Assembly: GCA_949289995.1 (NCBI GenBank)
Contig: CASEQE010000028.1
Coordinates: 1-40,949 of the forward strand
Source: an uncultured Peptococcaceae bacterium
Lineage (GTDB): Bacteria > Bacillota > Dehalobacteriia > UBA4068
Direction: 5' to 3'
DNA length: 40,949 bases
Shown: positions 1 through 40,949 of the stretch, in pieces
How the letters are laid out: the number at the start of each line of letters is the position of its first letter
Position numbering within the stretch: the first letter of the stretch is position 1
The notes under the pieces: model-generated
What the model saw: the letters and a program-made list of their open reading frames with translations, nothing else
Database searches by the model: none
What the model was told of the DNA's origin: nothing
Program-made: the position numbers and the translations under genes

Positions 1-32
1 TTGCGAATTTTGTCAGAAGCAAATACCTTCAT
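1..32 (-). CDS. Partial CDS, N-terminus resembling D-3-phosphoglycerate dehydrogenase
   Basis: Only the first ten codons lie in the window (MKVFASDKIR). An AAGGAGG ribosome binding site sits 7 bases before the ATG, so a real gene start is likely. The opening resembles the first strand of SerA-type D-2-hydroxyacid dehydrogenases, which often begin MKVLVSDxI. Ten residues are too few to assign function. The gene diverges from the SpoVB-like gene. Confidence 0.45.
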   Translation of the reverse strand, partial: MKVFASDKIR

Positions 33-187
33 TTAACGTCCTCCTTAAACAGCAAAAAATAATCGAAGATTAATTTGCGCAATCATTTATATATTATATG
101 TCGAATAAATAATTCCTTTTAAAACATGAGATATTTTTAAAAACGGAGGCATAGGATTTTCCATAGATCTAATAGGGAGTAATGTAT
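33..187. other. Divergent intergenic region between the serA-like gene and the SpoVB-like gene
   Basis: This AT-rich stretch must carry promoters for both divergent genes, but no pair of hexamers is convincing. AGGGAG at 174-179 is the ribosome binding site of the plus-strand gene. It lies 8 bases before the ATG at 188 and only 2 bases before the ATG at 182, so 188 is preferred. Confidence 0.4.
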
Positions 188-1687
188 ATGACCGGAAAAA
201 AGCAAGGCCTTTGGTTGGGAACTTTATGGATGCTTATCTCCAACGCTATCGTCAAAGGCCTAGGTTTTTTTTATCGGGTCGTTTTAGTTCGTTTATTAGG
301 AGCGGAAGGCATGGGGTTGATCGAAATGGTCACCCCTTTGTATTCATTTTTATTGGTTTTAGGCGGGTTAGGTATACAACCTGCCTTATCTCAAAAAATT
401 GCCCAAAACGAAAACAAAAATCTAGAATATCTTTATACTGGCAGATGTATTATGTTGGGAAGCGGCCTGTTATTAACGATTTTAGGTTATTTGCTTTGCG
501 ATATCATCGTCGGTATTTTTGCGCCGGATCCACGAATTTACGCTTGTTTCCGCGCCATATTGCCGGCTGTGTCGATTATTAGCATTGCCTCCGCATATCG
601 AGGATGGTTTCAAGGGATGCGTCAAATCTCGGTAATTGGCGGTAGTCAAACGATAGAGCAAGCGATTCGCGTCATCAGCGGCATCTATCTAGCCGCTTGT
701 ATGCTGGGCTTACCGTTATCTCAAGCGGTATCCGCTGCCTCTTTGGCAACGATTTGTGGTGAACTTAGCGGCTTTTTGCTGTTGCTTTTTATGTTTTGGC
801 AACAGACTCGCCATATTGAATTCCGGCCCAACCGTTTTTCACCGGCTATCGCAAAAGAATTATTGCGTTACGGTTTACCTATAACCGCCGGCCGTTTAGT
901 AAATAGCGGTATTTTGCTGGCGCAAGCGTTTTTGATTCCTTGGGCTTTACAGCATGCCGGTTGGGATATGCGCGGAGCGACGGAGATATATGGTAGATTT
1001 TCCGGCGTGGCATTGGCACTACTGCATTTGCCCGGCGTCTTTACCGCCGCTCTTAGCGTTTCCGTTTTGCCAGCGGTAGCGGAAACGTTACAGGCTTCCA
1101 GCAACTATTTGTTGCAAAAACGCATCTACCAATCTTTATCGGCTACGGTCATATTTACTTTGCCGGGAATGGCTATCTTATATTTATTTGCCGACGAATT
1201 AACGACTTGGATTTTTGATAATCCTTTAGCGGCGCCCATTCTGCGCATTTTAGCTATAGGAGGTATCTTTTGGTATCTACAAGTAACGTTGCTCAGTATT
1301 TTGCAAGGTATGGGAGCCGCTAGACAAGTATTGTACAGCAATATATTTTCTGGAATTCTTATGTTGTTGGGCATTATTCTTTTGGTTCCTCTACCCCGAT
1401 TGGGAATTCTCGGCGCCGCTTTAGCCGCCGATTTCGCCTGGTGTTTCGCTATGGCATACAACGCTTGGCGCATCAAATCTTTGGCGAGCATACAAATTCC
1501 ATGGAAAAAAATTTGTTTCAAACCTTGCCTGGCGTTAGCTGCGGCGCTGATCGTCTGGACAGGGTTTCAGCCAATGCTTCAACATGCCGTAGAACAGCCA
1601 CAAATCGCGGCGGCTGCATCAGCCGGGACGTTGATTGGGATTTATTCTTTGTGTATATTAGTAAGCGGTTGTCTAAAATTAAAATAA
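188..1687 (+). CDS. SpoVB/MurJ-like polysaccharide flippase (MOP superfamily)
   Basis: This is a polytopic membrane protein of about 499 residues with roughly 14 hydrophobic segments. It opens with the typical MOP pattern LWLGTLWMLISNAIVKGLGF. It resembles stage V sporulation protein B and related lipid-linked precursor flippases, which move undecaprenyl-linked sugars across the inner membrane. Which substrate it moves (lipid II, a surface polysaccharide or a cortex precursor) cannot be read from the sequence. The ATG at 188 is chosen over the one at 182 because of ribosome binding site spacing. Its stop codon abuts the stop of the convergent Crp-family gene with no gap, and no hairpin terminator is visible between them. 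Confidence 0.85.
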   Translation: MTGKKQGLWLGTLWMLISNAIVKGLGFFYRVVLVRLLGAEGMGLIEMVTPLYSFLLVLGGLGIQPALSQKIAQNENKNLEYLYTGRCIMLGSGLLLTILGYLLCDIIVGIFAPDPRIYACFRAILPAVSIISIASAYRGWFQGMRQISVIGGSQTIEQAIRVISGIYLAACMLGLPLSQAVSAASLATICGELSGFLLLLFMFWQQTRHIEFRPNRFSPAIAKELLRYGLPITAGRLVNSGILLAQAFLIPWALQHAGWDMRGATEIYGRFSGVALALLHLPGVFTAALSVSVLPAVAETLQASSNYLLQKRIYQSLSATVIFTLPGMAILYLFADELTTWIFDNPLAAPILRILAIGGIFWYLQVTLLSILQGMGAARQVLYSNIFSGILMLLGIILLVPLPRLGILGAALAADFAWCFAMAYNAWRIKSLASIQIPWKKICFKPCLALAAALIVWTGFQPMLQHAVEQPQIAAAASAGTLIGIYSLCILVSGCLKLK

Positions 1688-2368
1688 TTATTGTTCAATT
1701 TGCATTAGTTTTGCTAAGGCAGGAAAATCTTTAATGAGAATCTGTCCTCGTTTGGTGTCGATAATCCCTTGTTTACGCAAGTCGGCGCAAATGCGGGCAA
1801 TTTGTACCCGCGAGCAATTGACGGCGGAAGCCAAATCGTCTTGGGTCATTTTTATAATTCCCTTATTGTCTACAGATTGAGCGCTGGTATATAGGTTTAA
1901 AAAATTTGCCAAACGAACTTTCCCTTCGCTAATGCTTTGATTTTCCGCATCAAAGCACATTAATCGTAATACCGTACAATAATATTTGGATAAATCCCAA
2001 AAGAACTCGTTATTTTGCATATTTACCCAGCGTAATTCTTGCTCGCCGATTGGCACCACACGAATCGGCGTTACGCTTTCCGTGGTTACCACAGCCGGAC
2101 TAACGCCAATTAACCCATCCATAGCAAATATGGTATTTTTTTTATGGTAACCCAAGATTCGGATATATCCATGAACGTTATTGGTATAGATTTTGACGAT
2201 ACCCTCCAATAAAAAGTACAGTTTGGTTATCGGTGCGCCGCTGCTGGACAATATCGAATGTCTGGGAAAAAACTCTGGTTTTGCTCCGCAATTTAACATC
2301 AATTGACGATAGGCAAGTAAGTTATTCTCCAAAATATAGCTAATGTTGGCATCAATAAAAGTATTCAA
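1688..2368 (-). CDS. Crp/Fnr family transcriptional regulator
   Basis: A protein of about 226 residues with an N-terminal cyclic-nucleotide-binding-like beta barrel and a C-terminal winged helix. The recognition region is QDDLASAVNCSRVQIARIC, a Crp-type helix-turn-helix. The Fnr-type N-terminal cysteine cluster is absent, so an oxygen-sensing Fe-S cluster is unlikely. The effector is unknown. The longest frame begins with GTG at 2374, but GGGGGA lies directly against it and 6 bases before TTG 2368, so TTG is preferred. The gene diverges from the Old Yellow Enzyme-type reductase at 2564. Control of that neighbour, and autoregulation through the shared intergenic region, is plausible but inferred. 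Confidence 0.85.
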   Translation of the reverse strand: MNTFIDANISYILENNLLAYRQLMLNCGAKPEFFPRHSILSSSGAPITKLYFLLEGIVKIYTNNVHGYIRILGYHKKNTIFAMDGLIGVSPAVVTTESVTPIRVVPIGEQELRWVNMQNNEFFWDLSKYYCTVLRLMCFDAENQSISEGKVRLANFLNLYTSAQSVDNKGIIKMTQDDLASAVNCSRVQIARICADLRKQGIIDTKRGQILIKDFPALAKLMQIEQ

Positions 2369-2475
2369 ATACACTCCCCCATTTGTTTACGATATCATCA
2401 TTAACATTTTTGTATCAAAAAAAACAGAAAATGAAAAAATAAGTATATTTTGAACAGATTATGTTAAATATATTG

Positions 2476-2487
2476 TATCATATGATA
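2476..2487. promoter_or_regulatory. 12-bp perfect palindrome in the regulator/reductase intergenic region, candidate operator
   Basis: TATCATATGATA is a perfect inverted repeat about 80 bases before the reductase start and 110 before the Crp-type gene. Crp-family dimers bind palindromes, so this is a candidate site, although it does not match the classical TGTGA-N6-TCACA or Fnr sequences. A possible -35 element, TTGAAC, is at 2450-2455 upstream of it. The -10 assignment is uncertain. Confidence 0.35.
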
Positions 2488-2563
2488 TAGAAAAAATAAA
2501 GAACCAGCGTTAAGTTATAGATACGATATTTATTTCATTTCATAGAGAAAGAGGTATCAAAAT

Positions 2564-4501
2564 ATGTCCAAAATGTTCCCAACTCTATTTTCCCCTGGAA
2601 AAATCGGTAATTTGACCCTCAAAAACCGCATTTGCAAAGCGCCTCAATCTAGCGGTATGAACAACAAGGACGGCACGGTGAGCGAAAGAGCCATCCGTTA
2701 TTATCGGGATCAGGCGTTAGGCGGCGCTGGTATGATCATCGTCGAATATGCTTATGTCGACGAAATCGGTTCCAAATCCGCCCATTGCCATCTGGGTATT
2801 TCCAGCGACGAGCATATCCCTGGTTTGGCATGGTTGGCAGAAAACATCAGAGAATGCGGCTCCGTACCAGCTATCCAAATTGAGCACTGCGGCCGGCAAA
2901 AATTCTTGGGTACCCAGCCCATTTGCGCCGCTTCCGAGATTCCGTGGCCGATGCTGTGGAACAAAGTGGGCGTACAATCTGTCCCCCATGCTTTGACCAT
3001 TGAAGAAATTCAGGACGTTGTCCACGCTTTCGGCGATGCGGCGTTACGCGCCAAAATTGCTGGATTTGAATTGGTAGAAATTCACGGGGCGCACGGTTAT
3101 TTGCTGACCAACTTCTTCTCCCCCACCACCAATCACCGCACCGATTTATACGGCGGTTCTTTGGAAAATAGAATGCGCATTTACCTGGAAATCTATCGCG
3201 ACGTTCGCAAAAAAGTCGGTCCTGATTTCCCCGTCACCATCCGTGTAAGCGGTACCGACTATGAACCCGATGGTTTCCCCATTGAAGATACGATTGCCTT
3301 GGCCAAAGCTTTGGCCGCGGAAGGTATCGATGCCATTCACGTATCCGGCGGCGATCACCATACCATGATTCATCAGGTTACGCCCATGGCTCTTTCCGTA
3401 TGCCACAATACTTGGGCTGCCGAACGGATTAAAAAAGAAGTCAATATCCCGATCATTGCCTCCGGTTCCATTACCCTGCCGCAATATGCGGAAGAAATTC
3501 TCTCCAGCGGCAAAGGCGATTTCATCGGTTTGGGTCGTCCCTTGTGGGCTGATCCGGAATGGGCAAACAAAGCTGCGGAAGATCGTCCGGAAGATATCCG
3601 TCCTTGTATCCGTTGCAACGAAGGTTGCTTGGAACGTACGTTCTTCCAATATAAAGCCGTTACCTGCGCCCTTAATCCGGTGATTAGCCGCGAAGGCGAA
3701 TTAAAAATGCAACCCGCCACGAAAGTCAAAAATATTGCCATCGTCGGCGCCGGTCCTGCCGGTTTGGAAGCTGCACGTGTATGCGCCCAAAGAGGCCATC
3801 AAGTAACGATTTTCGAAAAACAATCCAGAAAAGGCGGTCTGCTGAACGAAGCTTCCGCACCTGAATTCAAAGCGGATATCCGTCCCTATATGCAATATTT
3901 AATTACCGCCGTGGAAAAATTGGGCGTTAAAATTATCGAAAAAGAAGCGACTTTGGCTGACGTTGAAAAATTTGATGCAGTTATTTGCGCTACCGGTAGC
4001 GAAGTTGCGAACCCCAATATCCCTGGTAAAGAAAAATCTTTGGTTACCAACGCTCTGGACGTGTTAAACGGCAAAGTTAAGGTTGGTAAAAACGTAGTCG
4101 TTGCCGGCGGCGGTTTGGTCGGTAGCGAAACGGCAATTCACCTGGCAGAACAAGGTCATCATGTCACCGTCGTGGAAATGTTGCCCAGAATTATGAACGA
4201 CGTGGCTACCACCGACTTCTTGGCTTATAGCGAAAAAATTGCCAAAACCGATATGGCGATCAAAACCTCTGCCAAAGTAACCGCCATTGAAGACGATGGT
4301 GTAGTGATTGAGAGCAAAGCCGGCAAAGAAAAATTGGCTGCCGACACCGTCATTTTGGCATTGGGCTTCAAGAGCAGAAACGATCTCTACGAACAGCTGC
4401 AAGCCGCAGGCAAAGAAGCGTATGTGGTGGGTGACGCGGTTAAACCCGGCAAAATCTTTGACGCCATTCATACCGCTTATCGTCTTGGCGTACGCATCTA
4501 A
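2564..4501 (+). CDS. NADH:flavin oxidoreductase, Old Yellow Enzyme / 2,4-dienoyl-CoA reductase type with Fe-S and FAD domains
   Basis: The 645 residues match the full FadH/BaiCD/enoate-reductase architecture. Residues 1 to about 340 form an FMN-binding TIM barrel (QIEHCGR, then EIHGAHGYLLTNFFSP and GGSLENR). A 4Fe-4S cysteine cluster is at C348, C351, C355 and C368. FAD/NAD(P)-binding Rossmann folds start at about 392 (VGAGPAG) and 508 (AGGGLVGSE), and the protein ends with a VGDAVKPG motif. Such enzymes reduce activated C=C bonds of enoates, enoyl-CoA esters or steroids using NAD(P)H. The substrate is unknown. The AAAGAGG ribosome binding site is 9 bases before the ATG. The gene stands alone and divergent from a Crp-type regulator, with a strong terminator behind it. 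Confidence 0.92.
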   Translation: MSKMFPTLFSPGKIGNLTLKNRICKAPQSSGMNNKDGTVSERAIRYYRDQALGGAGMIIVEYAYVDEIGSKSAHCHLGISSDEHIPGLAWLAENIRECGSVPAIQIEHCGRQKFLGTQPICAASEIPWPMLWNKVGVQSVPHALTIEEIQDVVHAFGDAALRAKIAGFELVEIHGAHGYLLTNFFSPTTNHRTDLYGGSLENRMRIYLEIYRDVRKKVGPDFPVTIRVSGTDYEPDGFPIEDTIALAKALAAEGIDAIHVSGGDHHTMIHQVTPMALSVCHNTWAAERIKKEVNIPIIASGSITLPQYAEEILSSGKGDFIGLGRPLWADPEWANKAAEDRPEDIRPCIRCNEGCLERTFFQYKAVTCALNPVISREGELKMQPATKVKNIAIVGAGPAGLEAARVCAQRGHQVTIFEKQSRKGGLLNEASAPEFKADIRPYMQYLITAVEKLGVKIIEKEATLADVEKFDAVICATGSEVANPNIPGKEKSLVTNALDVLNGKVKVGKNVVVAGGGLVGSETAIHLAEQGHHVTVVEMLPRIMNDVATTDFLAYSEKIAKTDMAIKTSAKVTAIEDDGVVIESKAGKEKLAADTVILALGFKSRNDLYEQLQAAGKEAYVVGDAVKPGKIFDAIHTAYRLGVRI

Positions 4502-4558
4502 GCTCAGTCAAGATATAAAATATTTCCTGTTCACCTCTCCAATCTTCGCTCATTGTTC

Positions 4559-4610
4559 CAATAAAAAGAGAAACGATCGTCGTTTTCGACGGTCGTTTCT
4601 CTTTTTATTG
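4559..4610. terminator. Bidirectional intrinsic terminator between convergent genes
   Basis: A near-perfect 24-bp stem (4559-4582 with 4587-4610, one G-T pair) closes a TTTT loop. The distal arms are AATAAAAAGAG and CTCTTTTTATT, so both strands have a T-run at the 3' side. It serves the reductase (+) and the PLP-enzyme gene (-), which face each other. Confidence 0.9.
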
Positions 4611-4654
4611 TTTACGAGATAATCGAAATAATAAAAGAAACGCTTCCATATCTT

Positions 4655-5881
4655 TTACAACAGCTTGTCCCGTTGCATATCCTCCAAAGTGCGGCAGACT
4701 GCGTTGACCGTATGCCAGCGATTTAAACCGCCTTGTATAAACAAAAGATAAGGTGGGCGCAAGGGGGCGTCGGCGGAAAGCTCAATGGAAGATCCAGCAA
4801 CAAATCCGCCGGAAGCCATGATAATATCATTGGCATATCCAGGCATCGGCCAAGGTTCCGGCCGTACAAAACTATCTACCGGCGAATACTTTTGTATACC
4901 TTGGCAAAAAGCTATCAAAGGCTCCGGGCAACCAAATTTGGCAATCTGGATAATATCTGCGCGATATGCATCTGCCGTTGGATAAACTTCAAATCCTAGT
5001 TGACTCAATAAAGCGGCGCAAAAAACGGCGCCGCACAACGCCTCCAGTACAATTTGCGGCGTTAGAAATAAGGCCTGGAAAAAAAGCCGATTGTCGCATA
5101 AACTAGCCCCCAATTCGGCGCCTGCCCCAGGTACGGTTAAGCGACAGGCAGCTCGCTCTATGTATTCCTCTTTCCCCACCAAATAGCCGCCGCCAGGCGC
5201 CACGCCTGCTCCAGGATTTTTGATCAAGGATCCTGCCGTTAAATCGGCTCCTACCATATTGGGCTCTTTTTCCTCCACCATTTCGCCATAACAATTATCT
5301 ACAAATATAATAATATCTGGACGGACGCTTTTCACAGCAGTGATTATTTTTTCAATATTGCCTATTGTTAAAGCTGGGCGCAAAGCATAACCGCAAGACC
5401 GTTGTAAAGCAATCATTTTTGTTTGCGGTTGCAGCGCCTCGATGATTTTTTGGCAATCGGGATTGGCATAATCCATATCTATAACCCGACACGAAATGGA
5501 TAATTCTTTTAAAGAACCGGGTGTATCTTTCTTTAAGCCGATAACCGTTTGCAGCGTGTCATAAGGCATACCGCAACACAACAATTCATCCCCTGGCAAC
5601 AGATTGCCAAATAAAGCCAAAGCAATGGCGTGGCTGCCTGAAACGATTTGTTGGCGTACTAAAGCCGCCTCGCCGCCAAATACTTGCGCATATATTTGCG
5701 CTAGTTTATCCCGCCCCGCATCATTATACCCATAACCGGTAGTGGCAGAAAAATGTTGTGCGGAGACTTTTTGTTCGCGAAATGCATCTAAAACACGAAG
5801 AAAATTGGCTTCGGCAGATCGCTCTTTTTGGGCGGCATATTCTTGCATGATTTTTCGTGCGGCTGCAATTTTTGTTTTCAT
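4655..5881 (-). CDS. PLP-dependent methionine gamma-lyase-like / aluminium resistance family protein
   Basis: The 408 residues match the Met_gamma_lyase (aluminium resistance, YnbB-like) branch of fold-type I PLP enzymes. SGSHAIA (81-87) is the phosphate-binding turn. The cofactor-contacting aspartate and tyrosine lie in VDNCYGE (194-200). The Schiff-base lysine is K221 in SLIKNPGAG. Substrate and product are not established for most members. Cleavage or formation of a C-S bond in sulfur amino acids is the family-based guess. Ribosome binding site GGAGG lies 4 bases before the ATG. It follows the SpoVK-like gene by 22 bases, which suggests co-transcription. In many Bacillota this gene also lies near hfq and miaA, as here. 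Confidence 0.88.
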   Translation of the reverse strand: MKTKIAAARKIMQEYAAQKERSAEANFLRVLDAFREQKVSAQHFSATTGYGYNDAGRDKLAQIYAQVFGGEAALVRQQIVSGSHAIALALFGNLLPGDELLCCGMPYDTLQTVIGLKKDTPGSLKELSISCRVIDMDYANPDCQKIIEALQPQTKMIALQRSCGYALRPALTIGNIEKIITAVKSVRPDIIIFVDNCYGEMVEEKEPNMVGADLTAGSLIKNPGAGVAPGGGYLVGKEEYIERAACRLTVPGAGAELGASLCDNRLFFQALFLTPQIVLEALCGAVFCAALLSQLGFEVYPTADAYRADIIQIAKFGCPEPLIAFCQGIQKYSPVDSFVRPEPWPMPGYANDIIMASGGFVAGSSIELSADAPLRPPYLLFIQGGLNRWHTVNAVCRTLEDMQRDKLL

Positions 5882-5903
5882 ATATCCTCCATAAACCGAT
5901 CAT

Positions 5904-6941
5904 TTATCTATTATTCATATATATTATTTCCCCCGCTTCTTTTTTTCCCTGCTTCATTTTATCTCTATTTTTATTTAATCTAGCGGCAGCGGCCATAATA
6001 TCCTCCCCTACAATTGTTTGTAGTTGCCTCCGGTCCCAGGAAAAATTGCCTTCTGCAAGTAAGCGTACGGCCTGGCTGCGCAAAGAGCCTTCCACCAGAT
6101 TACGCACGGCACGAGCATTACCCATTTGCAAAGTATCTCCCGCTCCTGCTAAAGATTGCAACAAAAATTTTTCAATTTCTCGCCATCCACTTTCCGTAGG
6201 CGTATATTGATGTTTTTGATACATCAAAGCGGCAATATCACGTAATTCTTTCAAAGTATAATCGGCAAAATCAATCTGCAGGGGAAAACGAGACTGCAAT
6301 CCAGGATTGGAAGCTAAAAAATCAGCCATTTCTTGGTTATAGCCAGCCAAAACTAAAACAAATTCATTTTTATGATCTTCCATAGCTTTTACTAACGTAT
6401 CGATAGCTTCTCTACCAAAATCTTTTTCTCCCCCACGCACAAGCGAATAAGCTTCATCCACAAATAACAATCCGCCTAAAGCCTTTTTTACTTGCTCTTT
6501 CGTTTTTTGGGCTGTGTGTCCGACAAATTCACCAACTAAATCTGCTCTTTCCACTTCAATAAGCTGGCCTTTGCTTAATACCTCCATTTCTTTATACAGT
6601 CTGGCCATCAAACGGGCTACCGTAGTTTTTCCCGTACCTGGATTGCCGGTAAAAATAGAATGTAATACGGTCGGCTCAGCACAAAGTTGTTCCTTTTTAC
6701 GTTGTTTTTGAATTTTCCCAAAGGCATATACTTCATAAAACAGTTTTTTAATTTCCGTTAAACCAACCAAACCGTTTAGTTCGGCAAATATTTTATTTAC
6801 GCCGTCATTGGCGCTTTCGTTTTTTTTACTTTTATCCGATAGGGATATTGAGGGACTTGCCACTTTCCTCTCCGCATAGGTAAGGACGTTTTGTCGCTGC
6901 TGTTGACGATTCAGTTGCTGCATATCAAATTTGAGTTCCAT
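5904..6941 (-). CDS. AAA+ ATPase, SpoVK / CbxX-CfqX family
   Basis: The 345 residues carry a single AAA+ module. Walker A is GNPGTGKTT (99-107) and Walker B is LLFVDEAY, with D162 and E163. An arginine-finger region, LQSRFPLQIDF, follows. The N-terminal 45 residues are Gln- and Ser-rich and probably flexible. SpoVK is needed for spore maturation in Bacillus, while CbxX relatives remodel Rubisco, so the client here is unknown. Ribosome binding site GGGGAG lies 8 bases before ATG. It heads a two-gene unit with the PLP-enzyme gene, separated from hfq by a terminator. No well-defined promoter was found in the 90-base gap. Confidence 0.88.
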   Translation of the reverse strand: MELKFDMQQLNRQQQRQNVLTYAERKVASPSISLSDKSKKNESANDGVNKIFAELNGLVGLTEIKKLFYEVYAFGKIQKQRKKEQLCAEPTVLHSIFTGNPGTGKTTVARLMARLYKEMEVLSKGQLIEVERADLVGEFVGHTAQKTKEQVKKALGGLLFVDEAYSLVRGGEKDFGREAIDTLVKAMEDHKNEFVLVLAGYNQEMADFLASNPGLQSRFPLQIDFADYTLKELRDIAALMYQKHQYTPTESGWREIEKFLLQSLAGAGDTLQMGNARAVRNLVEGSLRSQAVRLLAEGNFSWDRRQLQTIVGEDIMAAAARLNKNRDKMKQGKKEAGEIIYMNNR

Positions 6942-7020
6942 AAAGCCATCTCCCCTAGCCGCTTGTTATGGATTGTTACAGCCTACGCCGCTAAAAAAAA
7001 TAAGTGCAGGTACAAAACAG

Positions 7021-7063
7021 AAAAGAACAAGGCATGTCGAGAAAAAATTCTCGACATGCCTTG
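7021..7063 (-). terminator. Intrinsic terminator after hfq
   Basis: A perfect 16-bp stem (7028-7043 with 7048-7063) has a four-base loop. On the minus strand it is followed by a TTCTTTTCTGTTTT tract. It closes the minC-mutS-mutL-miaA-hfq unit and separates it from the SpoVK-like gene. Confidence 0.9.
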
Positions 7064-7080
7064 TCGCCGTAAGAAGTTGG

Positions 7081-7314
7081 TCAACCTTCGCCGCAATCGC
7101 TTAAATCAATAGGCGTATAAGGGATGATCGTACTAACGGCGTGCTTAAAAATCAGTTGTTGCGCGCCGTTGCTTTCGACGATTAGCGTATAATTATCAAA
7201 AGCTTTTAACATACCTTTTAGCGGTAAACCATTAACCAAATAAAACGTAGCCGGGATACCATTTTTACACACTGCGTCTAAAAAAAACTTTTGTAAACCG
7301 GCGGCAGCCATCAT
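7081..7314 (-). CDS. hfq: RNA chaperone Hfq
   Basis: A 77-residue Sm-like protein. The Sm1 motif spans TFYLVNGLPLKGMLKAFDNY and the Sm2 motif reads IFKHAVSTI, matching the YKHAI core of enterobacterial Hfq. Hfq hexamers bind U-rich and ARN sequences and help sRNAs pair with mRNAs. The C-terminal tail is very short and acidic, as usual in Bacillota. The frame starts ATG-ATA-ATG-ATG. The AGGAGG site is one base before the first ATG and 7 before the third codon (7314), so the latter is preferred. The first ATG would overlap the miaA stop as ATGA. Coupling to miaA follows the widespread miaA-hfq order. Confidence 0.95.
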   Translation of the reverse strand: MMAAAGLQKFFLDAVCKNGIPATFYLVNGLPLKGMLKAFDNYTLIVESNGAQQLIFKHAVSTIIPYTPIDLSDCGEG

Positions 7315-7316
7315 TA

Positions 7317-8270
7317 TCATTCCTCCTCAAAGGCGTTGAGAAGCATAGCGGCCGCTTGTTTTGGTATCTCCTCCTCCGGATAATCCTCTCTAGATAACCA
7401 AATAATACGGGAATCTCGTTTAAACCAGGTATATTGTCGTTTGGCATAGCGGCGCGTATCTCGTTTAATCCATTCGACCGCTTGCTCATAGGAAGTTTCT
7501 CCCTGTAGCCAAGATACCATCTGACGATAGCCGATACCTTGCATAGACTGGCATTGCGGCGACACGCCTTGCCGCAGTAAACTTTGCACCTCTGCTGCCA
7601 AACCGGCAGCCATCATTTCCTCTACCCGTGCATCAATGCGCTGATACAATCGGGGGCGATCCATGGTTAAAGCCAGGAATACCAACCGATATGCTGGCGG
7701 TTGTTCATTGTGTTGTTGTAGTTGGCTAATTGTTTGATTGGTTACTCGATACACTTCCAAAGCACGTATCAATCTTTGGCCGTCATGTGGATGAATACGC
7801 TGTGCAGCCTGAGGATCGATTGCCTGCAATTGCCGGTGTAGCGTTACGCCTTGATCGATATCAAATTGGCTTTTCAAGATTTGACGATAGGCAGGATCAC
7901 GGATTGCTTGCTTGTTTAAATTATACGGATTGATTAGAGCGTTAATATATAACCCAGTACCGCCGACCACAATCGGCAGATTGCCCCGCCGGTGGATATC
8001 GGCAATAGTTTGGTTAGCCAAAGCGGCATAATCAGCAACGGAAAAACTTTCCGTCGGTTCAATAATATCTAATAAATGATGGGGAACCCCTTGGCGTTGT
8101 GCCAAGGGAAGCTTTGCCGTACCGATATCCATGCCTCGATATATTTGCATAGAATCTGCTGAAACAATTTCACCGCCAAAGCGTTTAGCCAGCGCCAAAG
8201 ATACTTCGCTTTTGCCGGAAGCGGTTGGCCCTGCAAGAATTACCAAGGGTTGATCGCTGCTATCTTTCAT
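7317..8270 (-). CDS. miaA: tRNA dimethylallyltransferase MiaA
   Basis: The 317-residue cytoplasmic enzyme transfers a dimethylallyl group to N6 of A37 in tRNAs reading UNN codons. The P-loop GPTASGKS is at 14-21, followed by SADSMQIYRGMDIGTAK, with the catalytic aspartate and threonine of the DMAPP site, and by the VVGGTGLY motif. Length is normal for the family. Ribosome binding site GAGGA precedes the ATG. It lies 16 bases after mutL and overlaps the possible first start of hfq, so the genes are probably one transcript. Confidence 0.96.
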   Translation of the reverse strand: MKDSSDQPLVILAGPTASGKSEVSLALAKRFGGEIVSADSMQIYRGMDIGTAKLPLAQRQGVPHHLLDIIEPTESFSVADYAALANQTIADIHRRGNLPIVVGGTGLYINALINPYNLNKQAIRDPAYRQILKSQFDIDQGVTLHRQLQAIDPQAAQRIHPHDGQRLIRALEVYRVTNQTISQLQQHNEQPPAYRLVFLALTMDRPRLYQRIDARVEEMMAAGLAAEVQSLLRQGVSPQCQSMQGIGYRQMVSWLQGETSYEQAVEWIKRDTRRYAKRQYTWFKRDSRIIWLSREDYPEEEIPKQAAAMLLNAFEEE

Positions 8271-8286
8271 AGCTTATCCTCTTATA

Positions 8287-10263
8287 TTATATGCCGTCAC
8301 GCAAAAAACGTTTCTTAATTTCTGCAAAAGTCAGTTTGATAATCAAGGGACGTCCATGGGGGCAGGTAAAAGGCTGCTCACATTGATCCAATTCCCGAAA
8401 TAAAACGGCTATATCCTCAAGATTCAGCCGTCTGTTGGCTTTAATCGCCTGTTTGCAGGCAGCTTGAAACAATTGTTCTTTCCGAAACAAGGATATACCA
8501 TCGCTTCCTGCCGCCAGTTGTTCCAAAAAGGAACGCAACAAAAAACAAGGATCGCTGCCATCATACCAAAACGGCACGCCGCGCACGACAAAACTATTAT
8601 CGCCAAAATGCTCAACAATAAAACCAATTTCCCGGATAGTCAAAATATTATCTATAAGAATAGTCGCTTCCGTAGCGGTTAGATCAACCATCAAAGGCGT
8701 GACAAGCTGCTCGCTGGCTTCCGTTTGTTTGGCGGCGGCACGGAGAATTTTTTCATAAAGAATACGTTCCGCCGCCGCATGCTGATCAATAAAATAAACG
8801 CCATCCTCTCCTTCGGCGATAATAAAAGAGTTTGCAGCTTGACCGATAGGCCTTAATGCGCTGAAACACAAAGACGGCCCACGGTGCGTCGTCTCAGTCG
8901 CTTGTATATCGGCAGGCAAATGATCTTGGGGCTGTATGCTATCGGCTGAGGCTGGTTCTGGATCAACCAGAATCGCTTCCGTTTCCGGCTGATTCTGTTG
9001 CCGAACCGCCGTTTGTTCCAACGCTACAGAGTCTGCTTCTCCATCGTCTGCTATTGGTACAGCGGGCGTTTGCTGCCAGGAAGGCGAAGACGGCGTGGGC
9101 TTATATAATGCGGAATATAAACTACCGTTAGAATAGGCATGGGCTTCCATAAACGGCAAAGCGCGCCGGGTATTTTTTTGTTTGAGCCGAAACCCTTCGT
9201 CTTCGTTTTCTGTAGAACTGGCGGAACTTTGAAGCGGCCGGTTGATCGTACCCAAACGGGGAACCAATAATTCTTTGCGTTGAAAAGCATCGCGAATGGC
9301 AGCCGTTAATTCACGACGAATAAGCGAGACATCCTTAAATTTGATTTCTAATTTTGCTGGGTGAACATTAACATCGATCGTATACGGATCCACTTCGAGG
9401 AATAGGAAGGTAACTGGATAACGATGCTGCGGCAACAACGTATCATAGGCCTCGTCTACCGTCTTACTCAACTCTCTACTACGCACCAATCTACCGTTAA
9501 CAAAAAAGTTGTATTCCTGGCGATTGGCCCGGGTCATGGCAGGCAGGGATGTCAAACCGCGTATCCATAACGGAGACATACGCTCTACGCGGATGAGATG
9601 ATTCGCCGTCTCTCTACCGTACGCGCCCATAACCGCCGCCTCCATATCTCCGGAGCCGGAAGTAGCAAAAATCTTTTTTGTACCATGGCGCAAAGAAAAG
9701 GAAATATCTGGTCGGCTAATCGCCATTTTGGCCAATAAATCGCTAATAGCGGCAAATTCGCCTCGCGGATTGCGCAAAAATTTTTTTCTTACCGGCGTAT
9801 TATAAAACAGCCTATCGACAATAGCCACGGTTCCGTCTTTGGCGGCGGCAGGCTCGGGAATGGTTGCCTTTCCGTCGCGTACCGTCATCATATAGCCGGT
9901 TTCCGCTTCTCTTTGTTTGGATATTAACGTAAAATAACTAACCGAGGCGATAGACGGTAGGGCCTCGCCTCGAAATCCCAAACTATGCAATGCAGATAAA
10001 TCCGCCGCCGAACGAATTTTGCTGGTAGCGTGCCGCATAATGGCCAAACGCATATCCGCCGGACTCATCCCAATGCCATTATCCGACACTTGCACTTTTT
10101 GACATTCCTGGTCAAACACACGTACGTCAATAATGCTAGCTTGGGCGTCTATGGCATTTTCTACCAGCTCTTTTACCACAGAAGCAGGCCTTTCCACCAC
10201 TTCGCCGGCGGCGATTTGGTTGGCGGTATGGGAATCTAAAATATGAATACGATTATTGTTCAT
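8287..10263 (-). CDS. mutL: DNA mismatch repair protein MutL
   Basis: The 658 residues include an N-terminal GHKL ATPase (ELVENAIDA at 32-40 and DNGIGM) and a transducer domain. A low-conservation linker of about 120 residues follows. The C-terminal domain carries the endonuclease signature DQHA-x2-E-x4-E starting at D493, and the zinc-site motif CPHGRP at about 634. MutL of this kind nicks DNA, so the organism probably does not need MutH. MutS recruits it to mismatches. It overlaps the mutS 3' end by 11 bases, which indicates translational coupling and would compensate for its weak own ribosome binding site. Confidence 0.96.
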   Translation of the reverse strand: MNNNRIHILDSHTANQIAAGEVVERPASVVKELVENAIDAQASIIDVRVFDQECQKVQVSDNGIGMSPADMRLAIMRHATSKIRSAADLSALHSLGFRGEALPSIASVSYFTLISKQREAETGYMMTVRDGKATIPEPAAAKDGTVAIVDRLFYNTPVRKKFLRNPRGEFAAISDLLAKMAISRPDISFSLRHGTKKIFATSGSGDMEAAVMGAYGRETANHLIRVERMSPLWIRGLTSLPAMTRANRQEYNFFVNGRLVRSRELSKTVDEAYDTLLPQHRYPVTFLFLEVDPYTIDVNVHPAKLEIKFKDVSLIRRELTAAIRDAFQRKELLVPRLGTINRPLQSSASSTENEDEGFRLKQKNTRRALPFMEAHAYSNGSLYSALYKPTPSSPSWQQTPAVPIADDGEADSVALEQTAVRQQNQPETEAILVDPEPASADSIQPQDHLPADIQATETTHRGPSLCFSALRPIGQAANSFIIAEGEDGVYFIDQHAAAERILYEKILRAAAKQTEASEQLVTPLMVDLTATEATILIDNILTIREIGFIVEHFGDNSFVVRGVPFWYDGSDPCFLLRSFLEQLAAGSDGISLFRKEQLFQAACKQAIKANRRLNLEDIAVLFRELDQCEQPFTCPHGRPLIIKLTFAEIKKRFLRDGI

Positions 10264-12877
10264 CTACATACTCTTTCTTCCATTGGCTAAGTAAAGTTAA
10301 CGCGGCCAAGGGGGTAAGCCCGTCCAAGTCCAGTTTAGCCAATTCTTCGATAATTGCCGGGGTTTCCGCCTGTTGTTCTCCTAAAAGAATATCGGCAAAA
10401 GTTAATTGCTCCCCTTTTTTTAGCTTATTTTCTATATGTTTTTCCGCTTGCAGGGCGGCTAGCACTTCTTTAGCCCTTTTAATAACCGGCCCGGGTAAAC
10501 CGGCCAATTTTGCCACTTGGATACCATAGCTCCGATCGACGCCGCCGGGAACGATTTTGCGCAAAAAGATAATTTTCCCATTTCTCTCATGAGCTGAGAC
10601 GGAATAATTATGAATTTCCGGAAAATTATCCGCCAGAGTGGTTAATTCATGATAATGGGTGGCAAATAACGTTTTGGGGCGGCACGGGCCTGAACATAAA
10701 TATTCTGCTACCGCCCAAGCAATGCTCATCCCATCAAAAGTAGAAGTTCCTCGGCCAATTTCATCCAATAGAATTAAACTATTATCCGTGGCATTACGTA
10801 GGATATTGGACGTTTCATTCATTTCTACCATAAACGTGCTTTGTCCGGCCGCCAAATCATCCGCCGCCCCGACGCGGGTAAAAATCCGGTCAATATAACC
10901 GATTACAGCCTGTTTAGCCGGCACAAAACTGCCCATTCTGGCCATTAAAACGATTAAGGCTACTTGGCGCATATATGTGCTTTTTCCCGCCATATTAGGG
11001 CCGGTAATCAACATCATCTGCTTGCTATCATCCAAATCCGTATTATTATCAATATAATTTTCTCTACCGATAATTTTTTCAATTACCGGATGACGTCCTT
11101 CGCAAATTTGCAATGTTTTTTGATCATTCACTTGCGGTTTACAATAGTCGTTAGCAATTGCCACAGCTGCCAAAGATTGCAAGGCATCCAAATGAGCTAT
11201 GACATCCGCAGCATGACGAATACGATTGCTAGCGGCTGCAATTTGATCGCGAATTTCGCAAAACAATTGATATTCCAATGACGCTAATTTATCTCCGGCG
11301 CGCAACATTTTATCTTCCATTTCTTTTAGCTCGGAGGTAATAAAACGTTCGCCGTTAACCAAAGTCTGTTTGCGCGTATAATGTGCAGGTACGTCTGCCA
11401 AACGGCCTTTGCTTATTTCGATATAATAGCCAAATACTTTGTTATAGCCAATTTTTAACGTGCGGATGCCAGTACGTTCCCTCTCGCGAATTTCAAAATC
11501 CAGTAGCCAATTTTTGGCTCCGTTGGTAATCTCACGTAGTTGATCCACTTCTTGGTTATAACCTTCTTTAATAACGCCGCTGTCTTTAGCGGAAACAGGC
11601 GGGTCATCGGCAATAGATTTTTCTAACAATTGACAAACGTCTTCTAGCAGATCCAAATGATCAAACAAAATCATGAAAAAGGGACTTTGTAAGCGGTTAA
11701 TAAAGGCAAAAACGCCCGGTAACAAATAAAGCGAATTGCGTAATGCAATTAAATCTCTGGGAGAAGCGCTACCATAGCAAATTCGGCCGACGATTCGTTC
11801 CAAGTCGTAAATATTATTTAGTTGTTTGCGCAAATCGTCAAGGACAACCGGTTGACGCACCAATTCCTCTACGCCGTCTAATCGACGGCGAATTAATTCG
11901 GTCTTTAATAAGGGGTTTTCCAGCCAATCTTTTAATAAGCGACCGCCCATTGGCGTCAGGGTATCGTCCAATACCCATAATAAAGAACCGTGTCGCTGGT
12001 TGCTACGCATGGTTGCCGTAAGTTCCAAATTACGGCGGGCAGTCTGATCCAACACCATATGCTCGCCGATGGTAAACACGTTGATTTGATCGATATACTG
12101 TAAAGACTTTTTTTGCGTTTGCGCCAAAAAATCTAAGATGGTAGCAGCTGCTTTAACCGCCAGAGGTTTATCGTTTAATCCCAAACCTTCCAAAGAAGCT
12201 ACGTTGAATTGTAACCGAACCAATTCTTCTGCGTTATTTTTTATATAAGTATCGTCATAAGCCCGGCTAATGGTCCCTACGCCGTTGCCGCGCATACGAA
12301 TCTGAAAAAACTCTTCATCATAAATATTCTGCGGCAAGATCAATTCTGCTGGATTGATACGATTTAACTCATCGGCCAACGTATCCCAAAGGTATTCTCC
12401 CCGCAATTCGCTTACGGCAAATTCTCCGGTGGATATGTCCGTATACGCCAAGCCAAAAGCGTCTTTATTGCGATTTTCCTCCCGCCAACAGGCTGCCAGA
12501 TAATTATGCTTTTTCTTTTCCAGCATATTATCTTCCATAATCGTGCCAGGAGTTATGACGCGAATCACTTCACGTTTTACCAAACCTTTTGCCAATTTGG
12601 GATCTTCCATTTGTTCACAAATGGCGACCTTATATCCCTTTTCAATCAAACGCGCCAAATAGTTGTCCACAGAATGATACGGAACGCCGCACATAGGCAT
12701 TCGCGTGCCATTTCCGCTATCTCTTGCAGTTAAAACAATATTTAATTCCCGGCTGGCACAAATCGCATCCTCGCCAAACATTTCGTAAAAATCGCCCATG
12801 CGGAAAAAAAGCAAACAATCGGCATATTGTTCTTTGGCCGCTTGATATTGGCGCATCATCGGTGTTACAATAGTCAC
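10253..12877 (-). CDS. mutS: DNA mismatch repair protein MutS
   Basis: The 874 residues have the full MutS layout. The mismatch-binding motif near the N-terminus is FFRMGDFYEMF, with the Phe-x-Glu wedge. The connector, lever and clamp domains follow, then the ATPase with Walker A GPNMAGKST (626-634) and the LLDEIGRGTSTFDG Walker B/signature region. The start is GTG (MTIVTPMMRQY by homology), with only a weak ribosome binding site (AGGACGGG). It lies 57 bases after minC and is followed by mutL in the usual order. Confidence 0.96.
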   Translation of the reverse strand: MTIVTPMMRQYQAAKEQYADCLLFFRMGDFYEMFGEDAICASRELNIVLTARDSGNGTRMPMCGVPYHSVDNYLARLIEKGYKVAICEQMEDPKLAKGLVKREVIRVITPGTIMEDNMLEKKKHNYLAACWREENRNKDAFGLAYTDISTGEFAVSELRGEYLWDTLADELNRINPAELILPQNIYDEEFFQIRMRGNGVGTISRAYDDTYIKNNAEELVRLQFNVASLEGLGLNDKPLAVKAAATILDFLAQTQKKSLQYIDQINVFTIGEHMVLDQTARRNLELTATMRSNQRHGSLLWVLDDTLTPMGGRLLKDWLENPLLKTELIRRRLDGVEELVRQPVVLDDLRKQLNNIYDLERIVGRICYGSASPRDLIALRNSLYLLPGVFAFINRLQSPFFMILFDHLDLLEDVCQLLEKSIADDPPVSAKDSGVIKEGYNQEVDQLREITNGAKNWLLDFEIRERERTGIRTLKIGYNKVFGYYIEISKGRLADVPAHYTRKQTLVNGERFITSELKEMEDKMLRAGDKLASLEYQLFCEIRDQIAAASNRIRHAADVIAHLDALQSLAAVAIANDYCKPQVNDQKTLQICEGRHPVIEKIIGRENYIDNNTDLDDSKQMMLITGPNMAGKSTYMRQVALIVLMARMGSFVPAKQAVIGYIDRIFTRVGAADDLAAGQSTFMVEMNETSNILRNATDNSLILLDEIGRGTSTFDGMSIAWAVAEYLCSGPCRPKTLFATHYHELTTLADNFPEIHNYSVSAHERNGKIIFLRKIVPGGVDRSYGIQVAKLAGLPGPVIKRAKEVLAALQAEKHIENKLKKGEQLTFADILLGEQQAETPAIIEELAKLDLDGLTPLAALTLLSQWKKEYVDEQ

Positions 12878-12934
12878 TAGATTCCCGTCCTATTTTTAAA
12901 CTTGTATTTGCAGCTAACAGAAACAATTTCCATC

Positions 12935-13579
12935 TTAGGCAATTTGTCCGTTTTTGAACAACGGCGGATTATAATCGGTTAAAATAATGCCGCCGTCTTT
13001 GATCATCGCCGCTTTCAATGGACTGGAGGCAATCTCTGCCGGTACGGTGGCGACCAAATCGGCGATACGAATTTGTTGTGCCGCCATTCCATAGGCTACG
13101 ATAAAACAATTGCGGTCTCCTTCCGCCCCAGCATGCAAAACGCCGCGGCAAATGCCCATAACCACAATGTTTCCAGAAGCAAGAATTTCTCCCCCAGCGT
13201 TAATATCGCCCATGATAATCGCATTGCCGCGAACGGATATCTTTTGTCCGCCACGGACGCTGCGGGTAATCAACACGCTGTCCCCACCATTTGCTTGATA
13301 AACCACTTCTTGCTTTTCTTCTATAGGTATAATATGCGGCGTGGGTTGTCCCTTAATTAAGCGGTGTTTATCTAAAATTTGTTCAATAATTTGCAATTGT
13401 TCGGCCGAAAAAACGGATGGATTACCAATTACATACTCCGCATTGCTAAAAAAATCACCGCTTCGCATTAATTTATCTTCCAAAAGGAAACACACTTCTT
13501 TAAAAGTACTATCAGTGATATCAAAAGTAAAAATCAAACCGTTTTTACTACCCTTAATTTGTACCACATTTTTACTCAT
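12935..13579 (-). CDS. minC: Septum site-determining protein MinC
   Basis: The 214 residues have a poorly conserved N-terminal domain and a typical C-terminal right-handed beta-helix (RSVRGGQKISVRGNAIIMGD, then GGEILASGNIVVMGICRG). MinC blocks FtsZ assembly near the poles and is carried to the membrane by MinD. No minD or minE accompanies it in this window, so it is split from its usual partners and sits at the head of the mutS-mutL-miaA-hfq row. Ribosome binding site GGAGG lies 7 bases before the ATG. The gene diverges from the TtcA-like gene. Confidence 0.93.
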   Translation of the reverse strand: MSKNVVQIKGSKNGLIFTFDITDSTFKEVCFLLEDKLMRSGDFFSNAEYVIGNPSVFSAEQLQIIEQILDKHRLIKGQPTPHIIPIEEKQEVVYQANGGDSVLITRSVRGGQKISVRGNAIIMGDINAGGEILASGNIVVMGICRGVLHAGAEGDRNCFIVAYGMAAQQIRIADLVATVPAEIASSPLKAAMIKDGGIILTDYNPPLFKNGQIA

Positions 13580-13610
13580 AGCCTGGCCTCCAAAAACATA
13601 TCTCCAAATG

Positions 13611-13639
13611 GTGACACTATTTTACTATAACGTTATTTT
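13611..13639 (+). promoter_or_regulatory. Candidate promoter of the ttcA-like/DUF523 pair
   Basis: GTGACA (13611-13616) and TATTTT (13634-13639) are 17 bases apart, about 48 bases before the ATG. The match to the vegetative sigma consensus is fair. Confidence 0.45.
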
Positions 13640-13686
13640 TTTCGCCAAAATGGATAAAAATTCCTGCTAAATGAAAGGAATAACCA

Positions 13687-14433
13687 ATGAGACACGGTTT
13701 CGATGAAATATTCAAACGTATGAAAAAAGCTATCACCAAACATAACATGCTTGCCGATGACGCCCCGTTGATGGTAGGATTATCCGGGGGAAAGGATAGC
13801 CTAACCTTGCTATATGCCTTACAGCGTTTTCTAAGAATCTCAAAATACAAATATCCATTGGCCGCTGGTCACATTTCCCTGGGATTTCCCGGCGACGATA
13901 TTCGTTCCATGCAGCGTTTTTGCCAGGACTTAGGCGTACCTTTTTATTGGGAACAGACACAAATCGGCCAATTGATTTTTGATGTTCGACAAGAAAGCAA
14001 TCCCTGCTCTTTATGTGCAAAAATGCGGCGGGGGGCTTTGAATACTTTGGCGAAAAACAACGGTTTTTCAAAAATCGCCTTAGCCCATCATCAAGATGAC
14101 GTGGTGGAAACGTTATTGCTAAATTGTTTTTTTGAAGGACGTTTGGCCTCTTTTAACCCCGTCACTTACCTAGATCGTATGGATTTAACGGTCATTCGTC
14201 CTTTTATCTATGTTCCAGAAGAACAAATCCGCTACTTTGCCCAAAAAAATAATTTACCGGTTAGCGCTAGCAATTGTCCACAAAACTGTCAAGGCAAAAG
14301 ACAGGAAATGAAGGATATCCTCGCCCATTTAGAAATTTTGGCTCCAATGGGCAAAGATCGAGTTTGCGGCGCTTTAGATCGACAATATGGCCGCAAATGG
14401 GACGGTAGAAGCGAAAAAGGAGGAAAAATATGA
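13687..14433 (+). CDS. TtcA-family tRNA sulfurtransferase (PP-loop ATPase)
   Basis: The 248-residue protein has the PP-loop SGGKDS at 33-38 and a CxxC pair (C107, C110). A further CPQNC pair lies near the C-terminus, the pattern of TtcA-type enzymes that hold a 4Fe-4S cluster. TtcA adds sulfur to C32 of tRNA. Bacillota homologues are shorter than the 311-residue E. coli enzyme and may act on another position, so the exact product is inferred. Ribosome binding site AAAGGA lies 7 bases before the ATG. The stop overlaps the start of the DUF523 gene, so both are co-translated. Confidence 0.85.
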   Translation: MRHGFDEIFKRMKKAITKHNMLADDAPLMVGLSGGKDSLTLLYALQRFLRISKYKYPLAAGHISLGFPGDDIRSMQRFCQDLGVPFYWEQTQIGQLIFDVRQESNPCSLCAKMRRGALNTLAKNNGFSKIALAHHQDDVVETLLLNCFFEGRLASFNPVTYLDRMDLTVIRPFIYVPEEQIRYFAQKNNLPVSASNCPQNCQGKRQEMKDILAHLEILAPMGKDRVCGALDRQYGRKWDGRSEKGGKI

Positions 14434-14888
14434 TTCTGGTCAGCGCTTGCTTATTGGGAGAAAAATGTAAATATAATGGAGAAAACAATTATAATCCACA
14501 GCTAATTCGCTATTTGCATGGCCGCGGCTATATTGGGGCATGCCCGGAAACTTTGGGCGGTTTAACCGCGCCACGTCAACCAGCAGAGTTGCAAGGCGGA
14601 GATGGGGAAGACTTTTGGGCTGGCAAAGCTACCGTTATGGATCAAGACGGATGTGATTTAAGCACAGAATTTGCAGCAGGCGCAGCAATGGTTTTACAAA
14701 TATGCCGCGATCATCAAATCCAATTGGCAATTTTAAAGGAGTCCAGTCCTAGTTGCGGCAGTAGTTGTATCTATGATGGAACTTTTAGCCATAAACGTAT
14801 ACCCGGCTGCGGCGTATGCGCCGCTTTACTCAAACAAAACGGTATACGTATTATTTCGGAAAAAGAAATACCGGATCCGGAAGAATAA
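14430..14888 (+). CDS. DUF523 family protein
   Basis: The 152 residues match DUF523. It opens MILVSACLLGEKCKYNG, then has ACPETLGGLTAPRQP, and a conserved ESSPSCGSS loop. The several conserved cysteines (SACLLGEKC, ACPE, SPSCGSSC, GCGVC) suggest metal or sulfur chemistry. No reaction is established for the family. It overlaps the TtcA-like gene by 4 bases (ATGA) and has its own GGAGG site within that gene, so a role near tRNA thiolation or cysteine/sulfur handling is a reasonable guess only. Confidence 0.88.
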   Translation: MILVSACLLGEKCKYNGENNYNPQLIRYLHGRGYIGACPETLGGLTAPRQPAELQGGDGEDFWAGKATVMDQDGCDLSTEFAAGAAMVLQICRDHQIQLAILKESSPSCGSSCIYDGTFSHKRIPGCGVCAALLKQNGIRIISEKEIPDPEE

Positions 14889-14988
14889 ATTTCGTTAGCA
14901 TGAGCTTAGGCGTTTATCGTAGCTTACTTACGATTTATATGGAACGGTTGTTATCCTAGGCTGCAGCATGCCTTTAGCTAATAGATTT

Positions 14989-15041
14989 ATGCCGTTTTAT
15001 CTATATCTCTATCAGTGAGAAACAGATAAACCGGCATTTTT
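14989..15041 (+). terminator. Intrinsic terminator after the DUF523 gene
   Basis: A 14-bp stem with one mismatch (14989-15002 with 15024-15037) has a loop of about 21 bases and is followed by TTTT. It ends the plus-strand pair just before the convergent tgt 3' end. The rest of 14889-15057 shows nothing else. Confidence 0.7.
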
Positions 15042-15057
15042 CCATATAGCATAGGCA

Positions 15058-16430
<1,373 letters not shown>

Positions 16431-16437
16431 AAACGTA

Positions 16438-16466
16438 TTATACCAGTATTTTCAGGCTTGAGCAAT
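16438..16466 (-). promoter_or_regulatory. Promoter of tgt
   Basis: Minus-strand TTGCTC (16461-16466), 17-base spacer and TATAAT (16438-16443) form a strong vegetative promoter well upstream of tgt. Confidence 0.75.
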
Positions 16467-16530
16467 GTTAGACGAACAAATTTCCCCTAACGCATAACGC
16501 CGCCCCGGCTTGCGTTTTGAAACGGAAAAC

Positions 16531-16565
16531 AAAGCAGGGGCATAGACGGTTCTATCCCCTGCTTT
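16531..16565 (-). terminator. Intrinsic terminator after the P-type ATPase gene
   Basis: The stem AAAGCAGGGG / CCCCTGCTTT (16531-16540 with 16556-16565) is extended by ATAGA/TCTAT around a short loop. On the minus strand it is followed by GTTTTCCGTTT. It separates the ATPase gene from the tgt promoter. Confidence 0.75.
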
Positions 16566-16643
16566 CTAACAGCTTCAAAGGCTTGCGTAGCGTTTCCGTT
16601 TGCCCTTTGGCGCAGGTCGCGACAACAAGAGGAGGCCAGAAAC

Positions 16644-19313
16644 TTAGGCGGCCAACTTCGCTTTAGCGCTATGCCGCTTGATTAATTTGGCAATTTCTAC
16701 CTGAATCACGGAGCATACAGCCAGGGCTAAAACGATAATCCATTGGCTGCCGTTTAGCATGGTAACTTTAAACGCGCTTTGTAAGGCAGGAATAAAGAGA
16801 ATACAAGCCATGAGCAAAGCAGATACGGCAAAAGAAACAAACAGCCAAGGATTGATGCCTTCCGCACGAATCCAAATCGGCTCGGTATTGGAGCGTTGAT
16901 TAAACGCCCGCAACATCTGGGAAAAAGCCAAAACGCAAAAAGCCATGGTTTGCCCAACGGAGTGATTTTCCATAGAAGATCCTAACCAATAAGCCACCGT
17001 GGTTAACAATGCTACGAAAATCCCTTGGCTTGCCACGCGCCGGATTAAATCCCGTTCAAACAGCGTCCCAGATTTTACCGGGGGATGTTTCATAATATTT
17101 TTGCTTGCCGGATCTACCCCTAGGGCCAAGGCGGGAAGCGTGGCGGTGGCCAAGTTCACCCATAAGATATGCACGGCTAATAAAGGTGCGTCTTGATTAA
17201 AAACAGTGGCTATAAACAAGGTGAGAATCTCTGCTATATTGCCCACCAACAAAAACTGGATGACCTTTTGGATGTTACGATATACGCGGCGCCCTTCTTT
17301 AATGGCATAAGCAATCGTGGTAAAGCTATCGTCCAACAAAATCATATCTGAAGCATCTTTAGCCACATCCGTACCGGTTATCCCCATGGCTACGCCGATG
17401 TCCGCCGCTTTCAACGCGGGAGAATCGTTTACCCCATCCCCGGTCATAGCCGTCACTTCTCCGTTACGTTTTAACGATTGTATAATGCGTAATTTATCTG
17501 CTGGCGAAACGCGAGAAAACACGGTGGCGGTTTTTACCGCCTCATCCAATTCCTCATCGCTCATCCGATCCAATTCCTCTCCGGAAATAGCGATATTTCC
17601 CGTTTGATAAATGCCCAATTCCTTGGCAATTGCCATTGCCGTTACTTTATGATCGCCGGTAATCATAATCGTACGAATCCCCGCGGCATGGCAAGTGCGA
17701 ACGGACTCCGCTACTTCTGTACGAGGCGGATCAATCATACCGGTAATGCCGATAAAGGTTAAGTCAAACTCGATATTCTCTTCATCTTCCGTCGGCACCG
17801 TTTGCAATTTGCGCATGGAAAAGCCCAAAACTCGCAAGGCGTTTTCTGACATTTGCATGCTCAAGGCTAAAATATGGTCTATATCCTGTTCGGTAATTGG
17901 CCTTACGCCATGCGCCGTCAAAATGTGCGTGCACAAAGGTAGCATTTCATCTACCGCGCCCTTGGTATAGGCAATATTTTGGCCATCTAAACAATGTACG
18001 GTGGTCATGCGTTTCCGGTCGGAATCAAAAGGTTGTTCAAATAAACGCGGATAGGCATCCTCTAAGTTTTCGTGATCAATTCCAAATGCCTGGGCCATAT
18101 AAATCAGCGCCCCTTCCGTTGGATCGCCGATAATATTTCCCGGATTATCCGGATCTAAACTGGCATCATTGCACAAAGCGGCCGCATATACCAATTCTTT
18201 ATATACCACCGGATGCCGCTCCGCCGCCTCTTGCACCGAAGTACTGGTTCCTGCTTCAAAGTCGCCGTTGACCGCAATATGGGTAACCGTCATTTTGTTC
18301 AGCGTCAACGTGCCTGTTTTATCACTACAAATTACCGTTGCACTCCCTAGTGTTTCCACAGCCGGCAATTTTCGTATTAAAGCGTTTTTTTTGGCCATAC
18401 GTTGCACGCCTAGGGCCATTACGATGGTGGCGGTAGCAGGCAATCCTTCAGGGATGATAGATATCGCCAAAGATATCGCTACCAAAAATTGAGGTATTAA
18501 CGGGCGGTCATAAATGGCGCCGATGGCGAAAATCAAAGCGCAGACGATTACGCCGATTATGGTAAGCGTCTTACCTACAGCATTTAATTTACGTTTTAGC
18601 GGCGTATCCAATTCATCTTGATTTTCCAACATGCCGGCTATATTGCCTACTTCGGTGTGCATGCCGGTTGCCACCGCCACGCCAATACCGCGGCCATAGG
18701 TAACGATGGAGGAAGCGTAGGCCATATTTGTACGATCTCCCAAGGGACAATCTTCCTGCAATATATCCTCCGCCTCTTTTTCCGTAGGTACGGATTCGCC
18801 GGTTAAAGACGCTTCCTGTATTTTCAAATTTGCGCTATCAATTAACCGCATGTCGGCGGGGATCATATCGCCATCGCTAAGGAAGACGATATCGCCAACA
18901 ACCAATTCGCTTGCCGGAATTATGCTTTCTTCTCCCTGGCGTAATACCCGGGCGGTAGGTGCGCTCATACTACGCAGCGCCTCCAGCGAAGATTGCGCCT
19001 TTTTTTCTTGGACAATACCAATCACCGCATTGAGTACGACGATCATGGCGATGACAACAGCCTCCGTCCATTCTTGTAAAAAGGCTGAAAACAAAGCGGC
19101 GCCAAGCAAAATTAATACCATGGGGTCGATAATCTGCTCTTTCAGCATAGCCAACATGGTTTTCGGCGGTTTTGCGCGCAGTTCATTTCTTCCATTTTGT
19201 TTTAGTCTTTCACTCGCCTCGGCATCGCTTAATCCTTCTTCAGAGGTGTGCAAGTTGGCATAGACCTCTGATATGGTCTGTGCATGCCAAGGCTTTGGTT
19301 TGTGATTATCCAT
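16644..19313 (-). CDS. P2-type cation-transporting ATPase (calcium ATPase-like)
   Basis: About 889 residues with the P2A/P2B layout: an N-terminal cation ATPase domain, the TGES actuator loop, the PEGLPA turn in TM4, the phosphorylation motif DKTGTLT with D331, [11 protein letters not shown], and ten membrane segments. GNIAE in TM5 keeps Asn and Glu. In TM6 the usual NLVTDxLPALALG reads [13 protein letters not shown], so the calcium-coordinating Asp is Ala724, while N720 and T723 remain. Ion choice is therefore uncertain (Ca2+, Mn2+ or another). The longer frame adds 28 hydrophobic residues but has no ribosome binding site. The chosen ATG has AAAGGAG 13 bases upstream. A leader with a terminator precedes it. 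Confidence 0.9.
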
Positions 19314-19376
19314 TGTGGATATACCACTCCTTTCTAAAATGAATATTATATTCTGATCGTCGTTATACGATAACCA

Positions 19377-19429
19377 GCAAAAAATATAAAAAAGCATAGC
19401 CTGCTACTCAAAAGAGCACAGGTTATGCT
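19377..19429 (-). terminator. Attenuator-type terminator in the ATPase gene leader
   Basis: The minus-strand RNA forms an 11-bp stem with one mismatch (19419-19429 with 19393-19403). It is extended by GCTC/GAGT pairs around TTTT, then followed by TTTTTTATATTTTTT. It lies about 65 bases before the ATPase start and downstream of a consensus promoter, so it is placed to regulate read-through rather than end a gene. Confidence 0.8.
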
Positions 19430-19500
19430 AGGATAATTCTTAAATTAAAAACTAAAGGCATTCTACTTCGGGCGGCTTCGCTACAAGCACTATCGTCCAT
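19423..19500 (-). CDS. Putative 25-residue leader peptide of the P-type ATPase gene
   Basis: This 25-codon ORF begins MDDSACSEAARS and ends in a hydrophobic stretch (IILA). Its TAA stop lies inside the 5' arm of the attenuator hairpin, the geometry expected of a translation-controlled attenuator. It starts about 30 nt into the transcript. AAAGGA lies 15 bases before the ATG, further than usual, so translation is not certain. Acidic residues at 2-3 and 8 recall leader peptides whose translation responds to Mg2+ (MgtL), but this is analogy only. Confidence 0.45.
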   Translation of the reverse strand: MDDSACSEAARSRMPLVFNLRIILA

Positions 19501-19539
19501 GTAAGATCTGTTTTTCCTTTCTAAAAATAAATCCAGTTT

Positions 19540-19568
19540 ATTATAAAATATGCCCAGTCTAATGTCAA
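19540..19568 (-). promoter_or_regulatory. Promoter of the P-type ATPase leader
   Basis: A perfect consensus on the minus strand: TTGACA (19563-19568), 17-base spacer, TATAAT (19540-19545). The start site would be near 19533, giving a leader of about 220 nt. Confidence 0.88.
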
Positions 19569-19650
19569 TATACAAATTGCCCGTCAAAAAATTTTAACAT
19601 ACTCTAACGTCGTATTACAAACATCCGTTTTTTCTTTGTTTTCCTCTGGC

Positions 19651-19698
19651 AAAAATAAACAAAGGCGGCCATATCCAGGAAATGGTCGCCTTTGTTTA
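19651..19698 (-). terminator. Intrinsic terminator after the barrel/acyl-CoA synthetase gene
   Basis: A 17-bp stem with one G-T pair (19656-19672 with 19682-19698) is followed on the minus strand by TTTTT. It lies about 105 bases beyond the gene's stop codon and upstream of the ATPase promoter. Confidence 0.88.
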
Positions 19699-19801
19699 TA
19701 ATCATAATGGCCGCATAAATCATCTATACTCCAGGAAAGGTAATTTTTTACGATTGCCGTGACATGTGGTCGCTTCTCAAGGCTGGTGGAACGGTAAAAA
19801 A

Positions 19802-22333
19802 TTATGCGGTTTCAATACTATCGGCCTCATGAAGGTTCAACATCGTTACCGCCTGCTCTCTCATTTTATACTTAAGAATTTTACCTGCCGCATTCATGGG
19901 GAAAGAATCCACAAATGCAACATAACGCGGGGTTTTATGTTTCGCCATATGGCTACGCACATAATCTTTGATCTCATCTTCGCTCGCACTTTCCCCATCT
20001 TTTAGAATAATGCAAGCCATAATTTCTTCCCCATATTGTTTATCCGGTACGCCGATTACTTGTACATCCGATACTTTAGGATGGGTATAGATAAAATCTT
20101 CAATTTCTTTGGGGTAAATATTTTCACCGCCGCGAATAATCATATCTTTGATCCGCCCGGTAATTTTATAGTTGCCATTTTCATCCTTGCGCGCCAAATC
20201 ACCCGTATGCAGCCAACCGTCCTCATCGATTGCGGCGGCAGTTGCCGCAGGCATTTTATAATATCCTTTCATGATATTATAACCTTTGGCTACAAATTCC
20301 CCATCGACGTTTGGCGGCAAATCTTCACCGGTTTCCGGATCGACGATTTTGCAAGTAACGCCAAAAATATCGCTACCAACCGTATTCACCCGTACATCGA
20401 TAGAATCGGTAGTTTTGCTCATGGAACAAGCGGGAGAAGCTTCGGTTTGCCCGTAAGTAATGCAAATTTCTTTCATATTCATTTTTTCTATAACGTCTTT
20501 CATTACTTTGATGGGGCAAGGACTACCTGCCATAATACCGGTTCTCATATGACTAAAATCTGTACTGGGGAATAATTCATGGTTTAGCATGGCGATAAAC
20601 ATGGTCGGCACGCCATGAAAAGCGGTAATTTGTTCCTGATTAATGCATTGCAAGCTAATAGCGGGCGAGAATGCTGGGATAGGACACATGGTCGTGCCAT
20701 GGGTCATCGCCGCCGTCATCGCCAAAACCATACCGAAACAATGGAACATCGGGACTTGTATCATCAGCTTATCGGCTGTGGACAAATCCATACAATCGCC
20801 AATGGCTTTACCATTATTCACCACGTTATAATGGGTAAGCATTACGCCTTTTGGGAAACCGGTTGTGCCGGAAGTGTATTGCATATTGCAAACGTCTCGA
20901 TTATCGATAACCGCCGCCCGGCGATATACGTCCTCTACCGGTACTTTTTCCGCTAAAGCAATGGCCTCGTCCCAAGTGTAACAGCCTGGTTGTTTGGAAT
21001 CGACGGTAATGATATTACGTAAAAACGGTAATCTTTTGATATGCAGCGGTTTACCAGGTTGGGCATCTGCTAATTCTGGACACAATTCTTTGATAATGGA
21101 AACATAATCGGAATCTTTGTATCCATCGATCATCACCAAAGTATGGGTATCCGATTGCCGTAGCAAATATTCCGCCTCATGAATTTTATACGCTGTGTTC
21201 ACCGTTACCAAAACCGCGCCAATTTTCGTTGTAGCCCAAAACGTAATAAACCAAGCCGGTACATTGGTTGCCCAAATAGCCACATGAGAGCCGGGTCTGA
21301 CGCCCATAGCGATCAAACTGCGGGCAAACGTATCCACGTCATCCCGAAATTCCGCATATGTGCGGGTATAGTCTAAGGTCGTGTAGCGGAAAGCATATTG
21401 ATTGGGAAATTCATCAACCATTCTGTCTAAAACTTGCGGAAACGTTAAATCGATCAAATGTTCTTTTGGCCATACATATTGTCCGGTGCCTGCCTGGCTA
21501 TAATATAATTTGGAACTTTTGGTCCCTACGGAAATATATTGACTCATATAGTTGGCATAATGCGGGAATACGATACCCGCATCGCTCAAATCCGGCGCAT
21601 AGCTTTTTAGCCACTCAAACGTAATATAACCGTCATAATTAATTGAGCGCAAAGCCATCATAATTTCGGAAATCGGGATATCGCCCTCCCCCATCATTTT
21701 ATATTTTACGCTTCCGTTTTCCATAACTGAATCTTTGATGTGGATATACTTAATAAATGCGCCTAAATTGTTTAACGTTTGATCTGGTGTTTCTTGGTGG
21801 AAGCGTACCGGATGATGCACATCCCATAAAGCAGCTACTGCGTCGCTGCTGGCTTGCGTTAACACTTGCGCCAATCTGGCGGTATCGCAATAGGCGCCGT
21901 TGGTTTCTACCAAGAGAATTACATTATGCTCCTCCGCATAAGGGATCACTTGCCGCAAATAATCCAAAACCACTTGATCGTCTACTTCTTCCATAGGCGC
22001 GGCTTTCGCCTCGCAAAGCAGCCGAATATATGGCGTGCCTAATTTAGCTGCCAAATCAATATATTCCTTAATCTCCACAATCGTTTCCGGCATCTTCTCT
22101 TTTTTGTTCAGACAACAACCGGAAGAAAGGCAAGGGATTTCCAAATGTAATTTTTTCAACGTCGCAATGGTTTGCGGTAAGTATTTATCTTGGAAAGGCT
22201 TAGCATGTACGGAAAAAACGCTATCGCCTAAACCTCTAAGCTCAATACCAGAAAAACCAAAATCTTTCGCCATAGAATACATGTCCGACCAATCAAAATC
22301 CGGACAACCAAGCGTAGAAAAAGCCAATTTCAT
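19802..22333 (-). CDS. Fusion: sugar-isomerase-like TIM barrel + AMP-forming acyl-CoA synthetase
   Basis: This is an 843-residue two-part protein. Residues 1-265 form an AP-endonuclease-2/xylose-isomerase-like TIM barrel. Its putative metal ligands are E143 (VETN), D171 (WDVHH), H198 (IHIKD) and E240 (FEW). Residues from about 290 form an adenylate-forming CoA ligase: P-loop TSGTTGFPKG (487-496), YGQTEASP, WLHTGDL, the hinge GRIKDMIIRGGENIYP, and the adenylation lysine K818 in NAAGKILK. The ligase resembles medium/short-chain fatty acyl-CoA synthetases. The barrel's reaction is unknown. GGAGG lies 8 bases before the ATG. The gene stands alone behind a leucine-type T-box, so expression should rise when leucyl-tRNA is uncharged. 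That points to an anabolic or salvage role such as isovalerate activation, which is inference. Confidence 0.9.
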   Translation of the reverse strand: MKLAFSTLGCPDFDWSDMYSMAKDFGFSGIELRGLGDSVFSVHAKPFQDKYLPQTIATLKKLHLEIPCLSSGCCLNKKEKMPETIVEIKEYIDLAAKLGTPYIRLLCEAKAAPMEEVDDQVVLDYLRQVIPYAEEHNVILLVETNGAYCDTARLAQVLTQASSDAVAALWDVHHPVRFHQETPDQTLNNLGAFIKYIHIKDSVMENGSVKYKMMGEGDIPISEIMMALRSINYDGYITFEWLKSYAPDLSDAGIVFPHYANYMSQYISVGTKSSKLYYSQAGTGQYVWPKEHLIDLTFPQVLDRMVDEFPNQYAFRYTTLDYTRTYAEFRDDVDTFARSLIAMGVRPGSHVAIWATNVPAWFITFWATTKIGAVLVTVNTAYKIHEAEYLLRQSDTHTLVMIDGYKDSDYVSIIKELCPELADAQPGKPLHIKRLPFLRNIITVDSKQPGCYTWDEAIALAEKVPVEDVYRRAAVIDNRDVCNMQYTSGTTGFPKGVMLTHYNVVNNGKAIGDCMDLSTADKLMIQVPMFHCFGMVLAMTAAMTHGTTMCPIPAFSPAISLQCINQEQITAFHGVPTMFIAMLNHELFPSTDFSHMRTGIMAGSPCPIKVMKDVIEKMNMKEICITYGQTEASPACSMSKTTDSIDVRVNTVGSDIFGVTCKIVDPETGEDLPPNVDGEFVAKGYNIMKGYYKMPAATAAAIDEDGWLHTGDLARKDENGNYKITGRIKDMIIRGGENIYPKEIEDFIYTHPKVSDVQVIGVPDKQYGEEIMACIILKDGESASEDEIKDYVRSHMAKHKTPRYVAFVDSFPMNAAGKILKYKMREQAVTMLNLHEADSIETA

Positions 22334-22380
22334 ACAAAAATCCTCCTGCTTCTCTGCAATAATCTGTTTTCTGAATACGC

Positions 22381-22425
22381 AATATAAAAACGCTTTCGTC
22401 TCCTAGATCAAGAGACGAAAGCGTT
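22381..22425 (-). terminator. T-box regulatory terminator
   Basis: A perfect 14-bp stem (22389-22402 with 22412-22425) has a 9-base loop and is followed by TTTTTATATT on the minus strand. It competes with the T-box antiterminator immediately upstream. Confidence 0.9.
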
Positions 22426-22668
22426 GCTTCCGCGGTACCACTCTTGTTGGTATGTGCACATACCCTCTTAAAGCATCCATTAATGCCTTCCATTGATAAC
22501 GGGAGGAACCCCGTCCAAGCTTACTATAAATTTTCTGCTTGGCCGCTCCAGGGCGAGCGTAAATTATGTTTGGGGCTGCCTCGCACCAACCGGCAGTTCT
22601 CTGTACCACAACACATAACCTTTTTTCCCTATCATAGCGTTTATATAATATGCAATTGATCGTGTATG
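22381..22668 (-). promoter_or_regulatory. T-box leader (tRNA-sensing riboswitch), specifier CUC (leucine)
   Basis: All T-box parts are visible on the minus strand. Stem I has a CGCT/AGCG base, a K-turn, an AGGG/CCCT helix, an AGAGA bulge and a GGTTGGTGCGA distal loop. The antiterminator motif AAGAGTGGTACCGCGG spans 22430-22445, and a terminator follows. The 3' side of the specifier loop ends CTC-G just before CCCT, so the specifier is CTC at 22555-22557, a leucine codon. The T-box bulge TGGT expects discriminator A, which tRNA-Leu has. Uncharged tRNA-Leu would stabilise the antiterminator and turn on the barrel/acyl-CoA synthetase gene. The specifier comes from hand folding. Confidence 0.9.
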
Positions 22669-22674
22669 GATAAA

Positions 22675-22703
22675 AATATATCAGGATTTTTACCCTTTGT
22701 CAA
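22675..22703 (-). promoter_or_regulatory. Promoter of the T-box transcript
   Basis: Minus-strand TTGACA (22698-22703), 17-base spacer, TATATT (22675-22680). The -35 element overlaps the TGA stop of the upstream symporter gene, so this transcript starts right at the end of the previous gene. Confidence 0.85.
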
Positions 22704-24280
22704 GAGTAAATATTCTTTTTTGCCGACTCGCCGGCAAAATCTTTCCATTTTTTATTTTTAAATGTAAGCGAACTCTTTTGTGGCACCAAAACCACTTCCT
22801 CGTAACTGGCAAAGAGGCTTTCCGTATAGGTTTTATCTATGGGTTTGGTAATCAAACTCACCAATGGAACCACAACCAAGCCGATAACCATGGCCAAAGC
22901 GCCGGCATTAATCGGCGACTCGATAAATTGTAAGAAAATATTGCTGACAGTTAATGCGACGCCGGCAATAAAACTGGCCCATACGGCAGCTTTGCTGACG
23001 CGGCGCCAATATAGACCATACAGGAACGGCGCCAAAAACGAACCGGCCATAGCCCCCCAAGAGATACCCATCAATTGCGCGATAAATGTAGGCGGATCCA
23101 AAGCCAATGCTACGGATATAGCAATAAAGAAAACGATTAATAAGCGCATAATCAGCAATTGACGCTTTTCACTCATATTCTTCATGCAGGTACCTTTTAG
23201 GAAATCTAAGGTTAACGTAGAGCTAGAAGTTAGAACCAAAGACGATAAGGTCGACATGGATGCCGATAACACCAAAATCACCACGATACCGAGAAGAAGA
23301 TCGGGCAAACTGGAAAGCATATAGGGAATAATGCTATCATAGATCACCGTTTCTCCTTCACGAACGGCCGGGCTGTCAAATAAGCGGCCAAATCCACCCA
23401 AATAGTAGCTGCCGCCAGCCACGATTAAAGCAAACACCGTGGAAATAATCGTCCCCGTATTGATCGTTTTTTCGCTCTTAATCGTGTAAAACTTATGCAC
23501 CATTTGCGGCAACCCCCAGGTGCCTAAAGAGGTCAAAATAATCACGCCTAACAGATTAACCGGATCGGGACCAAAAAACGACGTATAAGCGCCGGCTTGG
23601 CCCAGGGTAGGCGTCGATTCGCTGGGAAACTGCGAAAGTTGATTCACAGCGGCAAAAAATCCGCCTTGACCATTTAATACGGCGGTAATGACGGCGACGA
23701 TACCAAATAGCATAATGATACCTTGAATAAAATCATTGATCGCCGTTGCCATGTAACCGCCTAAAATCACATAGGCGCCGGTTAAAACCGCCATTGCAAT
23801 TACGCACACGGCATAAGGAATATCAAAAGCCATACCGAAAAGACGAGATAAACCGTTGTATACGGAAGCCGTATAGGGAATCATAAAAATAAAAATGATC
23901 GCCGATGCAACAATTTTTAAGGCTTGGCTTTGATACCTTTTGCCAAAAAAATCCGGCATAGTGGCTGCCGATAAATGATGGGTCATAATCCTGGTACGTC
24001 GGCCTAAAATCACCCAAGCCAATAGGCTACCAATTAAAGCGTTACCAATACCAATCCAAGTGGAAGCCAAACCATATTTCCAGCCAAATTGTCCGGCATA
24101 ACCCACAAACACGACGGCGGAAAAATAGGAAGTCCCGTAAGCAAAAGCGGTTAACCAAGGACCGACGTTACGGCCGCCCAAAACGAAACCAGTGACGCTA
24201 AGCGTATGTTTGCGTGCATATAAACCGACGATTAACATTACGCAAAAAAACAATACCACCAAGAGAATTCTGATAGTCAA
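22700..24280 (-). CDS. Sodium:solute symporter (SSS family)
   Basis: About 526 residues with some 12-13 membrane helices in the SSS (PutP/PanF/SglT) fold. It has the family-typical GGRNVGPWLTAFAYGTSYFS in the first helices and the conserved ILVLSASMSTLSS segment, whose serines line the Na2 site. The substrate (amino acid, carboxylate or vitamin) cannot be told. The start is moved to TTG 24280: GGGAGG lies 8 bases upstream, while the longer frame's TTG at 24304 overlaps that site. It has its own promoter, and a 42-codon ORF lies in the leader. No terminator separates it from the T-box leader. Confidence 0.9.
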   Translation of the reverse strand: MTIRILLVVLFFCVMLIVGLYARKHTLSVTGFVLGGRNVGPWLTAFAYGTSYFSAVVFVGYAGQFGWKYGLASTWIGIGNALIGSLLAWVILGRRTRIMTHHLSAATMPDFFGKRYQSQALKIVASAIIFIFMIPYTASVYNGLSRLFGMAFDIPYAVCVIAMAVLTGAYVILGGYMATAINDFIQGIIMLFGIVAVITAVLNGQGGFFAAVNQLSQFPSESTPTLGQAGAYTSFFGPDPVNLLGVIILTSLGTWGLPQMVHKFYTIKSEKTINTGTIISTVFALIVAGGSYYLGGFGRLFDSPAVREGETVIYDSIIPYMLSSLPDLLLGIVVILVLSASMSTLSSLVLTSSSTLTLDFLKGTCMKNMSEKRQLLIMRLLIVFFIAISVALALDPPTFIAQLMGISWGAMAGSFLAPFLYGLYWRRVSKAAVWASFIAGVALTVSNIFLQFIESPINAGALAMVIGLVVVPLVSLITKPIDKTYTESLFASYEEVVLVPQKSSLTFKNKKWKDFAGESAKKNIYS

Positions 24281-24313
24281 CTTTATTACCTCCCAAAAAA
24301 TCAAATTCGTGCA

Positions 24314-24442
24314 TCAATACACGCCAAACGTATAAACCGGTTGATTTTCCTCTGGCAGGCAATAAAAAAATAGACCGCCGGCGCTAACGACAAGGTATCC
24401 CTTATCCGCCTGGTTTGGCCCATCACAAAAAAGACTATACAT
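24314..24442 (-). CDS. Candidate 42-residue small protein in the symporter leader
   Basis: This short ORF starts with ATG after a strong GGAGGGG site and ends 33 bases before the symporter TTG start. It begins MYSLFCDGPNQADKG and has a mildly hydrophobic middle (YLVVSAGGLFFYCL), too short and polar for a sure membrane helix. Several SSS symporters have a tiny accessory protein encoded upstream, but I do not recognise this sequence. An overlapping 51-codon frame (ATG 24460) also has a possible site, so the reading frame is uncertain. Confidence 0.4.
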   Translation of the reverse strand: MYSLFCDGPNQADKGYLVVSAGGLFFYCLPEENQPVYTFGVY

Positions 24443-24533
24443 AAAGCCCCTCCTTCCATACTACTCCCAAATCCAAAATACGAATCTATCCTTACCGTTT
24501 TACCGTGCCTTCCGGCACACTACTATGGACATT

Positions 24534-24562
24534 ACTATAGCAAAACATTTATCATTTGTCAA
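24534..24562 (-). promoter_or_regulatory. Promoter of the symporter transcript
   Basis: Minus-strand TTGACA (24557-24562), 17-base spacer, TATAGT (24534-24539). The start site near 24527 gives a leader of about 245 nt before the symporter. The leader contains a small GTGCC/GGCAC hairpin at 24505-24518 and the small ORF. Confidence 0.85.
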
Positions 24563-24829
24563 AACTTTTATCGCCATGAAAAAAAGTTATAATTGTGCGA
24601 CAATATTATGAGCTGGTATGAATCGCATCGCTTACCGCTACAAGCTATCGCCACCGCAATTATGAAGCGTTGCTCAAATAACGATCGTCCCTCGTTATCT
24701 TGAGCTTGCGAAAAAGCAGTCATACCATTTATACTATGCCACGGTTACACGAAGCCAAACCGTGGCCCCAAAGATATAAAACCATGTCCCCTTCGTATAT
24801 ACTCATATGTAATAACCGTCATGGATGGT
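24563..24829. other. Gene-free region with two stable hairpins
   Basis: No credible gene. A 13-bp stem with one bulge (24672-24684 with 24692-24705) and a perfect 9-bp stem (24738-24746 with 24758-24766) are present. Neither has a T-run on either side, so they are not clear intrinsic terminators. They may protect the 3' end of the DMT-permease mRNA. Confidence 0.4.
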
Positions 24830-25750
24830 TTAGAGTCGTTTTTCCAATTGCACCCAGCTTTTTCCAGCAGGAATTTGCGCCAGGATAATCGCTGTAAACA
24901 TCAAAACGCAGCCCAATATTTCTTGGCTGTTCATCGTTTGCTGCAATAGCAACCAACCGGCTATCGCCGCAAAAACCGCTTCCAAACTCAGCAATAAAGA
25001 AGATATTGTGGGATCGTTATTTTTTTGGCCCAAAATTTGTAAGGTATAGGCAATACCGCAGGACATAACGCCGGAGTACAGCAACGGCCAGGCGGCGTCC
25101 AAAATCCTGCTTAACTCCGGTTGTTCCCATATAAACATCGGTATACAACTTAATGCAGCGCAAACAAACAGCTGCAAACAGGACATCTGTATACAGTCTA
25201 TCTGCGGTGAAAAATAATCGATTAGCATAATATGTCCTGTGTAGCAAAGCGCGCAAATAAAAACCAAAACGTCCCCTTTGTTAATGGTTATCGATTCATC
25301 TATACACAAAAAATATATGCCTATTACGGCAATCACTACGCCTAAAAATAAAAATTTTCCTGGTTTTTTTCCCAAAAACAAAGAAGCTAACGGTACGAAT
25401 ACAATATAGAGCGCGGTAATAAAACCGGTTTTGCCTACGCTAGTATAGGATATACCAAATTGCTGAAATAACGTGGAAACGCATAACACAACGCCGCATA
25501 ATGAACCGGCAATCAGCAGGCGGCGGCGAGAGGCGGCGTTTTGCCAAATGGCGGCAACCGATCCTTTTTTCCGTTTATGGAGCAAAAAGATGCAAAGCAA
25601 AAGAAACGCACCGCCCAGTACGCTACGAATCGTCACATAAGTAAAGGGACCAATATATTGAGTGCTAACGCTTTGCGCCACCAATGCCGCTCCCCAAATC
25701 AGACTTGCAATCAATAGCAGTATATTATTTCGCCAATGTATATTTCCCAT
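24830..25750 (-). CDS. EamA-domain DMT-superfamily permease
   Basis: A membrane protein of 306 residues with ten predicted helices in two EamA repeats. SLIWGAALVAQS is in helix 1, GKTGFITALYIVFVPL marks the end of the first repeat, and SLLLSLEAVFAAIAGWLLL is the hallmark of the second. Such permeases usually export amino acids or other metabolites, and the substrate is not predictable. The longer frame adds 35 residues without a ribosome binding site, whereas AAGGTG lies 7 bases before ATG 25750. It follows glnA by 175 bases. A loose CCCCG/CGGGG inverted repeat in that gap lacks a T-run. Confidence 0.88.
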   Translation of the reverse strand: MGNIHWRNNILLLIASLIWGAALVAQSVSTQYIGPFTYVTIRSVLGGAFLLLCIFLLHKRKKGSVAAIWQNAASRRRLLIAGSLCGVVLCVSTLFQQFGISYTSVGKTGFITALYIVFVPLASLFLGKKPGKFLFLGVVIAVIGIYFLCIDESITINKGDVLVFICALCYTGHIMLIDYFSPQIDCIQMSCLQLFVCAALSCIPMFIWEQPELSRILDAAWPLLYSGVMSCGIAYTLQILGQKNNDPTISSLLLSLEAVFAAIAGWLLLQQTMNSQEILGCVLMFTAIILAQIPAGKSWVQLEKRL

Positions 25751-25925
25751 TGTTTTCACCTTATGCTTTAGCGTAGCCAAGCAGCGTTGTAATGGTTTTA
25801 TACCCCGCAATGATTGGCATACGTATAAAACGGGGATTGGGTTACACTGTGGCAACTAGCAGCCGTTCTCAGCTTAACCAAATCCTCGTTTGATAACGTA
25901 TAACCATCCAATTCCTCAATCGCGA

Positions 25926-27356
25926 TTATAGATCATAGTAATGAGAAAATTCAGCCGGATGAGGAATAGTATTAATGGCTGCAGCTTCCGCACGTTTATT
26001 TTTCAGCAATATATCCAGTAAAGCTTGGGGGAAAACGCCGCCGGCTAAAAGATAATCATGATCCTCCATAAGCGCATCCAAAGCCTCGTCCAAAGTTTTG
26101 GGCAAAGAAGTTAAGCGGGCTTGTTCTTCTGCCGGCAAGGTATATAAATTCATGTCATAAGGTCCCCAACCATTCGCATGAGGATCGATACGGTTTTTTA
26201 TACCGTCTAAACCGGCCATCAAAATGGCGGAATATGCATAATAGGGATTACATGTAGCATCTGGATTGCGCAATTCAAAACGTTTGGTTTCAGGAGATTT
26301 AGCATAAGCGGGAATACGAATCACCGCGCTCCGATTAGAAGTGGCATAACCAATGGTTACAGGCGCTTCATAGCCGGGAACCAAACGTTTAAACGAATTT
26401 GTTGAGGGATTGGTAATCGCGCACAAAGAGCGAGCATGTTTCAACAAACCGCCCATAAACCAATGCGCCGTTTCGCTTAAACCGGAATAACCGTTGGGAT
26501 CATAAAATAGCGGTTTACCGTCTTTTAACAATAACATATGCACATGCATACCGTTTCCTGCTTCGCCAAAAATCGGTTTGGGCATAAAGGTAGCCGTTTT
26601 ACCATTGGCCACTGCAGCGTTTTTCACCACATATTTGATGATCATGGTTTGATCGGCCATATCTAGCATATCGCCTAATTCCGTTTCAATTTCAACTTGC
26701 CCAGGGCCGCCCACTTCATGATGATGATATTTAACTTTTACCCCCCATTGCTCTAACAAAAGGCAAATCTGACTACGTAAGTCAAAAGTGATATCTTGCG
26801 GCGCAGCTACATGATAACCGCTTTTAAGCGGCACCTGATAACCTTTATTCGCCAGCTCTACATTGCCGGTATTCCAAAAAGCCTGAGCGGTATCCACTTC
26901 ATACGCCACTTTATTGGGCAAAGTTTCATAATTCACACGGTCGAAAAGATGAAATTCAAATTCCGGCCCAATAATCATCCGATCAGCCACGCCCTGCTCT
27001 TGCATATATTGAATAGCGCGTAAAGCCACATTACGAGGATATTGGTCAAAAGGCCGGTTATTAGGTTGGTCAATAATACGTACGTCGCCGGTCATGGTTA
27101 GCGTAGGCGTTGCCAAAAAAGGATCTATTGTAGCGGTTTCTAAATTGGGGATAAACACCATATCGCTTTTTTCGATAGGGGCAAAACCATAATTCGAACC
27201 GTCAAAACCAATGCCATAAACCAACGTATCATCGTTCAGTCTTTGATAGGGGATGGTAATATGGCGCCAACGGCCGTTAATATCAATCATTTTAAAGTCG
27301 ATCATTTTGATGCCGTTTTCCCGGCAATAGTTTAAAACATCCGTTACCTGTCGCAA
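25926..27356 (-). CDS. glnA: Glutamine synthetase type I
   Basis: About 476 residues forming the ATP-dependent ammonia-assimilating dodecamer subunit. Seen are GIGFDGSNYGF, IGPEFEFHLF and GPGQVEIE for the metal-binding glutamates, the glutamate site NPSTNSFKRLVPGYEAP, and NRSAVIRIP. NLYTLPAEE retains the tyrosine position that GlnE adenylylates in enterobacteria (NLYDLPPEE). The longest frame starts with ATG at 27401, but that ATG overlaps the promoter -10 element. The real start is TTG 27356, with GGAGGG 7 bases upstream. The gene has its own promoter directly after the PIN-domain gene. Confidence 0.95.
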   Translation of the reverse strand: MRQVTDVLNYCRENGIKMIDFKMIDINGRWRHITIPYQRLNDDTLVYGIGFDGSNYGFAPIEKSDMVFIPNLETATIDPFLATPTLTMTGDVRIIDQPNNRPFDQYPRNVALRAIQYMQEQGVADRMIIGPEFEFHLFDRVNYETLPNKVAYEVDTAQAFWNTGNVELANKGYQVPLKSGYHVAAPQDITFDLRSQICLLLEQWGVKVKYHHHEVGGPGQVEIETELGDMLDMADQTMIIKYVVKNAAVANGKTATFMPKPIFGEAGNGMHVHMLLLKDGKPLFYDPNGYSGLSETAHWFMGGLLKHARSLCAITNPSTNSFKRLVPGYEAPVTIGYATSNRSAVIRIPAYAKSPETKRFELRNPDATCNPYYAYSAILMAGLDGIKNRIDPHANGWGPYDMNLYTLPAEEQARLTSLPKTLDEALDALMEDHDYLLAGGVFPQALLDILLKNKRAEAAAINTIPHPAEFSHYYDL

Positions 27357-27396
27357 AATAATTCCCTCCACTAATTCCAGTATATGTTGTAAACTA

Positions 27397-27426
27397 ATCA
27401 TAATATTATATGATTCTACTTGTCAA
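27397..27426 (-). promoter_or_regulatory. Promoter of glnA
   Basis: Minus-strand TTGACA (27421-27426), 18-base spacer, TATGAT (27397-27402). Transcription would start near 27390, leaving a leader of about 35 nt before TTG 27356. No clear GlnR-type operator (TGTNAN7TNACA) was found. Confidence 0.75.
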
Positions 27427-27432
27427 TCCTTA

Positions 27433-28527
27433 TTAAACAAATTTACGTAGGGCTTTATACACCTGGCTTCCTTCTTTTTGCCCCAATAGACTGCGAATTT
27501 TATTATATAAATCGGCTTTATTGGCGGCATTATTGGCATATTTAACGACTTTTGGCAACCATTGACTGCCTGCCGCCTCGGGTAAAACTTCCAAAATAGC
27601 CGTTTCCGTTACCACTGGCCGTTGCTTTTTTTCAGATCCCTCTGCGGCAACCATTAGTTTCTTTGGTTTAACGGAACGGTTTGTATTGAGCATATCCTTG
27701 CCACTGCCCGCCGCCGTCCTGGAATTCTCTTCTTGGCTTTTTCTCCCCTTGCCTTGCCGCTTACCTTGTTTGGGAGTCGCCGTTTCTTGCTTATCCTCAC
27801 ACTGACCTTTGGCTTCGTTTTTATGCAATAACGCGTCCATTATTTCCATTTCTTTTTCGCACGGCGGTTCGGTTTTTTCCGTGTTGGTTTTATGATTGCC
27901 ACGCCGATAGTTTTTGTTCCAATGGGCGTTTCTGCGGCTGGTTTTAGCCGTAGTCAAAGAGGTATGCGTCTCTTTGTTAGTCCCGTCCGCTGCTGATGCG
28001 GGATCGATGCTGACTTCCGTTTGTGCCAATTCAAAATGATTATCCTGCTCCATTGATAATTCTGTGGATACGATCGCTGCAACTTCTCGAACAGTCGTTT
28101 GTTTTTCGTTCTTTATTGTATTTACTTCTGCCATTGTTGGCTCATCTATGTTTACCTTGTCCTCTTTTACTTGCAAATTTTCAATTAAGCGTATAGATAA
28201 GTCTTCTTTTTGTTCCTGCCAAAAGCGAATTAAATGCCGGTATCCCTGGTCCTTGCTAACGATATAATAATCGCCGCTGTTGCCGCTGCCAAGAAGAAAG
28301 CCGAGATAACTAGATAATTGGTGATCCAAAGCGTTTTTCCCGCCTACCGCCGCTTCAAAATAGGCGAAGCGTGCTGGCGATTGCATAATTTGTTGATGCA
28401 ATTCAAATGTTAACCGTTTACCATTGTTGCTATAAAAAATATATACTTGATCGTCTTGCGTCAAGCTCAGAACGCCGCTTAGGCCTTCGTAATGTACATT
28501 TTCAAAATCCACTAAATAAACCCGCAT
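27433..28527 (-). CDS. PIN-like domain protein with a long charged linker
   Basis: About 364 residues. The N-terminal 120 form a PIN/NYN-like nuclease domain: MRVYLVDFENVHYEG gives D7, E9 and N10, with further acidic positions D68 (NALDHQL) and D93 (SKDQGY). Roughly residues 125-300 are low-complexity, rich in Lys, Glu, Thr, Asn and Gln, and probably disordered. The last 55 residues fold into a small helical module (LYNKIRSLLGQ, VYKALRKFV) that may bind RNA. RNA cleavage or processing is the family-based guess. Ribosome binding site GGAGG lies 4 bases before ATG 28527. The longer frame (28587) has none. Confidence 0.75.
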   Translation of the reverse strand: MRVYLVDFENVHYEGLSGVLSLTQDDQVYIFYSNNGKRLTFELHQQIMQSPARFAYFEAAVGGKNALDHQLSSYLGFLLGSGNSGDYYIVSKDQGYRHLIRFWQEQKEDLSIRLIENLQVKEDKVNIDEPTMAEVNTIKNEKQTTVREVAAIVSTELSMEQDNHFELAQTEVSIDPASAADGTNKETHTSLTTAKTSRRNAHWNKNYRRGNHKTNTEKTEPPCEKEMEIMDALLHKNEAKGQCEDKQETATPKQGKRQGKGRKSQEENSRTAAGSGKDMLNTNRSVKPKKLMVAAEGSEKKQRPVVTETAILEVLPEAAGSQWLPKVVKYANNAANKADLYNKIRSLLGQKEGSQVYKALRKFV

Positions 28528-28722
28528 AATACCTCCAAATTTATATATCCGAATCAACCGATGGCTAGGACAAATAACGTGCGCCATTAAACATTCTGCG
28601 TACTCCTAGAACAGCTGACGGTGTAATTAGCGACTATATATGTGGATATGGCAAAAGAATTTGTACATATTGTCCACTTTATCGCTTTTTATTTAGTTTC
28701 AATCTATGTTCCCTAGCTATCG
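28528..28722 (-). other. Long leader of the PIN-domain gene
   Basis: About 195 nt lie between the predicted start site and the ATG. A nine-codon ORF (MFNGARYLS) with AGGAG 8 bases upstream spans about 28563-28592. No riboswitch class was recognised. Confidence 0.3.
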
Positions 28723-28728
28723 CAACAT

Positions 28729-28757
28729 ATTATAACATTTTACCAAATCATATGCAA
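28729..28757 (-). promoter_or_regulatory. Promoter of the PIN-domain gene
   Basis: Minus-strand TTGCAT (28752-28757), 17-base spacer, TATAAT (28729-28734). Confidence 0.75.
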
Positions 28758-28861
28758 TGACGTCTGTCTGTCTGGGATTCTCCCTTTTCTTCACGACTGG
28801 CAATATCCCTGCGCCTTAGTAAGCAACCATTGGTCGGTAGTTATTCTCCACACTAAAAATC

Positions 28862-28910
28862 AAAAAACGCATAGCCACACGCAAGCGGAATTACGCATAC
28901 AAGCTACACG
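28862..28910 (-). terminator. Intrinsic terminator of the cbi-hem operon
   Basis: The minus-strand RNA CGTGTAGC pairs with GCTATGCG (two wobble pairs), and further inner pairs follow. The hairpin (28868-28910) is followed by TTTTTT. It lies about 55 bases after the cbiX stop. The rest of 28758-28965 shows no gene. Confidence 0.75.
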
Positions 28911-28965
28911 TTATTTGCATAATTATAATAACTTAATACTATTAAAAACCTGCAAAAATATTCAA

Positions 28966-29322
28966 TTAATGATTAATCCGATCGATTAAAATTTCCGCTA
29001 ATCGATGATCAACCCCCAATGTTTTGCCTATCTCCAGCGTTATATGCGGATAGCCTTTAAGGATTTCATGAATCTCGTTAGGAATGTCTTCGCGAATATG
29101 AATACCGTCAAATAAAAAATATGGAACGACTTTAATATGATCCACACCTTGTTTAGCCAGAGCCTCGATTCCCTGAGCAATATTTGGTTGACAAAACTCC
29201 ATATAGGCGATTTCTAACGGTTGATCACGGATTTCTGTTCTTACCATATTCACTACTTCGTTAATAGTATGTATGGTGCTATCCACACGGCTACCATGGG
29301 CTACGATCAAGACGCCTTTCAT
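28966..29322 (-). CDS. cbiX: CbiX-type sirohydrochlorin cobaltochelatase (short form)
   Basis: The 118 residues form a single chelatase domain, as in the short CbiX that works as a homodimer. It inserts Co2+ (or Fe2+ in SirB relatives) into sirohydrochlorin. H9 in VAHGSR and the histidine of PYFLFDGIHIREDIP are the expected metal ligands. Cobalt is favoured because the gene ends an operon that begins with cobalt uptake genes and a B12 riboswitch. The start overlaps the hemL stop by 4 bases. Confidence 0.88.
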   Translation of the reverse strand: MKGVLIVAHGSRVDSTIHTINEVVNMVRTEIRDQPLEIAYMEFCQPNIAQGIEALAKQGVDHIKVVPYFLFDGIHIREDIPNEIHEILKGYPHITLEIGKTLGVDHRLAEILIDRINH

Positions 29323-30593
29323 TGCATATCCTCCTTTAATATGTTGCCTATGGTTTGAATCGTATAATCTACATCGTCTCGAGTATGCGCATTGCCAATA
29401 AAAACGGCTTCAAACTGAGCCGGCGGCATATAAATGTTGTGTTGCAACATGCGATTGAAATATACGGCGTATTTTGCCGTATCCGATTTTAGTGCGCCGT
29501 CATAATCGTATACCGCTTCTTTGGTAAAAAATAGACTAAATAAGGAACCGATATGATTTACCGTATAGGTAGTAAGTTTACGAATTTCGTCCACCATATA
29601 TTGCGCTAAAGAATTGATTTTATCATAAACTTCAGGATGATTCAAAAGATACCGTAGGGTAGCGATTCCAGCCGCCATAGCAATAGGATTCCCCGAAAGC
29701 GTACCAGCTTGATATACGGGGCCTAACGGAGAAACATGCTCCATAATTTCTCTTTTACCGCCATAAGCGCCTACAGGCATACCGCCGCCGATAATTTTAC
29801 CATAAGTTACCAAATCTGGCGTCACGCTAAAAAATTGGCTGGCGCCGCCAAAACATAAACGAAAACCTGTAATCACTTCATCAAATATCAATAAGCTGCC
29901 ATTGGCATCGCATAGCTCTCGCAGTCCTGATAAAAACCCTTCTTTGGGTACGGCAACGCCCATATTGGCAGCCACAGGTTCAACGATTACGCAGGCAATC
30001 TTGTCCTTATTATGGGCAAATAAAGCCTCGACGCTATCTAAATCATTATATTTAGCCGATAAAGTATCTGCGACGGCGCCTTTGGTTACGCCGGCGCTGT
30101 CGGGAGAGCCAAAGGTTAAAGCTCCAGAACCAGCTTTAATCAGCATACTGTCACTATGGCCATGATAACAACCGGCAAATTTGATTACTTTATCCCGATG
30201 GGTGTACCCTCTGGCCAAACGTAATGCGCTCATAACGGCTTCCGTACCGCTACTTACCATCCGTATCATTTCAATATGGGGAATATGCTGACAAACCAGT
30301 TCGGCCAACTGCACTTCTTGTTCCGTACAAGCGCCAAAACTTAAACCATTCCCTACCGCCTGCATAACGGCAGCTTCCACTTCCCTGTTACCGTGGCCCA
30401 AAATCATTGGTCCCCACGAACCGATATAATCCAAATACTCAATTCCGTCGGCGTCATAAATTTTACTTCCCTTCGCCGCTCGAATAAAACGGGGGGTACC
30501 GCCTACCGATTGAAAAGCGCGCACCGGGCTATTTACCCCTCCCGGCATGACTTTTTTCGCTCTTGCAAACAACGTTTCCGATAAGCTCATCAT
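29319..30593 (-). CDS. hemL: Glutamate-1-semialdehyde 2,1-aminomutase
   Basis: The 424-residue PLP enzyme converts glutamate-1-semialdehyde to 5-aminolevulinate. PGGVNSPVRAF is near the N-terminus, IFDEVITGFR binds the cofactor, and the Schiff-base lysine is K266 in YGKIIGGGMPVGAYGG. Full length. It takes the product of HemA. Its start overlaps the hemB stop (ATGA), and GGGAG lies in the end of hemB. A second ATG immediately follows the first. Confidence 0.97.
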   Translation of the reverse strand: MMSLSETLFARAKKVMPGGVNSPVRAFQSVGGTPRFIRAAKGSKIYDADGIEYLDYIGSWGPMILGHGNREVEAAVMQAVGNGLSFGACTEQEVQLAELVCQHIPHIEMIRMVSSGTEAVMSALRLARGYTHRDKVIKFAGCYHGHSDSMLIKAGSGALTFGSPDSAGVTKGAVADTLSAKYNDLDSVEALFAHNKDKIACVIVEPVAANMGVAVPKEGFLSGLRELCDANGSLLIFDEVITGFRLCFGGASQFFSVTPDLVTYGKIIGGGMPVGAYGGKREIMEHVSPLGPVYQAGTLSGNPIAMAAGIATLRYLLNHPEVYDKINSLAQYMVDEIRKLTTYTVNHIGSLFSLFFTKEAVYDYDGALKSDTAKYAVYFNRMLQHNIYMPPAQFEAVFIGNAHTRDDVDYTIQTIGNILKEDMQ

Positions 30594-31567
30594 CCAATAT
30601 CTCCCTTTTCTATAGCATCAGCAATTTCATTCGCATAATACGTGATCAGTATATCGGCTCCGGCTCGATATATGGAAATAGCGCTTTCGCACATAACGCC
30701 ATATTCGTCGATCAGACCCATTTTCGCAGCCGCTTTTATCATCGCGTATTCACCGCTAACGCTATAGGCGGCCAAAGGCAGCGTGGACTTTTCCGCTACC
30801 GCTTTAACGATATCCAGATAGCAAAGCGCCGGTTTAACCATTAGGATGTCCGCCCCTTGCGTTACGTCCAGCATCGCCTCTTTAATCGCTTCCTTAGCAT
30901 TATGCCAATCCATTTGGTATCCCCGTCGATCGCCAAAACCGGGGGCTGAACCGGCAGCATCGCGAAAAGGACCATAAAAATAGGAAGCATATTTTACTGC
31001 ATAGGACATAATCGGTATGTGAGAATAGCCTTTTTTATCCAGCGTATCGCGAATAGCCAAAACTCTACCGTCCATCATATCCGATGGCGCCACCATATCG
31101 GCGCCAGCTTCCACATGGGATAAGGCGATGGCAGCCAGATACTCCAGCGTTTCATCATTATCCACCTTGTCGCCTGTTAAAATGCCACAATGGCCATGAG
31201 AGGTATATTCGCACATACAAACGTCGGTAATTACGCAAACTTCCGGATAATCCCGTTTAATTTTGCGTATCCCCTGTTGGACGATACCGTCATTGTCATA
31301 AGCGGAGCTACCCTTTTCATCTTTGTGGGCAGGAATACCAAATAAAAGCACTTTGTCCACGCCATGTTGCAAAGCATTTTCGATCGCCTCGCCTACCCGG
31401 TCGGGGCTATAACGAAAATGACCATCCAAAGATGAAATCGGATTTTTGATATGCAAGCCTTCTTCCAAAAATAACGGTAGAATTAAACTCTCTTTTGATA
31501 CCCGCGTTTCTCTCGTCATTTTGCGGATTGCCGGGTTTTCTCTCAATCTTCGCGGTCTGATTAACAT
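30590..31567 (-). CDS. hemB: Delta-aminolevulinic acid dehydratase (porphobilinogen synthase)
   Basis: The 325-residue TIM barrel condenses two 5-aminolevulinates into porphobilinogen. The cysteine-rich loop DVCMCEYTSHGHCG is of the zinc-dependent type. The active-site lysines lie in the AVKYASYFYGPFR region and in LMVKPALCYLD. It overlaps the cobA/hemD gene by 7 bases. AGGAG lies 9 bases before the ATG. Confidence 0.97.
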   Translation of the reverse strand: MLIRPRRLRENPAIRKMTRETRVSKESLILPLFLEEGLHIKNPISSLDGHFRYSPDRVGEAIENALQHGVDKVLLFGIPAHKDEKGSSAYDNDGIVQQGIRKIKRDYPEVCVITDVCMCEYTSHGHCGILTGDKVDNDETLEYLAAIALSHVEAGADMVAPSDMMDGRVLAIRDTLDKKGYSHIPIMSYAVKYASYFYGPFRDAAGSAPGFGDRRGYQMDWHNAKEAIKEAMLDVTQGADILMVKPALCYLDIVKAVAEKSTLPLAAYSVSGEYAMIKAAAKMGLIDEYGVMCESAISIYRAGADILITYYANEIADAIEKGDIG

Positions 31568-33027
31568 GTCGCATCACTCCTAAGCTTATCGCACATACTT
31601 TCTATCGTGGCCTTGTCTGCTATTAATACGGGAAATCCAGCCGCCTGCGCTTTGCTAGCCGTGGATTGACCAATGCAAACAGCTTTGATGTTGCTGCAAT
31701 CTATATCGGGATTACAGTTCAAAAAACCTTCCACGCAGCTGCCGCTGGTAAAAGTAATATAGTCGTAGGCACTTAAATCCAACGGCTCATGGTGAATAAA
31801 ATGAGTACTATAGATAGGCCGTTCGCAAAAATCAATATGATTTTGCCGCAAAATTTCCGCTAAACTTGGCGAAGCCCACTCTGCACGCAAAAGCAAAACT
31901 TTGTCATTAGAAGAAATAAATCTTTTGCTTATCATTTCATTAGCCAATGTTTCGGCATCATAAACGGAAGGGATAAAATCACAAAGAACACCGTAATCTT
32001 TTAATTTGGCTGCAGTCTTCTCGCCTATACAAGCAATTTTTTTCCCAGCAAGAATTCTTGCATCCATATGTTGCGCCAAGAGCTTGTCAAAATAACTTTC
32101 TACCCCGGCAGCACTAGTAAACACAAGCGTAGAATAATCTCCTGGATTAGGATCAAAATCAGGCAATGCTTTGGTTTCAATACAGGGATATTTCAGGACA
32201 TCCGCTCCCATATCATGAAGCATTTGCGCCAAAATAGACTGTTTACGCTGCGGAAGAGTAAGAATAATATGCTTATTCTTTAGCGGTTTATCGCTAAACC
32301 AATCAAAAGATAATTGACATACCTTGCCTACCATGATCACCGCCGGAGATTTTACTTGATTGCAACGCACCGTCTCTCCAATATGCTCAAGGGTAGATAC
32401 GAATTTGCGTTGATTGGTTCTCGTTCCATTCTCAATCACAGCGCACGGCATATTTCTATCCATACCCGCTTGCATCAGGCCTTGCGCAATATCCGCAATC
32501 GTAGAAACGGACATCATAAAAATCAGCGTGCCGTTTAATCTCACCAGCGAATCAAAATCAATATTTAAAGCCGATCCTGCTTTGGCATGACCGGTGATAA
32601 TATGTAAGGAGGAACAAAAATCCCGATGTGTAACGGGAATGCCTGCGTAAGCTGGTACGGCCACTGGTGAAGTAATACCGGGAATCGCTTCAAATTCAAT
32701 ATCGTTTTCGCTTAAATATTCCAACTCTTCACCGCCGCGGCCAAAAACAAAAGGATCGCCGCTTTTCAAACGTACCGTCAAATTCCCTTTTTGCGCTTCA
32801 TTTTTGAGAATTTCATTTATTTTATGTTGCGGTACTGGGTGGTTGCCTGCATTTTTGCCGACGTCGATTTTTTTGACATGGTTAGGAATCAAATCCATAA
32901 TCGATTGGCTGACCAATCGATCGTATACCACAACGTCCGCATTTTCGATTACTCGAACCGCCTTTACGGTTAATAAGTCTTCATCCCCAGGGCCAGCCCC
33001 AACCAAAAATACTTTTCCTCTGCTCAT
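31561..33027 (-). CDS. Fused uroporphyrinogen-III C-methyltransferase / uroporphyrinogen-III synthase
   Basis: The 488 residues join CobA (about 1-245) and HemD (about 250-488). The methyltransferase part has VGAGPGDEDLLT, the SAM-site RLKSGDPFVFGRGGEE and a GIPVTHRD motif. It makes precorrin-2 from uroporphyrinogen III with two methyl transfers. The C-terminal part has the two-lobed, poorly conserved HemD fold (LVFTSAAGVESYF, FTSGSCVEGFL) and cyclises hydroxymethylbilane. This fusion is common in Bacillota and channels flux from HemC towards siroheme and B12. Confidence 0.95.
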   Translation of the reverse strand: MSRGKVFLVGAGPGDEDLLTVKAVRVIENADVVVYDRLVSQSIMDLIPNHVKKIDVGKNAGNHPVPQHKINEILKNEAQKGNLTVRLKSGDPFVFGRGGEELEYLSENDIEFEAIPGITSPVAVPAYAGIPVTHRDFCSSLHIITGHAKAGSALNIDFDSLVRLNGTLIFMMSVSTIADIAQGLMQAGMDRNMPCAVIENGTRTNQRKFVSTLEHIGETVRCNQVKSPAVIMVGKVCQLSFDWFSDKPLKNKHIILTLPQRKQSILAQMLHDMGADVLKYPCIETKALPDFDPNPGDYSTLVFTSAAGVESYFDKLLAQHMDARILAGKKIACIGEKTAAKLKDYGVLCDFIPSVYDAETLANEMISKRFISSNDKVLLLRAEWASPSLAEILRQNHIDFCERPIYSTHFIHHEPLDLSAYDYITFTSGSCVEGFLNCNPDIDCSNIKAVCIGQSTASKAQAAGFPVLIADKATIESMCDKLRSDATC

Positions 33028-33032
33028 AGCGA

Positions 33033-33905
33033 TTACCCTCTGTGTTTCATAATATTCGCCAATTCCCGGCCTAACGCTTCCCCATTTTCTTTTGGGCCTG
33101 TAATTTTGTCCTTAAAACAGTTTCCATCATTGTCAACAAAAAAACCTGCTATCGATATTTGATTGCCATCTATTTGCGCAAAAGCGGCAACAGGTGAAGA
33201 ACAACCGCCGTCTAAGGTTCGCACAAAACTGCGTTCAGCAATCGAGGTGATCCAAGTTTCTTCATCATGAAAAGCTGTAAAAATCGTTCGATCAAAGTCT
33301 TTTCTTCCTTGTACCGCCAAAACTCCTTGACAAGCTGATGGCAAAATTTCATTTACATCAAAAATGTAATGGATACGAGATTCTAATCCCAATCTTTTTA
33401 TGCCCGCATAAGCCAAAACCAAAGCGCCATATTCGCCGGCATCCAATTTTGCCAATCTGGTCAACACATTGCCGCGTACAGGTTTAACCGTAGCCCCTGG
33501 ATACAATTGTTGAATCTGCAGCTTTCTTCGTAAACTAGCGCACCCGAAAGGTTTATCAAAATCTATTTCCGTTGCCCCTTGGGGCAGAACCAATACGTCT
33601 CGTGGATCTTCTCGCTTGGAAACGGCTAAGATGGGTATGTCGGCGCTGATTTCCATAGGCATATCCTTTAAACTATGTACCGTTAAATCCACTTTATTTT
33701 CCAATAATGCTTTTTCCAATTCTTTTAAAAAAAGCCCTTTGCCGCCTACTTGATCCAAAGTACGATCCAAGATTTTATCGCCGGTCGTTTTCATGGTAAT
33801 CAGCTGAAATTGCAAATCCGCGTTATGCCTTTGCATTTCCGCCATAAAGATTTCTGATTGTATTACCGCCAGTTTGCTTTCCCGGCTACCGATTCTAATT
33901 TCCAC
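33033..33905 (-). CDS. hemC: Hydroxymethylbilane synthase (porphobilinogen deaminase)
   Basis: The 290-residue enzyme polymerises four porphobilinogens. The RIGSRESKLAVIQ opening is typical, as is HSLKDMP with the catalytic aspartate. C235 in DGGCSSPVAAF carries the dipyrromethane cofactor. GTG 33905 is chosen because AAGGTG lies 6 bases upstream. The longer frame would start with TTG at 33920 inside the sirC gene. It overlaps that gene by 11 bases. Confidence 0.95.
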   Translation of the reverse strand: MEIRIGSRESKLAVIQSEIFMAEMQRHNADLQFQLITMKTTGDKILDRTLDQVGGKGLFLKELEKALLENKVDLTVHSLKDMPMEISADIPILAVSKREDPRDVLVLPQGATEIDFDKPFGCASLRRKLQIQQLYPGATVKPVRGNVLTRLAKLDAGEYGALVLAYAGIKRLGLESRIHYIFDVNEILPSACQGVLAVQGRKDFDRTIFTAFHDEETWITSIAERSFVRTLDGGCSSPVAAFAQIDGNQISIAGFFVDNDGNCFKDKITGPKENGEALGRELANIMKHRG

Positions 33906-34362
33906 ATCTATCACCTTCAAACATATTTCTTATCTTATCAATCATGATTTTGATTCCATGGTGATTCTTTCCATTGCCAACAATGCCCAAAGTAGCTTCT
34001 TCAGCAAACACAATGCCTGGAAAGTAAAAATCGCAATCTTCTTTGCGATCACACACATTTACCAATATATTTTTTTGTTGTGCATCAATATGGATTTGGC
34101 GGTTTACTTCTTTATCATCCGTGCATGCCAAAACCAAATCTGCTTCAGATAAATATTTGCAATGATAAGTATCCGTAATGATCGTTATATCTTCATTATC
34201 AACAAGCAATTCTTGTCGTATGCGGGGAGCGACTACAGTAATCTGAAAATGGAATCGCCGCAACGTATTGATTCTTCGTGCGGCAATCGCCCCTCCGCCA
34301 AAAACCACGACATGTTTGCCCCTTGTTCTTATAAATAGAGGAAAGAATTCTCTTTTTTCCAA
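33895..34362 (-). CDS. Precorrin-2 dehydrogenase (SirC/Met8/CysG N-terminal domain)
   Basis: About 155 residues with an NAD-binding Rossmann fold (VVVFGGGAIAARRINTL) followed by the dimerisation segment of the CysG/Met8 family (NVCDRKEDCDFYFPGI). It oxidises precorrin-2 to sirohydrochlorin. The separate CbiX can then add the metal. The start is set at TTG 34362, where GGAGG lies 7 bases upstream. ATG 34377 and ATG 34398 have poorer spacing or none. It overlaps hemC. Confidence 0.9.
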   Translation of the reverse strand: MEKREFFPLFIRTRGKHVVVFGGGAIAARRINTLRRFHFQITVVAPRIRQELLVDNEDITIITDTYHCKYLSEADLVLACTDDKEVNRQIHIDAQQKNILVNVCDRKEDCDFYFPGIVFAEEATLGIVGNGKNHHGIKIMIDKIRNMFEGDRCGN

Positions 34363-34439
34363 AACGCTTCCTCCCATCCCTTTCGTTTGATTTGCCAAAA
34401 TATGCCAATATACAAATCAATAAAAGCAATGGATTGACA

Positions 34440-35441
34440 TTAACTCACGCCCATACGATTCATTTTATAACTATACCAGTTATAAAAATCGTCTATATAT
34501 TTTTTTAATATCTTGTTAATTTGCACCATTTGAATTTCATGCATAGTATTGATTTCATCACGGCTAATATCGTCAATGTTATAATAAGCTACCCCTGCCA
34601 GCTGTTCGATTCTTGGATCTATATCTCTCGGTACAGCCATATCAATAAAAAGTTTCGGAAGCTTGTCTAAATTAATAATTTCATCATATTTGATAGTATG
34701 ATGTGGACTTAACGTAGCGCTAATCACGGCATCCACATGGGAAAGATATTCATATCTCTCTGCATAATCTATGCTATCCGCTCCTGCAGGAATAACATTA
34801 TTGCTATGTTTATATTTTCTTTTGGTCATCGTAACGGCAATACCTTGCGCCAGCAAAAATTCACAAATGCTTCTGCCGGCGGCGCCATTGCCTATCACCA
34901 AAGCGTTACCTTGAGGAAAAGAGCTTTTTACAATATTCGCAGCCCGTTTGGAAGCATTATCTTCATAATTTTTAAATTCAACCAAAGTCTTTACTTTTTT
35001 GGCGGCGCTAATCGCATTACGGAACAAAACTTCTAAAATGCTATCGGTAGCGTTACATTCTCTAGCCAATGAAAGCGCATTCTTCACCTGAGAAATAATC
35101 TGATCTTCCCCCCAGATTTGCGATTTTAGACCGCATGCCACTTCGCATATGTGCAAAGCAGCTTGATAATTGTTTTTAGAAATATACATTTTTTTATAAT
35201 CTTCTACATCTAAAGCGATGCAATCGCATAATATGGCGAAAGGATTCAAACAAACGCTATCCGCAACCGACAAATATATTTCCGTGCGGTTGCAAGTCGA
35301 TATAATAACGCAACCTAAAATATCTTCATATGCAGAAATCTTTTCATAAATTTCCGCCATGGCGGCATTGGTAAAAGAAAACTTTTCTCTATCTTCTAAT
35401 TTGGCAATATTATAATTGATTGAGGACATCAATATATTCAA
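34440..35441 (-). CDS. hemA: Glutamyl-tRNA reductase, short form
   Basis: The 333-residue enzyme reduces glutamyl-tRNA-Glu to glutamate-1-semialdehyde. The catalytic cysteine is C50 in STCNRTE, H97 and GEDQI follow, and the NADPH domain has VIGNGAAGRS (182-191) and FIDMAVPRDIDP. Typical proteins have about 400-430 residues with a C-terminal dimerisation helix bundle. This one stops soon after the spinal helix, with no frameshift seen downstream. The start is TTG 35441, after GGAGGAAGGG with 7-base spacing. An ATG four codons later is possible. Confidence 0.92.
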   Translation of the reverse strand: MNILMSSINYNIAKLEDREKFSFTNAAMAEIYEKISAYEDILGCVIISTCNRTEIYLSVADSVCLNPFAILCDCIALDVEDYKKMYISKNNYQAALHICEVACGLKSQIWGEDQIISQVKNALSLARECNATDSILEVLFRNAISAAKKVKTLVEFKNYEDNASKRAANIVKSSFPQGNALVIGNGAAGRSICEFLLAQGIAVTMTKRKYKHSNNVIPAGADSIDYAERYEYLSHVDAVISATLSPHHTIKYDEIINLDKLPKLFIDMAVPRDIDPRIEQLAGVAYYNIDDISRDEINTMHEIQMVQINKILKKYIDDFYNWYSYKMNRMGVS

Positions 35442-35513
35442 AATTTACCCTTCCTCCTGCATAACCATCTAAGGCAAAACCACGGACAAAAGCTTCCCGG
35501 CAACGTATAACGT

Positions 35514-36182
35514 TCAATCTCGAACGATAATTACGGAAAAATAACTCATATTTTCATCCAATGCTTCAACGTTTTCGTATATTTTTTGGTTTTCCATCGT
35601 AGCATACTCCACAGCCATAACGCTTCTGTGTTGTAATTTATCTTTCACCGCAGCCAAAGTTTTTCCGGATTTCATTAATACTTTTACCCCGGGCAAATCT
35701 ATAACTTGATCCATATCGCCAAAAGTAGCGGGAATAATGTGTAGCATTTCATCACGAAGGCACAAAGACTGCCCCAAAGCGGCGGCAGCGGCGCAAAACG
35801 ATGGTATGCCTGGTACCACTTCCGTCGCATACCCCTTTTGTTGAATTCTTGTATGCACATACATAACCGTACTGTAAATGGTTGGATCGCCTAAGGTAAG
35901 AAAAGCCACGCTCTTACCATCGTCCAATTGCCGGCAAATATCCTCGGCCGCTTGTTCATGATATTGCTTTAATGTGGCTTCATTTTTGATCATCGGCATT
36001 TTAACTTCCACAATTTTTTTGTCTTTTACATATGCGGAAGCAATTTTTAAAGCAATATTCTCTTTGCCGCCGCTATCCGGCGCCACAATCATATCGCACG
36101 CGTCTATCGTCTTGATCGCCTTTAAAGTTAACAGATCGGGATCTCCTGGCCCTACGCCCACCGCATAAAAAACGCCTTTCAT
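35514..36182 (-). CDS. cbiL: Precorrin-2 / cobalt-factor II C20-methyltransferase
   Basis: About 222 residues of the tetrapyrrole methylase family: AVGVGPGDPDLLTLKA at the SAM site, LTLGDPTIYST and VVPGIPSFCAAAA. It methylates C20 of cobalt-precorrin-2, the first step specific to corrin synthesis. Its place after the cobalt transporter genes and beside CbiX suggests the anaerobic (cobalt-early) route, so CbiL is preferred over CobI. GGGGAG lies upstream of ATG 36182, and a TTG directly before it is a less likely start. The later cbi genes are not in the window. Confidence 0.93.
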   Translation of the reverse strand: MKGVFYAVGVGPGDPDLLTLKAIKTIDACDMIVAPDSGGKENIALKIASAYVKDKKIVEVKMPMIKNEATLKQYHEQAAEDICRQLDDGKSVAFLTLGDPTIYSTVMYVHTRIQQKGYATEVVPGIPSFCAAAAALGQSLCLRDEMLHIIPATFGDMDQVIDLPGVKVLMKSGKTLAAVKDKLQHRSVMAVEYATMENQKIYENVEALDENMSYFSVIIVRD

Positions 36183-36229
36183 CAAAACATCTCCCCTATT
36201 TGCTCGCTAGATTTGTGTTATCATATCTA

Positions 36230-37078
36230 TCATTCATTATCCAGCAATTCTTTAATCGATTTTCTAGCCTTAGATATAGTAGCCGCCGTAACGTCTACGT
36301 CGAAATGATCTTCTTTGCTCAATATTTCCATGAGGTGCATAATGCGCGGCGTACGCAAATTGTACTTCCGCAACATTTCCGAATTACGCAGCAGATCTTC
36401 CACAGTTCCGCTAAAAGCAACTTTGCCTTTATCTAAAATATAACAATAGTCGCAAAACAATGGCACAATATCAATTTCATGTGTAGAAATAATAACGGAA
36501 ATATGAGTTTCTTTTTTTATTTCCGTTATCAAATGAAATATCTCTCTGATGCCGGCTGGATCAAGTCCTGCCGTAGGCTCGTCCAATACGATTACATCCG
36601 GTTGCATAATTAAAACGCCGGCAATTGCCACCCTTTTTTTTTGCCCAAAACTTAATGCATGCACAGGCTGATCCAATAAATCGTATATACCAATCTTATG
36701 GGCAATCTCTTCCACCCGTATCAATGCTTCTTCTTTGGCAACGCCTAAGTTCAACGCGCCAAAAGCTATATCGTTTCGCACCGTATCCGAAAAAATTTGA
36801 TCGTTAGGATCCTGAAAAACAATACCAATTTTACTGCTGAGCAAACGGATATTTTTTGTCGTATATTTAATTTCCGCCTCGTTATAAAAAACTTTTCCTG
36901 CATCCGGTTTAAGTACGCCGTTTAAATTCAGAAATAAAGTGGATTTGCCGGCGCCATTGCCTCCTAAAACGGCGGTTATCGAATCTCTTGGAACGGCAAA
37001 ATTCACATGATCCAAGGCTTTTTTCTCGTCATAAGCATAACACAAATCCTGCGTTCGGATCACATACAATGCATCCAC
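36230..37078 (-). CDS. cbiO: Cobalt ECF transporter ATPase CbiO
   Basis: The 282-residue ABC ATPase has Walker A GGNGAGKST, Q-loop VFQDPNDQIF, signature LSFGQKKR, Walker B VIVLDEPTAGLDP and the switch histidine in STHEID. It energises CbiMNQ for Co2+ import. The frame starts with GTG 37078 inside the cbiQ end. AGAGGTGG lies against that codon, so the TTG three codons on or the GTG five codons on may be the real start. Confidence 0.95.
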   Translation of the reverse strand: MDALYVIRTQDLCYAYDEKKALDHVNFAVPRDSITAVLGGNGAGKSTLFLNLNGVLKPDAGKVFYNEAEIKYTTKNIRLLSSKIGIVFQDPNDQIFSDTVRNDIAFGALNLGVAKEEALIRVEEIAHKIGIYDLLDQPVHALSFGQKKRVAIAGVLIMQPDVIVLDEPTAGLDPAGIREIFHLITEIKKETHISVIISTHEIDIVPLFCDYCYILDKGKVAFSGTVEDLLRNSEMLRKYNLRTPRIMHLMEILSKEDHFDVDVTAATISKARKSIKELLDNE

Positions 37079-37845
37079 CTCTTTTCAAGCAAAAAAACCA
37101 TGGCAATACAGAGCGGTAGCGCATAGGCAGCCATATACATAGATAGACTTTTTTCATATTTATGTTCTAGCGCCGGTATCTCTCCTGCATAAGCTCTAGA
37201 TAATAAAGCGTTATACACCCTGTCGCATTTATTATAGGTTTTTAAAAACAACGCCGCTATCAAACGTCCTGTAGAAACAATCGACGTCTTAAAATTTTTA
37301 TACCCCAGGCGAGATCTTTGCGCCACAAAAATTTTTTTATATTCTTCAAGCAATACAAAAATATATCGATATATTAGTTCCATCAAGGAAATAAACAACA
37401 TAGGGGCTTTCATTTTCTTAAAAGCATAAATCAAATCGTTCATAGTCGTATTAAGCGCAATAAAATACATGCAACTTACTGCGCTAAGCGCTTTGAAAAA
37501 TAGCAATAAACCGTCAAGCAAATTTTGCCATTGACAATAAATGGTTAAATTACCGATAGCAATAGAAAATAATGTATCGCCGCTTTGTCCTAAGCTAAAG
37601 ATAATTGGTAAAATACCAAGCAGAAGAAAAGCAATCGGCAGTAGCAATAATTTTAGATACCTGGTTACAGATATTTTGCAATTTGCCACTGTAAAGCCGC
37701 CCATCACCGCCAATACAAACAGGCTCACGGTCAAGCTATTAAGGAGTAGCACCATGAAAATCGGTATCATTCCTAGAATTAGCTTTAAAATAGGATGTAT
37801 GTTTTTTATTTTGCTATGATATGCATAATCGTTAATTGTTTTCAT
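37060..37845 (-). CDS. cbiQ: Cobalt ECF transporter T component CbiQ
   Basis: The 261-residue membrane protein has about five or six helices and the conserved ECF-T cytosolic arginine motifs near AQRSRLGYKNFK and LLSRAYAGEI, which couple the ATPase to CbiMN. It overlaps cbiN by 14 bases and cbiO by 19. It has little ribosome binding site of its own, so coupled translation is likely. Confidence 0.94.
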   Translation of the reverse strand: MKTINDYAYHSKIKNIHPILKLILGMIPIFMVLLLNSLTVSLFVLAVMGGFTVANCKISVTRYLKLLLLPIAFLLLGILPIIFSLGQSGDTLFSIAIGNLTIYCQWQNLLDGLLLFFKALSAVSCMYFIALNTTMNDLIYAFKKMKAPMLFISLMELIYRYIFVLLEEYKKIFVAQRSRLGYKNFKTSIVSTGRLIAALFLKTYNKCDRVYNALLSRAYAGEIPALEHKYEKSLSMYMAAYALPLCIAMVFLLEKRWMHCM

Positions 37846-38116
37846 CTTTTTTTCGTGTCATTCTCCCAAAAATAAAACCAATTACGCCTGCGCCAATAGC
37901 TGCCTGAACGCAAAACAGTAAAGATTCGATTTCACCGCTTGGCGGTTCAAAAATCGGCGTAAACCAAGGTTGATACGAATCATTCATCTCTAGAACCGCC
38001 GTTTCCGCAATTCCATCGGCGCCAGCAAATTCCGCATCTTTTAAAAGAAGGATCGGTAGCAGGCAGATGGCTACCGCGACTATTAATAAAATTATATTTT
38101 TTTGCCATAATTTCAT
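37832..38116 (-). CDS. cbiN: Cobalt transport protein CbiN
   Basis: The 94-residue protein has two membrane helices (about 8-25 and 66-84) around an outside loop rich in acidic residues, as CbiN usually has. It joins CbiM and helps load Co2+. AGGGG lies 10 bases before the ATG. Located directly after cbiM. Confidence 0.93.
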   Translation of the reverse strand: MKLWQKNIILLIVAVAICLLPILLLKDAEFAGADGIAETAVLEMNDSYQPWFTPIFEPPSGEIESLLFCVQAAIGAGVIGFIFGRMTRKKDENN

Positions 38117-38153
38117 ATTTTATTCGCCCCTATATCATAACATATATGTTGAA

Positions 38154-38885
38154 TTATAAAATTTTCAGCGCCTGCAACTCTTTTTTGCTATATTTGGCAA
38201 TGATACCAAATACGACTACCGTAACCAACCCCTCGCAAACGGCCAATGGGATCTGAGTTAGGGCGAAAATGGATAGAAACTTGATGAACGAGGCCATGAC
38301 GCTACCTTCTTCCGGATGAGCAAGAGCAAGTTGTAACGCCGCTACTATATACGTCGCCAAATCTCCTAAAAATGCAGCGCAGAATACGCTAATCGATAGG
38401 GATACTTTTGCTTTTCGCAGACCTTTATAAACGGCAAAAGCGACGATGGGCCCTGCTATACCCATCGAAAAATTATTTGCGCCCAGGGTGGTAAGTCCTC
38501 CGTGAGCCAAAAGCAAAGCTTGGAACAGCAACACGATCAAAGACACCAAAGCCATGGCAAAAGGGCCAAATAAAATGGCACCCAAAGCTACTCCCGTGGG
38601 ATGGGAACAACTTCCCATGAAAGAGGGTATTTTTAGCGCAGAAAGCACAAAAGCAAAAGCGCCGCACAACGCTAACAGAACAAAGCTTTTAGGCGTTTCC
38701 GTCAATTTTTTCTTCAAAAAAATAAAGGCAGCTACAACAAACGGCACGCAAATAACGCCCCAAGCGATCGACCAAGCCGGCGGTAAAAAGCCTTCCATAA
38801 TATGCATAGCATTGGCCGTTGGCGTAAAAGCAAATATAACGATCAATACCAGCCACATTCCCAGCAATCCACTTTTCATTTTCAT
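38154..38885 (-). CDS. cbiM: Cobalt ECF transporter substrate-binding membrane protein CbiM
   Basis: The 243-residue S component has a cleavable signal peptide ending ANA. The mature protein would begin [12 protein letters not shown], the canonical Co2+-binding N-terminus with His2. [12 protein letters not shown] holds the inner metal-ligating histidine. It is the first gene after the cobalamin riboswitch. Ribosome binding site AAGGAGG precedes the ATG. Confidence 0.96.
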
Positions 38886-38936
38886 GAAATATCCTCCTTG
38901 TCACTTACTGCATGAGCTGAGTAAAATGAAGCGGCA

Positions 38937-38976
38937 TGAAAAAAACCTGAACCAATCACCAAGACAAGTTCAGGTT
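38937..38976 (-). terminator. Cobalamin riboswitch expression-platform terminator
   Basis: A perfect 9-bp stem AACCTGAAC/GTTCAGGTT (38944-38952 with 38968-38976) is followed on the minus strand by a run of seven T. It lies between the aptamer and cbiM, so B12 binding would favour termination. Confidence 0.85.
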
Positions 38977-39202
38977 ATATGCATTTTCCATAAACCATCG
39001 CTTCAAGACCTGTGATGCAGGATGGTTAAAATACAGGCAGGTATTCCGACTCAGAAGTCTTCGCTAATGTTTCGCCTTCCCGTAAATCAATTACAGTGAC
39101 CGTTTTACAACATGAAACACAGCTCGTTCATTACGGCAACAGGTTTGTTTAGGATTTGCACCTAATTCCCTATTAATGCATAAAAATGCAACCATGTATT
39201 TT
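38977..39202 (-). promoter_or_regulatory. Cobalamin riboswitch
   Basis: The aptamer spans 39028-39202, closed by a perfect 8-bp P1 (39195-39202 with 39028-39035). The B12 box AGTCGGAATACCTGCCTG is at 39034-39051. The upstream conserved strand GGGAATTAGGTGCAAATCC is at about 39151-39170. A possible antiterminator stem, AACCATC/GATGGTT, follows. Adenosylcobalamin should switch off the whole cbi-hem operon. Confidence 0.93.
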
Positions 39203-39224
39203 TTAACTCTATTCAATTGGAGAT

Positions 39225-39253
39225 AGTTTAACATATATTATTCTAAATGTCAA
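39225..39253 (-). promoter_or_regulatory. Promoter of the cobalamin riboswitch transcript
   Basis: Minus-strand TTGACA (39248-39253), 17-base spacer, TAAACT (39225-39230). Confidence 0.8.
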
Positions 39254-39320
39254 GCGACCTTATGAATCTAAAGCAGAGGTATCATCTCACATTAGACCGG
39301 TTTCTTGTTCAACATCCTGC

Positions 39321-39355
39321 TATCTATTATCTATTATCTATTATCTATTATTTAT
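39321..39355. repeat. 7-bp tandem repeat (TATCTAT, four perfect copies plus one variant)
   Basis: Units at 39321, 39328, 39335 and 39342 are identical, and the fifth reads TATTTAT. The repeat lies between the catA-like 3' end and the riboswitch promoter, outside any gene. Confidence 0.9.
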
Positions 39356-39397
39356 TCTTTCATCATACCATACAAACCCGTTATTTATAGCTTCCTT

Positions 39398-40024
39398 CTA
39401 TACCTTTAAGCGATCGATTTGCTTCTGCAGATTTTGGAGAAACTGGGCGGCAGGAATGCCATCCATTTGCGTATGATGAAATTGAAAAGATATAGGTAAC
39501 ACTGTTTTGCAGAAATGCTTTCGATACTTCCCCCAAATCAAAAAGGGATTGTTATAAATACCGGCGTAAATATTGACAACCCCGTCAATTTCATAATCAG
39601 CCAGAACGGAGGTTCCTATGACCATATAGTTTTCGTTCAGCGCATAGGTTTGGCAAGTGTCATATACTTTTTTAGTTAACGATAAATAATCCCGATTAAA
39701 TTGTTGCAAATCCTCAGAAAATGGTATATCGCAGGTATTAATATCACCATTTTTCGTCTTTGTTACGACGCTTAACGCAAGATTATCGTAGCGATATAGT
39801 CTGCCGTCCACAGGTAAAGTATAAAATTCTTGCGTTTTCGTTGCTGCTTTACCAATACACCAACATAGTAGCATGTTTAATTTATACTTGCTTTTACCAG
39901 AGATTTTCAACAAATGGGTAATATTTAAGGTGAAAAATAGAGTAACCATCGGCATGGGAGCTTGCATCCATAATTTAAACGCCGCAGCACGCTTTGTTTG
40001 TCTGGGGTCTACTTCTGTAACCAT
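39398..40024 (-). CDS. CatA-like O-acetyltransferase (chloramphenicol acetyltransferase family)
   Basis: The 208 residues cover the CAT fold and end with the catalytic motif FQFHHTQMDG. H184 corresponds to the catalytic histidine and D188 to the structural aspartate of CAT (HHxxxDG). Length is near the 215 usual for CAT. Many chromosomal members of this family have unknown acceptors and give no resistance, so chloramphenicol is not assured. GAGG lies 8 bases before the ATG. It has its own strong promoter and no obvious partner gene. Confidence 0.85.
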   Translation of the reverse strand: MVTEVDPRQTKRAAAFKLWMQAPMPMVTLFFTLNITHLLKISGKSKYKLNMLLCWCIGKAATKTQEFYTLPVDGRLYRYDNLALSVVTKTKNGDINTCDIPFSEDLQQFNRDYLSLTKKVYDTCQTYALNENYMVIGTSVLADYEIDGVVNIYAGIYNNPFLIWGKYRKHFCKTVLPISFQFHHTQMDGIPAAQFLQNLQKQIDRLKV

Positions 40025-40063
40025 TTGTTTATCCTCATCAAATCTTTACTAGCGTTTTTATAG

Positions 40064-40093
40064 ATTATAGCAACTTTTAACCCAATAGTTCAA
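40064..40093 (-). promoter_or_regulatory. Promoter of the catA-like gene
   Basis: Minus-strand TTGAAC (40088-40093), 18-base spacer, TATAAT (40064-40069). Confidence 0.75.
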
Positions 40094-40113
40094 TAATCCG
40101 CCTCGTTAATTCT

Positions 40114-40776
40114 TCAACGACGGCTGCTGATATCATCATCCTTATTTTTGTATTTTCGGATCCAGTTATTACGTAGTGGAATACCTATACCAAGAAGTAA
40201 TACCACCACCAGCACTGTAAAATCCATAGCATTTACCTCACATTTCTTTTTTTTCATAATGCGTATAGAAAGACAGATAGACAAAGCATACAATACGATC
40301 GCCACAGCCACTGTTAAAACTATAGCAAGCCCTAGGGAATCGTTACTGAGGAATGGTTGCGATATGGCCAGCCCAGGTATTAACCATAATGTAATCAAAA
40401 ATTCAATTACAGGAATATACATGAATATACGACCTTTGATAGAACCATATTTATAATATCCGGGGATTTGAAATACAGTGTAAACTGAAAATAAAAAGAA
40501 GCCGCTAACTGCTGTAACACAGATCTCATCCCCTTAATTGTCTCTCCCATACACCATAGTACACAGGAATGACTAATTCAAGAAAAAACCAGCGCCATCA
40601 TACCCAGCAGGATAACAAAAAATATCTCCTTATTACCAGATCGCTTTTGCGCAATGGCAAAATACTATATAGGTATTCCATATTATTTAGGACAGGACAA
40701 CAGAAATGTTCGCCATTGACAAGAAAAATCTTTTCTTTGATTTAAACTATCTGTTATTGATCATAAGGACAAACAT
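40114..40776 (-). pseudogene. Decayed ABC-2 type transporter permease (ABC2_membrane_5-like)
   Basis: The open frame 40114-40536 has no good start codon and reads VFQIPGYYKYGSIKGR, then further hydrophobic helices. This matches the C-terminal half of small ABC-2 permeases (LPLYYKFGxEKGR). Upstream, another frame reads EYLYSILPLRKSDLVIRRYF, the preceding conserved block. It runs into a stop at 40598, while a third frame continues FVILLGMMALVFS to a stop at 40578. At least one frameshift, stops and an internal deletion are needed to join them. A possible N-terminus (MFVLMIN, then a stop) starts at 40776. The shorter intact frame 40114-40422 could still be annotated as a 102-residue membrane protein. 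Confidence 0.55.
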
Positions 40777-40885
40777 CTTTACTGCTGGGCATATCTTTTG
40801 TTTAATATTATTTACTAAGACTTCCCATACCTGAAATGGGCTTCGCTCCTTGAAAATTCAATATTTCAGCTGACAAAATAGTGAT

Positions 40886-40949
40886 TTATGCCCCTATAGC
40901 CTCAGGATGGAGTGCGTTACGCAGATATTTCGGCAGTCTTGCTTCAAAA
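40886..40949 (-). CDS. 3' end of an unidentified gene at the window edge
   Basis: The last 20 codons before a TAA stop read FEARLPKYLRNALHPEAIGA. The composition looks like real protein, but I do not recognise it, and the rest lies outside the window. A short CCCAT/ATGGG hairpin follows at about 40824-40840. Confidence 0.3.
   Translation of the reverse strand, partial: FEARLPKYLRNALHPEAIGA

Follow-up and report, generated by a model that had tools for sequence, protein, structure and literature searches.

An acyl-CoA ligase fused to a TIM barrel is encoded behind a leucine-class T-box leader in an uncultured Peptococcaceae bacterium. We consider it probable, at roughly 0.73, that this tRNA-Leu-sensing T-box controls a ligase that most likely activates isovalerate for leucine synthesis, and that it belongs, as the one for leucine, to a wider set of T-boxes and ligases. 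The T-box, its leucine specifier, their conservation and the gene neighbourhoods were computed; the substrate of the ligase, the direction of flux and induction are inferred. Isovaleric acid is a product of fermentation from which bacteria of the gut, rumen and sludge can make leucine. Since the 1960s it has been known that isovalerate, isobutyrate and phenylacetate serve rumen and gut anaerobes as precursors of leucine, valine and phenylalanine.

In the mechanism we propose, a shortage of leucyl-tRNA would allow uncharged tRNA-Leu(GAG) to pair with the CUC specifier and the UGGU bulge of the leader, the antiterminator would form and the fusion gene would be transcribed. The ligase would then produce isovaleryl-CoA, a step inferred only from the T-box class and the gene context. 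A VOR/POR-class 2-oxoacid:ferredoxin oxidoreductase, inferred from gene neighbourhoods, would add CO2 to give 4-methyl-2-oxopentanoate, and a transaminase would convert this to leucine. Separate T-boxes would serve CoA ligases of the Ile/Val (MbcS-like), Phe (PaaK), Tyr and Trp classes, in places controlling the oxidoreductase and transaminase as well.

The leader and the gene lie on the minus strand of the window, the whole stretch of 40,949 nucleotides that was analysed. The RF00230 model matched over its full length (1-219) at 22408-22644, from Stem I to the antiterminator/terminator switch, with 128 bits against a gathering score of 93 (E 3e-28). Only three T-boxes were found in the 1.83-Mb draft genome, and this leader scored best. 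The Rfam alignment places the specifier on CUC, a leucine codon (22555-22557), followed by one purine and then a CCC that pairs with a 5' GGG to form the base of Stem I. The T-box bulge region (22431-22450) carries UGGU at 22440-22437, the element that pairs with the tRNA NCCA end. The genome encodes a tRNA-Leu with anticodon GAG whose 3' end, ...CCGCA-CCA, has A as its discriminator (A73), matching the bulge. The intrinsic terminator (22389-22425) has a 17-bp stem and a U-run (-24.6 kcal/mol, z = -7.1), and its fold and that of the antiterminator exclude each other, with the same 3' strand used by both. A ribosome-binding site, AGGAGG (22342-22347), stands ahead of the ATG at 22333. A possible sigma-70-type promoter at 22675-22703 consists of TTGACA (22703-22698), a 17-nt spacer and TATATT (22680-22675). 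It has 11 of 12 consensus matches, but as shuffled sequences give matches of this class about equally often, the call is suggestive only.

The preliminary description, made from the letters of the window alone, had placed a promoter, stem I, antiterminator and terminator before a single gene, and had read by hand a CUC specifier and a TGGU bulge suited to the A discriminator of tRNA-Leu. All of these elements are present and correctly placed, the promoter by consensus only, and the specifier and bulge readings hold. The T-box upstream of the fusion gene is thus confirmed as real and complete, while tRNA-dependent antitermination itself is inferred.

A scan of genome contigs gave 80 orthologue loci with 69-79% identity, almost all named Clostridia or other Bacillota. 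An nhmmer profile found a T-box upstream in 48 of these and none ahead of the other 32, with a clear gap between matches and non-matches. Many leaders were misread by a simple manual rule for specifiers, and the codons were taken instead from a multiple alignment in which gene function was not used. The 48 readable sequences, the window included, have 42 CUC and 6 CUG specifiers and no other codon. As both codons encode leucine, leucine specificity has survived synonymous change. The comparison of orthologous leaders that the preliminary description had proposed, like the Rfam run it had also proposed, therefore agrees with its leucine assignment. Some loci and genomes are the same organism (for example L020/G008 and L016/G032), so the counts are slightly redundant. 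No gene neighbour recurred across the 80 loci, which indicates that the fusion is usually a stand-alone unit. In the window it seems to be monocistronic; the next gene, a Ca-type P-ATPase, begins about 400 nt further on.

The fusion gene (19802-22333) encodes a protein of 843 residues, identified from domain and family profile matches. Residues 1-285 (21479-22333) form a xylose-isomerase-like TIM barrel and residues 286-843 (19805-21478) an AMP-forming acyl-CoA ligase; the Pfam domains are AP_endonuc_2 (22-243), AMP-binding (304-692) and AMP-binding_C (743-818). The ligase half qualifies for the ANL superfamily, with PF00501 at 298 bits and PF13193 at 72 bits, above cut-off, and the catalytic motifs TSGTTG (487), YGQTE (627) and GKILK (817). 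Its closest named family is NF009233 (PRK12583, fatty acid CoA ligase), whose cut-off of 832 bits it did not meet (700.7), and MbcS (NF047394) was not among its best 25 NCBIfam matches. The acyl-CoA synthetase domain noticed earlier is therefore there, but its fusion partner had not been identified. That partner, the TIM barrel, matches PF01261 with 96.9 bits against a cut-off of 31.1, and its model (pLDDT 89.6) resembles D-allulose, D-tagatose and L-ribulose 3-epimerases, IolI and AsbF. It shares the fold and the metal-ligand set of the D-tagatose/L-ribulose 3-epimerase, AsbF and IolI barrels, but is only 13-19% identical to its structural matches and is fused to a CoA ligase. The metal ligands E143, D171, H198 and E240 are each at least 98% conserved in 80 aligned fusion sequences, in which mean identity is 0.80 for the ligase half versus 0.58 for the TIM half.

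The protein does not fit the isovalerate reading in every respect. The route from isovalerate to leucine has no step for the TIM barrel. We also counted against this reading the 32 orthologues without a T-box and the nearest family of the ligase, which is a general fatty-acid CoA ligase and matched below its cut-off.

T-boxes on other ligases and oxidoreductases follow the same pattern. The T-boxes of two bacterial families, the window's own and that of G032, were aligned in one set. All fusion leaders in it read Leu, and the control specifiers came out correctly: ACC in 13 of 13 thrS leaders, trpB and ileS, and valS, metS, leuS and pheS, these last four genes being named from sequence. MbcS-like ligases had 13 Ile and 4 Val specifiers (L309 and L109 counted), with the codons AUC, GUC or GUA; MbcS is the best family match of these ligases in the relatives, below the MbcS cut-off. 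PaaK T-boxes had Phe specifiers (UUC, n=4, one read by a one-column shift), and those of another ligase had Tyr specifiers (UAC, n=5, two read by a one-column shift). An Ile T-box (AUC) twice stands directly before an OFOR operon with the gamma subunit first (L118, L121 (L187)). In L188 (1043-4967) a Trp T-box (UGG) precedes iorA, iorB and a PaaK-like ligase, an operon that suggests tryptophan made from indoleacetate.

No Leu T-box was found on any MbcS-type ligase, only Ile or Val specifiers. Characterised MbcS prefers 2-methylbutyrate and isobutyrate, and isovalerate is a poor substrate (PMC10026030). This fits the Ile/Val T-boxes on MbcS-like ligases and leaves isovalerate and leucine to a different ligase. 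We read the whole set as a putative T-box-controlled regulon through which fermentation acids are reductively carboxylated to give amino acids, a reading with no enzyme assay behind it; the single case picked out in the preliminary description looks like part of this wider regulon. At L131, L125 and other loci the MbcS-like ligases with Ile/Val T-boxes have an N-terminal HTH and cupin fusion, which is odd for a metabolic enzyme. In the second family, aminotransferase-like genes, named from sequence, have Tyr T-boxes (UAC) at L248, L274 and L292.

Gene neighbourhoods in relatives connect the ligase with oxidoreductases. In G014, G015 and G016 the two halves are encoded by separate neighbouring genes, 57-59% identical for the ligase and 40-42% for the TIM barrel. 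After this pair come four OFOR subunits in the order gamma-delta-alpha-beta, with alpha and beta nearest to the PorA and 2-ketoisovalerate types. G016 also has ilvD-type and ilvH-type genes (named from sequence) just upstream on the same strand. A separate ligase-TIM pair is found again in G006 and G075, a NifJ-type OFOR adjoins the fusion in G074 and L067, and in G084 a CUC T-box stands directly ahead of a ligase without the TIM barrel. The order in G093, L309 is a Val T-box (GUC), an MbcS-like ligase, a Leu T-box (CUC), a LeuA-like gene, the fusion, a branched-chain aminotransferase (BCAT; 486 bits, cut-off 307), an AAA gene, VorB (529 bits, cut-off 399) and VOR beta; G093 lacks leuB. Judged from its gene families, the run behind the leucine T-box contains a near-complete predicted set for activation, carboxylation and transamination. 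LeuA-like genes adjoin the fusion in G074, G086, G093 and G110. The LeuA-like-linked fusions L191, L198 and L307 have lost TIM metal ligands, with K at 143 in all three; in two of them, position 171 is S or N. Since metal ligands are lost in some such fusions and the G084 ligase has no TIM barrel, the barrel may be auxiliary. A degradative role for the fusion was considered and rejected because T-boxes switch genes on under starvation and the neighbours are BCAT and biosynthetic genes.

The window genome is 92% complete, and its gene content was checked by single-family searches only. In these neither leuB (best match 36.6 bits against a cut-off of 353) nor a stand-alone leuD was found, the latter giving only aconitase-type PF00694 matches, and the test for a canonical LeuABCD set (leuB and leuD present) was not met. 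The genome does have leuA (TIGR00973, 645 bits), adjoined by a VOR cluster of VorB alpha (531 bits, cut-off 399), beta, gamma and an aminotransferase, and ilvC (452 bits) in an ilvBNCD-type cluster whose other genes were named from sequence. G007, of the same genus, is without ilvC, leuB and stand-alone leuD, and OFOR genes are kept in both G007 and the window genome, G000. The carriers are mixed, however, some lacking leuB or leuCD and others having a full leucine operon, so the fusion is not simply a replacement for LeuABCD. We dropped replacement as a general statement, as among the carriers the presence of a T-box and the absence of leuB do not coincide one to one.

Of the 14 leuB-less carriers examined, 11 retained LeuA in the absence of LeuB and LeuCD, one of the 11 being a contig-end fragment. 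Full-length LeuA is present in G000:C9, G007, G027, G032 and others, in which LeuB or LeuCD was not detectable. Together with the LeuA-like gene in the G093 run, this hints at another use for LeuA. In G020, G023 and G030 a type-II LeuA (named from sequence) precedes LeuC, D and B, and T-box cores lie upstream; an argument from the absence of LeuA in these three genomes was dropped when the type-II LeuA was recognised. The suggestion that the ligase activates isovalerate for reductive carboxylation is supported by the OFOR neighbours, the G093 run, the absence of leuB and the parallel pairs of T-boxes and ligases, but is not proved by this context.

The same genes allow a different starting acid. 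The ligase might activate isobutyrate or mixed branched acids, with VOR making 2-oxoisovalerate and LeuA taking it onward, so that the Leu T-box controls entry to the ordinary route. LeuA adjoins VOR in G000 and G009, the LeuA-like gene shares the G093 run with the fusion and VOR, and among named VORs the 2-oxoisovalerate type comes nearest. We nevertheless think this unlikely, though it survives best of the alternatives. The ligases of the MbcS type carry Ile/Val specifiers and no Leu T-box was found on them, the absence of leuB and leuCD in many carriers means that known genes could not complete the ordinary route, and the window genome, whose ilvC lies in an ilvBNCD-type cluster, needs no isobutyrate to make 2-oxoisovalerate.

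It could also be that the TIM barrel takes part catalytically in a leucine route not yet described, acting with LeuA or a LeuA-like protein, the ligase and VOR in bacteria without LeuB and LeuCD, with leucine T-boxes controlling them all. We regard this as doubtful, and less probable than activation of isobutyrate.

Only slightly weaker is the idea that, in leucine shortage, isovaleryl-CoA from the fusion goes into iso-branched membrane lipids rather than into leucine itself. S. aureus MbcS serves lipids in this way with 2-methylbutyrate and isobutyrate (PMC10026030). The runs of genes with OFOR and BCAT speak against it, as do the T-boxes placed directly on OFOR and IOR genes and the Phe, Tyr and Trp T-boxes on ligases whose products are not known to serve in lipids.

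We give still less weight to LeuA or a LeuA-like protein, the TIM barrel and the ligase forming an undescribed route to leucine that does not start from isovalerate. The retention of LeuA in those 11 carriers, the LeuA-like genes beside the fusion in four genomes and the intact metal site of most TIM barrels would all fit. However, there is no chemically obvious path from 2-isopropylmalate, the metal ligands are lost in some of the very fusions linked to LeuA-like genes, and the Leu T-box of G084 serves a ligase with no fused TIM barrel. A last possibility, that the T-box has decayed or arose by chance and plays no part in expressing the fusion gene, has nothing in its favour beyond the absence of an expression test. 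The full-model match, the strong terminator and a specifier that varies across many Clostridia yet still encodes Leu leave it next to no credibility.

The proposed activation of isovalerate for leucine under a leucine T-box combines parts of known kinds, as the T-box, the ligase class and the carboxylation route each are. The leader has the Stem I with CUC, the antiterminator/terminator switch and the UGGU bulge of the leucine-class T-boxes of leuA, leuS and ilv-leu operons, but controls an acyl-CoA ligase fusion and not a synthetase, a LeuABCD gene or an amino acid transporter. MbcS (S. aureus; NF047394) activates short branched-chain acids, as we predict for the window ligase, and its relatives with Ile/Val T-boxes occur in the same bacterial families, but the window ligase belongs to a different family and isovalerate is poor for MbcS. 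PaaK (TIGR02155) is a separate family whose relatives with Phe T-boxes have an analogous predicted role starting from phenylacetate; in aerobes PaaK feeds degradation. The preliminary description was right that the route itself is known in anaerobes: leucine synthesis by carboxylation of isovalerate is established in the rumen (PMC7356843, citing Allison 1962 and 1966), and that rumen and ruminococcal route has the activation, reductive carboxylation and transamination that we predict here. Amino-acid-matched T-boxes on CoA ligases or oxidoreductases of reductive carboxylation were not found in the T-box surveys and wider literature searched. Prior mention is not excluded because the key T-box surveys of RNA 2008 and MMBR 2009 lay outside the literature covered.

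Each ligase is labelled by its T-box specifier in a direct and testable way: Leu for the fusion, Ile/Val for the MbcS-like ligases, Phe for PaaK and Tyr/Trp for others. From the literature searched we know of no earlier naming of dedicated activating-ligase genes, or of tRNA-based control, for the rumen isovalerate route, nor of genes assigned to such ligases for isobutyrate and phenylacetate. If our reading is true, these genes predict which bacteria depend on their neighbours' fermentation acids, and explain why apparent auxotrophy for branched-chain amino acids may be misleading in some genomes.

Two other loci in the window deserve mention. An SSF symporter is encoded at 22700-24304 on the minus strand, just upstream of the T-box promoter; relatives with 60-66% identity in the other family have Tyr T-boxes (L249, L250) and one lies near PaaK in L073, and the protein is possibly an arylacetate or amino acid transporter. 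A cobalamin riboswitch (RF00174, 95.9 bits) lies at 39019-39212 on the minus strand, ahead of cbiM, cbiQ and an ABC ATPase, which are followed by the tetrapyrrole genes for GlutR, methylase-HemD and ALAD.
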